Positions 1 through 64,000 of a DNA stretch of 64,000 nucleotides are shown here, one piece after another. Below the pieces are notes generated by a model. That model saw only the letters and a program-made list of their open reading frames with translations. It searched no databases and was not told the origin of the DNA. Source of the stretch: Pseudohongiella sp. (GTDB lineage Bacteria > Pseudomonadota > Gammaproteobacteria > Pseudomonadales > Pseudohongiellaceae); the NCBI RefSeq assembly GCF_011050365.1, contig NZ_DRFV01000016.1, forward strand, positions 109,549 to 173,548, given 5' to 3'. Each line of letters begins with the position of its first letter. Position 1 is the first letter of the stretch. Position numbers and translations under genes: made by a program.

Positions 1-656
1 TGCATGCGGTGACGCACACGGCGGACGAGATAGAAATTGCCTTGCGCCAGGGCTTGCTGACTTGCCCGCTCGACTCCGAACGGCACTTCGCCGGGCTGTG
101 CTTCGGCATTGGCGAGATATTGCTGCATCGCCGCCCAATACGCTTCCAGATCAAATTCACTTCGCATCAGCGCCCAGTCATCACGTACCTGCCAGTGTGC
201 TGTCGGCCATTGCTCCATGGTCAGTTGTTGCAGATCTGCCAGTGTGTAAACGTCCTGGTCGGCTCGGTCAAACAATGTTATCAGTAAAGTTTCCAGTTCG
301 ATGATATCCAGCATCGCCGGCAGCTGGCCAAATTGTGGGTGTTGGCTGGCGAAGGTATGCAGATCGTCACCCAGCAGGCTCATCGGACCCGGCCGCGGTG
401 GGTGACCTTCCAGGTACTCAAGCCACAGGCGGGTATACACCGCATCGCCCAGAGTGTGGTACAAAATGGGGTAAAGTTCTGCGGAAATATTGATCAGGCG
501 CTGATGATAGGCATTGTTGTATATGCCCAGTGCTTCAACCTGGTTAAGCTCGCGATGGGGTGCGAACATGTGCATGATGTCGTCACGACTGTCACGCAGA
601 TCCTGGGGTTTGGTGATCCAGTTCCAGAACGCTTGTTGTTCGTCTTCCCAGCGCAT
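1..656 (-). CDS. bufC: BufC/HvfC-type peptide-modification chaperone (DUF2063), C-terminus cut by window start
   Basis: The minus strand is open from an ATG at 654-656 to the window edge, about 218 residues with no stop. The product starts MRWEDEQQAFWNWIT and continues with IYNNAYHQRL and LEYLEGHPP, the look of the DUF2063 N-terminal domain. In RiPP systems this family is the partner (HvfC/BufC) that presents the precursor peptide to the DUF692 oxidase. The ATG lies 2 nt beyond the bufB stop, so the two are probably translationally coupled. The family call rests on sequence pattern plus context. The C-terminal half lies outside the window. Confidence 0.85.
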   Translation of the reverse strand, partial: MRWEDEQQAFWNWITKPQDLRDSRDDIMHMFAPHRELNQVEALGIYNNAYHQRLINISAELYPILYHTLGDAVYTRLWLEYLEGHPPRPGPMSLLGDDLHTFASQHPQFGQLPAMLDIIELETLLITLFDRADQDVYTLADLQQLTMEQWPTAHWQVRDDWALMRSEFDLEAYWAAMQQYLANAEAQPGEVPFGVERASQQALAQGNFYLVRRVRHRM

Positions 657-658
657 GC

Positions 659-1510
659 TCATGCCCGCTGCTGCTGAGCAGACTCTGGCTGATGTGTCGG
701 CCGGACCAGAGCCGCTTGCTGGAGGCGGCGGGCCTGATCGAGTTCCTGCATCAGGTCGGTAAAGGCAGGAATGTGGTCATCGCGTTCCAGCAACGTTGCC
801 ACCGCGCCGACATGCTCACAGGCTTGGCTGTAAAGCGTCCAGACCTCGTCGCTGACCGCCTGGTCATGTGTGTCAATAATATGGCTGACATTGTGAGTGT
901 GGCCCGCCAGATGGAACTGTTGCACGCAGTCGGGACGGATTGCCCGGATTTGTGCCAGTGGATCCAGGCCCAGATTGAAACTGCTGACGTAGATGTTATT
1001 CACGTCCAGCAGAATGCGGCAGCCGGTATTCTCCACCAACGCATTGATGAAATCGGCTTCACTCATGTCGGATGACTTGAATTGCAAATATACCGACGGG
1101 TTCTCCAGCACGATGGTTTGCTGCAGCGTGTCCTGAATCTGGCTGACTTTGCTGCTGACCTGCGCCAGCGTCTGTTTGTTGTAAGCAATGGGCAACAGGT
1201 CGTGCGAAGTACGGCCATGCAGCCCGGTCCAGCACAGGTGGTCGGATACCCAGGCGGGCTGGCATTCGTTTATTAGCTGTTTGAGTTGTTGCAGGTAATC
1301 AGCGTCGGGCGCTTCGGCCGATCCTATGTTGAAGGACAGGCCGTGCAGAACAACGGGGTAGTGTTCACGCACCTGGCGCAGGATGGCGCGGGGACGGCCG
1401 CCGGGCGCCAGGTAATTTTCGGTAATCAATTCAAACCAGTCTACTGCCGGCAGGTTGTCCAGTACATAGTCATAGTGGGGGCTGCGCAGTCCGATACCGA
1501 AACCAAGCAT
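659..1510 (-). CDS. bufB: MNIO-family (DUF692) bufferin maturase
   Basis: A 283-residue DUF692 protein, a multinuclear non-heme iron-dependent oxidase of the family that modifies Cys residues in RiPP precursors (MbnB, HvfB, BufB). It is a TIM-barrel-type enzyme with likely metal ligands on successive strands: E31 (ITEN), H56 (LHGLSFN), D90/H91 (SDHL), E136 (LENPS), D169 with N171/N172 (LDVNN), H200/H204 (FHLAGH), D213/H215 and E242 (LERDD). Full length for the family. It sits between the Cys-rich precursor upstream and bufC downstream. By family knowledge the product oxidises precursor cysteines, in known bufferins to thiooxazole-type groups that bind copper. The residue assignments are inferred from motif positions, not from an alignment. 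Confidence 0.9.
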   Translation of the reverse strand: MLGFGIGLRSPHYDYVLDNLPAVDWFELITENYLAPGGRPRAILRQVREHYPVVLHGLSFNIGSAEAPDADYLQQLKQLINECQPAWVSDHLCWTGLHGRTSHDLLPIAYNKQTLAQVSSKVSQIQDTLQQTIVLENPSVYLQFKSSDMSEADFINALVENTGCRILLDVNNIYVSSFNLGLDPLAQIRAIRPDCVQQFHLAGHTHNVSHIIDTHDQAVSDEVWTLYSQACEHVGAVATLLERDDHIPAFTDLMQELDQARRLQQAALVRPTHQPESAQQQRA

Positions 1511-1536
1511 AGAGTCCCCCGGGTAGCTGAATTTTG

Positions 1537-2058
1537 TTACAGCGATGACAGTACCGTACCGCCGAGCTTTTCACACAGTGAGTCGGACAACGCCTTGTCA
1601 CCAGTGTAAACGCCGACGAAACCAATGCCGTGACAGGTGTTCTGACCGGCGCAACTGGCGTTGGCGTTGCCTTTACAGGCGCTGAGGCCGGCGCAGGTGA
1701 ACACATCATTACAATAGGCTACGTATACCGCTTCTTCAGCCAGTGCGGTCTCCGGTGTGGCGGTGAGGCTGGCGGCTTCACTGCCTCCCATGACCTGACA
1801 CATGGCAGCGGAAAAATTGGCATTGCCGGTGCTTACCGCGACAAATCCGACGTCGCCTGAGCTATTGGCGCCTGCGCCCGCCTCATTGCCGAGACCTTTG
1901 CAGGCACTCTGGCCGGCAGCATGGACGCTCTGACACAGGCTGATTTTAATCGGCGCATCAGGGTTCTTGCTTTCAACATCGAAGGCCGCCATGCCGGAGC
2001 CGGACATCATCAGGGCTGCGGCAGCAGAGGCCAGCGTAAATCCGTCAGTCTTTTTCAT
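1537..2058 (-). CDS. bufA: Bufferin-type Cys-rich precursor (BufA2-like) with two repeated modules
   Basis: A 173-residue secreted Cys-rich protein. Residues 1-25 are a Lys-Lys start and hydrophobic stretch ending in GMAAF, consistent with a Sec signal peptide. The rest has nine Cys (42, 53, 87, 116, 122, 128, 136, 142, 162). The second module (about 116-168) has the BufA2 pattern CAGLSACKG, then CAGQNTCHG, then GFVGV, ending with C and LGG. The first module (about 42-92) repeats SACKGLG, GFVAVSTG and CQVMGG with fewer Cys. Most BufA2 proteins I know carry one module and are about 100 residues long, so this looks like an internal duplication. It is 26 nt upstream of bufB, with GGGAGA before the ATG. 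Expected role: a periplasmic copper-binding peptide after modification by BufBC. Confidence 0.82.
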   Translation of the reverse strand: MKKTDGFTLASAAAALMMSGSGMAAFDVESKNPDAPIKISLCQSVHAAGQSACKGLGNEAGAGANSSGDVGFVAVSTGNANFSAAMCQVMGGSEAASLTATPETALAEEAVYVAYCNDVFTCAGLSACKGNANASCAGQNTCHGIGFVGVYTGDKALSDSLCEKLGGTVLSSL

Positions 2059-2108
2059 GTCAAATTTTCTCCCGGAAACCCGTTGGTCGCATTGCGATCC
2101 GAGCCTCC

Positions 2109-2138
2109 ATTATAGGTCAAGCGTGCCTGAATGGTCGC
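2109..2138 (-). promoter_or_regulatory. Putative promoter of the bufABC operon
   Basis: On the minus strand a perfect -10 box TATAAT (2114-2109) lies about 50 nt before the bufA ATG. A weak -35 candidate, GCGACC (2138-2133), is 18 bp upstream. The implied 5' leader of about 45 nt includes a near-palindrome, GGTCGC-ATT-GCGATCC on the plus strand (2085-2100), which could be an operator. No clear CueR-type or ECF-type site was recognised. Confidence 0.5.
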
Positions 2139-2244
2139 TGAACAGTCGTTACGCGGTGCCGCAACAACATCGGTTGCGATGTTATTACGCTGTGCAGACT
2201 TTACCGGATTATCCCACTGTGAGGCGCGAATACAAGCGGATGCG

Positions 2245-2874
2245 TCAATTTGTCACAAGCTGCTGAAGGTGCTGAATACGGGCATTCAGCCGGTCCACAC
2301 GCAGGCGCAAGGCATCCAGTTCATCGGTAAAATGCTGTACCTGTTGCCGGGTGGGGGTCAGCCCTGCTTCTTCCTGCACAAAATCGGTGACATTGCGTTT
2401 CATCGCGCTGGCCGCGTGTAGCGCCGTGTCACGGCTGTGCTGCCAGCCAGTATCCACTGCCCGGGTACCGATATCGCCAAGCAGGGGCCCGAGCAGGTCC
2501 TGCCAGTTAATGTCGAGCTGATTCAGTGCCCGGTGCAGACGCTGGACAAGTTGCACGTCGCCACTCAGTTCGATGTCGGGGTCGTGCAGCGCGGTAGCCT
2601 GATCGTCGCTGAGCAGTACCCCGCTCAGGGCGCGATGGCTGCCGGCCAGGCAGGCATCGGGTGTGTCCTGCTGTGCCGACAGCAACATGACCCGGTCGTT
2701 GTTGATGAGCAGGCTGACCTGCCAGCGTGGCAGGCTGGTGCAGCGTATGGTGATGATTTTGTCAGCGGCGGCGGCACTCAACGCCCGGATGATATGCGGG
2801 TCGCGGGCGATCAACCGGTTGATGGCGAACTCCAGTGGTTGCAGCAGAGCGGTACCGAGCAGAGACAGAGCCAT
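2245..2874 (-). CDS. ubiJ: Ubiquinone biosynthesis accessory factor UbiJ (SCP2-like)
   Basis: A 209-residue protein starting MALSLLGTALLQPLEFAINRL, typical of UbiJ. An N-terminal SCP2-like lipid-binding domain (to about residue 110) is followed by a helical C-terminus with a coiled coil (DELDALRLRVDRLNARIQHL). UbiJ is a non-catalytic member of the soluble Ubi complex that holds the polyprenyl ring intermediates. The frame stays open further upstream, but the ATG at 2874 fits the family N-terminus and sits 14 nt after the ubiE stop. ubiB, the usual third gene of ubiE-ubiJ-ubiB, is not next; the bufferin operon follows instead. Confidence 0.87.
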   Translation of the reverse strand: MALSLLGTALLQPLEFAINRLIARDPHIIRALSAAAADKIITIRCTSLPRWQVSLLINNDRVMLLSAQQDTPDACLAGSHRALSGVLLSDDQATALHDPDIELSGDVQLVQRLHRALNQLDINWQDLLGPLLGDIGTRAVDTGWQHSRDTALHAASAMKRNVTDFVQEEAGLTPTRQQVQHFTDELDALRLRVDRLNARIQHLQQLVTN

Positions 2875-2888
2875 GGGTATGTCAGCCG

Positions 2889-3659
2889 TTACTTGTAACC
2901 GACATGGACAGCACTGATGCCGCCCAGCAAGTTGTGGTATTTGCAGTCGCGAAACCCGGCATCCTGCATCATATCGCGCAGGGTTTCCTGGTCCGGGTGC
3001 ATGCGAATGGATTCGACCAGGTAACGGTAGCTGTCGGCATCGCCGGTGACAGCTTTGCCCGCCACCGGCCACAATGTGGACCAGGCGTCATAGGCTTTTC
3101 CCAGCAGGGGATTGACGGGTTTGGAAAATTCCAGCACCAGGGCCCGGCCACCCGGTTTCAGGGTGGCATACATGGAGCGCAGGGCAGCGTCCTTGTCGGT
3201 CACATTACGCAACCCATAAGCGATACAGATGCAGTCGAAGCTTTCGTCAGCAAAAGGCAGCTGCTCGGCGTTCACCTGGGCGATACTGACATTGCCGGTG
3301 ATGCCCTTGTCGATCAGGCGGTCGCGACCCACCTTGAGCATGGAATCGTTGATATCGGCCAGCACAATATGACCGCTGTCGCCCACCAGTGGTGAAAAGC
3401 GCATGGAGAAATCGCCGGTGCCACCGGCCAGGTCCAGCACCGTTTGCCCGGCCCGAACACCGCTCAGTTCAACGGTAAAGCGTTTTATGACCCGGTGCGT
3501 GCCCATGGAAATCAGGTCGTTCATGGCATCGTATCGGTTGGCAACCGAGTGGAACACCTGCCCGACACGTTGCGCCTTGTCACGGGTGCTGACGGTTTCG
3601 TAGCCGAAATGGGTAGTGTCGTCCTGGTTCGGGTTATCCTGGTGCTGATTGTCGCTCAT
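2889..3659 (-). CDS. ubiE: Class I SAM methyltransferase UbiE
   Basis: A 256-residue C-methyltransferase for ubiquinone (and menaquinone) synthesis. It has the family marker [15 protein letters not shown] near the N-terminus, SAM motif [13 protein letters not shown] at residues 74-85, NAEQLPF and AYGLRNV in the middle, LKPGG, and the C-terminal [11 protein letters not shown] and GLLGGI-like stretch (here [14 protein letters not shown]). It is complete and standard in length. The ATG at 3659 follows the DUF971 gene by 5 nt, and ubiJ follows by 14 nt, so these genes form one transcription unit. It acts in the cytosol on a membrane-derived quinol precursor within the Ubi complex. Confidence 0.95.
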
Positions 3660-3664
3660 GGCTG

Positions 3665-4117
3665 TTATTGTCCGCCGGTATTGCCGGAGTTTCGGGTCGG
3701 GTCCACAATCTTAATGGCTTGCGTGCCCGCTGGCAACGCATCACGACTGGCCCCTGCCTGCTGAAGTCGCGTCAGGTACTGCTGCCAGAGTTCCGCCTGA
3801 CGCGCGCCCAGATCATACAGTGTGTCCCAGCTATAGATGCCGGAGTCATGGCCGTCGTCAAAGCTCAGGCGAATGGCATACTGACCGATAGCCTCGATCG
3901 CCGTCATCTTTACATGGCGCTTGCCCGTCTGCAGAACTTCCTGGCCCTTGCCATGGCCTTTGACCTCGGCAGACGGAGAGAACACCCGCAGCAGCTCAGC
4001 GGGCAATTCAAAGCGGGTACCGTCACTGTATTGCAGCTCCAGTAGCCCGCTTTTGCGGCGCAGACGAATATCCGTCGGAACCGGCGTACTTCCGGGCAAG
4101 GCCTCGGCTGTGGTCAC
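3665..4117 (-). CDS. DUF971 (gamma-butyrobetaine hydroxylase-like N-terminal domain) protein
   Basis: A 150-residue protein with the DUF971 signature: [17 protein letters not shown], then [17 protein letters not shown], then a C-terminal [22 protein letters not shown]. The same fold forms the N-terminal zinc-binding domain of gamma-butyrobetaine hydroxylases; stand-alone copies are common next to hslVU and ubiE in gammaproteobacteria, and the function is unknown. Its ATG overlaps the hslU stop by 4 nt (ATGA), so it is coupled to hslU. Residues after 125 are a variable tail. Confidence 0.85.
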
Positions 4118-5457
4118 AGGATAAACCGGCTCAGGTCTTCGTCGCGTGCCAGGTCACCCAGCTGTTTCTCGACATACTCGCTGTCGATGGTGAGCGTTTT
4201 GTTGTCCCCGACAGACAGGTCGGCGGCGGTGAACGAGACTTCTTCCAGCAACCTTTCCATGACCGTGTGCAGACGACGGGCACCAATATTCTCAGTGCGC
4301 TCATTCACTTCCCAGGCGATTTCGGCAATGCGACTGATGCCATCGGCAGTGAAAGTGACAGTCAGGTTTTCGGTCGCCAGCAGTTGTTGGTACTGCTCGG
4401 TGAGAGAGGCGTTGGGTTCGGTCAGGATGCGCTCAAAGTCGTTGGCGGTCAGTGCGTCCAGCTCCACTCGAATTGGCAGCCGGCCTTGCAGCTCCGGAAT
4501 CAGATCTGATGGTTTTGACAAATGAAAGGCGCCAGATGCAATAAAAAGAATATGGTCAGTTTTGACGCTGCCATACTTGGTGGTGACGGTGGAGCCTTCA
4601 ATCAGCGGCAGCAGGTCACGTTGGACGCCTTCGCGTGATACACCGCTGTTGCCGTTGTCGCCGCGTTGAGTCACCTTGTCGATTTCGTCGAGGAATACGA
4701 TGCCGGTTTGTTCGGTGACTTCGATGGCCTGGTTTTTGATCTCTTCTTCGTTAATCAGTTTGGCGGCTTCCTCTTCCCGCATCATGCGCAAGGCAACCTT
4801 GACCGGCATGCGGCGCGACTTTTTGCGGCCGGTATTCATCGAGGAGAACATGTTCTTAAGCTGGCTGGTCATTTCCTCCAGGCCGGGCGGTGCCATAATT
4901 TCTACGCCCGCCGGGTTGTCACTGACGCTGATTTCGACTTCCTTGTCATCCAGTTCGCCTTCGCGCAGTTTCTTGCGAAACATCTGTCGCGTCGGCGAGG
5001 GTTCTGTCAGCGCTGACGATTCGCTGTTGTCCGTGCTGCGCGCGGGTGGCAGTAGTGCATCGAGGACGCGCTCCTCTGCCGCGTCTTCGGCCTGATGCTG
5101 TACCTTGCGGATCTGGTCGTCGCGCAGCATTTTGACGGCGATATCGACCAGGTCGCGTATGATGGATTCAACGTCACGGCCCACGTAGCCGACCTCGGTG
5201 AACTTGGTCGCTTCTATCTTGATGAACGGGGCATTGGCCAGTTTGGCCAGGCGGCGGGCAATTTCGGTTTTACCGACGCCGGTAGGACCGATCATCAGAA
5301 TATTCTTGGGCGTGATTTCCTGGCGAATGTCAGCGCCAAGCTGCATGCGACGCCAGCGGTTGCGCAGGGCGATCGCGACAGCGCGCTTGGCAGATTTCTG
5401 GCCGACGATATGTCTGTCCAGTTCGGAGGCAATTTCTCGTGGAGTCATGGTGGTCAT
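4114..5457 (-). CDS. hslU: ATP-dependent protease ATPase subunit HslU
   Basis: A 447-residue AAA+ unfoldase that feeds proteins to the HslV peptidase. Walker A is GPTGVGKT (57-64), Walker B is IVFLDEID (253-260), and the family intermediate domain lies between about 110 and 245. The N-terminus ([16 protein letters not shown]) and C-terminus ([12 protein letters not shown]) both match the family; the C-terminal residues dock into HslV. It lies 65 nt downstream of hslV and overlaps the DUF971 gene. A start three codons later (5448) is also possible. Confidence 0.97.
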
Positions 5458-5522
5458 TACGTCATCCCTTGGGGCGGGCTACTTGGTCCTGCCCAGATAA
5501 AATACCGGTGGGGCGGATCAAA

Positions 5523-6065
5523 TCAATCCAGCTCAAGCTCTTCGATGATGTGCTGATGGTTGGTGTAAACACAAATGTCCGCAGCAATGCCCAGGCTTTT
5601 GCCGACGATATCGCGTGCTTCCATATCAGTGTTGAAATACAGTGCGCGCGCCGCCGACAGAGCAAATGAGCCGCCAGAACCAATAGCCATCAAACTGTCT
5701 TCCGGCTCAATGACGTCACCATTGCCGGTGATGATCAGCGAAGCATCCTTGTCGGCAACAACCAGCAGCGCCTCCAGGCGGCGCAATGAGCGCTCTGTGC
5801 GCCAGAGTTTTGCCAGCTCGACGGCGGAGCGCACCAGCTTGCCGTGGTGTTTGTCGAGCTGCTCTTCAAAGCGCTCGAACAGGGTAAAGGCGTCAGCCGT
5901 GCCACCGGCAAAACCGGCCAGCACCTGATCCTTGTGAAGTCGGCGTACTTTGCGCGCGTTGCCTTTGAGTACGGTATTGCCTTGTGATACCTGGCCGTCG
6001 CCGCCGATCACAACTTTGTTGCCGCGCCGTACTGAAAGTATGGTGGTGCCTCGGAACTGCTCCAA
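5523..6065 (-). CDS. hslV: ATP-dependent protease peptidase subunit HslV
   Basis: A 180-residue threonine protease, the bacterial proteasome-like peptidase of HslUV. The sequence begins [26 protein letters not shown]; the catalytic N-terminal Thr is T7, so the first six residues must be removed, unlike E. coli HslV where only Met is lost. [14 protein letters not shown] and the C-terminal part match the family. First gene of hslV-hslU-DUF971-ubiE-ubiJ. A sigma-32-type promoter lies about 80 nt upstream (6144-6171), matching known heat-shock control of HslVU. Confidence 0.96.
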
Positions 6066-6143
6066 ACCGTTTCTCCTGTGGTCGGTTTCCTATGCCGGCT
6101 GGCAGAGGATCTGATGTCTGTATTTAGAATGTGCTGCTAGCAG

Positions 6144-6171
6144 ATATGGGGGCGGGCCGATTGCTTTCAAG
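6144..6171 (-). promoter_or_regulatory. Sigma-32 (RpoH) heat-shock promoter of hslVU
   Basis: On the minus strand CTTGAAA (6171-6165), a 13-bp spacer and CCCCATAT (6151-6144) match the RpoH consensus CTTGAAA / CCCCATnT exactly in both boxes. The hslV ATG lies about 80 nt downstream. The -35 box overlaps the last codons of the upstream SPOR-domain gene. The match is read directly from the sequence; use by RpoH is inferred from hslVU regulation in relatives. Confidence 0.85.
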
Positions 6172-6904
6172 GCTGGCTGAGGGTGATACGCATGCTTTCG
6201 ATGCTGTTGTTGCGCAGCAGCCGCTCGGCCTGCATCATTTCATCACGGGTGTCATAGGGGCCGGCCTGGACCAGAAACAGGGTTCTTCCCGGCAGAGTCT
6301 CCTGCCGCACGCGGGCGTCCAGCCCCAGCGCAAGCAGACGGTTGGCCTGCGCGTTGGCGGCTGTTTGTTGTCGGAAGGCACCGGCCTGCAACATGAACAT
6401 GGCTGTTGATGCGGGTGTGACTTCCGGCGCCGGGGTTGTTGCTGCCGCTGTTGCCGGCGCCTCATCGGTCCGATCTCCGGCGGACGGTGTTGTTGTCGTT
6501 GGGGTGGCGGCCGTTTGCGCCGGCTGTCGGGGCGCATTCACCGGGGTGGCATCGACCACCACTTCATAATTGGGAAGCTCCTGGTAGAACTCAAGTTGCA
6601 GGCGTGCCGCTTCACGTTCCTGCTCGACGGACAGGTCACTGTCATTGCCCGCACCATCGGTATCAGCACCGGTCTCAGCCTGCGCCGGCGTCACCGGACG
6701 GTCACCATTGTCGGCCAGCGTATTTTCCTGGCCCGGCGCCGGCGGCAGCACACCTGACAGATAGACCAGCAGACCGATAAACAGGCCCACCGCGATGCCG
6801 GTCAACAAGCCGGTCAGCAGAAGCCCCTGACCGGAGGCTGAAGGCTTGGGCTCTGGCTCGGCCAGCGGCGTGCGTTTACGTTGTTTGGCAAAATCCTGAA
6901 CCAT
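6167..6904 (-). CDS. SPOR-domain membrane protein (FtsN-like)
   Basis: A 245-residue bitopic inner-membrane protein: a basic cytoplasmic start (FAKQRKRTPL), one transmembrane segment at about 28-53, a long low-complexity linker rich in Ala, Thr and Pro (about 60-160), and a C-terminal SPOR domain (about 165-242, with FMLQAGAFRQQTAANAQANRL and LFLVQAGPYDTRDE). SPOR domains bind denuded peptidoglycan at the division septum. It lies between priA and hslVU, the place where E. coli and many relatives carry ftsN, so FtsN is the best guess, but the essential FtsN helices were not identified. Confidence 0.8.
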   Translation of the reverse strand: MVQDFAKQRKRTPLAEPEPKPSASGQGLLLTGLLTGIAVGLFIGLLVYLSGVLPPAPGQENTLADNGDRPVTPAQAETGADTDGAGNDSDLSVEQEREAARLQLEFYQELPNYEVVVDATPVNAPRQPAQTAATPTTTTPSAGDRTDEAPATAAATTPAPEVTPASTAMFMLQAGAFRQQTAANAQANRLLALGLDARVRQETLPGRTLFLVQAGPYDTRDEMMQAERLLRNNSIESMRITLSQP

Positions 6905-6946
6905 GTTTTGAGCTGTCCTTTGATGTGGTGACTTGCCCTGAGCGGC

Positions 6947-9025
6947 TTATATCATATCCTGCGGGTCAACATCGACTGACCAGCGCACATTGCGTTGTGA
7001 CTTCATCTGTTCCAGTTGCTGGCACAACACTGTCAACAGGTTCTGCAGGTCGGCGCGTTGCGGGCTCCGCAACAACAATTGCTGGCGGTAGCGGTTGGCG
7101 CGTTTTTCCATCGGCGCGGGCAGAGGCCCGCTGACTTGCACCTGATGTCCATTGGGCATTTGTGCCAGCAGTTGCTCAATCAGGGAGCGGGCGGCGCCCA
7201 GAAACTGTGCCGGGACGGATGCGTTCAGTGCTTCCGCCCGGAGTATCGCCATGGCAGAAAACGGTGGCATGTCCGCGAGTCTGCGTTCACTCAGCAATTG
7301 CTCTGCCAGTGCATGATACCCCTGATTGATAAGTGTCTGCAGCGATTGATGTGTGCTGTGTCGGGTCTGGATAAGCACTTCGCCAGCTCTGTCGGCACTA
7401 TCAGCGCGCCCGGCGCGGCCTGATACCTGCACCAGCAATTGCGCCATAAACTCCTGTCCGCGAAAATCGGCACTGAACAGGCCACTGTCTGCATCAAGTA
7501 CCGCGACCAGGGTGACGGCCGGGAAATGGTGGCCTTTGGCCAGCATCTGGGTGCCGACCAGGATGCACGGTTCGCCCCGATTGATTTCACTGAGCAAGTC
7601 GTCCAACTCATTTTTGCGGCTGGTCGCGTCCCGGTCGACACGGATTACGCGGATGTCGGGAAAGTGACGTTGCAGCAGGGCCTCGCTGCGCTCGGTACCG
7701 ATGCCCACTGCCAGCATGGCTTTGCCCTGGCATTCGGGGCAGTGCTGGTGCACTGGTTCGCGCCGCTCGCAGTGATGGCAGCGCAAGTGCGGGGGAGTTC
7801 GGTGCAGGGTCATGCGGGCATCGCAGTGACGGCACTCGGCGGTCCAGCCGCAATCTCTGCATTGCAGCACCGGAGCAAAACCGCGACGGTTGATGAATAC
7901 CAGCGCCTGATTGCGCTTGTCGACATGTTGCCTGATGGACTGGAGCAGTGCCGGTGAAAAGCCATCCTCAAGGGTTTGCTGGCCGGTATCTATCAGGCGT
8001 GTGACGGGCAGCCGTGCGTTGCCCGGGCGCCGGGTCAGACGCAGGTGCTGGTAGCGTCCCGTCAGGGCATTGTGCAGGCTTTCCAGGCTGGGCGTTGCGG
8101 ATCCCAGCACAATGGGAATGTTTTCACTTTGCGCGCGAATGACGCCGAGGTCGCGCGCGGAGTAGCGGAAACCGTCCTGCTGCTTGAACGATCCATCGTG
8201 TTCTTCATCAATCACAATCAGTCCGGGCCGGGCCAGCGGCGTGAAGATGGCCGACCGGGTGCCGATTACAATATCAGCGTCACCCCGGGCGGCCGCCAGC
8301 CAGGCATTCAGGCGTTGTCTTGGTGTCAGGCCGGAATGCATGATAGCGATGGTTTTTTGCGGAAAGCGCTGGCGGAAGCGTGTTACTGTTTGTGGTGTGA
8401 GGCTGATTTCGGGCACCAATACCAGTACCTGCCTGCCGCGCGACAATGTCTCACTGATAACCTGCAGGTAGATTTCGGTTTTACCGCTGCCGGTCACGCC
8501 GTCCAGCAGAAAACACTGAAACTGGTTGCCCGCGCTGCACACGGCGTCGCGCGCCTGCTGTTGCTCGTCAGTCAATTCACCGTCGCGATCGGGGTGGTCG
8601 TGCTCCGATGTGCCGGGCAGTACCTCATCGCTTTTACGTTTTTTGATGCCGGCCTGTGCCTTGCCGCGCAGCCCGGTTGGCATCAACGTGTGCAGGGCAT
8701 CGCCGATCGGGTGCTGATAATAACGCGCGGCCCAGCACCAGAGCTTCAGCAGATGCGCGGGGATCAGTGAGGTCTGGTCGAGAATTTCGATGGCCGGTTT
8801 CAACTTGTCGGCACTGACGTTTGTGGTGTCGCTGACTTCCAGCAGAATGCCGGTCAGTTCCCGATTGCCAAACGGGACGCGCAGACGAATGCCAGGTTCC
8901 AGCACCTGCGGAACGGTTGCTCTGTCTGTTGGCAAAGTATAGTCAAAGCTGCGTCGCAGGGGAGAGGGCACTGCCACTCGCAAAATCGCGATCGGGTCTG
9001 TTGCGTTGGCGGGTCTGGCTGACAT
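6947..9025 (-). CDS. priA: Primosomal replication restart helicase PriA
   Basis: A 692-residue superfamily 2 DNA helicase that reloads the replisome at stalled forks. An N-terminal 3'-DNA-binding domain (to about 110) is followed by Walker A GVTGSGKT (176-183), the DEEH box (273-276), and paired zinc-binding Cys clusters near residues 400-445 (LQCRDCGW, CRHCDARMTLH, LRCHHC, HQHCPEC). Slightly shorter than E. coli PriA (732). A SPOR gene follows 42 nt downstream. The start ATG at 9025 leads directly into the family N-terminus (IAILRVAVPSPLRRSFDY). Confidence 0.96.
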   Translation of the reverse strand: MSARPANATDPIAILRVAVPSPLRRSFDYTLPTDRATVPQVLEPGIRLRVPFGNRELTGILLEVSDTTNVSADKLKPAIEILDQTSLIPAHLLKLWCWAARYYQHPIGDALHTLMPTGLRGKAQAGIKKRKSDEVLPGTSEHDHPDRDGELTDEQQQARDAVCSAGNQFQCFLLDGVTGSGKTEIYLQVISETLSRGRQVLVLVPEISLTPQTVTRFRQRFPQKTIAIMHSGLTPRQRLNAWLAAARGDADIVIGTRSAIFTPLARPGLIVIDEEHDGSFKQQDGFRYSARDLGVIRAQSENIPIVLGSATPSLESLHNALTGRYQHLRLTRRPGNARLPVTRLIDTGQQTLEDGFSPALLQSIRQHVDKRNQALVFINRRGFAPVLQCRDCGWTAECRHCDARMTLHRTPPHLRCHHCERREPVHQHCPECQGKAMLAVGIGTERSEALLQRHFPDIRVIRVDRDATSRKNELDDLLSEINRGEPCILVGTQMLAKGHHFPAVTLVAVLDADSGLFSADFRGQEFMAQLLVQVSGRAGRADSADRAGEVLIQTRHSTHQSLQTLINQGYHALAEQLLSERRLADMPPFSAMAILRAEALNASVPAQFLGAARSLIEQLLAQMPNGHQVQVSGPLPAPMEKRANRYRQQLLLRSPQRADLQNLLTVLCQQLEQMKSQRNVRWSVDVDPQDMI

Positions 9026-9151
9026 GAAAGCTGGATTCCGGGGCGTGTGAAGTGCTGGCCGACACGCAAATGATCGGGTTCAGGAGCGGATCCGGGAAAG
9101 GATCAGGGCAACAAAAACCCGGCGTAAACATTAAGTCCAAGTATAACTGGT

Positions 9152-9179
9152 TTTAGACTTGGCTGGCTTCCATTATACT
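9152..9179 (+). promoter_or_regulatory. Putative promoter of the chorismate mutase gene
   Basis: A clear -10 TATACT (9174-9179) with a weak -35 (TTTAGA, 9152-9157, 16-bp spacer) precedes the gene by about 60 nt. The -35 region carries an inverted repeat, CCAAGT (9137-9142) and ACTTGG (9157-9162), 14 bp apart, which could be an operator. The rest of 9026-9240 also serves as the leader of the divergent priA; nothing else was recognised. Confidence 0.45.
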
Positions 9180-9240
9180 GTAGCGCGGTCCGGCGCTTCC
9201 GTCTGACCCGGCGGCACCAGAGATCGACCACGGAGTAAGG

Positions 9241-9576
9241 ATGAGCAACAATCAAGAGCAGGGTCATCAAGAGCCCGGCAATGAACTGCTGGCATTGAGA
9301 AAGCAGATAGATCGTCTTGATCAGAGTCTGGTGCTACTGCTGGCCAACCGTTTTGCGCTGACACGCAAGGTCGGCGAAATCAAGGCCCGCGCCCAGCTGG
9401 AGTCGTTCGATCCCAAGCGCGAGGCGCAGAAGCTGGTGGATATCCGCGATGCCTGCACCCGGCATGAGCTCAATCCTGACATGATGGCGGACATACTGGC
9501 GCAGATCATGCGGGAAACCGTAAGCAATCATGAGCGTATCAAGGCGGAAATTGCAAGGTCTATTGCGTCCGGCTGA
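9241..9576 (+). CDS. Chorismate mutase, AroQ class
   Basis: A 111-residue all-helical chorismate mutase domain: LLALRKQIDRLDQSLVLLLANR, then KVGEIKAR, then FDPKREAQKLVDIRD and DILAQIMRETVSNHE. It converts chorismate to prephenate on the way to Phe and Tyr. The conserved Arg (R20-like), Lys of VGEIK and Glu/Gln of the last helix are visible. It is a stand-alone domain with no fused prephenate dehydratase or dehydrogenase. It has its own promoter region and is followed by rpmE. Confidence 0.86.
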   Translation: MSNNQEQGHQEPGNELLALRKQIDRLDQSLVLLLANRFALTRKVGEIKARAQLESFDPKREAQKLVDIRDACTRHELNPDMMADILAQIMRETVSNHERIKAEIARSIASG

Positions 9577-9590
9577 TTCTCTGCTACAAT
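9563..9590 (+). promoter_or_regulatory. Putative rpmE promoter
   Basis: TTGCGT (9563-9568), 16 bp, then TACAAT (9585-9590) preceded by TGC, an extended -10. It straddles the end of the chorismate mutase gene and gives an rpmE leader of about 130 nt. A hairpin with CCCAACG-GTTGGC and AACCCGG-TCGGGTT arms in that leader (about 9656-9690) might take part in ribosomal protein control; this is speculative. Confidence 0.5.
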
Positions 9591-9728
9591 GGCGCCCCTT
9601 TTTCCAAAGTCCTGCGGAACAATCCCTTTCCGTAGTTGCTGACTCAGGTATGGTGCCCAACGTTGGCAACCCGGTTCTATCGGGTTGGGCGATGTGGTGG
9701 CGATGCCAGTTAAATATGAGGTAATACC

Positions 9729-9941
9729 ATGAAAGCCGATATCCATCCAAAATACCAGGCCATCAAGGCCACTTGCAGCTGCGGTAACGTGATTGAAACC
9801 CGTTCCACCATTGGCAAGGACATTCTGGTTGACGTTTGTGCGCAGTGCCACCCGTTTTATACCGGCAAACAGAAGATCATGGACAGTGCAGGTCGTATCG
9901 ATCGCTTCAACAAGCGTTTCGGCAATCGCACACTGAAGTAA
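9729..9941 (+). CDS. rpmE: 50S ribosomal protein L31 (zinc-binding, C+ form)
   Basis: A 70-residue L31, starting [20 protein letters not shown]. Cys at 16, 18, 37 and 40 (CSC and CAQC) form the zinc site of the C+ type. The tail [11 protein letters not shown] is typical. GAGGTAAT precedes the ATG. It is followed by a strong terminator. Confidence 0.97.
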
Positions 9942-10002
9942 TCATTGCCAGCCGATATCGGATAGGCTGCTGCGGCCGACTGTATCAGTCACCCAGCGGC
10001 GT

Positions 10003-10047
10003 AAAAAAATGGCCTTGTCAGCGTAGTGCGACAAGGCCATTTTTTTT
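10003..10047. terminator. Bidirectional intrinsic terminator between rpmE and mrcA
   Basis: An A7 tract, then a perfect stem ATGGCCTTGTC / GACAAGGCCAT (10010-10019 with 10030-10040) with a 10-nt loop, then T7. The A and T tracts make it work on both strands, ending rpmE (+) and mrcA (-). Confidence 0.93.
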
Positions 10048-10069
10048 GTCTGTTGATAGCTGATTTGGC

Positions 10070-12517
10070 TTAAAAAATTGTCTCGGTGGACAGGTTTTCG
10101 TTGTTATTACGGTTGGAAGAATCTGCCGGGCGGCGGGCGTTATCAGCCGGTGCGGTTTCTGCCATGAATACTTCAAACATGGTATTCGCCTGGCCAGGAC
10201 GTGCTATTTCACCGGTATCCCGGTCAATCAGGTGATCCACCAGGCCATTGGGTCGGGGCATGATGTTTTCCGGCGTGCCTGCCAGTGCCACTTTCATGAA
10301 GTCTATCCAGATGGGCACTGCCACAGTGGCGCCCTGCTCGGCCTCGCCCAGGGCTTCGGGTTGATCAAAGCCAACGAAAACGCTGGTCGCGATGTCGCGG
10401 TTGAAGCCGGTAAACCAGACTTCAGCCGGGCCATTGGTGGTGCCGGTTTTGCCCATCAGATCGCGACGTTCAAACTCGCGGTTTACACGACGACCACTGC
10501 CTTCTTCGACAACGCTGCGCAGCATCGTGTTCATGATGTAGGCCACCCGGGGATCAGTGACCTGCTCGGCGACCAATGGCGCCAGCTGCTGTTCGGGTAG
10601 CGCTTCCCGGTCCTGAATGGCGATATCGCCCTCTCCATTCAGCATCGACTCTGCCCTTACGGATGCGTCTGTGGCTGTTTCTGTGGCCTGTTCGGCACTG
10701 CAGTTGTCGCACACGGTGGGTTGACGCGACCGGAACACGACGCCCTCCAGTGTGGTAATAGATTTGATAAAGGTAGGCTCGATGCGGTGACCGCCGTTGG
10801 CAATCATGGCGTATCCGGTGGCCATTTGCAGCGGCTGAACATCCTGGCTGCCCAGCGCGACGGTCAGGTCATTGCGTGGAAAGGTATCGGTGTTGAAGCC
10901 AAAGCGCGCGGCAAAATCAAACAGTTTACTGGTACCCAGTTGATCATACAGGCGTACGGCCGGCACATTGCGTGAATCCTTGAAGGCGTTGCGCAAGGTG
11001 ATGGGGCCGACAAAATTGCGCTCAAAATTCTGCGGTCGATATTCGCCACGGGCGAAAGGTGCATCGTTGATCAGTGTTGCCGGGTTATAGCCATCCTCAA
11101 TCGCGGCGCCATACAGGAATGCTTTGAAACCCGAGCCGGGCGGACGCGATGCCAGTGCCCGGTTAACCTGGCTGTACTGGAAATCGTAGCCGCCAACCAG
11201 CGCCAGAATGTCGCCGTTATCAGGCGATACCGACACCAGTGCGCCCTGGATTTCCGGTACCTGACCCAGTTGCAGTTCCCCGCCGGCGCGACGAACCCGG
11301 ATCAGGTCGCCGACTTCTGCGACATCGCTGGCCTGCTGGGGTGGCGGCCAGGCGTTGTCACGGCTGATAAAGGGACGAGCCCACTCCAGTCCCGACCATT
11401 CAATGGTGTGCTCACTGCCATCGCGAAACAGAATATTGAGGCTGCGTTCGTTGACCTCAGTGACGACAGCGGGCTGGTGATTGCCGTAGGTCGGAATCAC
11501 ATTCAGGTCTTGCAGCCAGCGTTCACGCGGATCGGGGCCAACAACCGGCAGTTTCGCTTCAGGGCCGCGGTAGCCATGGCGGCGATCGTAATAGTTTTCC
11601 AGGCCGCTGCGCAGGGCGTTGGTGGCGGCGATCTGCATATTGCTGTCAATGCTGGTGACGACCTCGATGCCCAGGCGATAAATATCGTCGCCATAAAGCT
11701 CAAAAAGGTCCTGTCTGACCATTTCGGCGACATAGGGGGCATTGACTTCAATGTTGCGCAAATGCCGTTTGGCCTCGATGGGCTCTGCCAGCGCAGCGGC
11801 ATGCTGGTTCCGGTCAATCATGCCTTGTGCCAGCATTTTGTTGATGACAACGTCGCGGCGAACCTTGGAGCGTTCCGGGTCCGTCACCGGGTTGCAGACT
11901 GAGGGGCAGGGCAGCAGCGACACCATGGTGGCGAATTCGCCCAGTGTCATTTCGTCCACAGTTTTGTCGTAGTACACCGCAGCCGCCGCGCTGATGCCGT
12001 CTGCACCCTGGCCGAAATACACCAGATTGAGGTACAGCGTGAGTATTTCCTCTTTGCTCAGTTCCTGCTGTATGCGCAGTGCAAAAGGTATTTCCTTGAG
12101 TTTCCGGGCGTACACGTTGTCGCTGTCGAAGGAAATATTGTTGGCGAGCTGCATGGTGATGGTGCTGCCACCGCCGAGATTGACGCCACGCAGGAAACCA
12201 TAAAAACCCCGAACCAGGCCGCGGAAATCGACGCCGGGGTGGGAGTAGAAACGGGAGTCTTCACTGGCGACAACCGCCTGCACCATCAGCGGTGGGATTT
12301 CATCGTAGCTGATGGGATCGCGACGAACGCCAATTTCCTCGATCAGTTTGTGATCAGCGGTGAGGATACGAAGCGGCGTTTCCAGTTGTACTTCACGGTA
12401 GCTTTCCGCCGACGGCAGTTGTGGCGACAGGTAGAGGTAGGCAGCCGACGCCACCATGAAAATGCCGCTGAGGCAGAATACACCAAACCAGAACAGTATT
12501 TTCAGGGTCTTCAGCAT
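10070..12517 (-). CDS. mrcA: Penicillin-binding protein 1A (class A PBP)
   Basis: An 815-residue bifunctional peptidoglycan glycosyltransferase/transpeptidase. One N-terminal membrane anchor (about 7-30); glycosyltransferase domain with catalytic E86 in SEDSRFYSHPG and GGSTITMQLANN; an OB-like insert (about 315-425) typical of PBP1A; transpeptidase motifs SGFK (S462, K465), SRN and KTGTTNG. It is the usual neighbour, on the opposite strand, of the pilMNOPQ operon in pseudomonads and relatives. Complete; start ATG at 12517 gives the canonical short cytoplasmic tail. Confidence 0.96.
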   Translation of the reverse strand: MLKTLKILFWFGVFCLSGIFMVASAAYLYLSPQLPSAESYREVQLETPLRILTADHKLIEEIGVRRDPISYDEIPPLMVQAVVASEDSRFYSHPGVDFRGLVRGFYGFLRGVNLGGGSTITMQLANNISFDSDNVYARKLKEIPFALRIQQELSKEEILTLYLNLVYFGQGADGISAAAAVYYDKTVDEMTLGEFATMVSLLPCPSVCNPVTDPERSKVRRDVVINKMLAQGMIDRNQHAAALAEPIEAKRHLRNIEVNAPYVAEMVRQDLFELYGDDIYRLGIEVVTSIDSNMQIAATNALRSGLENYYDRRHGYRGPEAKLPVVGPDPRERWLQDLNVIPTYGNHQPAVVTEVNERSLNILFRDGSEHTIEWSGLEWARPFISRDNAWPPPQQASDVAEVGDLIRVRRAGGELQLGQVPEIQGALVSVSPDNGDILALVGGYDFQYSQVNRALASRPPGSGFKAFLYGAAIEDGYNPATLINDAPFARGEYRPQNFERNFVGPITLRNAFKDSRNVPAVRLYDQLGTSKLFDFAARFGFNTDTFPRNDLTVALGSQDVQPLQMATGYAMIANGGHRIEPTFIKSITTLEGVVFRSRQPTVCDNCSAEQATETATDASVRAESMLNGEGDIAIQDREALPEQQLAPLVAEQVTDPRVAYIMNTMLRSVVEEGSGRRVNREFERRDLMGKTGTTNGPAEVWFTGFNRDIATSVFVGFDQPEALGEAEQGATVAVPIWIDFMKVALAGTPENIMPRPNGLVDHLIDRDTGEIARPGQANTMFEVFMAETAPADNARRPADSSNRNNNENLSTETIF

Positions 12518-12674
12518 AAATGCAATCCCGCTTGGATATGTCAGGTGTCCGGGGCCGGTTCCAGGCCGGACCTGCGGATTATATACCCCATTGACCCGAA
12601 TATCCTGTGATAAATCCCGGCAGCAGTGCCGGAAATCCGCTACAAAAGCATTATGTCAGCCAGGGAGGGCGGTC

Positions 12675-13631
12675 ATGCTGGGAATTGATATTGGATGCGG
12701 TGCCATCAAGCTCGCCGCAATGCATCGGGGGCGCCGGGGCTGGCGCCTGCAGGCATACGCCGTGCAAAACCTGCCGGTTGGCGCAAACGCGGGCGCCGTA
12801 ACGGATCCTGTGGCGTTGCGCGGCACCCTGATTGCGGCACTGGGAAAGCTTGGGGTCAGATTGCGCGACGCGGCTGTCGCGCTCAACAGTGCTGAAGCGG
12901 TTACCCGGACCATCAGACTGGAAGCCGGCCTTACGGATCAGGACATTGAAAACCGGATCGCAGTCGAGGCCGCAGAACACCTGCCGTTTGCGCTTGCTGA
13001 TGCCAGTTTGGACTTCTGCCGCTTGCCGGCCAATGATGATGTCAACGCTGCGGGTCAGGATGTGCTGCTGGTGGCGTGCCGGCGAGACTGCGTGCAGCAG
13101 CGCGTACGTTTACTGACAGAGTTGGGCATTCGGCCGGCTATCGTTGATCTGGATGCGCTGGCCTTGCGCCGGATAGCGGGCGAAACCTCATTGACTGCGA
13201 CCCAGGTAATGCTGGATCTGGGAGCCAGCGGGTTTCGGCTGCACGCATTCGCCGGCGGACGGTTGTTGTACAGTCGCGCCCATCACCGGGTGCTGTCTGC
13301 AGAATGCAGGCAGGCGTCGGTGCAGGACGCGGGGCAAGAGTCGGTGCAAGAGTCGGAGTCAGTGTCGGGACTGATTCAGGAGATCAAACGGGCTATTCAG
13401 CTTTTCCTGATCTCAACCGCCTGCAAGGAACCGGTCAACATCGTCGTCGCGGGTGGCCTGGCGCCATCGCCTGGGTTGGTATCGGGTATCTCGACGGTCT
13501 GTGGCAGGCCCGTTCGCCTGATCCGACCTCCGTCCGAAGTGATGCCGCATGGTCGCGTTGATCTGTCGCAATGGCGTGCAATGGCGCCACAATTATCGCT
13601 GGCATGCGCGTTGGCGATGAGGAGCGGGTGA
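12675..13631 (+). CDS. pilM: Type IV pilus assembly actin-like ATPase PilM
   Basis: A 318-residue cytoplasmic protein of the FtsA/actin fold that binds the PilN N-terminus in the alignment complex. It has LGIDIGCGAIKLAAM at the start (the phosphate-1 loop), the EAAEHLPF helix, and VMLDLGASGFRL (phosphate-2 region). Residues 211-232 are a repetitive Gln/Glu/Ser insertion (VQDAGQESVQESESVSG), encoded by short direct repeats at about 13317-13370, not usual in PilM. Shorter than most PilM proteins (about 354). The ATG at 12675, preceded by GGGAGGG, is chosen over an open stretch further upstream. Its stop overlaps pilN by one base (TGATG). Confidence 0.88.
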   Translation: MLGIDIGCGAIKLAAMHRGRRGWRLQAYAVQNLPVGANAGAVTDPVALRGTLIAALGKLGVRLRDAAVALNSAEAVTRTIRLEAGLTDQDIENRIAVEAAEHLPFALADASLDFCRLPANDDVNAAGQDVLLVACRRDCVQQRVRLLTELGIRPAIVDLDALALRRIAGETSLTATQVMLDLGASGFRLHAFAGGRLLYSRAHHRVLSAECRQASVQDAGQESVQESESVSGLIQEIKRAIQLFLISTACKEPVNIVVAGGLAPSPGLVSGISTVCGRPVRLIRPPSEVMPHGRVDLSQWRAMAPQLSLACALAMRSG

Positions 13632-14230
13632 TGCCGGGCGACATTGTACCAGTCATAAATCTGCTGCCCTGGCGTGAAGCCAGACAATTGCGCCGACGCC
13701 GGCGGTTCTGCCTGGGGCTGTCTGGCGCCATCATGGTGACGCTGGCCGTCGTTGCCGGCGCCCTGATGTGGGTAACAGCAATGGTGTCCGGGCAAGCTCA
13801 GGACAACACCGATCTGCAATCAGTTTTAAGTTCGCTGCAGCAGCGCATTGACACACAGAACACCGTGTTTGCCGGATACCAGAAACAGCAGGCTGATTTC
13901 GCCCGCACCAGGCGCTTGCATGCAGCGCGCCTGCAGCAAACCAGAATGCTGACTGAGGTGTCTGCCATGATGAGCCGCGGCCTTACCCTGAGTGGGCTTC
14001 GGTATGACCTGTCGGCAGTCCAGTTGCGCGGCACTGCCGGGTCTGCGCAACTTGTCAGTGAGGCGGTGCAGCACCTGCGACACCGGAATGACATCGCCGG
14101 GGCCGAGCTGCAGGACCTGGCTCTGGCTGAACCGCCGGATACGATCAGACGCCAGGACTATTCTTATCACATACGCCTGCAGCTGCCCCCGTCCGGCCTT
14201 GATTTCATGATACCGGAGGGCGACGGGTGA
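13631..14230 (+). CDS. pilN: Type IV pilus inner-membrane protein PilN
   Basis: A 199-residue bitopic protein. Residues 8-15 (VINLLPWRE) are the conserved PilM-binding peptide; a single transmembrane helix spans about 27-50; a periplasmic coiled coil and ferredoxin-like domain follow. It links cytoplasmic PilM to periplasmic PilO. Start ATG overlaps the pilM stop, and the stop overlaps the pilO GTG. The C-terminal part diverges from well-studied PilN, but the N-terminal motif and position leave little doubt. Confidence 0.87.
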   Translation: MPGDIVPVINLLPWREARQLRRRRRFCLGLSGAIMVTLAVVAGALMWVTAMVSGQAQDNTDLQSVLSSLQQRIDTQNTVFAGYQKQQADFARTRRLHAARLQQTRMLTEVSAMMSRGLTLSGLRYDLSAVQLRGTAGSAQLVSEAVQHLRHRNDIAGAELQDLALAEPPDTIRRQDYSYHIRLQLPPSGLDFMIPEGDG

Positions 14231-15087
14231 GGCAGTGGCGAACAACGTTTGCGGACAAATTACCGGCCAGCCTGCGCAGCTTCGACTGGTCTGAGCTGCG
14301 TTATGTGTCAGCTTCAGGTTACTGGCCTCTTGCCGTCTACATTGTGGTCTGTGTCGGCAGTGTCGTCCTGGTTCTGCTCGTATCTTGTGTGTTGGTGCTA
14401 CCGCCCCATATCAACGCCTGGCATGCCACCCGGGCGACGTCTGCAGTGCTTGCTGACGAGCACAGGGCCATGCTGGTGCAGATTGCCTCTAACGCCGCCA
14501 GGAACCTCAGCATTGCCAGCCGTTGTCCGCATTGCCCAATTCTGCACGAACGCCTGAGGCCTGCCGGTCCCATGCCTGTTGTTGTGGACCGTTTGCAAGA
14601 AGCTGCGGCGTTGCGCGGCATCACGGTGTCCGCAATGCGTCCGCAGCAATTGTGGCGACAGACATCTGTGCAGGCGTTTGGGATTGAACTTCAGGTTCAC
14701 GCAGATAACGCTCAGCTGCTTGGCTTCCTTCGCGACATCAAAAATATGCATGTTGCTCTGGCACTGACACAGGCTGACTGGCAGCTGGCCTCGTCGCAGG
14801 CACAGATGACGTTGTTTCTGCTGGTCGACAGCAACAGTGCCAGTCCGATCGTTGATGACGTCATTGCTGCCGGCAACAGGGTCCGGTTCACAGGCAAAGT
14901 TGATGCGGGTGGGCAAGGGAGCAGTGGCAGTGACTGGCAGCGGGTTGCCTACATTCAGCGCGGCAACCGTTATCTGGAAGTGCAGCGTGACGCGCGGGGT
15001 GAGATGCGACGGCGTTCAGGTGAGTTGGTGCAAGATGGCGGGCATCAACAAATCAACGTGAGCTTAAGGCCGGGGGTGAGGCGATGA
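14227..15087 (+). CDS. pilO: PilO-like pilus protein with a PilP-like C-terminal tail
   Basis: A 286-residue bitopic protein starting at a GTG that overlaps the pilN stop (GTGA). The transmembrane helix is at about 36-58; a periplasmic domain at about 60-200 contains MPVVVDRLQEAAALRGITVSAMRP and IELQVHADNAQLLGFLRDIKN, which resemble PilO. Residues about 217-286 (VRFTGKVDAG, WQRVAYIQRGNRYLEV) resemble the beta-domain of PilP, a separate lipoprotein in other species. No pilP gene follows; pilQ starts at once. I infer a fusion or replacement of PilP, with no lipobox of its own. This is from motif resemblance, not alignment. Confidence 0.7.
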   Translation: MRQWRTTFADKLPASLRSFDWSELRYVSASGYWPLAVYIVVCVGSVVLVLLVSCVLVLPPHINAWHATRATSAVLADEHRAMLVQIASNAARNLSIASRCPHCPILHERLRPAGPMPVVVDRLQEAAALRGITVSAMRPQQLWRQTSVQAFGIELQVHADNAQLLGFLRDIKNMHVALALTQADWQLASSQAQMTLFLLVDSNSASPIVDDVIAAGNRVRFTGKVDAGGQGSSGSDWQRVAYIQRGNRYLEVQRDARGEMRRRSGELVQDGGHQQINVSLRPGVRR

Positions 15088-16388
15088 TTCTGCGAAGCCG
15101 GGGCCGCAGGATTCTGCAGGTATCCGGGTTATCGTGTTGTGCGTGGTTTTTTATGCTGTCGGCGCTCGCGGCCGGGGTTACGCCGGTCAGCATCGAGTTC
15201 GACGATATGGACCTGCGCGCTGCGATACAGATTCTTGCTGATGAGATGGGGCATGAGCTGCTACTCGACGAATCGGTCAACGGCAGCATAACCCTGCACC
15301 TTGAAGAAACATATCCGTTGCCGGCGCTTGAACGGGTGCTGGCGTCTCACGAGTTGAGCATGCGTTGGCGCGGAGATCTGCTGCACGTTGCGCCACCGGC
15401 TGTGTTTCTGGCCCGGGACGCGGAAGCGCAGCGGGTGCAGGAAGCGATGGCGGCATTACAGACCGAGTACATGCAGATCAATTATGCGGATGTTGCAGTG
15501 ATTCGGGCACTGGTCACTGGTGAGTCAGACGCAACCGGTGGCTTGCTGTCAGAGCGCGGCTCGGCAAACATGGACGTCCGGACCAATACGCTGATTGTGC
15601 GCGATATCGAGGCTCGCCTGGAGGATGTCAAGGTGCTGCTGGATGAGTTGGACGTACCTGTTCGACAGGTCCTGATTGAAACCCGCATCGTGAGTGCTGC
15701 CACCGAAGTCGGACGGGAATTGGGCGCACGCTGGGGAGCCTTCAGCGGCGTCCGCGAACCGACAGCTACCGACCCAGGCGATGATACTCAGAGTGTTGTT
15801 GCTGGCCGGACAGATAGTGGGTTCAGATTTCTGGCTGATCATCGCCGGCCCACCACCGTTGCTGCCAATCTGGTTCGTCGCCGCCTGTTGCTCGAACTGG
15901 AGTTGTCCGCGCTGGAGAATTCCGGGCAGGCGGAGCTGATCGCACGGCCGCGGGTCACAACCCAGGACAATGTGCCAGCCAGCATTCGCTCAGGGGTACG
16001 GATTCCCTATCAGGCCCAGGCCGGTGGCACGGCGGGGGGATCCATCACCGAGTTTGTCGATGCGGTGCTGTCACTGGATGTGACGCCGCTGATAACCCCG
16101 GATGGCCGTATTATCATGCAGTTGGGTATCCGCCAGGATTCGGTCGCGTCGGGCAGCGGTGATATCCCGGCCATCAACACCAATACGGTCAATACCCGGG
16201 TTCTGGTCAACAATGGTGACACGCTGGTATTGGGTGGTATATTTCGCGACGAGAAAACCCGTGAAGAGATCCGGACTCCGCTGCTGGCTGATGTGCCGTT
16301 GCTGGGGCGGCTGTTCCGGCGTTCGCAGCAGGCGGCCAGACGCACGGAGCTGCTGATATTCATCACCCCGCAAATAGTTTCGCCCTGA
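15084..16388 (+). CDS. pilQ: Short type IV pilus secretin PilQ
   Basis: A 434-residue outer-membrane secretin. A hydrophobic signal (about 10-31) leads to an STN-like domain (IEFDDMDLRAAIQILADEMG), an N1-type ring domain with ANMDVRTNTLIVRDIEARLEDVK (split here by variants), and the C-terminal secretin barrel with ISAATEVGRELGARWG-like, RPRVTTQDN, and the end VPLLGRLFRRSQQAARRTELLIFITPQIV. PilQ of pseudomonads is about 700 residues and carries N-terminal AMIN domains that bind peptidoglycan; these are missing here. Start overlaps the pilO stop (ATGA). It ends the pil operon; aroK has a separate promoter candidate. Confidence 0.88.
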   Translation: MILRSRGRRILQVSGLSCCAWFFMLSALAAGVTPVSIEFDDMDLRAAIQILADEMGHELLLDESVNGSITLHLEETYPLPALERVLASHELSMRWRGDLLHVAPPAVFLARDAEAQRVQEAMAALQTEYMQINYADVAVIRALVTGESDATGGLLSERGSANMDVRTNTLIVRDIEARLEDVKVLLDELDVPVRQVLIETRIVSAATEVGRELGARWGAFSGVREPTATDPGDDTQSVVAGRTDSGFRFLADHRRPTTVAANLVRRRLLLELELSALENSGQAELIARPRVTTQDNVPASIRSGVRIPYQAQAGGTAGGSITEFVDAVLSLDVTPLITPDGRIIMQLGIRQDSVASGSGDIPAINTNTVNTRVLVNNGDTLVLGGIFRDEKTREEIRTPLLADVPLLGRLFRRSQQAARRTELLIFITPQIVSP

Positions 16389-16430
16389 GTCCGGTCAGGT
16401 CCCAGATGGCACTGTCATGCCGCTTTTTAC

Positions 16431-16460
16431 TTGAGTTTTCCCGCGCAGACGGGTTAGATT
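16431..16460 (+). promoter_or_regulatory. Putative promoter of aroK-aroB
   Basis: TTGAGT (16431-16436), 17 bp, TTAGAT (16454-16459), or with an 18-bp spacer TAGATT. It lies in the 116-nt gap between pilQ and aroK, giving a leader of about 40 nt. Confidence 0.5.
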
Positions 16461-16504
16461 GCGCCCTTAAATTTGCAACCGCCCGCCAAGGATACCCGAC
16501 CACC

Positions 16505-17047
16505 ATGCAGCAGAGCGCCAATCTTTACCTGATCGGCCCCATGGGGGTTGGTAAAAGCACGATCGGGCGGATGCTGGCGGCCGCGCTGGACAGGCCGTTT
16601 TTTGACTCTGACCGGGAGATTGAAGCGGTCACGGGGGCAGATATTCCATGGATTTTTGACGTTGAAGGGGAAGCCGGGTTTCGTGTGCGTGAAGAGCGCA
16701 TGATTGATATCCTGACCCAGCGCGAGGGCATTGTGCTGGCAACCGGCGGAGGTGCCATCCTGTCGCCACGCAGTCGCGTCAACCTCAACAGTCGCGGCAC
16801 GGTGGTTTATCTGAAAGCGTCAATTGCGCAGCAATTTGACCGCACCAGCAAAGACCGCAACCGCCCGCTGCTACAGACGGCAGATCCTTTGTCACGGATA
16901 CGCGAATTAATGAAAATACGCGACCCCCTCTATACCGAGACCGCTCATATCACGGTTGACACCAGTCGCCGTGGCCCACGTACTGTCGTTACCGAGATAT
17001 TGCGTCGTGTGAGTGAATACGAAGCGCCGGGCCTGTCCGACGAATAG
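16505..17047 (+). CDS. aroK: Shikimate kinase
   Basis: A 180-residue kinase that phosphorylates shikimate in aromatic amino acid synthesis. P-loop GPMGVGKST (11-19), substrate-binding DSDREIE, the GEAGFRVREER loop, the Walker-B-like ATGGGAI and the lid NRPLL are all present. The ATG at 16505 is preferred to an upstream in-frame ATG because it begins right at the family N-terminus. Followed after 68 nt by aroB, as in most gammaproteobacteria. Confidence 0.95.
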   Translation: MQQSANLYLIGPMGVGKSTIGRMLAAALDRPFFDSDREIEAVTGADIPWIFDVEGEAGFRVREERMIDILTQREGIVLATGGGAILSPRSRVNLNSRGTVVYLKASIAQQFDRTSKDRNRPLLQTADPLSRIRELMKIRDPLYTETAHITVDTSRRGPRTVVTEILRRVSEYEAPGLSDE

Positions 17048-17115
17048 GGCCTGATGCCCGAATCGCCGCCGGCCTGAAAAGTCAGCGACCTGAACTCAAT
17101 ACGGAAATCGATTGA

Positions 17116-18213
17116 ATGCTGAAACTTGATGTTGATCTGGGAGAGCGCAGCTACCCCATTTTTGTCGGACCGGGCCTGCTGGCGCAATCCGGCATTCTGA
17201 ACCAGTACATTAAAGGTTCACGGGTGCTGGTGGTGACCAATGAGGTTGTGGCGCCGCTCTATCTGGACACGCTGATCGCGACGTTGCAATCCGTCGGCAA
17301 TGTGCAGGTGGATGCACTGGTATTGCCCGACGGCGAGCACACAAAAACGCTGGCGACGCTGCAGCTCATCTACGACGAGCTGCTCGGCAAACGCCACGAG
17401 CGTAGCACTACCCTGATTGCCCTGGGCGGCGGCGTGACGGGTGATATCACCGGCTTTGCGGCGGCAACCTATCAGCGCGGTGTCAACTTTATCCAGGTGC
17501 CGACCACTTTGCTGTCTCAGGTGGACTCCTCTGTCGGTGGCAAGACCGGGGTGAATCACCCACTGGGCAAAAATATGATCGGCGCGTTTTATCAGCCGCA
17601 GTGTGTATTGGCTGATATCGACGTGTTGTCGTCATTACCGGTGCGTGAATTGCAGGCTGGCCTGGCTGAAGTGATCAAGTACGGCTTGCTGGGCAACGCC
17701 GAATTCCTGCTCTGGCTGGAGCAGCATATTGAAGCCTTGCTGGCAGGAGATGCGGATTTGCTGACGCAGGCGGTTAAAATCTGCTGCGAAGAAAAAGCCC
17801 GGATTGTAGCGGCCGATGAGCGCGAAGGCGGCATGCGGGCGCTGTTGAATCTGGGGCATACCTTTGGTCATGCGATTGAGGCGGCCATGGGTTATGGCAA
17901 CTGGCTGCATGGTGAGGCAGTTGCTACGGGTATGGTGATGGCAGCCGACCTGTCCCGGCGCCTGGGCTGGATCAGTGCCGATGATGCCACGCGCACGCGC
18001 GATCTGCTGGCACGAGCCGGCCTGCCGGTGTGTCCGCCGCCGGAGATGACCGCAGACCAGTTCAGGTCCCTGATGTCTGTCGACAAAAAAGTCCAGTCCG
18101 GCAAAGTCCGCTTCATTCTGTTGCGCCGCCTGGGTGACGCTGTCATCGAATCCGATATTGATCCGGCGTTGTTAGAGCAGACCCTGACGGCAGGCGCGGA
18201 CCTTTGCCGCTAG
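17116..18213 (+). CDS. aroB: 3-dehydroquinate synthase
   Basis: A 365-residue NAD- and metal-dependent cyclase, second step of the shikimate pathway. It has [40 protein letters not shown], the metal-binding Glu in GLAEVIKYG, and the His pair in [12 protein letters not shown] and [11 protein letters not shown]. Full length. It follows aroK and precedes hemE. Confidence 0.97.
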
Positions 18214-18274
18214 GTCACACACCTGTGCCGGTTTTGTGTGTAAAATACCGCCTCAACATTGATAGGAGTTGCCT

Positions 18275-19339
18275 GTGACACCGCTGAAGAACGACAGATT
18301 TTTACGAGCATTGACCGGGCAGTCCGTGGATGTGACACCGGTATGGATGATGCGCCAGGCAGGGCGATACCTGCCTGAATATCGCGCCACGCGCAAGGTG
18401 GCTGGCGACTTCATGAGTCTGTGCCAGTCGCCGGAGATGGCGTGCGAGGTCACTCTGCAGCCCCTGCGTCGCTACCCCATGGATGCCGCCATCCTGTTTT
18501 CCGATATTCTGACCATCCCTGATGCCATGGGTTTGGGTCTGTATTTCTCCGAAGGCGAAGGACCGCGCTTTCGTAAAACCGTGCGTACCGAGCAGGATGT
18601 TGAGCAGCTGCCGGTACCGGATGTTGCCCGCGATCTGTCCTACGTTACTGATGCGGTGGCTTTGATCCGGCGCGAACTCAATGGCTCGGTGCCGCTGATA
18701 GGATTCTCCGGCAGTCCCTGGACGCTGGCGACCTATATGATCGAAGGCAGTGGCAGCAAGGATTTCCGTCATGCCAAAGAGTTCATGTACAACCATCCGG
18801 AGCTGATGCATCAATTGCTGGATAAGCTGGCGCAGACAGTGACCGCGTATCTGAATGCGCAGATCGCGGCCGGTGCCCAGGCAGTGCAGATTTTTGATAC
18901 CTGGGGCGGCATCCTGTCCACAGGCGCGTATCAGGCATTTTCGCTGCACTACATGAAAAAGATTATCGCGGGCCTTACTCGCGAAGCTGATGGCCGCAAG
19001 GTGCCGGTGATCGTGTTTACCAAGAACGGCGGTTTGTGGCTCGATCAGATTGCTGACAGTGGCGCCGATTGCGTAGGCCTGGACTGGACCATCGAAATGG
19101 GCCGCGCACGTGCCATGATCGGCGACAAAGTGTCGCTACAGGGTAATATGGATCCGACCATTCTGTATTCGTCTCCGGCTGCCATCCGCTCCGAAGTTGA
19201 TCGCATTCTGGCGTCTTATGGCGATGGAAACGGCCATGTATTTAATCTTGGCCACGGCATTACGCCGGGAGTTGACCCGGATAATGTGGCGGTCTTTATC
19301 GACGCGGTTCATGAGCTGTCAGCCCAGTACCATCGTTGA
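18275..19339 (+). CDS. hemE: Uroporphyrinogen decarboxylase
   Basis: A 354-residue decarboxylase that converts uroporphyrinogen III to coproporphyrinogen III in heme synthesis. The active-site stretch [15 protein letters not shown] near the N-terminus, [12 protein letters not shown], and the GNMDPTIL and LGHGITP segments are diagnostic. GTG at 18275, giving MTPLKNDRF, is chosen because it aligns with the family and has ATAGGAG 6 nt before it; a TTG two codons earlier (18269) is less likely. The 3' end overlaps folK by 29 nt. Confidence 0.95.
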
Positions 19340-19820
19340 GCTGGTCGCGCGCTACGGCCCCGAGGGGCTTAGCGCCGACCGCTTGGCGATCGTATCGTTG
19401 GGCGCCAACCTGCCATCTCGTGTCGGCCCTGCCCGGGTCACGTTAGTGCAGGCAGCGCAAAGGCTGTCGGCGCTCAGTGTCTGGCCGGTCGTGCTGTCGC
19501 CTATCATTGAGACCGAGCCGGTAGATTGCCCGCCGGGCTCACCGTCGTTCTGCAATGCGGTGGCGGTGCTGGATCCGGGCGAGGCACAAACACCGGAGCA
19601 GTTGCTGTGTGAGCTGCAGGCAATAGAAACTGCGTTCGGACGCGAGCGCAGTGGCCAGATCAACGAAGCCAGGGTGCTGGATCTGGATCTGATCACCTAT
19701 GGTGATCAGCACCGTGATACGCCAACACTGACATTGCCACACCCGCGGGCGGCGCAGCGGGATTTTGTGTTGCAGCCGCTGGCTGTGATCTGGCCCGAAT
19801 TCCGGCTTTCCGACCCTTGA
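19311..19820 (+). CDS. folK: Hydroxymethyldihydropterin pyrophosphokinase (FolK)
   Basis: A 169-residue HPPK of folate synthesis. It has [18 protein letters not shown], the substrate loop [22 protein letters not shown] (variant of the usual SPxYET.P), and [12 protein letters not shown] plus [16 protein letters not shown]. The start is uncertain: the ATG at 19311 lies inside hemE and adds about 24 residues before the domain; a TTG at 19383 would start exactly at AIVSLGAN but has a poorly spaced Shine-Dalgarno. Coupling to hemE instead of panB or pcnB is less common. Confidence 0.85.
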
Positions 19821-19844
19821 TACTGGGTTTGAAGTATGTATACT
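19817..19844 (+). promoter_or_regulatory. Promoter of the 19919-20803 outer-membrane protein gene
   Basis: TTGATA (19817-19822), 16 bp, TATACT (19839-19844): a strong sigma-70 match overlapping the folK stop. Transcription would start near 19851, leaving a leader of about 68 nt, AT-rich and without a good Shine-Dalgarno before the ATG. Confidence 0.7.
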
Positions 19845-19918
19845 GAGCTGCTCTATTAGGGCTTTTCCCGATAAAAATCAAAACTCATCAAACACAAGAA
19901 CGAACCGAAAACAAACAG

Positions 19919-20803
19919 ATGAAAAAAGTCGGCCCACATATCGTCAGTCTTCTGCTGGCCCTGAGCGCACTGATGGCAACAATGCCCTCGGCGCTGGCGC
20001 AGCAATCGGCAGGCGAGCAGTCTGATCAGAGCATGTTTTTCAGCGCTGCGCGGTCGATCTCGAACAGTGTTGGCCAGTGGCTGGGTTTCGGCATTCAGTC
20101 GGCGGCAGCAACCGACGCCGTGCAGGTCAGCGTCAACAGTCAGGACATCGTGGTGCCGGATTCATTGCTGGAAGCCTTTCCCGCGCTGAGTTCTGCGGAT
20201 GACGTCCTGCATTCCCTGGATTTCAGCGGCAAGCGCAATTTCCTGGCTACCGACACTGCCGCGCCGCAGGAACTGGATCTGAATGCGTCCTACATTTGGG
20301 AATCGCCCCGGTTCGGGCAATTTATTCTCAGCACCAATACAACCTATATTTACAATCCCGGCCATGGTGATGTCGCGCGCGAGTCGACGGGCAGCCTCGC
20401 GGCGTCTGACAAAGGTGCTGCCGGGTTTGGCTTGTCAGCAACAGGCATATCCCCGGGCTTGACTCCCGAGCTACAGAGCAGCCTTACATTTACCTGGCAG
20501 ATGGGCAATCACACGGCGACTGCTGTCACCAGCTATGTGGATGGTCTGGAAACCTTTGGCAAACTTGGCAATGATGCGCTTAACATCGAACAACTTAATG
20601 AGTTGATGGGTGAGATTGCAACGCTGGACCTGAGCTATGGATACAATGTCAAAGCCGGCCGCCAGGGCAATGCCTCGATTTCTGTCGGTTTGCGCAGTCA
20701 GATCGATAGTCGCCAACTGACACCGGCCATCAACCCGGCTGCTTCCCGGCTGCTCAATACGCCCGAACGCATGGCCTACGGTACAATCAAGTACCAGTTC
20801 TGA
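19919..20803 (+). CDS. Small outer-membrane protein resembling the end of a TonB-dependent receptor
   Basis: A 294-residue protein with a clear signal peptide (about 1-28, ...MPSALAQQ). The mature part has alternating strands (LDLNASYIWESPRFGQFILSTN, SLTFTWQMGNHTATAVTSYVDG, LDLSYGYNVKAG, ASISVGLRSQI) and ends in KYQF; a terminal Phe is the usual outer-membrane barrel signal. The pattern LTFTWQxGNHxATAxxxYVDG and a closing YGTIKYQF are seen in the last strands of TonB-dependent receptors, but there is no plug domain and the size allows only 8-12 strands. It has its own promoter and is not in an operon. Function unknown. Confidence 0.7.
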   Translation: MKKVGPHIVSLLLALSALMATMPSALAQQSAGEQSDQSMFFSAARSISNSVGQWLGFGIQSAAATDAVQVSVNSQDIVVPDSLLEAFPALSSADDVLHSLDFSGKRNFLATDTAAPQELDLNASYIWESPRFGQFILSTNTTYIYNPGHGDVARESTGSLAASDKGAAGFGLSATGISPGLTPELQSSLTFTWQMGNHTATAVTSYVDGLETFGKLGNDALNIEQLNELMGEIATLDLSYGYNVKAGRQGNASISVGLRSQIDSRQLTPAINPAASRLLNTPERMAYGTIKYQF

Positions 20804-20956
20804 TTCGCTGTTTTTCCTCTCTGCCGATTTCATGTCAGGCCAATCCGGTTCATCCTTTCAGCTCTCCTCAATAGGTGTCATCGCTGCCCGCCAGCAGCCT
20901 GTGCCAGCAAGCTGTGTGTACCCGTCAGCCAGCATGACTGGAATGGTGCATGTTTT

Positions 20957-21742
20957 TCAGGATTCCGGTTGCTGATTGCTGCGGGCCAGTGCCCACACAT
21001 CGATTCTGGTCGCGCCGCTGTCGCGCAGAACTGCGGCCATGGCCTGCGTTGTTGCGGTGGTGGTAACAACGTCATCAATGATGGCAAGGCGCCTGCCGAC
21101 TGCCAGCTCAACGCCTGTCCCGGGTCTGAAAGTACTCTTCATATTAAGCAGCCGCTGTGTTGCATTGAGGCCACGTTGCGAGGTGCCGGGCTGGCGCGCA
21201 CAGCTGTTCTGCAGCACGGGTATGCCGGTGCGCCGGGACAGGCGCCGGGCGAGCAACAGGGCCTGGTTAAAACCACGTATGCGCAGGCGCGAAGGGTGCA
21301 AAGGGACGGGTAGCAGAAGATCCGGCCATGGCGTTGCCGTATCAAGGTGATGTCGCACAAAGTGCTCGATAAAGCAGTTGGACAGAGCGCGAAACTCGAC
21401 AAACCCGGCGTGGTCCTTGATGCGTCGAATCATGGTCGAAACTGGCGGTTCGTAGGCAAATGTGCAGTGACAGCGCGTGAAATTGGGTGATTGATGGCTA
21501 CAGCGCGGACACAGTGACCTTGCAGTGCCACCTGTGTCTGCAGTTGCAAGCGCCGGATTGACTGTTAGGGCTCCGGTCAGTGCCACCCCGCAAAAATGGC
21601 AGCCCGGAGGCTGCCAGGGCAGTTCTTCTTCGCATGGCGGGCAGAAGCCGCGCCGCCATGCCGGTAAGGCGAGACACACCAGGCAGGGCGTTGCCAGCAT
21701 CGCACTGGTGACATTTCTCCAACGTTTCATGTGACGACTCAT
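20957..21742 (-). CDS. comF: ComF-family phosphoribosyltransferase-like protein
   Basis: A 261-residue ComF/GntX protein. An N-terminal zinc-binding region ([21 protein letters not shown]) is followed by a PRTase domain with [43 protein letters not shown], and the PRPP-binding loop [18 protein letters not shown]. ComF is needed for DNA uptake in naturally transformable species; the pilM-Q genes close by make competence plausible. It is divergent from bioB, as in pseudomonads. Alternative start at M5 (21730). Confidence 0.88.
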
Positions 21743-21761
21743 ACTGTGTTGTGCAATCCTG

Positions 21762-21794
21762 TAGTCAACCAGATATTGTTTTTGAAGTTGACAA
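21762..21794. promoter_or_regulatory. BirA-type biotin operator
   Basis: Two inverted half-sites, TAGTCAACC (21762-21770) and AGTTGACAA (21786-21794), separated by 15 bp, match the biotin operator form TTGTnAACC-N15/16-GGTTnACAA. The right half covers the bioB -35 box. It lies 20-50 nt upstream of the divergent comF start too, so comF could be affected. Confidence 0.72.
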
Positions 21795-21815
21795 TGATTT
21801 GTGCTGGCTTAGAAT
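21788..21815 (+). promoter_or_regulatory. bioB promoter
   Basis: A consensus -35 TTGACA (21788-21793), 16 bp, then TAGAAT (21810-21815). Bound repressor at the overlapping operator would block it. The leader to the bioB ATG is about 100 nt. Confidence 0.75.
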
Positions 21816-21924
21816 GTCATGTCTCCAAACGGGCATCGTCAACATCCATAGTGCGCGGCGTCCATTCTTCTATTTTAGCAGCAGGGTCACCGCCCGGTTC
21901 TGCAATACATCCCGGGATCCCATC

Positions 21925-22977
21925 ATGAATCAAGATACCGCCGATATCCGACACGACTGGACACGAAAACAGGTACAGACCCTGTTTGAGCAGCCTTTTA
22001 TGGATCTGCTGTATCAGGCGCATACCGTGCATCGTGCGCATTTTGATGCCAGTCAGGTACAAATGAGCACATTGCTGTCCATCAAGACCGGTGCCTGTCC
22101 TGAGGACTGCAAATACTGTCCGCAAAGTGGCCATTACAATACCGGGCTGGCGAGGGAGAAATTGCTGGCGGTTGCCAGGGTTGTCGAACACGCCAAAGCC
22201 GCACGTGACAACGGAGCGGCGCGCTTCTGCATGGGGGCCGCCTGGAAACATCCCTCGGACAAGGATTTTCCGTATGTGCTGGATATGGTTCGCCAGGTCC
22301 GGGCACTGGGGCTTGAGACCTGTATGACGCTGGGCGCCTTGTCTGATGAGCAGGCCTCTGCGCTGGCGGAGGCGGGACTGGATTACTATAACCACAATCT
22401 GGACACCTCGCCCGAGTACTACGGTGAGATCATCACCACCCGAACGTACCAGGACCGCCTGGATACGTTGGGCCGGGTCCGTGATGCCGGTATGAAAGTG
22501 TGCAGCGGCGGTATCGTGGGTATGGGCGAAAGCGCCGGTGACCGCTACGGCTTGCTGCAACAGCTGGCCAATATGCCGTCCCACCCTGACAGTGTGCCCA
22601 TCAATAACCTGGTCAAGGTCAAGGGCACGCCGCTTGATAATGTGGATGATCTGGATCCGTTCGATTTCGTGCGTACCATCGCGGTCGCCCGAATCATGAT
22701 GCCCGCGTCTTACGTACGCCTGTCTGCGGGTCGGGAGGCGATGAACGAACAAGTCCAGGCGCTGTGTTTTTTTGCGGGTGCCAACTCGATTTTTTATGGT
22801 GAAAAACTGCTGACCACGCCATTGCCTGAAGAGAGCGCTGATCTGGCGTTGCTTGCGCGGCTGGGTCTGCGGCCAGAGCGCCGGCACGAGCAGCAACCGA
22901 CGTCAGAAGCAGCAACAGTGAAGCAGGCCTTGTCGACAGCGCGCTCTGACGACCCGCGCTTTTACGCCGCCGTGTGA
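21925..22977 (+). CDS. bioB: Biotin synthase
   Basis: A 350-residue radical SAM enzyme that inserts sulfur into dethiobiotin. The [4Fe-4S] Cys are C58, C62 and C65 (CPEDCKYC); [39 protein letters not shown] and [10 protein letters not shown] are all family motifs, and the sacrificial-cluster Arg is in the last. The ATG at 21925 starts the canonical N-terminus; an upstream open stretch belongs to the leader. bioF, bioH, bioC and bioD are not next to it here. Confidence 0.97.
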
Positions 22978-23117
22978 TGCGTTGCCGTCAGGTGCCGCGA
23001 GATATGGCGCCAGCGGCGGTACTCTGTCTGGGCGAACTGCCCGGACCGCCGACGCAGGCGCCGGATGACTCCGCGCTGCATCTGGATCTGGTCCGATTTT
23101 TCGCGTCTGGCGTATAG
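22977..23117 (+). CDS. Possible 46-residue small protein overlapping the bioB stop
   Basis: An ATG overlaps the bioB TGA (TGATG) and opens a 46-codon frame ending TAG at 23115-23117. The product begins [19 protein letters not shown], is Pro/Ala-rich and ends LHLDLVRFFASGV. No family is recognised. Coupled starts of this type can be real, but the frame also fills high-GC sequence by chance. It may be the decayed end of a lost bio-operon gene. Its stop touches the palindromic operator. Confidence 0.25.
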   Translation: MRCRQVPRDMAPAAVLCLGELPGPPTQAPDDSALHLDLVRFFASGV

Positions 23118-23135
23118 TTGACGTTAACGTCAACT
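23116..23135. promoter_or_regulatory. Perfect 20-bp palindrome, likely operator of the acyl-CoA dehydrogenase gene
   Basis: The core TTGACGTTAACGTCAA with flanking AG/CT makes a perfect 20-bp palindrome. It contains a -35 (TTGACG, 23118-23123) with a -10 (TAATTT, 23141-23146) 17 bp on, about 50 nt before the GTG. The form resembles the site reported for LiuR, a MerR-family regulator of branched-chain amino acid and acyl-CoA catabolism in gammaproteobacteria. The palindrome is certain; the regulator is inferred. Confidence 0.7.
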
Positions 23136-23195
23136 GCCGGTAATTTAGGCATCCAATCCAATCAAGTTCGCTGTTCGTGCAGCCGGAGTCTGACT

Positions 23196-24986
23196 GTGTC
23201 TGATTACAAAGCCCCTGTCCGGGATATGAAATTCGTGTTGAATGAAGTACTGGCCGCTGACAAGCTGCTGGCAACCATGCCGGGAACCGAAGAAGTCAGC
23301 GAAGACCTGATCAATTCAGTGCTGGATGAGGCGGGCAAGGTGGCCGAATCACTGCTGGCGCCTCTCAACCGGAGCGGCGACGAAGAAGGCTGCCATTTTG
23401 AGAACGGTCAGGTGACTACGCCAGCCGGCTTCCGTGACGCCTATAAGACCTTTGCCGAGGGCGGCTGGATCGGTCTGGCCGGCGATCCGGCTTATGGTGG
23501 TCAGGGCATGCCCAAAATGCTGGCGGTGTGCTTCGAGGAAATGATCATGGCCGCCAACAGCTCACTGGCGCTGTATGCGGTCCTCAGCGCCGGCGCCTCG
23601 CTGGCGCTGGCCAGACACGGCAACGAGGAGCTAAAGCAGGCATACCTGCCGAAACTCTATGATGGCAACTGGAGCGCCACCATGTGTCTGACTGAGCCAC
23701 ATGCCGGTACGGATCTGGGTATTATCAAAACCAGGGCAGTGCCGCAGGCTGATAGTAGTTACCAGCTCACCGGCACCAAAATCTTCATCACCGGCGGTGA
23801 GCACGACCTGACCGACAACATCATTCATCTGGTGTTGGCCAAACTGCCCGATGCGCCGGCCGGTCCGCGTGGCATATCGCTGTTTCTGGTGCCCAAATTC
23901 CTGCCGGATAGCAATGGTGACGCGGGCGAGCGCAACGAGGTGAGCTGCGGCTCCATCGAGCACAAGATGGGCATTAAAGGCTCCGCCACCTGTGTGATTA
24001 ACTTTGATGGTGCCACCGGCTATCTGGTCGGGGAGATCAACAAAGGCCTGGCCTGCATGTTTACCATGATGAACTACGAGCGTCTGACCATTGGTCTGCA
24101 GGGCCTGGGATTGGGTGACGCCTCCTATCAGACCGCCGCTGCCTATGCCAGGGATCGCCTGCAGGGTCGTGCGGCGACCGGTCCGGTGGCGCCGGAAAAA
24201 ACGGCTGACCCGTTGCTGGTGCATCCCGATGTGCGTCGCATGCTGCTTACCATGCGTGCCAATACCGAGGGTGCGCGGGCCTTGGCGATGTATGTTGGTA
24301 GCCAGTTGGATGTTGCCTATTTTCATCCGGACGAGGCAGCGCAAAAGCGCGCCGCCAAGCTGGTCGCGCTGTTGACGCCGATTGCCAAGACAGCGTTCAC
24401 AGACAAGGGGTTTGAGGCCTGTGTGCTGGGCCAGCAGGTGCTGGGTGGTCACGGTTATGTGCGTGAATGGGGCCAGGAACAGCATGTGCGTGATGCCCGC
24501 ATTGCGCAGATTTATGAAGGCGCCAACGGTATCCAGGCGCTGGATCTGATGGGCCGAAAAGTGGTGTTTGACAAGGAAGGTCTGTTGGATGTGCTGGTCG
24601 ACGAAATCAGTGATTACGTCAAGGCAGAACAGAACGGGCGCGCGGCGCCGTTTGTTGCCACGTTGAGGCAGGCGCTGGATTGTCTGGTATCCACCACGGC
24701 CTGGATCCGTGATGCCAGTGCCGATAATCCCAATGAAGTGGGCGCTGCCTCAGTGGCCTATCTGGAACTGATGACGCTGATTCTGTACTGCTATATGTGG
24801 GCAAGAATGGTGTCTGTCGCCAGTGAGGCGCTGGATAATGGCGCCAGCGACAAGGACTTTTACAACGCCAAGATACAGGTGGGTTGCTATTTCCTGGATC
24901 GCCTGATGCCAAGATACAAGTCGCTGGCGGAGGAAATAAAGGCAGGTAGTGATGTGGTGATGGCGTTGGACGCGGCGCTGTTCTGA
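23196..24986 (+). CDS. Acyl-CoA dehydrogenase with C-terminal extension domain
   Basis: A 596-residue FAD enzyme of the large acyl-CoA dehydrogenase type (N-terminal extension plus a C-terminal domain). It starts MSDYKAPVRDMKFVLNEVL, the family's usual N-terminus, from GTG 23196 with GGAG 8 nt before. Core motifs: MCLTEPHAGTDLG, FITGGEHD, MGIKGSATCVINFD, LGGHGYVREWGQEQHVRD, and the catalytic Glu in QIYEGANGIQALDLMG. It introduces the 2,3-double bond in an acyl-CoA; members act on fatty acyl or methylthiopropanoyl-CoA, and the substrate cannot be told here. Single gene with a palindromic operator; a stable hairpin follows. Confidence 0.92.
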   Translation: MSDYKAPVRDMKFVLNEVLAADKLLATMPGTEEVSEDLINSVLDEAGKVAESLLAPLNRSGDEEGCHFENGQVTTPAGFRDAYKTFAEGGWIGLAGDPAYGGQGMPKMLAVCFEEMIMAANSSLALYAVLSAGASLALARHGNEELKQAYLPKLYDGNWSATMCLTEPHAGTDLGIIKTRAVPQADSSYQLTGTKIFITGGEHDLTDNIIHLVLAKLPDAPAGPRGISLFLVPKFLPDSNGDAGERNEVSCGSIEHKMGIKGSATCVINFDGATGYLVGEINKGLACMFTMMNYERLTIGLQGLGLGDASYQTAAAYARDRLQGRAATGPVAPEKTADPLLVHPDVRRMLLTMRANTEGARALAMYVGSQLDVAYFHPDEAAQKRAAKLVALLTPIAKTAFTDKGFEACVLGQQVLGGHGYVREWGQEQHVRDARIAQIYEGANGIQALDLMGRKVVFDKEGLLDVLVDEISDYVKAEQNGRAAPFVATLRQALDCLVSTTAWIRDASADNPNEVGAASVAYLELMTLILYCYMWARMVSVASEALDNGASDKDFYNAKIQVGCYFLDRLMPRYKSLAEEIKAGSDVVMALDAALF

Positions 24987-25005
24987 GCCCTTGTACTTTT
25001 GCAGT

Positions 25006-25033
25006 CGCCGCAGCGCTTTAATGCGCTGCGGCG
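25006..25033. repeat. Stable hairpin at the convergent gene junction
   Basis: An 11-bp perfect inverted repeat, CGCCGCAGCGC / GCGCTGCGGCG, with a TTTAAT loop, between two convergent genes. No U-tract follows on either strand, so it is more likely an mRNA 3'-end stabiliser or a Rho-linked end than an intrinsic terminator. Confidence 0.7.
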
Positions 25034-25037
25034 CTAG

Positions 25038-25766
25038 TCAGATAGACCATTCGATGTTTTCGCGCAGCGCCTGCTCGTAGCGGCCCAGGACTTCGTTTTT
25101 CTCGCCGATGACAGCCATGTTGCCGTCGTCAACCGGAATGATACGGCCGTGAAAACGCTCGTCGCGCAGCTCCACGCCACGACTGACCGGCGCGGTTCTG
25201 ATAAAGATGATAGAGATCGGACCGTGCTCGCCGCGGGCGACCAGATGTGCGCTACGCGAGCCGCCAACGCCGCAAAGTCTGGCAAATATCATGTGCATCG
25301 CTGCCAGGTCGTCGGATGACTTCAGGGACGTGCCCGACGCTGTCAAAATAGCTTCGACCTGGCTCCAGCTAATATCGCTGCCATTGTCGTAGCTGGTCTG
25401 GTAATCGGAGGCCTCCTCATGCAGATGCTCAACCACTTCATCGTGCAGCGCCAGATCCTGGGCGCTAAGCCCGGGCTGGAGAAACAGGTTCAGAGTCAGC
25501 CCCGCTGCCACTACCACGCTGGCGGCCAATGCCACCAGGCTGCGTTTGCGCAGCGGTGATGCCGGGCGGGCGTGCTGATTGAGTCTGTGTTTGAGTCCGG
25601 CGGGGATGTCGACGGCCATCAGGGTGCGTTGCAGGTCCTGTTCGAACTCGTGGAGTTCGCCCAGCAGTCGGCGTCGTTCGGGGCTGGCATTAGCCGCCGC
25701 TTTGAAGTCTTCCTGCTCATCAAGCGGGTTACTGAAGGCGCGCGTGCGAAATTCCAAATCATCCAT
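25038..25766 (-). CDS. DUF3379 membrane protein, likely partner (anti-sigma type) of the ECF factor
   Basis: A 242-residue protein. A cytoplasmic acidic N-terminal part (about 1-75: MDDLEFRTRAFSNPLDEQEDF) is followed by one transmembrane segment (about 78-97, LVALAASVVVAAGLTLNLFL) and a periplasmic domain with VVEHLHEEASDYQTSYDN and AHLVARGEHGPISIIFI. This is the DUF3379 layout. It lies 39 nt after an ECF sigma gene on the same strand, the usual arrangement for an anti-sigma factor. No zinc-binding HxxxCxxC motif is seen. Confidence 0.78.
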   Translation of the reverse strand: MDDLEFRTRAFSNPLDEQEDFKAAANASPERRRLLGELHEFEQDLQRTLMAVDIPAGLKHRLNQHARPASPLRKRSLVALAASVVVAAGLTLNLFLQPGLSAQDLALHDEVVEHLHEEASDYQTSYDNGSDISWSQVEAILTASGTSLKSSDDLAAMHMIFARLCGVGGSRSAHLVARGEHGPISIIFIRTAPVSRGVELRDERFHGRIIPVDDGNMAVIGEKNEVLGRYEQALRENIEWSI

Positions 25767-25805
25767 CGTGTGAGAGGCTCTTGGCTGTCAATATTTTTAT
25801 AGGGG

Positions 25806-26378
25806 TCAGTCTGTTATTTTATCTGTCAGGTCTTCGCCCGCATCGTCTGTATCGGCTTCAGGCGCCAGAATATTCTTCAGTTTGTTGCGTGCCCGGAACA
25901 GCCGCGTCATTACCGTGTTGTTATTAAGATCGAGTATGTCGGCAATTTCTTTCCCGCTGAAGCCACCAATTACCTGCAACAGCAATGGATCGCGGTAATC
26001 CTTGTCCAGCCGCATGATGGCCTGATGCAACTCCACCTGCTTTTGCTTGTGATCTGGTTCGGCTGTGCCTTCTTCAGCGACCGCCACATCGTCAATATCT
26101 ACCAGCTCGGGGCGGTATCTCTCGTACTGTCTGGCGTTTTCCCGGCGCAGAATTGTGAACAGCCAGGCTTTGGCAGCTTTCTGATTCTGCAGGCTGTCGA
26201 ATGAACGCCACGCACGCAGGAAGGTTTCCTGCACGAGGTCTTCGGCCATACCTTTATTTCGCGTCAGCCAGTAGCCGTAGCGGAAGACATCCTGATACAG
26301 CTCATCGACCAGCGCTTCGTAGCGCTTGCGTCTGTCGATATCGCTGTTGTTGCGTCCATTGACCGGTGATTTGCTCAT
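25806..26378 (-). CDS. ECF-type RNA polymerase sigma factor
   Basis: A 190-residue sigma-70 family protein with region 2 (LYQDVFRYGYWLTRNKGMAEDLVQETFLRAWRSF split around residues 24-57) and region 4 (LLLQVIGGFSGKEIADILDLNNNTVMTRLFRARNKL). Region 3 is missing, as in ECF factors. The C-terminal tail (APEADTDDAGEDLTDKITD) is acidic and not part of the sigma fold. It pairs with the DUF3379 gene downstream. Target promoters cannot be read here. It is divergent from dapB. Confidence 0.9.
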   Translation of the reverse strand: MSKSPVNGRNNSDIDRRKRYEALVDELYQDVFRYGYWLTRNKGMAEDLVQETFLRAWRSFDSLQNQKAAKAWLFTILRRENARQYERYRPELVDIDDVAVAEEGTAEPDHKQKQVELHQAIMRLDKDYRDPLLLQVIGGFSGKEIADILDLNNNTVMTRLFRARNKLKNILAPEADTDDAGEDLTDKITD

Positions 26379-26421
26379 TTTGTTTCGTGTTGGCGTCCTG
26401 TTTCGGGAGTCCTGTGTTCTG

Positions 26422-26448
26422 TTGGTTCATTGCGATAACCGTTATACT
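26422..26448 (+). promoter_or_regulatory. Putative dapB promoter
   Basis: A good -10 TATACT (26443-26448) with a -35 candidate TTGGTT (26422-26427, 15-bp spacer) or TGTTG slightly upstream. It gives a leader of about 40 nt. Confidence 0.45.
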
Positions 26449-26469
26449 CGCATATTTTGCAGTACCTGA

Positions 26470-27297
<828 letters not shown>

Positions 27298-27355
27298 GCC
27301 GTTCGTAAACGGCCTGAAAACAACGTGTAAATGGAGTGTGAGTGCCGTTTCGGCG

Positions 27356-27384
27356 TAGACCTCAGCGAGGTTATCCCGTACAAT
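27356..27384 (+). promoter_or_regulatory. carA promoter
   Basis: TAGACC (27356-27361), 17 bp, TACAAT (27379-27384). The expected start of transcription is near 27391, so a leader of about 108 nt with a terminator-like hairpin precedes the carA start. Confidence 0.6.
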
Positions 27385-27395
27385 TACGCCTCAGT

Positions 27396-27506
27396 ATGAT
27401 TAACACTGAGCACAACACCAGACAGCACACCCAAAAGCGGAATGAGAGAGAGCTTTCATTCCGCTTTTTTTCGCCTGTCTACTATCCGGGAGATCACATT
27501 GAATAA
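27396..27506 (+). CDS. Possible carA leader peptide (36 codons)
   Basis: From ATG 27396 a frame runs 36 codons through the terminator hairpin and ends TAA at 27504-27506, four bases after the TTG start codon of carA. The product begins [18 protein letters not shown] and ends VYYPGDHIE. There is no Shine-Dalgarno, and the ATG lies only a few bases after the predicted transcript start, so translation would be near-leaderless. The layout resembles the E. coli pyrBI leader, where translation across the attenuator prevents termination. Hypothetical. Confidence 0.3.
27433..27470 (+). terminator. Intrinsic terminator in the carA leader (attenuator candidate)
   Basis: Stem AGCGGAATGA (27436-27445) with TCATTCCGCT (27456-27465), extended by AAA/TTT, then a run of T to 27471. 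It lies between the carA promoter candidate and the carA start (TTG 27499). It could instead simply end dapB transcripts, but then it would also face carA transcripts. Confidence 0.85.
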
Positions 27507-28647
27507 TCCAGCAGTTCTGGCCCTTGAGGATGGCAGCCTCTTCAAAGGCAAGGCTATCGGTGCCCTGGGTCTGGCCAGCGGAGAGGTTGTTTTTAATACA
27601 GCCATGACCGGCTACCAGGAAATCTTGACCGACCCGTCCTACGCACGACAGATTGTCACGCTGACCTACCCTCACATCGGGAATACCGGCTGCAATGCCG
27701 AAGATAACGAGTCTGACCGTGTCTGGTCTGCGGGCCTGGTGATTCGCAACCTGTCGATGACGGTAAGCAACTGGCGCAGCGAGCAGTCACTGGAAGAATT
27801 TCTGCAAGCACAGAATGTCGTTTCCATTGCCGAGATTGACACCCGTCGCCTGACACGTTTGCTGCGCGAAAAAGGCCCGCTCAATGGCTGTATTCTCAGC
27901 GGTGAAGAGCTGGCACAAAAGGGCGAGCAATACGCGATCGAACAGGCCAGGGCTTTCCCGGGCCTGAAAGGCATGGATCTGGCGAAAGAAGTGTCCACAA
28001 AAACAAGCTATGAGTGGACGCAGGGCGAATGGCAGCCGCTGGGTGTCGGTTACCCGGACATGGCCCACGAGAAACCCTTCCATGTGGTGGCCTGGGACTA
28101 TGGCGTCAAACGCAATATTCTGCGCATGCTGGCGCAGCGCAATTGCAAAGTGACTGTGGTGCCCGCGCAGACTCCGGCGTCAGAGGTGCTGGCGATGAAC
28201 CCGGACGGCATTTTCCTGGCCAACGGCCCGGGTGATCCCGAGCCTTGCGACTACGCAATCACCGCCATCAAGGCGGTGCTGGAAACTGATATTCCCGTGT
28301 TCGGTATCTGTCTGGGTTGTCAGTTGCTGGCGCTGGCCTGCGGCGCACGCACGGTTAAAATGCAGTTGGGTCACCATGGCGCCAACCACCCGGTGCAGAA
28401 TCTGGACGACGGCACGGTGTTGATCACCAGCCAGAACCACGGCTTCGCGGTTGACGAAGAATCGCTGCCGGCCAATTTGCGTGCTACCCATCGCTCACTG
28501 TTCGACGGTTCCCTGCAGGGCGTTGAGCGCACGGACAAGCCGGCCTTTGCTTTTCAGGGACATCCCGAGGCGAGCCCCGGGCCGCACGATATTGCGCCCC
28601 TGTTTGACAAATTTGTTGCTCTGATGGAAAAACGCGCCGCGCGCTGA
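27499..28647 (+). CDS. carA: Carbamoyl phosphate synthase small subunit
   Basis: A 382-residue glutamine amidotransferase subunit that supplies ammonia to CarB. N-terminal [14 protein letters not shown]; class I GATase domain with the nucleophile Cys in [23 protein letters not shown], and the catalytic His/Glu in [15 protein letters not shown] at 27499 is chosen: GGGAG lies 6 nt before it, it gives the E. coli length, and E. coli carA also starts with TTG. An in-frame ATG at 27442 lies inside the terminator stem and would add 19 residues not found in the family. Confidence 0.95.
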
Positions 28648-28680
28648 TCCGGCCAACCCACACACAGACACGGTTAAGTT

Positions 28681-31600
28681 ATGCCAAAACGTACAGATTT
28701 AAAAAGCATTCTGATCATTGGTGCCGGGCCTATTGTTATCGGTCAGGCCTGCGAGTTTGACTATTCCGGTGCCCAGGCCTGTCAGGCGCTGCGCGAAGAG
28801 GGCTACCGGGTCATACTGGTCAACTCCAATCCGGCAACCATCATGACCGATCCGGCGATGGCTGATGCCACCTATATCGAGCCAGTTACCTGGCAGATCG
28901 TCGAGAAAATTATAGAAAAAGAGCGTCCTGACGCCATTCTGCCAACCATGGGCGGGCAGACCGCGCTGAACTGTGCTCTGGATCTGGAGCGGCACGGGGT
29001 GCTGGCGAAATATAACGTCGAGATGATCGGTGCCCGCGCCGAGTCCATCGACAAGGCGGAAGATCGCGAGCTGTTTGATGACGCGATGAAAGCCATTGGC
29101 CTGGAAACACCGCGCCACGGTATTGCCCGTAATATGGATGAGGCCTTTGCAGCACTCGATCTGGTGGGTTTCCCCTGTATTATCCGGCCATCATTTACCA
29201 TGGGCGGCAGTGGCGGTGGTATTGCCTACAACAAGGAAGAGTTTGTTGAGATCTGTACCCGTGGTATGGAGCTGTCACCGACCAACGAGCTGCTGATTGA
29301 TGAATCTCTGATCGGCTGGAAAGAGTACGAAACTGAAGTAGTCCGTGACAAGAATGACAACTGCATCATTGTGTGTACTATCGAAAATTTTGATGCCATG
29401 GGTGTGCATACCGGTGACTCCATCACGGTAGCGCCGTCACAGACGCTGACCGACAAGGAATATCAGATTCTGCGTAATGCCTCGATTGCGGTGTTGCGTG
29501 AGATCGGAGTGGAGACCGGCGGTTCCAACGTGCAGTTCGGCATGTGTCCAAAAACCGGTCGTATTGTTGTTATTGAAATGAACCCTAGGGTGTCCCGCTC
29601 CTCGGCGCTGGCCTCCAAGGCCACCGGTTTCCCGATTGCCCGCGTTGCCGCCAAGCTGGCTTGTGGTTTCACCCTGGATGAGCTGAAAAACGAGATTACC
29701 GGTGGTGCAACCCCGGCTTCGTTTGAGCCGACCATTGACTATGTGGTCACCAAGATCCCGCGTTTCACCTTTGAAAAATTCCCGGAAACCGATGACCGTA
29801 TCACCACGCAGATGAAGTCAGTGGGTGAGGTCATGGCGATTGGCCGTACCTTCCAGGAGTCATTGCAGAAAGCTTTGCGCGGACTGGAAGTGGGCATCAG
29901 CGGCTTTGACCCGATTCTGGACACCGGCGTCAGCGATGCCATGGACACCCTGCGCGGCGAACTGATGGACGCTGGCAGCGATCGCATTCGTTATATCGGT
30001 GACGCTTTCCGTCAGGGCTGGTCGGTGCCCACGGTAGCTGAAATGACCGGCGTTGATCCCTGGTTCCTGACCCAGATCGAAGACCTGATTCAGGACGAGA
30101 TGCGCATCAGCGAAATGACACTGAAGGATCTGGACAAAGACACCCTGTATGGCCTGAAGCGCAAAGGGTTCTCCGATTCGCGGCTGTCGGCGCTGCTGAA
30201 TGAGCCTGAGCATAAGGTGCGCGAGCATCGCCATGCTGTTGGTGTGCGCCCGGTCTACAAGCGGGTGGATACCTGCGCTGCGGAGTTCGAGTCGGCGACC
30301 GCCTACATGTATTCAACCTATGAAGAAGAGTGTGAGTCAAAGCCCAGTGATCGTAAAAAAATCATGGTGCTGGGTGGCGGACCCAACCGTATCGGTCAGG
30401 GTATCGAATTCGACTACTGTTGTGTGCATGCTGCGCTGGCCATGCGCGAAGACGGTTACGAGACCATTATGGTCAACTGTAACCCGGAGACCGTGTCTAC
30501 CGATTACAATATTTCCGATCGCCTGTACTTCGAGCCGGTGACGCTGGAAGATGTGCTGGAAATTGTTGCGCTGGAAAAACCGGTGGGTGTGATTGTGCAG
30601 TTCGGCGGCCAGACACCGCTTAACCTGGCGGAAGGGCTCGAGCAGGCCGGTGTGCCGGTGATTGGCACCAGTGCCGACGCCATCGACCTGGCCGAAGACC
30701 GGGAGCGCTTCCAGAAAATGATCCAGAAACTGGGCCTGAAGCAGCCTCCCAACTGTATCGTGCGCAGTGTCGAGCAGTGTATTACCGAAGCTGAAAAGAT
30801 CTCCTATCCGCTGGTGGTTCGACCCTCTTATGTACTGGGCGGGCGGTCAATGGAAATTGTTTACAACAAGGAAGAACTGAATCGTTATATGCGCACGACC
30901 GTGAAGGTCGGCAACGACAGCCCGGTGTTGCTGGACTATTTCCTTAACGCAGCCATCGAGATTGACGTGGATCTGGTCAGTGATGGCAAGCAGGTTGTGG
31001 TCGGTGCGATCATGCAGCATATCGAGCAGGCGGGTGTTCACTCAGGTGACTCGGCCTGTTCGTTGCCGCCATATAATCTGTCTGCCGAAGTACAGGACAG
31101 GATTCGCGAGCAAGTGACTGCTCTGGCCAAAGAACTGAATGTGGTGGGCCTGATGAATACGCAGTTGGCGTATCAGGACGGTGAGCTTTACATTATTGAG
31201 GTCAATCCGCGCGCCTCGCGAACAGTACCCTTTGTGTCCAAGTGCATCGGGGTGTCGCTGGCGAAAGTGGCCGCTCGCTGCATGGCTGGCACCTCCCTGG
31301 CGGAGCAGGGCTTCACAAAGGAAATCATACCTAAAACCTTTGCTGTGAAAGAAGCGGTATTCCCGTTCAACAAGTTCCCGGGTGTTGACCCGATTCTGGG
31401 GCCGGAAATGAAATCCACCGGCGAAGTGATGGGGGTGGGTGAGACATTTGCCGAAGCCTTCTCCAAGTCCCAGCTTGGTGCCGGTGAAGAAATCGCCAAA
31501 AGTGGCAATGTGTTTATCAGTGTGCGTGATGCCGACAAACCCAGGGTGGCCGGGATTGCACGGCACTTTCATGAACTGGGTTTCTCTGTGGTCGCCACGA

Positions 31601-31896
31601 CCGGCACCGCCGCCATCATTGAAGCAGCCGGGCTGCCGGTGACGCGGGTGAACAAGGTGATGGAAGGGCGCCCGCACATCGTGGATATGATCAAGAACGA
31701 TGAAATTGCCCTGATTGTAAACACAACTGAAGGCAAGCAGGCGATAGCGGATTCCTCAACAATCCGCCGCACGGCCTTGCGCCACGACGTGTTCTGCACC
31801 ACAACTCTGGCCAGCGCCAGTGCCGTTTGTGAGGCGCTGCAGTTTGGTGATAACCTGTCTGTCTATACCATACAGGAGCTGCATGCGCGTCTGTAA
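28681..31896 (+). CDS. carB: Carbamoyl phosphate synthase large subunit
   Basis: A 1071-residue synthetase that makes carbamoyl phosphate for arginine and pyrimidines. Two homologous ATP-grasp halves (each starting with a [18 protein letters not shown] loop, about residues 14-22 and 564-572), a central oligomerisation domain, and a C-terminal MGS-like allosteric domain (from about 940, [18 protein letters not shown]) are present. Full length. Starts 33 nt after carA. A terminator follows. Confidence 0.98.
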
Positions 31897-31965
31897 CCGG
31901 CGCCCATCGGGCGGGTCTGGACAAGTCTGCCGATTATCCGCATGATATGGTTTGTCTGAACAGTG

Positions 31966-32006
31966 CTGGCGGGGCCTCCTGGAGGGGTCCCGCCGGTATT
32001 TTTTTT
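31966..32006 (+). terminator. Intrinsic terminator after carB
   Basis: A GC-rich stem, GGCGGG..CCTCC with GGAGG..CCCGCC, is followed by GGTA and a T8 tract. It ends the carAB transcript about 70 nt after the stop and lies just before greA. Confidence 0.88.
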
Positions 32007-32047
32007 ATTCCCTGATTTTGACGATCGCGAAGATCTGTGAGAGTGAT

Positions 32048-32524
32048 ATGAGAAAAGTGCCAATGACCATGGGTGGCGCGGAGCGACTGCGCGCTGAACT
32101 CTATGAGTTGAAATCCGTGAAGCGCCCGGCGATTATCAAGGCAATCGCGGAAGCGCGGGAACACGGTGATCTCAAGGAAAACGCCGAGTACCACGCCGCG
32201 CGTGAGCAACAGGGTTTCTGTGAGGGTCGGATTCAGGAAATCGAAGGCAAGCTGGCTGACTCCGAAATCATTGATATCGCGAGTATTCCGCCCTCAGGCA
32301 AGGTCATTTTTGGCGTGACTGCGACATTACTTAACCTGGATACCGAAAAAACCATACGCTATCAGATCGTTGGTGAGGATGAAGCCGACGTTAAAGCTGG
32401 CAAGATCTCCGTGGGGTCACCGATTGCGCGCGCCATCATGGGCAAGGAAGAGGGTGATGAAGTCGTGGTTAAAGCCCCGTCGGGTGAGATCGAATACGAA
32501 ATCAGCAAAATCGAGCACATCTGA
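32048..32524 (+). CDS. greA: Transcript cleavage factor GreA
   Basis: A 158-residue factor that rescues backtracked RNA polymerase. N-terminal coiled coil [47 protein letters not shown] with the acidic tip residues, and a C-terminal FKBP-like domain ([22 protein letters not shown], the latter the GreA signature). ATG at 32048 gives standard length. It follows the carB terminator, so it probably has its own promoter in the gap of about 40 nt or arises by readthrough. Confidence 0.96.
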
Positions 32525-32586
32525 GTACGCTCAGGGCCGGGGCATGGCAACCCGTCCCTGGCCTTGTGCCTGGCAGGAAGGTGACG

Positions 32587-32901
32587 TCAGGCCGGGGTGT
32601 GGCGCAGGATATTCGACAACTTTGGATTGGGTTTGTTGGCTGGGCGATAAAGCACCGCGATATTGCCAATGGTTTGCACGCAACTGGCTCGGCTGACGCC
32701 ACAGATCTCCTCTGCGACCTCTTTGCGGGCATCGCGGTCCGCCGCCAGTATCTTCACCTTGATTAACTCGTGTTGCTCCAGCGCCCGGTCAATTTCCTTG
32801 CACACGGTTTCCGATAGCCCTTTTTGTGCAATCGTCACCACTGGCTTGAGTTTATGGGCGATAGCGCGTAGTTTTTTTGTATCCAGGGAGCTTGAGGTCA
32901 T
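32587..32901 (-). CDS. yhbY: Ribosome assembly RNA-binding protein YhbY (CRM domain)
   Basis: A 104-residue single CRM-domain protein that associates with pre-50S ribosomes. It has LRAIAHKLKPVVTIAQKGLSETVCKEIDRALEQHELIKVKI, then DARKEVAEEICGVSRASCVQTIGNIAVLYRP, the classic KH-like fold with GxxG-like region. It faces greA and is divergent from ftsH, as in E. coli. Confidence 0.93.
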   Translation of the reverse strand: MTSSSLDTKKLRAIAHKLKPVVTIAQKGLSETVCKEIDRALEQHELIKVKILAADRDARKEVAEEICGVSRASCVQTIGNIAVLYRPANKPNPKLSNILRHTPA

Positions 32902-33298
32902 AAAGTTTCCGACGGTTGCGGCAGACGGTCTGCAGCAGATGAGACATAGTTTAAAGGTCTATTGTAGCGCACGCCGATCCGTGGACAAAGCGCTGCGGTG
33001 GCATCGATACCCGCAACCCTTGGACAATGACAAGCGTCATCTTGTAATATCGGAATCAGCCCCCATCTTTAGGGGGCATCCGCCCAACAATAGCAGCTCG
33101 CACATTCCGGCATAACCTCACCGCGGAATCAGGCTTCCAGGCTGTAATAACAAGTATCCGGGGTTTGAGGGAATAGCAATCCCGCTTGAGACGGTCTTTA
33201 CCTGTGAAGGTTTTGGCCGCTAACGGGTTAAACAGGTTCATTTGAGCATTAACCGGAAGACAGTCGACCGGTTTCACAAAGAGAAGGGGGATATTCCC
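32902..33298. other. Gene-free 397-bp region between yhbY and ftsH
   Basis: No credible gene was found. In E. coli and many relatives rlmE (ftsJ) lies here between yhbY and ftsH; nothing like its SAM motif or catalytic K-D-K-E residues appears in any frame. The region carries a heat-shock promoter candidate (33041-33068) followed by a weak hairpin, and a long ftsH leader of about 220 nt. Confidence 0.7.
33041..33068 (+). promoter_or_regulatory. Sigma-32-type promoter of ftsH
   Basis: CTTGTAA (33041-33047), 13 bp, CCCCATCT (33061-33068). The -10 box is a full match to CCCCATnT and the -35 differs at one base; the spacer equals that of the hslV promoter in this window. ftsH is under RpoH control in E. 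coli. Confidence 0.75.
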
Positions 33299-35251
33299 TT
33301 GAACGATATGGCAAAGAATTTACTGCTTTGGATGGTTATCGCGGCTGTGTTGCTGACGGTATTCAACAACATCAATCAGGAGCCCGCGACAGCGCAGGTG
33401 AATTATTCTGATTTTATTCGCGAGGTGCGCTCCGGGCAGGTGGAATCGGTCAATATTGCCGGCGTTAACGTCAGCGGTCTGCGCAACGACAACTCACGGT
33501 TTACCACCACCATCCCCATGATCGGTGATGATCAGCTGATGGATGACCTGTTCAACAATAATGTTGAAATTCGCGCCTCCGAACCTGAGCGCCAGAGTCT
33601 GTGGACGCAATTGCTGGTGGCAAGCTTCCCGATCCTGATCATTATCGCCCTGTTTTTCTTCTTCATGCGCCAGATGCAGGGGGGTGCCGGCGGCGGCAAG
33701 GGCGGACCAATGTCCTTTGGCAAGAGTAAAGCCAAGCTGCTGGGTGAAGACCAGATCAAGATTACCTTCGCCGACGTGGCTGGTGTGGATGAAGCCAAAG
33801 AGGACGTCAAGGAGCTGGTCGACTTCCTGCGCGAGCCGGACAAGTTCCAGCGCCTTGGTGGCCGTATTCCACGCGGTATTCTGATGGTGGGGCAGCCCGG
33901 TACCGGTAAAACCCTGCTCGCCAAGGCGATTGCCGGTGAAGCCAAAGTACCTTTCTTCTCCATCTCGGGTTCAGACTTTGTGGAGATGTTTGTTGGTGTG
34001 GGCGCATCCCGGGTCCGCGATATGTTTGACCAGGCCAAGAAGCAGGCGCCCTGCATTATCTTTATCGACGAGATCGACGCTGTGGGCCGGCACCGTGGTG
34101 CGGGTCTGGGAGGCGGTCATGATGAGCGTGAGCAGACCCTGAACCAGCTGTTGGTGGAAATGGACGGCTTTGAAGTTAATGACGGCATTATTGTGATTGC
34201 CGCCACCAACCGTCCGGACGTACTCGACCCGGCACTGCTGCGTCCTGGCCGGTTTGACCGTCAGGTCGTTGTGGGGCTGCCCGACATTCGTGGTCGCGAA
34301 CAGATCCTGAAAGTACACATGCGCAAAGTGCCGATCGCCGATAACGTTGATGCCGCCGTCATTGCCCGCGGCACGCCCGGTTTTTCCGGTGCGGATCTGG
34401 CCAACCTGGTCAATGAGTCGGCATTGTTTGCCGCGCGTGCTGGCCGTCGGCTGGTGACCATGGAAGAGTTCGAGAAGGCCAAGGACAAGATCATGATGGG
34501 CGCCGAGCGCAAATCCATGGTCATGTCGGACAAGGAAAAAACCAATACCGCCTATCATGAGGCTGGTCACGCCATTGTGGGCCGGCTGGTACCGGAGCAC
34601 GACCCGGTATACAAGGTCAGTATCATTCCGCGCGGACGGGCGTTGGGTGTGACCATGTTCCTGCCGGAAGAAGATCGGTACAGCATCAGTAAGCGTGCGA
34701 TTCTGAGTCAGATCTGCAGTCTTTACGGAGGCCGTATTGCCGAGGAAATGACGTTGGGCGCCGAAGGCGTGACCACCGGTGCCTCCAACGATATCCAGCG
34801 CGCCACCGAAATGGCGCGCAATATGGTGACCAAGTGGGGACTGTCGGAGAAACTGGGCCCGCAAATGTATGCTGAAGATGACGGCGAAGTTTTCCTGGGC
34901 CGTTCAGCGGGCGGATCTCAGAAACAGCACTCCGGAGAAACGGCGAAGCTGATTGATGAGGAAGTGAAGAGCATCATCGACTATTGCTACAACAAGGCCA
35001 AACAGTTGCTCGATGACAATCGTGACAAGCTGGAGCTGATGAAGGACGCGTTGATGGAGTACGAAACCATTGATGCCGAACAGATCAACGACATCATGGC
35101 GGGCCACAAACCAAGACCGCCCGCTGACTGGTCTGACACTGACAGTGGCTCGGGTTCCGCCCGGGCTGATGCACCTGACGATAGCCGCGACGGCAAGTCA
35201 GACGATTCCCGCTCGGACAAACCCGTAGGTGGTCCGGTCAGCGATCACTGA
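33299..35251 (+). CDS. ftsH: Membrane AAA+ metalloprotease FtsH
   Basis: A 650-residue inner-membrane protease. Two N-terminal transmembrane helices (about 6-24 and 104-124) flank a periplasmic domain; Walker [14 protein letters not shown], Walker [13 protein letters not shown], the SRH region, and zinc-binding HEAGH (the catalytic Glu within) follow. A Ser/Asp-rich tail ends the protein. TTG at 33299, with AAGGGGG 8 nt before it, gives [11 protein letters not shown], aligning with E. coli; an ATG three codons later is poorly spaced. It heads the operon folP-glmM-tpiA-secG. Confidence 0.95.
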
Positions 35252-35287
35252 TTGCGATTACCTGATCGGGCCACGCGAGAGGCAATA

Positions 35288-36190
35288 ATGTCGTCCCAAC
35301 ACCTCGCTTCCGGATGCCTGGCGCCCACTTTGCAGTGTGGCGCCAGGGTACTGGATCTTTCCAGTCCCCGGGTGATGGGGATTCTGAATGTAACCCCTGA
35401 TTCGTTTTCTGACGGTGGTGCCCTGGGCACTGGCGCCGACGCCGGGTCAGCGGGTTTTTTTGTGTCTGTGGATAAAGCGCTGCGACGCACTGAGCGCATG
35501 GTAGAGGACGGCGCCGCCATCATTGATGTGGGTGGCGAGTCGACCAGGCCCGGTGCTGCTGGTGTGACCGGGCAGCAGGAGCTGGATCGGGTGATACCGG
35601 TTATCGAAGCTATCACGCAGCGTTTTGATGTCATTGTTTCCGTCGATACCAGTGCTCCGCTCGTTATCCGCGAGGCTGCACTGGCGGGTGCAGGGTTGAT
35701 TAATGACATCAGGGCCCTGCGTCGCGATGGTGCCATCGATGCTGTTGCCGCCACCTCAATGGGGCTTTGTCTCATGCATATGAAGGGTGAACCCGGTACC
35801 ATGCAGCAGGCGCCGGTGTATGATGACCTGCTGGCAGAAGTACTCGGATTTCTGCAGCAAAGGGTCAGTGATTGTGAGCGCGCCGGCATCGCCCGTGGGC
35901 GCATCTGCCTGGACCCCGGGTTTGGCTTTGGCAAGACGCTGGCGCATAATTACAGGCTGTTGCGGGAGCTGCCGACCTTACTGGCGGCGGGCTTGCCTGT
36001 GCTGGCGGGAATTTCGCGCAAGTCAATGATCGGCGCCGTTGTTGAGCGTGAGGTTGATGGGCGGTTGCCTGGCAGTCTGGCTGCAGCTGTGCTGGCAGCA
36101 GAGCACGGTGCAAGCATCATTCGGGTTCATGATGTCGCCGAAACAGTGGATGCGTTGAAAGTTCTGCAGGCTATGCAGAGCCTGCCTTAA
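35288..36190 (+). CDS. folP: Dihydropteroate synthase
   Basis: A 300-residue TIM-barrel enzyme of folate synthesis, the sulfonamide target. [16 protein letters not shown] (pterin loop), [38 protein letters not shown], and [10 protein letters not shown] are all family motifs. ATG at 35288 is preceded by GAGAGG 5 nt away; upstream in-frame starts directly at the ftsH stop have no Shine-Dalgarno. There is a short insert ([18 protein letters not shown]) near residue 52, unusual in length. Confidence 0.94.
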
Positions 36191-36242
36191 ACCGCAGGTT
36201 GCCCGGCAGGCCGCAAAGAGCGTACAGGGAAAAGGGGATATT

Positions 36243-37607
36243 ATGGGATCGCAGGGGAAATCAGAAAAACAGTACTTCGGTACCGATGGCATCAGGGGTC
36301 ATGTGGGTGAATATCCCATTACCCCTGATTTCATGCTCAAACTGGGCTGGGCTGCAGGCAAGGTATTTGCCCGTTCGGGCGGGCAGCGCAGCAAAATACT
36401 CATTGGCAAGGATACCCGCGTGTCCGGCTATATGTTTGAAGCGGCGCTGGAAGCAGGCCTGGCCTCTGCCGGTGTTGATATCAATATGCTGGGCCCGATG
36501 CCGACCCCGGCAGTTGCCTACCTGACACGAACCTTTCAGGCGCAGGCTGGCATCGTGATTAGCGCATCACATAACGCATTTCAGGATAACGGCATCAAGT
36601 TCTTTGCCGGCGATGGCACCAAATTGCCTGACGAAACTGAACTGGCCATCGAAGCATATCTTGCGCGCGACCTCACCACGGTTGGCGCCGCTGAAATCGG
36701 CAAGGTTACCCGTATCACCGATGCCGCCGGTCGCTACATTGAGTATTGCAAGCGCACGGTGCCGGGCAATGCGGTGTTGCAGGGATTAAAAATTGTTGTG
36801 GATTGCGCGCACGGGTCGACCTATCACATTGCGGCCAATGTTTTCTCCGAGTTGGGGGCTTCAGTAAAGGCCATTGGTGTCTCGCCCAACGGCATGAATA
36901 TCAATCAGGACTGTGGCTCAACATCACCGCAGCGTCTGGTGAAGGAAGTGTTGGCGGAACAGGCCGATATCGGTATCGCTTTTGACGGTGACGGCGACCG
37001 TGTCATCATGATTGATCATCAGGGGAATGTCGTTGACGGCGATGAGTTGCTTTACATTATCGCGCGCGACCGGCGTCGGCGCCATGTCGGGTTTGGTGGA
37101 GTCGTTGGTACCCTGATGAGCAATCTTGGCCTGGAACTGGGCCTTGATGCACTGGATGTCCCCTTTGTCCGCACGGATGTGGGGGATCGCTACGTCATGG
37201 AAATGCTGAAGAAAAACGGCTGGCAGCTTGGGGGGGAGTCTTCCGGGCATATCGTCTGCCTGGATGTAACCACCACCGGTGACGGCATTGTGTCTGCCCT
37301 GCAGGTGCTGGCAGCGATGATGCAGACAGATTCCAGCCTGTACGACTTGCGTACCAAGATGACCAAAATGCCGCAGCATATGGTAAATGTGAAAGTGGCC
37401 AGTAAGTCAGCGGTGGCGTCGAACCCGCAAGTGCTTGCTGCCGTCGCTGAGCTGGAGCATAAGTTGGCGGGACGCGGGCGCATTCTGCTCAGGCCGTCCG
37501 GGACGGAGCCACTGATCCGGGTCATGGTCGAAGGCGAGGATGAGGCTGAAGTCAGGGCGCATGCCAGCGAATTGGCCGAAGTCGTCGCCGCATCCTGCGA
37601 GTCGTGA
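36243..37607 (+). CDS. glmM: Phosphoglucosamine mutase
   Basis: A 454-residue mutase that turns glucosamine-6-phosphate into glucosamine-1-phosphate for peptidoglycan and lipid A. It has YFGTDGIRG, the active-site phosphoserine in GIVISASHN (about S109), the metal loop [15 protein letters not shown]-like GGESSGHIV, and the phosphate-binding [15 protein letters not shown]. Complete. It follows folP as in E. coli. Confidence 0.97.
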
Positions 37608-37739
37608 TCCCGGCACCCTGGCTTATGTTGTGAGGTACTGTTTATGCGCAGTGCCGATCTTGCAAGGTCGCGACAAACTGGTTATAGTGGCGCCCCGTTT
37701 TAACAATGTCGGGCGCCGGCATCGCACAGGATAGTGAAT

Positions 37740-38495
37740 ATGCGTCGGGCTTTGGTTGTCGGAAACTGGAAAATGAACGGAACGCGCGACAGCATACAGG
37801 CGCTGTTGCGTGGTCTGGTGCCGGCAGTGTCGCATGGGATCAATGGCGTTGATATTGTGGTTTGTCCGCCTTTCCCCTATCTTGCGCTCGTTGCCGAGAC
37901 GATAAAGGGCTGCGAAATTGTGCTTGGCGCCCAGAATGTCTCTTGTGAAGAGAAAGGCGCCTTCACAGGTGAAATCTCTCCCGGCATGTTGGTGGATTGT
38001 CGCGCGCGTTATGTCATTTTGGGTCATTCCGAACGCCGTCAGCAGATGGCGGAGACTGATGAGCTGATAGCGCGAAAATTTGTTGCAGCGCAGCAGGCGG
38101 GTTTGATACCCATTCTGTGTGTTGGTGAAACACTGGCGCAGCGTGACAATGGCAGCGCCCAGGCAACTGTGGCGGCGCAGGTAAGTGCAGTACTGACGCT
38201 GGCGGGCGTGACTGCCCTGGAGCGGGCCGTGATTGCGTATGAGCCGGTATGGGCCATCGGTACCGGTAAGTCGGCTACCGCACAGCAGGCCCAGCAGATG
38301 CATGCAGGCATTCGCGAATTGATTGCCGGCCATGACGCTGAGGTGGCCGGGGCTATACAATTGCTTTATGGCGGCAGTGTGAGCTCTGCCAATGCTGCTG
38401 AACTTTTTGAACAGGCCGATATTGATGGTGGGCTTGTGGGTGGGGCCTCGCTTGATGCGTCGGCATTTATCGAAATTTGTAATAGTGTGAGCTGA
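37740..38495 (+). CDS. tpiA: Triosephosphate isomerase
   Basis: A 251-residue glycolytic isomerase. GNWKMNG (Lys), LGHSERRQ (catalytic His), the catalytic Glu in AYEPVWAIGTGKSA with the flexible loop, and LYGGSVSSANA with GGLVGGASLDA are all present. ATG 37740 is preferred to the GTG two codons earlier because AGGAT is 9 nt before the ATG. A promoter-like TATAGT precedes it near 37683. It is coupled to secG (3-nt gap). Confidence 0.96.
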   Translation: MRRALVVGNWKMNGTRDSIQALLRGLVPAVSHGINGVDIVVCPPFPYLALVAETIKGCEIVLGAQNVSCEEKGAFTGEISPGMLVDCRARYVILGHSERRQQMAETDELIARKFVAAQQAGLIPILCVGETLAQRDNGSAQATVAAQVSAVLTLAGVTALERAVIAYEPVWAIGTGKSATAQQAQQMHAGIRELIAGHDAEVAGAIQLLYGGSVSSANAAELFEQADIDGGLVGGASLDASAFIEICNSVS

Positions 38496-38498
38496 ATT

Positions 38499-38879
38499 AT
38501 GGAAACTCTTGTGGTCGTTGTGCATGTGATTGCCGCTATCGCGATCATCGGCCTGGTTCTGTTGCAGCAGGGCAAAGGGGCCGATGCCGGCGCCGCCTTC
38601 GGCAGCGGCGCGTCGCAGACAGTGTTTGGCAGTTCAGGTTCGGGCAATTTTCTGACGCGCTCAACCACAGTGGCTGCGGTCGTGTTTTTCGCCACCAGTC
38701 TGGTGTTGGCCATTTATGCCCAGCAATACAGTATGGGCGGCATGAATGATGCGTCACCCATTGTAAATCCCGATGTGTTGCGCGAGCTTGAAGAGTCAGA
38801 TGTGCCGCAGCTGACAGCGCCGGCGACATCTTCTGATGTACCGGACGTGCCGGACCAGGCGCCCCCGACAGGGCAGTAA
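38499..38879 (+). CDS. secG: Protein translocase subunit SecG
   Basis: A 126-residue SecYEG component with two transmembrane helices (about 3-22 and 54-72) and the loop LLQQGKGADAGAAFGSGASQTVFGSSGSGNFL, the SecG signature. A Pro/Asp/Ser-rich tail of about 50 residues follows. tRNA-Leu(GAG) lies 13 nt downstream, the same order as secG-leuU in E. coli. Confidence 0.95.
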   Translation: METLVVVVHVIAAIAIIGLVLLQQGKGADAGAAFGSGASQTVFGSSGSGNFLTRSTTVAAVVFFATSLVLAIYAQQYSMGGMNDASPIVNPDVLRELEESDVPQLTAPATSSDVPDVPDQAPPTGQ

Positions 38880-38892
38880 CAGTAAAAGTTTG

Positions 38893-38979
38893 GCCGAAGT
38901 GGTGGAATTGGTAGACACGCTATCTTGAGGGGGTAGTGGCCTATTGGTCGTGCGAGTTCAAGTCTCGCCTTCGGCACCA
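38893..38979 (+). tRNA. leuU: tRNA-Leu (anticodon GAG)
   Basis: An 87-nt class II tRNA with CCA encoded. Acceptor GCCGAAG pairs with CTTCGGC; anticodon stem-loop CTATC-TTGAGGG-GGTAG reads GAG; a long variable arm (GGCC-TATT-GGTC) and a T arm GCGAG-TTCAAGT-CTCGC follow. It matches E. coli leuU closely and sits after secG as there. Confidence 0.97.
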
Positions 38980-39038
38980 ATTGCAGGAAGATGCTTGTCA
39001 AAGAGTGCTCGATTATGGAGCCCTTGCTCGAAAGTCAC

Positions 39039-39068
39039 TTGACTTTCAAGGTGTCAGGCGACTAGAAT
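39039..39068 (+). promoter_or_regulatory. Promoter for the initiator tRNA and rimP-nusA-infB
   Basis: TTGACT (39039-39044), 18 bp, TAGAAT (39063-39068), about 90 nt before the tRNA. An imperfect hairpin (AGATAGCGGCTT / AAGCCATCT, around 39079-39106) lies in between. Confidence 0.65.
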
Positions 39069-39159
39069 ACCTGCCCTCAGATAGCGGCTTTGCCAGAAGC
39101 CATCTGAGCTCAGTAAGCCCGGTTGTTAATCAAGGCTATTGAGAAGTTTGAAGTTTTGT

Positions 39160-39236
<77 letters not shown>

Positions 39237-39240
39237 TTAT

Positions 39241-39338
39241 TGAAGTGAAGTGGAGCATCAGGCAGCCCGAAGATCGGGCTCGGCTTTTATCCGGCGCAGC
39301 CGCTGAAGGTCGTAGGTTCAAATCCTGCCCCGCTACCA
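39241..39338 (+). pseudogene. Decayed duplicate of the initiator tRNA gene
   Basis: The last 34 nt (39305-39338, from GAAGGTCGTAGGTTC to GCTACCA) copy the 3' half of the intact tRNA (39202-39236) with a single C deleted from the acceptor strand. Upstream, GTGGAGCA-TCAGGCAG (about 39249-39265) resembles its D-arm, but the anticodon stem is scrambled and no acceptor pairs. It cannot fold as a tRNA. A direct repeat of a tRNA 3' end is also what integration leaves, but no integrase gene is near. Confidence 0.75.
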
Positions 39339-39419
39339 CTTTTTGCGATTCAGCCTGGATCCAACAGTCTGGATTGCCAATATGCAGTAGCTATGCTTAA
39401 TGGCCTGGCTCTGTACCAG

Positions 39420-39440
39420 AGCCCCTTGATGGGGCTTTTT
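39420..39440 (+). terminator. Intrinsic terminator after the tRNA
   Basis: AGCCCC-TTGAT-GGGGCT stem-loop, then T5. It would end tRNA transcripts about 180 nt after tRNA-fMet, partly or fully. Confidence 0.75.
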
Positions 39441-39604
39441 ATTAGGTGCAGATTTTTGTCAGTTACAAATCGGTCAGCCGGCAAGTAATTAAGTTGTGCA
39501 AGGTGTGAAAGATGTATGTGCCGGTCATTACGGGATATACAGGTTCCGCCACCGTGGGATTGCGTTTGCTTGCGCCCCCGGTAAGACAAATATTTTGTTT
39601 TTGA

Positions 39605-39627
39605 GGTGGGCCGCAGGCCCACTTTTT
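39605..39627 (+). terminator. Second terminator just before rimP
   Basis: GTGGGCC-GCA-GGCCCAC stem, then T5 (39623-39627). It lies only 30 nt before the rimP start, so readthrough or antitermination must let the rimP-nusA-infB message form, or a promoter lies after it. NusA autocontrol at leader terminators is known in E. coli. Nothing else was recognised in 39441-39604. Confidence 0.75.
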
Positions 39628-39656
39628 GTTTGTGTCGTAAAAAGGTAATTGACAAG

Positions 39657-40106
39657 TTGGTAGCATCAGTTGACATGATCTCGGATTTGCTCCGGCCTAC
39701 GATTGAGGCGCTGAGCCTGGAATTATGGGGTGTAGAGCATATCGCTCGCGGGCGTTCGAGTCTGTTGCGCATCTACATTGACAGCCCGGAAGGCATCGCG
39801 ATCGAAGATTGTGAGCGCGCCAGTCGTCAGGTCAGTGCGGTGTTGGACGTCGAAGACCCATTGTCGGGCGAATATACCCTTGAGGTTTCGTCCCCGGGCA
39901 TGGACCGGCCGTTGTTCCGGTTCGAGCAATACAGCCAGTTTATTGGTGACGTGGTGAATTTACGCCTTCGTACACCGATTGAAGGACGCCGCAAGTTCAA
40001 GGGTGTTCTTGAGAAGGCGGAAGCAGATCAGATAGTCATGACTGTTGACGGCGAATTAATAGAAATTCCATTCCAGCAGGTCGACAAGGCCAACATTGCA
40101 TTTTGA
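39657..40106 (+). CDS. rimP: Ribosome maturation factor RimP
   Basis: A 149-residue 30S assembly factor. It has PTIEALSLELWGVEHIARGRSSLLRIYIDSPEGIAIEDC (broken here by normal variation), SRQVSAVLDVEDPLSGEYTLEVSSPGMDRPLF, and a C-terminal Sm-like domain. The start is uncertain: TTG 39657 has AAAGG 11 nt upstream and gives the normal length; ATG 39675 lacks a ribosome-binding site and would be six residues shorter. Followed by nusA. Confidence 0.9.
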   Translation: MVASVDMISDLLRPTIEALSLELWGVEHIARGRSSLLRIYIDSPEGIAIEDCERASRQVSAVLDVEDPLSGEYTLEVSSPGMDRPLFRFEQYSQFIGDVVNLRLRTPIEGRRKFKGVLEKAEADQIVMTVDGELIEIPFQQVDKANIAF

Positions 40107-40166
40107 CAGGCAGGTTGGCTCGGTGCGCAGTTGGGACGATGAATCCGTGTGTAAGGTGACACTACT

Positions 40167-41654
40167 ATGATGAGTAAAGAAATTCTGATGGTTGCAGACG
40201 CGGTCTCGAATGAGAAGGGAGTGTCACGCGACGTTATTTTTGAAGCCATCGAGGTCGCACTGGCGACGGCTACCAAAAAGCGCTTCGATGAAGAGGAAGT
40301 GCAGTGCCGTGTGCATGTCGACCGCAAAACCGGTCTGTATGAATCGTTCCGCGTCTGGGATGTGGTTGCTGACGACGAGCAGGAAGAGCCGGCCGCGCAG
40401 ATCACGCTGACGGCTGCCAAGGAAAAGAATCCGGAGCTGAATGTCGGCGACGTATACGAAGAGAAGATCGAGAATACTGACTTCGGTCGCATCGCTGCGC
40501 AGACAGCCAAGCAGGTTATCGTACAGAAAGTACGCGAAGCAGAGCGAGATCTGGTTATCGCGGAATACAAGGACAAAGTTGGCGAACTGGTTTCAGGCAC
40601 GGTCAAGAAAGTAACCCGTGAAAGTGTCCTGGTTGATCTGGGTGGCAACGCTGAAGCATTGTTGACGCGAGATCAGATGATCCCGCGCGAAATGTTCCGC
40701 ACCGGTGACCGTATGCGTGCCCTGTTGCTGGACGTACGCCAGGAAGTGCGTGGCCCGCAGCTTTTTCTGAGTCGCACGGCGCCGGGCATGTTGATCGAAT
40801 TGTTTAAGATAGAAGTGCCGGAAATTGCTGAAGACGTCATTGAGATTCGAGCGGCAGCACGTGACCCGGGTTCGCGGGCAAAAATTGTGGTCAGCACCAA
40901 TGATGGCCGTATCGATCCGGTCGGTGCCTGTGTCGGCATGCGTGGTTCGCGCGTTCAGGTTGTTTCCAATGAGCTGGCGAATGAGCGCATTGACATTATT
41001 TTGTGGGACGACAACCCCGCACAACTGGTGATTAACGCAATGGCGCCGGCTGAAGTTGCGTCCATTGTCATGGACGAGGACAGCCACACGATGGATGTCG
41101 CGGTCGAAGAAGACAACCTCGCGCAGGCCATTGGCCGCAGTGGCCAGAACGTCCGGCTGTCAGCCGAACTGACGGGCTGGGCAATCAATGTCATGAGCAT
41201 TGACGACGCCAACGAAAAGCAACAGCTCGAAGCCAGTGGCTTTATTACAACATTCATGGAAACGCTGGGTGTTGATGAGGACGTTGCCGAGTTGCTGGTC
41301 AGCGAAGGCTTTACCTCTCTCGAAGAAGTCGCTTATGTGCCAATGGATGAGATGTTGAGCATTGATGGTTTTGATGAAGATATTGCCAAGGAGTTGCGCG
41401 ATCGCGCCCGTGATGCGCTGCTGACACAGGCCATTGCCTCGGAAGAGGGTCTGTCCAGCGCCAACCTGGAAGCCGATTTGCTGAATATGGAAGGCATGGA
41501 TGATGTGCTGGCTCTTGCCTTGGCGGGAAAGGGTATTGTCAGCATGGAAGATCTTGCCGAGCAGGCAATCGATGAATTGATGGATATTGAAGGCATGGAC
41601 GAAGAACGTGCCGGAAAACTGATTATGACCGCTCGAGCGCCCTGGTTTGAGTGA
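40167..41654 (+). CDS. nusA: Transcription termination/antitermination factor NusA
   Basis: A 495-residue RNA polymerase-binding protein. An N-terminal domain ([35 protein letters not shown] in segments), an S1 domain (about 135-200), two KH domains ([23 protein letters not shown], then [25 protein letters not shown]), and two acidic helix-hairpin repeats at the C-terminus, which bind the polymerase alpha subunit, are seen. Two adjacent ATGs (40167, 40170) could serve as start. It is in the standard rimP-nusA-infB order. Confidence 0.97.
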
Positions 41655-41712
41655 ACTGTGTGCAAACGCGTTTACCCGATATCGGGCACCAAGAGTAGAC
41701 AGGAGTAGCTAA

Positions 41713-44319
41713 ATGGCAGATGTAACAGTCGGTGAACTTGCCAAAGTGGTCGGTGTTACCGCGGAACGGCTTCTGGCCCAGATCAAAGAGGCCGGACTGC
41801 CCCACAAACGCGCGGAAGAACCGATATCCAATGAGGACAAGAACGCATTGTTGTTGTTTCTGCGGCGCAGCCATGGCGCGGCTGAGGCCGGCGACTCCGC
41901 GCCTAAGAAAATCACGCTGAAACGCAAAACTGTTGGCACGCTGAAAACCTCATCGGGGCAAGGGCGCGGCAAGACAGTTAACGTAGAAGTGCGCAAAAAG
42001 CGCACCTATGTCAAGCGCAGCGAACTGGAGCCGGAGAAGCCTGCGGAAGAAGCAGTTATTGCCGACGATATGCATGAGCAGGCGCCACCGCCGGAGGCCG
42101 TTGTTGAGCAGCCGCCGGAAACCACGGCCAAGGTTGAAGATGCCGCATCTGCCGAGGCGGCGCCTGTCGCTGCCGAAGATGATGTGAAGCCGTCAGCGAA
42201 GGCGACGCCTGATGAAAACGTGGGCAAGGACGATACCGCTGATGTTGCAGCGGCGGCAACTGCCGAGCAGGTCGAGGCGGCGCGTGCTGCAAAAACCGGG
42301 CAGCCAAGCTCAGGTAAACCCAAAGCACCGGTTAAAACCGGGCGCAAGGATGACGCCGACGAGAAAGATGACGACAAGAAATCCGGGTTCCGCAAAAAAT
42401 CAGCCGCACCCAAGAAGCAGGGCAAAGCACGCATTTCTGCGGATGACTTTGTTCTGGAAGACAACGATTCTGATGATGCAGGTGGTCGTGGCCGACGCGG
42501 CGGACCACGCAGGAAACCTCGCAGACAGCAACATGGTTTTGAAAAACCAACGGAGTTTATTTCGCGCGAAATTATAATTGGTGAAGCCAACACGGTGCCT
42601 GATCTGGCCCAGAAAATGTCACTCAAATCAGCCGAGCTGATCAAGAGTCTGTTCAAAATGGGTGTCATGGCAACCATTAACCAGGTGCTTGACCAGGACA
42701 CTGCGACGCTGTTGGTGGAAGAGTTCGGCCATACTGCGAAGTTTGTATCTGCCGATGCCATTGAGGATGATCTCTACGACTCTATTGCTTACGACGGTGG
42801 CGCGGAATCAGTCAGTCGCGCACCCGTTGTTACCGTTATGGGTCACGTCGACCATGGTAAAACATCGCTGCTGGATTACATCCGCAAGTCATCCGTAGCA
42901 TCGGGTGAAGCCGGTGGTATTACCCAGCACATTGGTGCCTATCATGTGGAAACTGATCACGGCATGATCTGCTTCCTGGATACGCCTGGTCACGCTGCGT
43001 TCAGTGCCATGCGCTCACGGGGCGCCAAGGCTACCGACGTTGTCGTGCTGGTTGTTGCTGCCGATGATGGCATGAAGCCGCAGACGGAAGAAGCCATTCA
43101 GCATGCCCGCGCAGCCGGCGTCCCCATTGTTGTTGCCATTACCAAAGTGGACAAGGAAGACATTGATATCGACAAGGTGACCAGCGAGCTGGCCGCTAAA
43201 GATGTGATTCCGGAAAGCTGGGGCGGCGACACCATGTTTGTGCAGGTTTCTGCGCATACCGGTGCCGGTATCAACGAACTGCTGGAAGCGATTCTGTTGC
43301 AGTCAGAGATGCTGGAGCTGAAGGCATTCATTGATGCGTCAGGTAAAGGCGTAGTGATTGAATCGAGGCTGGATAAAGGCCGCGGGCCGGTAGCATCTGT
43401 GCTGGTGCAGAACGGTACGCTGAATGTGGGTGATGTGGTACTCGCCGGTCATGAATACGGTCGCGTGCGCGCACTGATTGATGAAGCCGGTCGTTCGGTT
43501 AAATCTGCCGGCCCTTCGATTCCGGTCGAAGTGCTGGGTTTCAACGGCGTGCCGGAAGCCGGTGATGAATTTGTTGTGGTGGTTGACGAGAAGAAAGCGA
43601 AGGAAGTAGCCGAGTTCCGTCTGAGTCGCCACAAGGATCACAAGGCCGCATTGCAACAGGGCAACAAGGTTGAGGCCATGTTCGCCGGCCTGGGTCGTGC
43701 AGGCAAAGGCATTCTTAACGTCATTATCAAGTCTGATGTGCGCGGATCCATGGAAGCCATCATCGGCTCGTTGCAAAAGATTGGCACCGAGGAAGTCGAA
43801 GTCAATGTTGTGGCTTCCGGTGTTGGTGGTATCTCTGAAACGGATGCACACCTGGCGGCGACATCAAAAGCCATGCTGATCGGCTTTAATGTGCGAGCGG
43901 ATAAAACGGCTCGCGATGTCATCGAGAACGAAGGCGTCAATCTGCGTTACTACAATGTTATTTACGACGTAATAGACGACGTCAAAGCCATCCTGGGTGG
44001 CATGTTGGCACCAGAGCTGCGCGAAGAGATTCTGGGCGTTGCCGAAGTGCGGGATGTGTTCAACTCGCCGAAATTTGGCCAGGTTGCCGGTTGCATGGTT
44101 GTCGAAGGCAGCGTTTTCCGCAACAGACCGATTCGTGTTCTGCGTGACAACGTGGTGATCTATGAAGGTGAACTGGAGTCATTGCGTCGCTTCAAGGACG
44201 ATGCCAACGAAGTGCGTAACGGCATGGAGTGCGGTATCGGCGTGAAGAATTACAATGACGTTAAAGTCGGCGACAAGATTGAGGTTTACCAGACCATTCA
44301 GGTCGCACGTTCACTGTAA
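41713..44319 (+). CDS. infB: Translation initiation factor IF-2
   Basis: An 868-residue GTPase. An N-terminal IF2N domain ([25 protein letters not shown]) and a long charged Ala/Glu/Lys-rich linker (about 70-280) precede the second IF2N helix region, then G1 [13 protein letters not shown]3 DTPGH, G4 TKVD, and domains II-IV with the C-terminal fMet-tRNA-binding domain. Full length. A good AGGAG precedes the ATG. Internal starts for shorter IF-2 forms are possible but not evident. Confidence 0.97.
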
Positions 44320-44330
44320 GGGCACCATTT

Positions 44331-44816
44331 ATGAATAAGCCCTCGCCGAGAGCACAACGCGTCGCCGATCAGATACAGCGCATACTGGCTGATCTGATCC
44401 GGCGCGAAATCCGTGATCCGCGCGTCGGCATGGTATCTGTCACCGGCGTCAACGTCAGCCGTGATTTTGCCTATGCCAATGTGTTTGTCACGGTGCTCAG
44501 CAGCGGGCTGGTGCAGGACGGTTTTGGTAGCCAGTTGAAAGACATGGGCGAGCTGGATCGTAAAGAGATTGATGACAGTCTGGCGGCGTTGAACAAGGCG
44601 GCCGGCTATCTGCGCAGCCTGCTGGGCAAAGAGTTGAGTCTGCGCACCACGCCGGCACTGAAGTTTCATTACGACGACAGCATAGCCCGTGGCAGCTACC
44701 TGTCCACGTTGATCGACAAGGCGCTGGCGGCAGACAGTACGCATGAGCATTTACCCGACGCTGATGATGAGTCGGATGATACCTCTTCGGATAACTCCGG
44801 GTCAGACAAGCAATAA
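44331..44816 (+). CDS. rbfA: Ribosome-binding factor A
   Basis: A 161-residue 30S maturation factor with a type II KH fold: RAQRVADQIQRILADLIRREIRDPRVGMVSVTGVNVSRDFAYANVFVTVL and LNKAAGYLRSLLGKELSLRTTPALKFHYDDS in order. The acidic Asp/Ser tail (about 140-161) is variable in the family. 11 nt after infB. Confidence 0.95.
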   Translation: MNKPSPRAQRVADQIQRILADLIRREIRDPRVGMVSVTGVNVSRDFAYANVFVTVLSSGLVQDGFGSQLKDMGELDRKEIDDSLAALNKAAGYLRSLLGKELSLRTTPALKFHYDDSIARGSYLSTLIDKALAADSTHEHLPDADDESDDTSSDNSGSDKQ

Positions 44817-44832
44817 ACAAGAGAGCGTGACG

Positions 44833-45759
44833 TTGGCCACAGATAGAAAACGGAAGGGCCGGGATATAAGTGGCATTCTGTTGCTGGACAAGCCGCAGGG
44901 CATGAGCTCCAACGCCTGCCTGCAGCAGGCCAAGCGCCTGTTCCAGGCCAGCAAGGCGGGCCATACCGGGGCGCTGGATCCATTGGCGACCGGGGTACTG
45001 CCGCTGTGTTTTGGTGAGGCGACAAAGGTGTCGCAGTTTTTACTGGAGGCAGACAAACGTTATCTGACCACCATCAAACTGGGTGAGCGCACCAACACTG
45101 CTGACGCCGAAGGTGAGGTTATCAGCACCCGCCCGGTGGGTGAGCTGAGTGAACAGGCCTTGGTCACATGTCTGTCACGGTTCAACGGTGATATTGAGCA
45201 GGTTCCGCCGATGTACTCGGCGCTCAAGCATAAAGGCCAGCCGCTGTACAAATTGGCGCGGGCCGGTCAGGAAGTGGAACGTAAAAGCAGGCAGGTCACC
45301 ATACACGACCTGATTTTGCACGAATTTGACGGGGCCTCGCTGACACTGGAAATCCATTGCAGCAAAGGGACCTATGTGCGTACTATAGCCGACGATCTGG
45401 GCGAAGCATTGGGCTGCGGCGCCCATGTGACGGCCCTGCGTCGTCTGCAGGCAGGCGTTTTCCGGTTGCAGAACTGCGTCACGCCGGAAGTTTTACAGAC
45501 GATTTTTGATGCCGAGGGCACGGACGGTCTCGATGCGCTGTTACAGGCGCCGGACCTGGCCATTGCGCATTTGCCGAAAGCGGAAATGTCGGCACAGATG
45601 GCGGCTTATGTACGACAGGGTCAGGCAGTGATGCTGCGGCAATTGCCCGCTAGCGGCCTGGTCCGTTTGTATGATGAAGCAGAATTCATCGGAATAGGCG
45701 AGATGCTCGACGATGGTCGGGTCAAGCCACACCGATTAATAAAGGAGACCGCCAGGTAA
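44833..45759 (+). CDS. truB: tRNA pseudouridine(55) synthase
   Basis: A 308-residue synthase that modifies U55 in tRNA T-loops. GILLLDKPQGMSSN, HTGALDPLATGVLPLCFGEATK (catalytic Asp), the QVPPMYSALKHKGQPLYKLARAG stretch, CSKGTYVRTIADDLG, and a C-terminal PUA-like region follow. TTG 44833, with AAGAGAG 7 nt before, is the best start; a GTG two codons earlier sits too close to that site. Confidence 0.95.
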   Translation: MATDRKRKGRDISGILLLDKPQGMSSNACLQQAKRLFQASKAGHTGALDPLATGVLPLCFGEATKVSQFLLEADKRYLTTIKLGERTNTADAEGEVISTRPVGELSEQALVTCLSRFNGDIEQVPPMYSALKHKGQPLYKLARAGQEVERKSRQVTIHDLILHEFDGASLTLEIHCSKGTYVRTIADDLGEALGCGAHVTALRRLQAGVFRLQNCVTPEVLQTIFDAEGTDGLDALLQAPDLAIAHLPKAEMSAQMAAYVRQGQAVMLRQLPASGLVRLYDEAEFIGIGEMLDDGRVKPHRLIKETAR

Positions 45760-45833
45760 CTGTCAGTATGCACGGTTATGCTGGTTGACAGGATGTCTTA
45801 TCATTTAACGCATATTATTTTGGAGTTTTTAAC

Positions 45834-46103
45834 ATGGCTTTAACAACAGAACAGAAAGCAAACATTGTCAAAGAATATGGCCAGGGCGAAGGTGACACAG
45901 GATCACCCGAAGTTCAGGTGGCATTGTTGACCGAAAACATTAACCTGCTGCAGGGTCACTTCCGTGAGCACTCTCACGATCACCACTCCCGTCGTGGTCT
46001 GATCCGCATGGTAAACAGCCGTCGCAAACTGCTGGACTACCTCAAGCGCAAGAATGTTGAGCGTTATGCCACTTTGATCAAGCGTCTGGGTCTGCGTCGC
46101 TAA
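45834..46103 (+). CDS. rpsO: 30S ribosomal protein S15
   Basis: An 89-residue S15 with the four-helix pattern: [85 protein letters not shown] precedes the ATG. It is followed by pnp after 105 nt, as in E. coli. Confidence 0.98.
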
Positions 46104-46208
46104 GACGCGCACCGTTTCCAAAACGATGAGAAAGTGAGAAGAGACTCTTGGTAAAAAGGATGTTGCTGCAATGCTGCCCGGGTCTCAAATAAAAAACAGG
46201 AACAGGTT

Positions 46209-48329
46209 ATGTTTAATATTGTAAGCAAGACATTCCAGTACGGTGACCAAACGGTCACTCTGGAAACCGGCAAGATTGCACGACAAGCAACCGGCGCCGT
46301 TGTGGTCACCATGGGTGGCTCACAGGTGCTGGCAACTGTGGTGGCAAAAAAGACGGCCAATCCGGGCGCAGACTTTTTCCCGCTGACAGTCAATTATCAG
46401 GAAAAAACCTATGCCGCCGGCAAGATTCCCGGTGGCTTCTTCAAGCGTGAAGGCCGGCCGACCGAGAAAGAGACGCTGGTTTCACGCCTGATTGACCGGC
46501 CCATCCGTCCCCTGTTCCCTGCGGGCTTCAAGAATGAAGTACAGGTTGTCTGTACCGTCATTTCTTCGACCAAAGGCCAGGATCCTGATATCGCGGCCTT
46601 GATCGGCGCGTCTGCGGCACTGGCTATTTCCGGCGCACCGTTTCAGGGCCCGGTTGCCGCGGCCCGCGTTGGTTTCGATGTTGAGCGCGGTTATGTGCTG
46701 AACCCGGATGCCACGCGTCTGGAGACTTCGGCGCTGGACATGGTTGTTGCCGGCACTGAATCCGCCGTGTTGATGGTTGAATCGGAAGCCAAAGAGCTGA
46801 CCGAAGACCAGATGCTGGGCGCTGTGCTGTTTGGCCATGAAGCCATGCAGACAGTCATTACCGCCATCAAGGAACTGAAAGCGGAAGCTGGCAAAGAAGC
46901 GTGGAATTGGGAAGCGCCCGCCGTCAATGAAACGCTGACCAAAGCCATCGCCGACGCCTTTGCCGATGGCATCTCAGAAGCGTATCAGGTGTCTGACAAA
47001 ATGCAGCGCTACGATGCCCTGGGCAAGCTGCAGGCACAAGCGGCCGAGCAGTTCTCCGGTGACGACGAAGGTGTCAGCGCTGACGAAGTCAAAGGTGTGT
47101 TTGGCAAGCTGGAGAAGAAAGTGGTTCGTAACCGCATTCTGGATGGCGCGCCGCGAATCGATGGCCGTGATACCCGCACTGTTCGCCCGATTGAAATTGA
47201 AACCGGTGTATTGCCCAAGGCGCACGGTTCCGCCCTGTTCACGCGTGGTGAAACACAGGCGTTGGTGGTAACCACGCTGGGTGCCATTCGCGATTCACAG
47301 CTCATTGAAGGCCTTGAAGGTTCCAGAAAGGAAGCCTTCATGTTCCATTACAATTTCCCTCCGTTTTGCGTCGGCGAGACTGGCTTCATGTCAGGCCCCA
47401 AGCGTCGTGAGATCGGTCATGGCAAGTTGGCCAAGCGCGGTGTTCAGGCCGTGATGCCGAAAGAAGATGACTTCCCCTACGCGATTCGTGTGGTGTCGGA
47501 AATTACCGAATCCAACGGTTCCAGCTCCATGGCATCTGTCTGTGGTAGCTCGCTGGCGATGATGGATGCAGGTGTGCCGTTGTCAGCGCCGGTGGCCGGT
47601 ATTGCCATGGGCCTGATCAAGGAAGGCGAGCGCTTCTCCGTGATCACGGACATTCTGGGCGATGAAGATCATCTGGGCGACATGGACTTCAAGGTAGCCG
47701 GCACTGAAAAAGGTGTCACGGCGCTGCAAATGGATATCAAGATCCAGGGCATCAATGAAGAAATCATGGAAATCGCCCTGAATCAGGCGCATGAAGCGCG
47801 GATTCACATCCTGGGTGTGATGAACAAGGTGTTGCCAAAGGCGCGCGAAACCGTGTCCGAGAATGCGCCTTCCATGGCCATGATGAAAGTTGATTCCGAC
47901 AAGATCCGCGATGTTATCGGCAAAGGCGGCGCAACGATCCGTTCTATTACTGAAGAGAGCGGCGCGTCTGTTGATATCGACGACGACGGCAACATCCGAA
48001 TCTACGGTGAAGATGCTGCATCGCGTGACAAGGCCATTGAGTTGATTCAGACCATCACGGCAGAAGCCGAAGTGGGTCAGCTCTATATGGGCAAGGTCGC
48101 ACGCATTGTTGACTTTGGTGCCTTCATCACCATTCTGCCGGGCAAGGACGGTCTGGTCCATATTTCCCAGATCTCCGCTGATCGGGTGGAAAATATTGGT
48201 GAGTACCTCAATGAAGGTCAGGACGTGCTGGTCAAGGTCATGGACCTTGACGCGCGCGGCCGCATCAAGCTGAGCATCAAGGAAGTGACTGATGAAGACA
48301 AGGCAGCTTTTGCTGCTGATGCTGAGTAA
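46209..48329 (+). CDS. pnp: Polyribonucleotide nucleotidyltransferase (PNPase)
   Basis: A 706-residue phosphorolytic 3'-5' exoribonuclease. Two RNase PH domains ([39 protein letters not shown], with [17 protein letters not shown]) flank a helical domain; KH ([17 protein letters not shown]) and S1 ([33 protein letters not shown]) complete the order. Full length. It lies in the rpsO-pnp gap with an imperfect hairpin upstream that may be an RNase III target, as in E. coli, though I could not define it. Confidence 0.97.
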
Positions 48330-48389
48330 TCCGCGAGAAACCTCCGCAGCCGTCGCCCTTCCCGGGCGGCGGTGATCGGGAGTGCCGTT

Positions 48390-49016
48390 ATGCCCCGAAC
48401 CACATGCCCTGCCTGCTACCGCCCCCCTGCTTACTGCTATTGTTCCCACATTATCGACGTCGCAAATACCTGGCCGGTTTTCATCCTGCAGGATGTACGC
48501 GAAGCTAAACATCCGATTGGTACAGCCAGAATCGCTGCCCTGTCTTTAAGTCAGGCGGAAATGGTGACATTGAACCCGGACAAGGCTGATACGTCGGCTG
48601 ACTTGCTCAACACGGTCTTCTCCAGACCGCTGAACAGTCCTGTTATGATTTATCCCGGTGACAATGCCAGGTCTGTGCGTGAACTGGGTGCTGCTGAGCT
48701 GCCCTCTGGCTCGCCCAGAGACCTGTTGTTTATTGATGCCAGTTGGGGCCGCAGTCTGCGCCTGCTGAAGGTATTTCCGGCGCTGAGTGCGTTACCTTGC
48801 TTTGTCCTGGACGGCCTGCCGGCGTCCCGGTATCGTATTCGCAGGCAGCCGTCGGATGATGCGGTGTCAACGCTGGAGGCAATTGTCTACACCCTGCAGC
48901 AGGTAGAACCGGCATCGGATTGCAGCGCCATGCTAGCGACCATGGATTGGATGGTCGGCCAGCAGATAAAACGCATGGGGCGTGATGTCTATCACAACAA
49001 CTACCCGTCACAGTAA
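48390..49016 (+). CDS. tapT: DTW-domain tRNA-uridine aminocarboxypropyltransferase
   Basis: A 208-residue DTW (TapT/YfiP-type) enzyme, which adds a 3-amino-3-carboxypropyl group from SAM to uridine in tRNA. N-terminal zinc site CPACYRPPAYCYC (C6, C9, C16, C18), then HPIGTARI, and the signature LLFIDASWGRS, in which the DTW box is D116-A-S-W119. The ATG at 48390 follows GGGAG 7 nt away. Single gene, 60 nt after pnp. Confidence 0.85.
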   Translation: MPRTTCPACYRPPAYCYCSHIIDVANTWPVFILQDVREAKHPIGTARIAALSLSQAEMVTLNPDKADTSADLLNTVFSRPLNSPVMIYPGDNARSVRELGAAELPSGSPRDLLFIDASWGRSLRLLKVFPALSALPCFVLDGLPASRYRIRRQPSDDAVSTLEAIVYTLQQVEPASDCSAMLATMDWMVGQQIKRMGRDVYHNNYPSQ

Positions 49017-49074
49017 CAGTGCAGGCCGGTTCTGGTGCTATGATGCCGGTGTTTGCGAAGAATAAGGAACGTCA

Positions 49075-49419
49075 ATGGCCGAACTGCCCCAATGCCCGCA
49101 ATGTGCTTCAGAATACACCTATGAAAACGGTATCCTGTTCATCTGCCCGGAGTGCGCTCATGAGTGGTCGCTTGAAGACACCAGCGCTGCGGAGGCCGAC
49201 AACACCAGAACCATTCACGATGCCAATGGCAACGCCCTGGCCGATGGTGATACGGTATCCGTTATCAAGGATCTCAAGGTGAAAGGTTCTTCACTCGTCG
49301 TCAAGGTCGGCACAAAGGTCAAGAATATTCGCCTGGTTGAAGGGGATCACGATATTGACTGCAGGATTGATGGCATCGGGCCGATGAAACTTAAGTCGGT
49401 TTTTGTCAAAAAGGCCTGA
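49075..49419 (+). CDS. yjdM: PhnA/YjdM-family zinc-ribbon protein
   Basis: A 114-residue protein. Zinc ribbon [21 protein letters not shown] (Cys pairs at 7/10 and 24/27), HEW, and a C-terminal SH3-like PhnA domain ([24 protein letters not shown] with [19 protein letters not shown]). The name comes from linkage to phosphonate genes in E. coli, but the protein has no proven phosphonate role. It lies 4 kb from the phnDCE genes, which may be chance. Confidence 0.93.
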
Positions 49420-49459
49420 CAACATAATCGCCCCTGCCTGCTGTTAAGGGAAGTGCTCG

Positions 49460-52078
49460 ATGGATGTAGCTGTCACATTGTGCAAGTTATTGAACCGCCA
49501 CGCGGTTGTGCCCGTCCTGCTGCTATTGTGTGCAACTGTTGCCTGCCCGGTGACGGCGCAAACCACGTTGCGGGTTGGCGTCTATGAAAACACTCCGAAA
49601 ATATTTCTCGATGGCGATGGCCGGATCGGCGGGATGTTCGGGGAATTGCTGACTGAAATAGCGCAGCGCGAGGCTTGGCAGATCGAGCCGGTTCCTTGCC
49701 AGTGGAACGAATGTCTGCAAATGCTGGAATCTGGCACCCTCGATATAATGCCGGATGTGGCATACATCCCCGAGCGCGCTCAGCGTTTCGACTTTCACCG
49801 GAATGAAGCGTTGCTGAGTTGGTCTCAGCTTTATGAGCGTGATGGGCTGGGGCTGTTCAGTTTGCTGGATCTGGATGGGCTCCGGCTTGCGGTCCTGAGA
49901 GGTTCGATACAGCAACGTTATCTGATGGAGTTGGCGGAGAATTTTGACCTGGCTGTGGAGTGGGTGTGGGTCGACTCGCTGGCAGCTGCGTTCCAGGCCG
50001 TGGCATCGGGTCTGTCAGATGCGGCTGTCGCCAACCATTTCTATGGTGACATGATGGCCTTCGAGCATGGTCTGCAACGCACACCCATCATGTTTCAGCC
50101 CAGCAGACTCTATTTCGCAGTGCCTGCCGGTCGTCATGCTGACCTGCTGGCAGTCATCGACACCTATCTGGATCAATGGAAGACGGATGAGAGCTCACCC
50201 TACTATGACCTGCTGCGACGCTGGAGTATTGAACCGGATGCTGCCCTGCCAGTCGTTGTCTGGTGGCTTATTGGCATCCTGGCTCTGGCCCTGCTTGGCG
50301 CCACTCTGTTTGCCATCCTGCTGCGTTTCAAAGTTGCCGAGAAAACACAAAGTCTGACTGCCAGTGAAACGCGTCTGAACACCATACTCAACAGTGTAGA
50401 CGCCCATATTTACATCAAGGACTATAAGCTGCGTTATCAGTATGCCAATCGCAAGGTCTGTGATTTCTTTGGCATGTCGTTAGACGACATCGTCGGCAAA
50501 AAGGACAGCGACTTCTTTGACGAAAAGACCTGCGCGCTACTTGAGCAGAATGACCTGCAAGTCATTCGCCACGGCGAGCGTGTGGCTGATGAAGAAGCCA
50601 GTATTCTGGTTCGTAATCAGCAGCAGCATGACTTCCTGTCAATCAAGATCCCCCTGCGCAATCCCGACAACAGTATCTACGCCCTGTGTGGCATTTCGAC
50701 GGATATTTCCGAACTCAAACAGATCCGTGATCAGCTGCACCAGCTGGCATTCTTTGATTCACTGACCGGGCTGCCCAATCGTCGCCTGGTGCTTGACCGG
50801 CTTGATCATGCCATGGCCGGCAGAAACAAGACGGGTTACGAAGGGGCCCTGCTATTTTTGGATCTGGATGATTTCAAGGTGATAAACGATACCCTGGGCC
50901 ACGATGCCGGTGATCAGCTGTTGCAGATGTTCGCGCGCCGGCTCGAACGCGGACTGCTCAGCACGGACACGGTGGGCCGCCTGGGGGCTGATGAGTTTGT
51001 TCTGATTGTGGAGGATATCGCAGTCAATGCCGAGGACTCGCTGGTGCGTGTGCGTGATATGGCGGATATATTGCGCCGGCAACTGAACCAGCCGTTTGAT
51101 CTGGCCGGGGTAGACTATGTGTGCGCAGTCAGTATTGGTATTGCAATGTTCTCTGATGCCAAAGACGGTGATGTGGAGGCGTTGCTGAAGGCTGCTGACC
51201 TGGCGTTGAATGCAGCCAAGACAGAGGGCAATTCGGTTTGCTTCTTTAATCCGGAGATGCAGATAGAGGTGACGCGCCGGACCCGGATTGAAACGGCGCT
51301 ACGCAAGGCGCTGGCCGGTGACAATCTTGACCTGCACCTGCAACCTCAGGTAGATGCGGAAGGCCGGGTTTTCAGCATGGAAGCGTTGCTTCGATGGCAT
51401 GACCCTCAAATGGGGCAGGTGGCGCCATCAGATTTTATACCGGTTGCCGAAACCTGCGGTCTTATTGTGCCTCTGGGTGAGTGGGTGCTGGCCACGGCCT
51501 GCGAAATGCTCGCCGACTGGAAAAAAGATCCGGTGCTGTCCACGCTCACTCTGGCAGTGAATATCAGCCCCCGGCAGTTCCATCATGCCGATTTTGTTGA
51601 TCATATTCTCAAGTGCCTGGAACGTAACCAGGTTGATGGTGCCAGGCTGGAGCTGGAAGTTACTGAAGGGCTACTGATTGAGAACGTGGATGTCACTGTC
51701 GAGAAAATGGATCGACTGCGCGAGCGCGGCATCCGGTTTTCGCTGGATGATTTTGGTACCGGTTATGCTTCCCTGGGGTATCTCAAGCGGCTGCCGCTGT
51801 CACAGTTGAAGATTGATCAGTCCTTTGTGCGTGATCTGTTGCTCGACCCGAACGATGAGGCCATCGTCAGAACCATTCTGGCACTGGGAAGCAGTCTGGA
51901 CTTGCGTGTGTTGGCCGAAGGCGTGGAAACGCTGGCGCTGGCAGAACGTCTGCGCGAAATGGGTTGTCAGTACTTTCAGGGTTATTACTTCAGTCGGCCA
52001 CAACCGGAGTCCTATTGGCGCGGCCAGTGGCCGTCGCCGCTGGCCGGCAGCACTGCTGAGCTCCACAGCCAGCGGTAA
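49460..52078 (+). CDS. Membrane sensor with SBP3, PAS, degenerate GGDEF and EAL domains
   Basis: An 872-residue signalling protein: signal peptide (about 1-34), a periplasmic amino-acid-binding-type SBP3 domain (about 36-255), one transmembrane helix (262-289), a PAS domain (about 300-425), GGDEF (about 430-598), and EAL (about 612-860). The GGDEF active site reads GADEF (509-513), so cyclase activity is doubtful. EAL motifs are intact: E641-A-L, NISPRQF, LEVTEG, DDFGTGY (763-769), and AEGVE. A likely c-di-GMP phosphodiesterase gated by a small periplasmic ligand and possibly by GTP at the GADEF site. Confidence 0.92.
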   Translation: MDVAVTLCKLLNRHAVVPVLLLLCATVACPVTAQTTLRVGVYENTPKIFLDGDGRIGGMFGELLTEIAQREAWQIEPVPCQWNECLQMLESGTLDIMPDVAYIPERAQRFDFHRNEALLSWSQLYERDGLGLFSLLDLDGLRLAVLRGSIQQRYLMELAENFDLAVEWVWVDSLAAAFQAVASGLSDAAVANHFYGDMMAFEHGLQRTPIMFQPSRLYFAVPAGRHADLLAVIDTYLDQWKTDESSPYYDLLRRWSIEPDAALPVVVWWLIGILALALLGATLFAILLRFKVAEKTQSLTASETRLNTILNSVDAHIYIKDYKLRYQYANRKVCDFFGMSLDDIVGKKDSDFFDEKTCALLEQNDLQVIRHGERVADEEASILVRNQQQHDFLSIKIPLRNPDNSIYALCGISTDISELKQIRDQLHQLAFFDSLTGLPNRRLVLDRLDHAMAGRNKTGYEGALLFLDLDDFKVINDTLGHDAGDQLLQMFARRLERGLLSTDTVGRLGADEFVLIVEDIAVNAEDSLVRVRDMADILRRQLNQPFDLAGVDYVCAVSIGIAMFSDAKDGDVEALLKAADLALNAAKTEGNSVCFFNPEMQIEVTRRTRIETALRKALAGDNLDLHLQPQVDAEGRVFSMEALLRWHDPQMGQVAPSDFIPVAETCGLIVPLGEWVLATACEMLADWKKDPVLSTLTLAVNISPRQFHHADFVDHILKCLERNQVDGARLELEVTEGLLIENVDVTVEKMDRLRERGIRFSLDDFGTGYASLGYLKRLPLSQLKIDQSFVRDLLLDPNDEAIVRTILALGSSLDLRVLAEGVETLALAERLREMGCQYFQGYYFSRPQPESYWRGQWPSPLAGSTAELHSQR

Positions 52079-52098
52079 TGACCGTTGCTGGTCGCCCG

Positions 52099-52821
52099 TT
52101 AGTCCGGTAGCACGGCGTTGTGGTAAACGTTCTGCACGTCATCCAGGTCATTCAGCATATCCATGAATTTCTCGAACAGGGCCGCATCATCGCCGGTAAT
52201 CTCGGTGCTGGTCTGAGCCAGAAACTGGATCTCGTCTACTTCGAACTCGACCTCACCAAAGGCATCACGTAGCGCCTGTCTTACCTTGGCGTATTCTGTA
52301 TGCGGTGCAAATACGGTAATCAGGCCGTCTTCATTTTCGATGTCCGTGACATCAACGTCGGCTGTCAGCAGTGCTTCCAGGACAGCGTCTTCATCATCGC
52401 CCGTGATTGCCAGAATGGCGCAGTGATCAAACATGTGGGCGACGCTGCCCTGTGCGCCGATCTTGGTTTTGGTTTTGGTAAAACACTGGCGCACGTCGCC
52501 GAAGGTTCGGTTGGGGTTGTCCGTCAGACACTCAACGATCACCATACAGTTGCCGGGCCCGAAGCCTTCGTAACGCGCTGGCGAGAAGTCTTCGCCACCA
52601 CTGCCACGTGCTTTCTCCAGGGCCTTGTCAATAACATGAGTGGGGACCTGGTCTTTCTTGGCGCGTTCGATCAGACCGCGCAGTGCGAGGTTGCCATCCG
52701 GGTCAGTGCCGCCGGATTTGGCGGAGACATAGATCTCGCGTGCATATTTGCTGTAGACCTTGGTCTTGGCGGCCGCCGTTTTGGCCATGGACTCTTTTCG
52801 GTTCTGGTATGCTCTGCCCAT
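52099..52821 (-). CDS. yebC: YebC/PmpR-family transcriptional or translational regulator
   Basis: A 240-residue YebC family protein, starting [19 protein letters not shown] and with [44 protein letters not shown], and [13 protein letters not shown]. Family members regulate transcription or relieve ribosome stalling. ATG 52821 is chosen, as the frame open upstream lacks the family sequence. The gluconokinase-like gene is divergent from it. Confidence 0.93.
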
Positions 52822-52971
52822 TGGTTGTACCTGACTGGATTGTATGTTTCGGGTTAGCGAATGCGGAAAAGCAGCATCATCATTAAAAAATCGAATCATA
52901 CACGCAGCAGGCGGGTCAAATCCATTGTAGACTGCGCTTTTGTTGTTGTCTCTGGTTGCTGATTCCTGTTT

Positions 52972-53517
52972 ATGTCTGATGTCAAAAATTTTGTACCCGT
53001 CTGGTTTTTGTTCGGCTTGTCCGGCAGTGGCAAGTCCTTTGCCGGTGAGGTGATTGCCCGCGCCCTTGGTTGGTCGGTGTATCACGCCGATGACGATATA
53101 ACACCGGCGATGCAGCAGGCACTGGCGGCCTCCCGGCCCTTTACCGATGCCATGCGTGACGACTACTTTATATTGCTGGCCGACCGTATCCGGGCCCGAC
53201 AGGCCCAGGCCGGGCCGGATCAGCCGCTGATAGTGACCCAGGGCGCATACAAAAAACGCAACCGGGACTTTCTGCAGGCGCAGGTTCCGGGTCTGGCACT
53301 GATCTGGATTGATGCCCCGGACAGTTTAATCGCGCAACGCCTGCGTCTGCGCTCGGCCGGTATCACCGAAGCGAGCGCGGCAGCGCTGAAGCAGGATTTT
53401 GAGTACCCGTCAGCCGGCAGTATGACGATAGTCAACGATAGCGGTGCCGAGCGTATCCTGGCGCAGTTCGAGGTCTGTCGGGAGCAGTGGTTGACCCGTT
53501 CGCCGCAGGTGATATGA
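52972..53517 (+). CDS. Gluconokinase-like P-loop kinase
   Basis: A 181-residue P-loop kinase. Walker [12 protein letters not shown] (residues 15-22), then [29 protein letters not shown] (in pieces), which echoes the gluconokinase DGDDLHP..N..KM..G.PLTD; then [16 protein letters not shown] and RLRLR. The key substrate region is altered (ADDD for DGDD), so gluconate specificity is unsure. There are no gluconate transport or Entner-Doudoroff genes nearby. Confidence 0.8.
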
Positions 53518-53592
53518 TCGCTGCTGCCCAGCAGTCAACACTGGGCGTCGCGTGGTACAAAACGTGAGACCAGTAAAAAATCGGGAGTGCCA

Positions 53593-54555
53593 GTGCTGGA
53601 ACAGATCAGAACATTACAGGCGCCGGCCATACTCACGTTGCTGTTGGCCGCTGCCTGCAGCAGTGCCCAGGCGCAACTGTCACCGCGCTATCAGGACAGT
53701 AATCAGGACCTGGTGGCTGACCTGCCAGCAGATGAAGCGGACTGGCGGGACCCCCGTATTCTGATTTTTGCCTATACCCCAGTAGAAGATCCGGCGCTTT
53801 ACACCCAGGTCTGGGACGAATTCATCACCCATATGGAAGGTCTCACCGGCAAAGAGGTACGCTTTTTCCCGGTGCAGTCCAATGCCGCGCAACTGGAAGC
53901 CATGCGTGCCGGGCGCCTGCATGTCGCTGGCTTCAATACCGGCTCGACACCGGTGGCGGTCAATTGTGTCGGTTTTGCACCTTTTGCCATGATGGCGGCA
54001 GAAGACGGCAGTTTCGGCTACGAAATGGAAATCATCACCTATCCAGGCAGTGGCATTGAGTCCCCGGCGGATCTGGCCGGGCGACAGCTGGCATTTACCT
54101 CCCCGACATCGAATTCGGGCTTCAAGGCGCCGTCAACCCTGCTGCTTAGCGAATTTGGTCTGACCGCCGGGGAAGACTACCGTACCGCGTATTCCGGCAG
54201 CCATGACAACTCGATTCTTGGCGTCGTCAACAGCGACTATGAAGCGGCTGCGGTAGCCAATGAGGTACTGCGTCGTATGCAGGGCCGTGACGTGGTGCGT
54301 GCTGAACAATACCGTTCCATATACCAGTCACTGACCTTCCCGACCACGGCCTATGGCATTGCACATAATCTGCACCCCGTGCTGGCAGACAGAATACGCC
54401 AGGCATTTTTCACCTTTGACTGGGAAGGCAGCGCCCTGCAGCGCGAGTTTGCGGATGCCGGCATGGCCACGTTTATCCCGATCAACTATCAGCAACACTG
54501 GCAGGTCATTCGTGCCATCGATGACGCCAATGACACTGTATACAACTGCGACTGA
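53593..54555 (+). CDS. phnD: Phosphonate/phosphite-type ABC transporter substrate-binding protein
   Basis: A 320-residue periplasmic PhnD-family protein. A signal peptide ends with ACSSAQAQ (a Cys is present but the lipobox is weak). It has LIFAYTPVEDPALYTQVWDEFITHMEGLTG, AMRAGRLHVAGFNTGSTPVAV, LAFTSPTSNSGFKAPSTLL, and YSGSHDNSILGVVNSDYEAAAVANEVL in that order, so a typical two-lobe binder with the Ser/Thr anion pocket. GTG 53593 (GGGAG 5 nt before) is chosen over the GTG at 53587. It starts phnD-phnC-phnE1-phnE2. No Pho box was seen upstream. Confidence 0.9.
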   Translation: MLEQIRTLQAPAILTLLLAAACSSAQAQLSPRYQDSNQDLVADLPADEADWRDPRILIFAYTPVEDPALYTQVWDEFITHMEGLTGKEVRFFPVQSNAAQLEAMRAGRLHVAGFNTGSTPVAVNCVGFAPFAMMAAEDGSFGYEMEIITYPGSGIESPADLAGRQLAFTSPTSNSGFKAPSTLLLSEFGLTAGEDYRTAYSGSHDNSILGVVNSDYEAAAVANEVLRRMQGRDVVRAEQYRSIYQSLTFPTTAYGIAHNLHPVLADRIRQAFFTFDWEGSALQREFADAGMATFIPINYQQHWQVIRAIDDANDTVYNCD

Positions 54556-54599
54556 CACCTATGTCCCGACAGCAGTATTGATAACAACAAGAGGCCACC

Positions 54600-55418
54600 A
54601 TGCTTAAACTCACCGGGCTGAGCAAGCGTTACGATACCGGCGATCTGGCGCTGAATGATATCAACCTGACGGTACCGGCCGGGCAGGTGATGGCGCTGAT
54701 CGGCCCGTCGGGTGCCGGCAAAAGTACTTTGATTCGCTGCGTCAATCGGCTAGTTGAGCCCAGCACTGGTGCAATTGAACTCAATGACCAGGACATCACG
54801 CGTGTCCGCGGCACCAAACTGCGTCAGGCCCGACGCCAGATTGGCATGATTTTCCAGAATTATGCTCTGGTTGAGCGTTTGTCCGTGATGGAGAATGTGT
54901 TGTCCGGGCGTCTGGCCTATGTCGGTTTCTGGCGTAGCTTTCTGCGCAGATTTCCGGCGTCTGATATTCAGCAGGCGTTTAATCTGCTTGAGCGGGTCGG
55001 GCTGCAAACCATGTTTGACAAGCGTGGTGATGCTCTCTCTGGTGGACAGAAACAGCGGGTGGGAATTGCCCGTGCACTCATGCAGAACCCAAAGCTGCTG
55101 CTGGTCGATGAGCCTACTGCCAGTCTGGATCCCAAAACCTCACGCCAGATAATGCGACTGATCTGCGAGCTGTGCCGCGAGCAACAACTCGCAGCCATCA
55201 TCAATATCCATGATGTCGTGCTGGCCCAGCAGTTTGTTGATAGGGTTGTCGGTTTGCGCGGTGGTGAGCTGGTATTTGACGGGGATCCCAAGGACCTCAG
55301 CCCGGACATCCTGACCAGTATTTATGGTGAAGAGGATTGGTCGGTGGTTGACGATGACAATGAAGATGCCGAACCACCGGCTGCTGCCAGCGTTGATATC
55401 GCCGGAGCTCACCCGTGA
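54600..55418 (+). CDS. phnC: Phosphonate-type ABC transporter ATPase
   Basis: A 272-residue ABC ATPase with Walker [11 protein letters not shown]-loop [13 protein letters not shown], signature [15 protein letters not shown], Walker [13 protein letters not shown], and the switch His in INIHDV. The phnC-type RLVEPSTG and NVLSGRL stretch supports phosphonate class over others. 44 nt after phnD; overlaps phnE1 by 4 nt. Confidence 0.93.
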
Positions 55419-56269
55419 GCCCGGCAGACACCGGCAGCGAGTTGTTGTCGGCGCCAGAACGGCAACGTATGGCGCAGGCCCGTGAGGGGCACTGGCGCCC
55501 ATTACCGCTGGTTCGTAGCCGGCACTGGCGCTGGTTTATCAATGTCAGCGTGTTGCTGTATATCGTGCTGGCGTGGCTCAGTGTTGATGTCAACTGGAGC
55601 CGGGTGGCACAGGGCATGGAGCGGGGCCAGGAATTTGTAGCGTCGTTTCTGAGCCCTGATTTCAGCAGTCGAAGCGGCGAGATCCTGACCGGGCTGTGGG
55701 AGAGTCTGACCATGACTTTCACCGCCACTGTCATTGGCGTTGCGCTGGCGATTCCGGTCGGCCTGGGCGCCGCGCGCAACATCGCGCCCTTGCCGGTGTA
55801 CTTTTTCTGTCGCGGCATCATTGCCATCTCCCGTACCTTTCAGGAAATCATCATTGCCATTCTGTTTGTCACCATGTTCGGCTTTGGCCCGCTGGCGGGG
55901 GTGATTACGCTGGCGTTTGCCACCATCGGTTTCATGGCCAAACTGTTGGCAGAAGATATTGAAGACACGCAAAAAGAGCCCCTGGAAGCCATCCGCGCTA
56001 CCGGTGGTGGCTGGTTGCAGTGGATCAACTACGCCGTTCAACCTCAGGTCATGCCGCGTTTGATCGGGCTGTCGCTGTACCGGCTGGATATCAACTTCCG
56101 GGAATCGGCGGTTATCGGTATTGTTGGCGCCGGTGGCATCGGTGCAACCCTGAACACCTCCATTAACCGATATGACTATGATACGTCGGCGGCCATTCTG
56201 TTGCTGATTATCGTTATCGTACTGATGAGCGAATACCTGTCCGGGTATGTGCGCAAGTGGACGCAATAA
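55415..56269 (+). CDS. phnE: Phosphonate-type ABC permease, first copy
   Basis: A 284-residue membrane permease. A cytoplasmic N-terminal part (about 1-45) is followed by about six helices with the EAA-type loop [29 protein letters not shown]. Start GTG overlaps the phnC stop. [11 protein letters not shown] near the C-terminus is typical for PhnE. It pairs with the next gene to make the heterodimeric channel. Confidence 0.92.
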
Positions 56270-57081
56270 TGCCGGTTAAACACGTCAACAATGTGCCAGT
56301 CTGGCAGCGTCGCGAACCCCTGAAACAATACGCCATCTGGGCCGGCTGGATGCTGGGTGGCATGCTGTTCCTGCTGTGTTGGAAGGTAATTTCCGACAAC
56401 ACCATCTGGGAGTTCATGTACGATGCTGGCACACAGGCCGGCAGTCTGATCGGCAGGATGATCCCGCCTGACTGGAGTATTACCGGTTCGCTGATGGTGC
56501 CATTATGGGACACCATCAACATCGCAACCGTCGGTACCGCGCTGGGTATTCTGATTGCATTTCCCCTGTCTTTTCTGGCGGCACGTAATACCACGCCACA
56601 TCCTGCCTTGCGTGCAGTGGCATTGGCCATTATTGTCAGTTCACGTTCAATCAACGCGTTGATCTGGGCGATGCTGCTGGTCACCATCGTCGGGCCGGGC
56701 ATATTCGCTGGCATGCTGGCCATCGCGCTACGCTCTATTGGTTTTGTCGGTAAGCTGCTGTACGAAGCCATTGAAGAAATACACCCTACCCCTGTTGAAG
56801 CATTGTCATCCACCGGCGCGGCGCGCACCCAGGTACTTGCCTACGCGGTGTGGCCTCAGATCATGCCGGCGTTTGCCGGTATCAGTGTGTACCGCTGGGA
56901 TATCAATATTCGTGAAGCAACAACGTTGGGACTGGTAGGCGCAGGAGGCATCGGTTTGCAGATGAATGCTGCCATCAATAACCTTGCCTGGGCTCAGGTT
57001 GCCACTGTTTTTGTCTTGATTTTTGCCACCGTGATTGTGTCTGAATGGGTGTCGGCAAAAGTGCGACACGCCGTCATCTGA
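56269..57081 (+). CDS. phnE: Phosphonate-type ABC permease, second copy
   Basis: A 270-residue paralogue of the preceding permease with its own EAA loop (IHPTPVEALSSTGAARTQVLAYAVWPQIMP) and the same GLVGAGGIGLQMNAAI. ATG overlaps the phnE1 stop (TAATG); a GTG four codons earlier is possible. The two permeases are clearly different in sequence. It ends the operon and converges with the histidine kinase with only 7 bp between. Confidence 0.92.
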   Translation: MPVKHVNNVPVWQRREPLKQYAIWAGWMLGGMLFLLCWKVISDNTIWEFMYDAGTQAGSLIGRMIPPDWSITGSLMVPLWDTINIATVGTALGILIAFPLSFLAARNTTPHPALRAVALAIIVSSRSINALIWAMLLVTIVGPGIFAGMLAIALRSIGFVGKLLYEAIEEIHPTPVEALSSTGAARTQVLAYAVWPQIMPAFAGISVYRWDINIREATTLGLVGAGGIGLQMNAAINNLAWAQVATVFVLIFATVIVSEWVSAKVRHAVI

Positions 57082-57088
57082 GGGTTGC

Positions 57089-58264
57089 TCAGGAGGCGAC
57101 TCTGGTGGTGTCGACGGTATCCGTATCGGGGTTGCGGGCGGGCAGGCGAATCTGCAACCGAAATCCCTGTTTGTCGGATAGCCAGTTAACGCTACCGCCG
57201 ACTTCTTCAATGCGCTCCTTGATGCCCTTGAGGCCATTGCCGGCAACAATTTTTTGTCGTTTGCCACCATTGTCCTGAACCTGCAGCATGTAATCCTTAT
57301 CGTCGTGGCGGGTGAACGAGATCTCGCAGCGGTTGGCGCCACTGTGCCGCAATACATTGGTCAGTGCTTCCCGGGTGCAGCGCAGCAGGGTCTGTGCCAG
57401 TTCTATCTCACCCAGTGTCGCGCTGAAATTGAGCTCAATGCTGATGCCGGGAATATCACTGATCAGTTTCTGTACCGCGTCCCGGAAGTTGATCGGTTCG
57501 TCTTCCCGTAGCTCGCTGACCGCGGTGCGCAAATCACTGAGCAGCAGTTTGCCTAACGCCAGCGCCTGCTCCACTTTCTGCTTGCCGGCGCCGTCGGTGA
57601 TGTGGGTGGCCACTTCCAGTTGCAGTATCTGGGCTGTCAGGTGGTGGCCAAGCAGGTCGTGCAGATCGCGAGCAATGCGCAGGCGTTCACTTTGTCGCGA
57701 ATGTTCGGATAACAGTTCGCGGGTTGCCAGCAACTCGCGGTTCAAGGCGGCGGTTTCTTCGCGTAATTCCTGTTCACTACGGGCGCGGTGAGTGGCCAGA
57801 ACGGCGAATACATGAAACAGGCCCAGAGTGACCGATCCGGTCAGTGCCAGCATCAGGTTTTCATCACCCCAGTGAAACACCTGGCTCAAAGCAAATGCCG
57901 CAACACTGCCCAGCAGCAGCCAGCCGGTGGTGCGAATAGGGAATAATTCGGTGGCCTGAACGACCCAGACGATGCCCAGGATGGCGACGAAGCTGATGTC
58001 GACCTGGAAGTACAGGACAAAGATAGCAGCGGCTTCCAGCCAAAGCAGAGCCTGCAACCGTCGTTGCGATCCCTCTGCCCATGCAGATGTGAACAAAGCA
58101 AAGCAGAGCACGACCAGCGCAAAAAGCGCAGTGATTACTGACAGCGTGGTATTCCATTGTCCTGCTGTCTCGGCCAACAGATAAACGGAGAGCGCGCTGA
58201 CGATGACAAGAACGGCGCCGCCGGTCATGCTTTGCGCGCGACTGCTACTCCAGAAACTGTCCAT
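57089..58264 (-). CDS. NarL-class (HisKA_3) membrane histidine kinase
   Basis: A 391-residue kinase. N-terminal hydrophobic region with about five or six membrane helices (about 15-157) without a large periplasmic domain, a coiled coil (about 163-195), HisKA_3 box RIARDLHDLLGHHLTAQ with the phospho-His H202, and a HATPase_c domain (NVLRHSGA, NGLKGIKERIEEVGG). The layout resembles DesK or LiaS sensors that sense membrane state. No response regulator gene is in the window. It may be in an operon with the VOC and amidohydrolase genes upstream. Confidence 0.88.
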   Translation of the reverse strand: MDSFWSSSRAQSMTGGAVLVIVSALSVYLLAETAGQWNTTLSVITALFALVVLCFALFTSAWAEGSQRRLQALLWLEAAAIFVLYFQVDISFVAILGIVWVVQATELFPIRTTGWLLLGSVAAFALSQVFHWGDENLMLALTGSVTLGLFHVFAVLATHRARSEQELREETAALNRELLATRELLSEHSRQSERLRIARDLHDLLGHHLTAQILQLEVATHITDGAGKQKVEQALALGKLLLSDLRTAVSELREDEPINFRDAVQKLISDIPGISIELNFSATLGEIELAQTLLRCTREALTNVLRHSGANRCEISFTRHDDKDYMLQVQDNGGKRQKIVAGNGLKGIKERIEEVGGSVNWLSDKQGFRLQIRLPARNPDTDTVDTTRVAS

Positions 58265-58313
58265 TCAGTTCTGCCTCGGATAGGGTTGGCTTGAGCGCCG
58301 TCGCTTGAACACC

Positions 58314-58688
58314 TCAGTCGTCGCCGGATCCGATCAGCAGCGTATTCCCTTCGCTGTCACGCAGCAGAGCAAAACTCTGCTCTGGATTCCACGGCGCCGG
58401 CCTCGGTGGCTGCAGGCCGTGGACTCCGCGGGCACACAAGTCCTCATAAGTGGTCTCCACGTCATCGACCGCCAGGACCAGGCTGGGGACTTCATTGATC
58501 AGGTCGTTCTCACGCTGAGTGAGCAATATCGCTGTCTCGGCGCCGGGGATGCCCAGCTCTATCCATCGCCAACCGGTTTTGTAGGGCGTATTCTGCAGGA
58601 TTCTGAATCCCAGCTTCTCGGTATAGAAGCGCATGGCACGGCGCTGGTTACTGACCGGCAATTGCGTGAACTTGATAAACTGCAACAT
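58314..58688 (-). CDS. VOC-family (glyoxalase/dioxygenase-like) protein
   Basis: A 124-residue two-module VOC protein: LQFIKFTQLPVSNQRRAMRFYTEKLGFRILQNTPYKTGWRWIELG in pieces, then SLVLAVDDVETTYEDLCARGVHGLQPP and FALLRDSEGNTLLIGSGDD. VOC proteins include metal-dependent isomerases and resistance proteins; the substrate cannot be told. It lies between the amidohydrolase and kinase genes with short gaps. Confidence 0.88.
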   Translation of the reverse strand: MLQFIKFTQLPVSNQRRAMRFYTEKLGFRILQNTPYKTGWRWIELGIPGAETAILLTQRENDLINEVPSLVLAVDDVETTYEDLCARGVHGLQPPRPAPWNPEQSFALLRDSEGNTLLIGSGDD

Positions 58689-58725
58689 CGTGGAGCCTCT
58701 TCAATTGATGTCGTGCGCTGGCGTA

Positions 58726-60069
58726 TCAACGTGCCAGGTGTATTGGTTTGCCCGCAATCCACACCTGTTCCAGCGAGCGGGTATGTCTGATGTCCTCTAG
58801 CGGGTTTTCCCCCATGACCAGCATATCGGCCCAATTGCCAACGGTCAGCGTACCGGTTTCACTCAAGCCCATGCAGTCTGCGGCGCCGCCGGTGGCTGAG
58901 TGCAGAATCTGCATGGGGGTCATGCCGGCGTCCTGCATCATCCACATTTCCAGGTGTTCAAAGTAGCCCTGGAAGCGCGCGGGCGGACCGCTGTCGGTGC
59001 CCATGGCGATTTGTACGCCCGCATCAGTCAGCATCTTAACATTAGCCATAGCGATTGGCAGCGATGCTTTGTATTGCTGCGCTGCGGCGCTTTCCCGCAC
59101 CCGTTGCTGGCGTTCTGGCTCGCGCAGGGTAGCAAGTACTGCAGGGTCGGCTTCGCGGAGGAAAAACGGGTCGGCAAAAAAATCCGGCTCGCTTTCATAG
59201 ACATAGGTGGACAACTCGCGCGTCAGTGTCGGGGTGTAACACACATTACTGGCCAGCATCAGATCAACAAACTCGTTGTCAACGTGAACATCGCGCACAC
59301 TGTGAGCAATAAAATCCGCACCTGCGCGAACCAGGTCTTTGGTGTCCTGCAGATAATAGGTGTGTACTGCGAGTGGAATACCATGATGGTCAGCGCGTTT
59401 GCTGATTGCCTGGTAAACATCCGCAGACATCTTCGGGGTACGCCCCAGATTGTCATCGACCCGGATTTTGATAAAATCCGGCGACAGTCCGGCGGTAGTG
59501 TCTACCAGGGTCCGGCCTTCTTCTGGCGTCCGTGCGGACAGCACCGGGCCGGCAACATAAAGTCGTGCCCGGTCGAGAGTCGGTGTATTCTGCTGGTTCC
59601 GCAACGCGAAGCCTTCTGACTCATCATCGCCGAGGCTGACAACTGTTGTGACGCCGTAACGTGCGTACAAATCAAGCTGGCGCAACAGGTTTTGCCGGCT
59701 GTAATGCCCTGACTCCAGTCCACGGATTGCCCCGGCGTGTCCGTGGGAGTTGATGAAGCCGGGTGTCAGCGTTTTACCGGCCAGCGACTGCTGCTCCGCG
59801 TCGTCCGGAATAGTGACGTTGTCCGCATGACCAACAGCGATAATGCGGCCACCATCGACGACAAGGACACCATTTTCAACAGGAGCGCCGCCAGTGCCGT
59901 CGATTATGCGGACATCAGTTAATGCTGTGGGAGCGCCGGCAGCTGGCATGGCAATCAGTATCAGGCACGTTAGTAGCGTGCAAATGCGAGAGACTTCAGT
60001 GACCATATTGTTGACCGGCAGACCGGCAACAGAAGGTCCGGGTTCCGGCTTGCTTGCGCGGGTGCTCAT
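58726..60069 (-). CDS. Secreted amidohydrolase-superfamily enzyme
   Basis: A 447-residue metal-dependent hydrolase. The signal peptide (SRICTLLTCLILIAMPAAGAP) is preceded by about 25 residues if ATG 60069 (GGAG 6 nt before) is used; ATG 60006 right before the signal lacks a ribosome site. Then LTDVRIIDGTGGAPVENGV, a metal-binding GFINSHGHAG (H-x-H), LAVHTYYLQDT, IAHSVRD, and the Asp in MGTDSGPPARFQG. Related to imidazolonepropionase and prolidase-like secreted enzymes. Substrate unknown. Confidence 0.87.
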   Translation of the reverse strand: MSTRASKPEPGPSVAGLPVNNMVTEVSRICTLLTCLILIAMPAAGAPTALTDVRIIDGTGGAPVENGVLVVDGGRIIAVGHADNVTIPDDAEQQSLAGKTLTPGFINSHGHAGAIRGLESGHYSRQNLLRQLDLYARYGVTTVVSLGDDESEGFALRNQQNTPTLDRARLYVAGPVLSARTPEEGRTLVDTTAGLSPDFIKIRVDDNLGRTPKMSADVYQAISKRADHHGIPLAVHTYYLQDTKDLVRAGADFIAHSVRDVHVDNEFVDLMLASNVCYTPTLTRELSTYVYESEPDFFADPFFLREADPAVLATLREPERQQRVRESAAAQQYKASLPIAMANVKMLTDAGVQIAMGTDSGPPARFQGYFEHLEMWMMQDAGMTPMQILHSATGGAADCMGLSETGTLTVGNWADMLVMGENPLEDIRHTRSLEQVWIAGKPIHLAR

Positions 60070-60169
60070 CATTGGCTCCAGGGTTCGCGAATTCAGCATT
60101 CATTATGCGTATGACACTGTTGGTTCGCAACTTCATTGCTATCATTGGTGCGATACAGTGAGCTTGAGT

Positions 60170-60199
60170 TTGACAGCCGCGTCACAAGTATAGGTTAAT
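60170..60199 (+). promoter_or_regulatory. Putative promoter of the MscS gene
   Basis: TTGACA (60170-60175), 18 bp, GTTAAT (60194-60199), about 35 nt before the ATG. The -35 is perfect, the -10 is weak. It lies in the 164-nt divergent gap with the amidohydrolase gene. Confidence 0.4.
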
Positions 60200-60233
60200 A
60201 GCCGCAATTAAATAACAAGGTAGGAGCTAGGCA

Positions 60234-61085
60234 ATGGAGGCGTTACAAAATCTCGACCTGGGTAATCTGGACGTTAGCACCGAGGTGCTGCTGGCGTTCG
60301 CCATGACTTACGGGCCCAGAATTATCGGTTCGGTTCTGACGCTGGTACTGGGCCTGTGGCTGGCCGGACTTGCAGGCAGAGTCGTCAAGGCTATGCTGAG
60401 TCGGGGGAAAGTGGATCCGTCGCTGGGGTCATTCCTCAGCAGCCTGTTATCGATCCTGCTGAAGGTGCTGGTTTATATCACCGCGCTGGGTGTCCTCGGC
60501 ATAGAGATGACCTCATTCATCGCCATTCTTGGTGCCGCCGGTCTCGCCATAGGTCTGGCGCTATCAGGCACGCTGCAGAACTTTGCTGGCGGTGTCATGA
60601 TCCTGTTTTTCAAATACTTCAAGGTGGGCGATTTCATCGAAGCCCAGGGTTACATGGGCTCGGTCAAGGAAATTCAGATCTTTGTCACCGTGCTGACAAC
60701 GCCCGATAACAAAACCATTATTTTGCCCAATGGGCCGCTGGCCACCGGATCATTGACAAATTTTTCGACCGAACCGCTACGCCGCGTCGACTGGACATTC
60801 GGTATTGCCTATGGCGACGACGTCGACAAGGCTTATGAAGTACTGGGCCGCCTGATCGCAGATGACGAGCGTATCCTGAAAGATCCGGCGCCTTTCATGG
60901 CGGTGTCGGCGCTGGCCGACAGCTCCGTTAACATCGTGCTCAGGGCATGGGTCAATGCCGGAGATTTCTGGCCGGTACACTTTAAAATGAATGAAATGGT
61001 CTATAAAACGTTTGATAAAGAAGGATTGAGCATTCCGTTCCCGCAACGGGATGTCCATATATACCAGGCGGGACCGTCTGAGTAG
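60234..61085 (+). CDS. mscS: Small-conductance mechanosensitive channel MscS
   Basis: A 283-residue MscS with three transmembrane helices (about 20-48, 58-82, 88-120); the pore helix GAAGLAIGLALSGTLQNFAGGVMIL and the following FFKYFKVGDFIEAQGYMGSV are diagnostic. The C-terminal vestibule has NGPLATGSLTNFSTEPLRRVDW. It releases solutes on osmotic downshock. TAGGAG precedes the ATG. E. coli MscS is 286 residues. Confidence 0.95.
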   Translation: MEALQNLDLGNLDVSTEVLLAFAMTYGPRIIGSVLTLVLGLWLAGLAGRVVKAMLSRGKVDPSLGSFLSSLLSILLKVLVYITALGVLGIEMTSFIAILGAAGLAIGLALSGTLQNFAGGVMILFFKYFKVGDFIEAQGYMGSVKEIQIFVTVLTTPDNKTIILPNGPLATGSLTNFSTEPLRRVDWTFGIAYGDDVDKAYEVLGRLIADDERILKDPAPFMAVSALADSSVNIVLRAWVNAGDFWPVHFKMNEMVYKTFDKEGLSIPFPQRDVHIYQAGPSE

Positions 61086-61086
61086 A

Positions 61087-61118
61087 TTCGTTATGGACCA
61101 TGTTCGTTATGGGCCATG
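61087..61118. repeat. Tandem 16-bp direct repeat after mscS
   Basis: TTCGTTATGGACCATG (61087-61102) is followed at once by TTCGTTATGGGCCATG (61103-61118), one base different. The rest of 61119-61255 shows nothing recognised. Confidence 0.9.
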
Positions 61119-61255
61119 GCTATCGTGCCGCTGCATATCGCCGGTGTTACCGATATATTTCCCGGGTTTTGAGTTCGCAGGATAGTCCTGGTAGGTAAAA
61201 TGATTAATGTGCGGGCGGTCGCCATGATCGCCTTGCGTTGTTCCGCTGTATCGGG

Positions 61256-62497
61256 TCAACGCTCAAAAAGTATATCGCAGCAGATAATGTAGTCACCGTC
61301 CTCAATTCGGGTCATCACTGACAGCGTGATACATAGCGTGCCGTCGGAGATCGAGAAGTACGGGGGTGTTATCTGCATGTTGCCCGGGTTCTGTACCGCA
61401 TTGACAAAATAATCCCGTCGTTTCCAGCTTGCTCCGTGAGTGTCAGAGAGAACACGAAGCCGGTTCCTCGTCGGTAGTTCAATATTGGGTGAGTCGAGGT
61501 TGGAGTAGCACTGGCTGCCGTCCGGCGCCAGTTGATACAAACGGATGGTGCGGTCGAGTCTGAACATACCATTGGCAATGTCGGTGACCTGATTTTTCTT
61601 CTGTGCGCCGATGGTAAGCGCCGCGAAACGATGGCTGTAGGGAGACAACAGCAAGCGCTCGTCCTCGCTGCTGCGTAAAGTCAGTTCGTCAAAACTGTTG
61701 TACAAGGACTTCCACAGGCCGCTGCGTGTCGCCACCGACTCTGATAACAGGAATGGATGGGCGAAATAGAAACCCTGCACCAGGTCGACCTGAGCATCCA
61801 TGGCGGCCATTGCTTCATTCTCGGTTTCAATTCCTTCTGCCAGCACGATGCACTGGCAATTGTGCAGCATACTGGTGACACCTTTCAGTAGGGCCTTGAC
61901 GCTGGGGTCAATTCCGGCTTTTTGTAGCATGCCCCGGTCCAGCTTGACGATATCGGGCTGGATGCGCCAGATCCGTTCGAAGTTAGAGTGGCCGGCGCCA
62001 AAGTCATCTATGGCAATCAGGAATCCCATGTCCTTGTATTCCTTGATCTGGGCTTCCAGCTGCAGTTCGTCATCAATAGTGGACTCCAGTATTTCGATGA
62101 CAATCCGGTTGGGGTTGTAATTTTTTTCCTGCAGCAGTTTACTCAGAAAGGCGCTGAACGTTTGCTTTTGTGACAGGGTTTTGGGGTCAACATTAAGGAA
62201 AAGCCAGGCATTGGGTGGGTCTATTGCGTAAAAATTTTCCAGATGAATGATCTGACAAAGCTTGTCCAGTTCGAAGATGGTGTTTTCTTCGCGCGCACCA
62301 AAGAGAATGGCCGGGGGTATGATCTGATCGTCGGGGGTAATGGCTCTTACCAGGCCTTCAAGTCCGACTATGCGTCGATGGGCAAGGCTATAGATCGGCT
62401 GGAACGCTGAAATAATGCGCAGGTCGCCGTAGTGAGCGCAGTGGTTGCCACGAAAAAATCCCAGCGTGATTGAGTTGTCTGCTGCTGGTGAAGTCAC
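61256..62497 (-). CDS. EAL-domain protein with YkuI_C-like C-terminal domain
   Basis: A 413-residue cytoplasmic c-di-GMP-related protein. EAL domain at about 25-250: the motif is EGL (47-49) in place of EAL, but the metal Glu is kept; FLNVDP, IEILES, AIDDFGAGHSNFERIW and LAEGIE are kept. The C-terminal domain (about 260-413: RLDRTIRLYQLAPDGSQCYSN, WKRRDYFVNAV, DGTLCITLSVMTRI) resembles the YkuI_C signalling domain found behind EAL in Bacillus YkuI. No GGDEF. Active phosphodiesterase is likely but not sure. Confidence 0.85.
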   Translation of the reverse strand: MTSPAADNSITLGFFRGNHCAHYGDLRIISAFQPIYSLAHRRIVGLEGLVRAITPDDQIIPPAILFGAREENTIFELDKLCQIIHLENFYAIDPPNAWLFLNVDPKTLSQKQTFSAFLSKLLQEKNYNPNRIVIEILESTIDDELQLEAQIKEYKDMGFLIAIDDFGAGHSNFERIWRIQPDIVKLDRGMLQKAGIDPSVKALLKGVTSMLHNCQCIVLAEGIETENEAMAAMDAQVDLVQGFYFAHPFLLSESVATRSGLWKSLYNSFDELTLRSSEDERLLLSPYSHRFAALTIGAQKKNQVTDIANGMFRLDRTIRLYQLAPDGSQCYSNLDSPNIELPTRNRLRVLSDTHGASWKRRDYFVNAVQNPGNMQITPPYFSISDGTLCITLSVMTRIEDGDYIICCDILFER

Positions 62498-62615
62498 TGC
62501 TTGCCCCTACGTGCGTCCATCGTGTTCATACCAGTTCGTTTCCTGTCCCTGGACCAGATATGGTCGAACTCCGCTTTGCAGTGTCCATCGAGCTCAAACT
62601 ATCACCCCTGGTTTA

Positions 62616-63674
62616 TCAAAGCGACAGGACTTCAAGCGGGAAGTATAGTCCTGCGCGCAAGCTGCGCGTTTTCTGATTATAGGAAATCAGTGCTTCTCCG
62701 TATCCCTCATAATAACTGATAAAGAATGCGCTATTTACCCAGGGCCGGCGATAGCTGATATCGAACTGATAACTGTACTTTTCCACTTCATTGCCTTTGA
62801 TCAGGCGAAGTCTGAGCTGGGTGCGGTCATTGGGGCTGAATTTGAATGTTGCCTCACCCTGGCCCAGGTAATCGGTGATGTCAGTATTGGTGGCCTCGTC
62901 GCCGATGACACGCCACAATTTGATATCGACGCTAAGCCCGGGAAGCAAATCGAACTCTCTTTGCACATAGGCGCGATCCCAGCTTCGGGACTCGGGTCCT
63001 TGCTGGCCATTGGATTGATGCTCAATGCCTACGATATCAACAAACGGAAACTTGCCGGCAAGCGGGCGAGAGGGTTGGTCAAAGCGCCAGAATATTTCCG
63101 GATTGTAATTGTGCTCGGCAAAGGGTTGAGATTCTTCCGATATATCCCACCAGGAGCGTTGCGAATAACCAAATCCCAGCGGTGCCAAAAACGTCAGGTT
63201 GGTGATCTCTTCAAATAAATTGAATGTCAGCCCCAGTTCAAACTTGGTATCCAGCCGGTTGCCACTGAAAGGGGGGGATCCGTCCGCCGTCCTGGCCCGG
63301 CCAAAAACGATATAGTTGTCTTTGTAAGGACGGAAGAAACGACTCAGGTCATTGGCAGGCTCAACCATGATACTGCTGCCGGGGTCGTCGGTGACACTGG
63401 CGACGCCGGGTTGTGGCTCATCGGCCGACGCTGGTTGCTCACACAAGGCAAACAAGTCGGAGACGCTGAGATCGATATGTTCGGGTTTGACGACCTGTTG
63501 CTGAACACAACTCTGCACGTCCGTCGATACACCGGCGGCATGGTCCTGCGCGGAGGCCCAGGCGGGCATGCTCAGGGCCAGTAAACAGGCAAGTGCACGC
63601 TGGCGTGAAGGCCGGCGTGACAGGTGGGACTGATACAAAGTGTGCCGCCACGCGGCCAGGTTTGACGTGATCAT
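62616..63674 (-). CDS. pldA: Outer-membrane phospholipase A (OMPLA)
   Basis: A 352-residue precursor. Signal peptide (about 25-42, LACLLALSMPAWASAQ) and an N-terminal extension of about 70 residues precede a 12-strand barrel. The catalytic stretch reads EHQSNG (H219, S221) and then SRSWDR; E. coli OMPLA has H142, S144 and SRSWNR with N156. The Asn is Asp (D233) here. NTDITDYLGQGEATF and YEGYGEALISYNQK are the family's later strands. ATG 63674 is the best start; a longer frame upstream is unlikely. Confidence 0.88.
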   Translation of the reverse strand: MITSNLAAWRHTLYQSHLSRRPSRQRALACLLALSMPAWASAQDHAAGVSTDVQSCVQQQVVKPEHIDLSVSDLFALCEQPASADEPQPGVASVTDDPGSSIMVEPANDLSRFFRPYKDNYIVFGRARTADGSPPFSGNRLDTKFELGLTFNLFEEITNLTFLAPLGFGYSQRSWWDISEESQPFAEHNYNPEIFWRFDQPSRPLAGKFPFVDIVGIEHQSNGQQGPESRSWDRAYVQREFDLLPGLSVDIKLWRVIGDEATNTDITDYLGQGEATFKFSPNDRTQLRLRLIKGNEVEKYSYQFDISYRRPWVNSAFFISYYEGYGEALISYNQKTRSLRAGLYFPLEVLSL

Positions 63675-63776
63675 GGCGCACAGTTTACTGCATACTCTTG
63701 TCAAACACACGAGTGCGATGCCAGACTTGCCTGTCGATCGAATTACAACACAAGCTGACGAGAGGACACGCAAGCA

Positions 63777-64000
63777 ATGACAATAACAAGTCCAGGCCCA
63801 TTCAATCCATCCCGGCTCGCCCGGCTGACGTGCTGGTTTGGCGTAGGCATGCTTGTTGTGCTTGCGGGTTTCGCCAATGCACAGCCCGGTCACCCGTTGG
63901 CAGAAACCACTCACGGCAAACTGCTGGGAACGCTGTCAGAGCGGGCACCGGCGGTGAGTGTTTTCAAAGGCATTCCTTACGCCGCGCCGCCGGTGGGTCA
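63777..64000 (+). CDS. Type-B carboxylesterase, N-terminus only
   Basis: From ATG 63777 the frame is open to the window end (about 74 residues). A signal peptide (about 18-36, WFGVGMLVVLAGFANAQ) is followed by ETTHGKLLGTLSERAPAVSVFKGIPYAAPPVG, the conserved start of type-B carboxylesterases (para-nitrobenzyl esterase family). AGAGGA precedes the ATG. The catalytic Ser lies outside the window. Confidence 0.85.
   Translation, partial: MTITSPGPFNPSRLARLTCWFGVGMLVVLAGFANAQPGHPLAETTHGKLLGTLSERAPAVSVFKGIPYAAPPVG

Follow-up and report, generated by a model that had tools for sequence, protein, structure and literature searches.

The reverse-strand gene at positions 1537 to 2058 of the window, by which we mean the whole 64,000-nucleotide stretch of a Pseudohongiella sp. 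contig (NZ_DRFV01000016.1) analysed here, appears to encode a two-domain bufferin precursor of the BufA2 type, in which the second module would act as the chelator and the first as a scaffold pseudo-module; we give this reading a probability of about 0.6. What is new here is the one-sided asymmetry of a Cys-depleted first module beside a full second one, and no published description of an asymmetric two-module BufA2 was found in the literature searched. The features discussed below, in window coordinates, are as follows.

1537 to 2058, reverse strand: bufA2-like precursor gene, 173 amino acids, two modules (open reading frame and NF050166 match)
1984 to 2058, reverse strand: N-terminal hydrophobic, Ala-rich, signal-peptide-like segment, residues 1 to about 25 (sequence and a low-confidence model)
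1783 to 1938, reverse strand: first module, residues 41-92, with Cys 42, 53 and 87 (C1, C3 and C6)
1852 to 1932, reverse strand: first-module Cys loop (residues 43-69), which 7 of 28 relatives lack
1783 to 1851, reverse strand: scaffold part of the first module, residues 70-92, comprising a strand, a helix with C6, and GG (pN/pS and models)
1558 to 1716, reverse strand: second module, residues 115-167, with six Cys (116, 122, 128, 136, 142 and 162)
659 to 1510, reverse strand: bufB, an MNIO (DUF692/PF05114) maturase (NF050167 and PF05114 matches)
1 to 662, reverse strand: bufC-like DUF2063 partner gene, cut by the window edge (PF09836 match)
2208 to 2236, reverse strand: sigma-70-like promoter element CTTGTAT..N..GATAAT (consensus match only)
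2241 to 2257, reverse strand: imperfect inverted repeat TGTGACA-N3-TGACGCA, a candidate operator upstream of the operon

The precursor gene has the position, strand and length assigned to it in an earlier sequence-only reading, which had also described it as a tandem two-module protein with three Cys in a depleted first module and six in the second. That description was borne out. Residues 41-92 and 115-167 share 23 identities over 52 aligned columns, with an alignment score of 106, where shuffled sequences averaged 11.9 (z 11.8), and none of 2000 shuffles scored as well. The same was true of 2000 shuffles in which Cys and Gly were held fixed (z still 6.7), and a blastp search of one half against the other gave an E value of 3.4e-13, in a tiny search space.

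The only NCBIfam family matched by the precursor was BufA2 (NF050166), with an E value of 2.8e-11 and a score of 43.4 bits, which falls under the curated cut-off of 60; there was no Pfam match at E 1. All 24 family members scanned whole match NF050166, the best at 58.4 bits, and none of the 137 genomes of the window's family exceeds the cut-off. Judged by these profile matches, the protein is a divergent BufA2 (Buf2) precursor whose homology is clear and whose status as a curated equivalog is not, and the group stays below the curated BufA2 cut-off throughout the family. It shares with Buf2 (NF050166; Buf_6/12Cys) the order of C1 to C6, the gene order bufA-bufB-bufC and the type of maturase, a Cys-Lys-type MNIO with Asp at the FonB-F250 site, and its hydrophobic, Ala-rich N-terminus lies in the same position as in canonical BufA2. 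It differs in the gap between C5 and C6, which is 12-13 residues in canonical Buf2 and 19 in the window family. The captophorins/oxazolins, in which an MNIO and a DUF2063 partner install 5-thiooxazoles (PMC13097082), carry short Lys-Cys repeats (EGKCG), unlike the two-module layout seen here. A BufA2 match was obtained in 28 of the 137 family genomes, and the buf operon is patchily distributed in this family. The 109 genomes lacking a match, 89 of which were not itemised individually, include every listed member of groups g2 to g4 and, among those listed, one genome of g1 (G033) and one of g6 (G036).

The sequence-only reading had placed DUF692 and DUF2063 genes next to the precursor, and both assignments held. 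BufB scores 356.1 bits with NF050167, above the NCBIfam cut-off of 310, and is the sole PF05114 match in this genome, while its neighbour scores 41.2 bits with DUF2063 against a cut-off of 27.2. The complete DUF2063 partner, which runs past the window edge, is 280 amino acids long (5869-6711 of locus L107); its only NCBIfam match is to HvfC, at 19.6 bits against a cut-off of 142 and with no canonical BufC score as a control. The bufferin-type MNIO and DUF2063 partner lie 3' of the precursor gene, and a BufB homologue is present in all 28 family loci. An OsmC-family gene and a CRP gene lie beyond bufC in L107; no DoxX gene was recognised by eye among the L107 open reading frames of at least 110 amino acids.

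Two modules are encoded in all 28 family genomes with a match. One of the 28 counted (L036) lacks the gene start at a contig end. Before counting, we dropped rows for a gene truncated at a contig end (L009), two weak self-genome matches (L019 and L020), a repeat of the window gene (L032) and two second loci of genes already counted (L050 and L051); rows L001-L017, largely contigs of the family search, were used for structure alignments and excluded from the counts. With Cys numbered C1 to C6 as in canonical BufA2, the second module has C1, C2, C3, C5 and C6 in 28/28 genomes and C4 in 25/28, giving a complete set in 25 and three sets without C4. No first module is complete: C1 and C6 are each present in 28/28, C3 in 21/28, C5 in 17/28, C2 in 9/28 and C4 in 0/28. 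First modules have five Cys in nine g6 genomes, four in eight g1 genomes, three in the window and three other g1 genomes, and two in seven genomes (one of g5, four of g6 and two of g1), the last of which lack an entire loop of about 22 residues. Among the 24 members aligned, C42, G78, S83, C87, G91 and G92 are invariant.

The loop-less state requires three changes on a tree of BufB (28 family and 19 outside rows; L063, with 114 aligned residues, was left out), a count that gives the number of changes and not their direction. We read the long first module as ancestral, because the long forms have details in common and match the second module in their entire layout; if the short form were ancestral, one gain and two losses would be needed. 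The loss of C5 seen in the window also occurs in L030 and L031, yet C5 is present in L033, the sister of L031 (100/86), and therefore this loss was no single clean event.

The structural model of the window protein is poor (mean pLDDT 50, pTM 0.53). In it, each module forms strand-loop-strand-helix-strand with the Cys loops at low confidence, and the signal-peptide-like segment is helical at residues 6-18. The model of L016, a relative in which the first loop is gone, is better (mean pLDDT 64.4, pTM 0.63); residues 41-80 of its first module, where pLDDT averages 75-89 per block, are predicted to fold as strand-strand-helix-strand. C1 lies close to where the first strand ends, and the helix contains C6. 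The L016 model supports a scaffold that would stand without its loop. A fold search returned no significant fold match.

Substitution patterns separate the loop from the scaffold. In the four members of the window clade, the first-module scaffold (residues 70-92) has a pN of 0 against a pS of 0.62. The dN/dS of the first loop compared with the second is 0.098 vs 0.011 in the window clade, 0.101 vs 0.008 in the g1 four-Cys clade, 0.065 vs 0.035 in the g6 long forms and, over few columns, 0.314 vs 0.030 in the g6 short forms. The corresponding scaffold values are 0.00/0.01, 0.05/0.09, 0.05/0.10 and 0.14/0.11, all estimated from pairwise counts in which the pairs are non-independent and pS is high. 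Counts of variable columns in the window clade point the same way, with 7/27 in the first loop against 1/27 in the second (Fisher p 0.050) and 0/23 in the first scaffold (Fisher p 0.011). The first loop also exceeds the second in the g1 long forms (15/27 vs 6/27, p 0.024), whereas its difference from the first scaffold (10/23) in these 12 forms is non-significant (p 0.57), and in the g6 long forms there is no difference between the loops (6/27 vs 4/27, Fisher p 0.73). The first-module scaffold is under purifying selection; the loop, by its dN/dS and variable columns, is therefore relaxed in the window's genus and less clearly so elsewhere. The first module had earlier been called partly decayed, which fits its Cys loop and does not fit its scaffold, conserved about as well as that of the second module across the four groups.

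Module homology, the Cys pattern of the 28 genomes, purifying selection, gene order and the repeated change between the long form and the loop-less one come from computation; the chemistry, disulphides, export, copper role and scaffold function we infer as follows. The precursor would be made with a signal peptide and held by the BufB-BufC pair. This pair may convert inner Cys of the second module by oxidation into thiooxazoles that bind copper, after which the product would be exported and would sequester copper in the periplasm. The first module would descend from a full BufA2 module that progressively lost its loop of inner, modifiable Cys (C2-C5). What may have preserved it is the strand-strand-helix-strand scaffold, which a C1-C6 disulphide probably holds together; the module would then be a pseudo-module for stabilisation or docking and not a second copper site. 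Buf1 bufferins (DUF2282, PF10048) have a four-Cys core, unlike the window protein, and a DUF2282 search of this genome found nothing at E 1; the likeness lies in the proposed mechanism, with modification of the central Cys and a disulphide between the outer two (PMC12452194). The pair kept in the first module, C1 and C6, is the counterpart of the outer Cys of Buf1, and those lost are the counterpart of its central, modified Cys. Such an assignment of modified and disulphide Cys is carried over from Buf1 by analogy, the chemistry being that of Buf1 and of EGKCG peptides.

Several observations run against the pseudo-module reading. The SACKG Cys, the only Cys-Lys site of the first module, persists in the window, so that one modified residue is possible there. 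Nine g6 relatives still have five first-module Cys, and in six of six g6 proteins scanned the stretch that scores best as BufA2 lies in the five-Cys first module together with the signal segment and not in the second module. The similar variation of the two loops in the g6 long forms, and of first loop and first scaffold in g1, likewise speaks against it. We would place at somewhat under even odds the broader proposal that a duplicated chelating domain became non-chelating, as a structural cap or an enzyme-docking domain, by repeated excision of its modifiable Cys loop. If true, this would make the first module a 'pseudo-bufferin' domain that kept its outer-Cys scaffold, by a logic comparable to that of a pseudoenzyme subunit. 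The relatives, whose two-domain proteins range over 5, 4, 3 or 2 first-domain Cys, offer a natural experiment on which bufferin parts serve the metal and which serve folding or maturation.

Two modules as such are not new, since 12-Cys forms have been published and are present in our samples, and the earlier statement that BufA2 proteins are known as single modules only has to be given up. Buf2 (Buf_6/12Cys) is reported to have six Cys in 90% of cases, the remainder carrying 12 in duplicated six-Cys domains, and one 12-Cys Buf2 has been modelled as a duplicated domain (PMC12452194). In the order sample, 46 of 293 genomes match BufA2 at E 0.001, six of them from the window's genus, and 12 of the 40 matching genomes outside that genus show two matches in one frame. 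The class sample had a match in 97 of 369 genomes, with one clear two-module case (G555) among the matches listed. Ten two-module loci of other families (L063, L067-L074 and L129), chosen by a pattern demanding six Cys per module, have 6+6 Cys. These 12-Cys Buf2 proteins resemble the window protein in having tandem BufA2 modules after one signal segment, and differ in having six Cys in each, against 2-5 in the first module of the window family; six per module was not found in the window (3+6) or anywhere among the 28 genomes (2-5 plus 5-6).

The first module most likely arose by a separate duplication within this lineage, as judged from a module tree and the C5-C6 gap. The tree, of 82 modules over 53 columns and hence weak, had identical modules entered once and every second of 55 distinct single modules (27) included. 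It places both modules of the window family on one side of a branch from 27 single and 17 double modules (100/98), at the very split for which the program issued a long-branch warning; the family's first modules group together at 89/81 and its second modules at 60/85. Between C5 and C6 lie 19 residues in 28/28 second modules and in 17/17 first modules with C5, as against 12 or 13 in 72/72 canonical modules, under a pattern allowing 9 to 18; a concerted change between modules could mimic this. A possible but doubtful origin, compatible with any of the functional readings, is that the window family belongs to the published 12-Cys Buf2 group and has lost some Cys. A clade that unites the window family with every double module is not rejected (AU p 0.216) and the bufABC gene order is the same in both, which favours that origin; besides the isolating branch and the longer gap, a grouping of the family's first modules with those of the 12-Cys forms is weakly rejected (AU p 0.038). 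Two further kinds of variation were seen among related precursors. In L138 (frame at 1292) and L139 (reverse-strand frame at 738), expanded BufA2-like precursors carry extra Cys-Lys units inside one module, giving many more Cys. A lipobox-like L-x-[GAS]-C motif ends the signal segment, by eye, in L037 (g5), L063, L067, L068, L070, L071, L072 and L074, which suggests membrane anchoring of several two-module precursors.

For the role of the scaffold, the main alternative, which we consider unlikely, is maturase docking: BufB-BufC would grip the first-module scaffold, not the signal peptide alone, and the module would act as a folded leader for the second. The conservation of the scaffold beside an expendable Cys loop fits this, as would a modification that presumably takes place in the cytosol before export; the low, uncontrolled HvfC score of BufC (19.6 bits, cut-off 142) adds a little. 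Preliminary results reported for Buf1, however, make the signal peptide part of the recognition sequence (PMC12452194), and single-module BufA2 proteins need no such domain.

It is decidedly improbable that both modules are modified and bind copper, with the first as a lower-capacity site that possibly shares its one inner Cys with the second. Twelve-Cys Buf2 proteins with six Cys in both modules do exist, and Lys follows C3 in 19 of 21 long first modules. The multi-site product proposed in the sequence-only reading is nevertheless disfavoured, because the Cys lost from the first module are the inner, presumably modifiable ones; all of these are gone in 7/28 genomes, and C4 from every first module. 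The least probable reading, a neutral remnant being lost, would suit the graded Cys loss, the loop-less forms and the faster evolution of the g6 short forms (dN/dS 0.157 for the module and 0.363 for the linker), and is already disfavoured by the unchanged window-clade scaffold, a first-module dN/dS of 0.04-0.16 in four groups and the six invariant residues.

The residues that follow the Cys differ from those of canonical modules. In 72 canonical modules Lys follows C2, C3, C4 and C5 in 65, 52, 49 and 64 cases, whereas in the window family it follows C3 only (27/28 second modules). The residue after C2 in second modules is Ala (15) or Asn (13), and after C4 it is Ala (25/25). His follows C5 in 27/28 by script; the remaining row, L030, was a pattern hit on C4 and reads CHG by eye. 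In 28/28, BufB carries Asp both where the catalytic base is proposed to lie and at the FonB-F250 site, and Asp at the latter has been linked to Lys after Cys (PMC13097082). BufB keeps this Lys-linked Asp yet Lys follows C3 only, and the enzyme therefore presumably accepts Cys without Lys. An MNIO with the Asp proposed to read Lys after Cys may thus accept Cys lacking that Lys.

Upstream of the operon, the promoter element is 29 bases long in all 27 upstream sequences compared (the window and 26 relatives; of the 28, L036, with two upstream bases, was omitted). The repeat, as TGNGACA-N3-TGNCGCA, occurs with no mismatch in 22 of the 27, with one in three and with three in two, the pattern having been drawn from the same related sequences on which it was counted. 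It lies 3-4 or 14 bases before the 29-base CTTGT..ATAAT element, spacings about one helical turn apart. Among 1350 mononucleotide shuffles, four reached one mismatch and none reached zero. A stricter pattern with up to two mismatches was found once in the window against 0.78 expected, and that site is perfect. Across the genome, the repeat with at most one mismatch was matched 36 times, at 30 places of which six were counted on both strands; a reversed control gave 18 matches. A copper regulon marked by this repeat was considered and rejected: no copper gene was recognised by eye at the 12 genomic loci read, and the CTTGT..ATAAT element was absent within 83 bases of the repeat at these loci. 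By eye, one-mismatch copies in the same genome lie near TonB-dependent receptor-like genes (L145 and L166) and near a zinc-type ABC transporter-like gene (L158).
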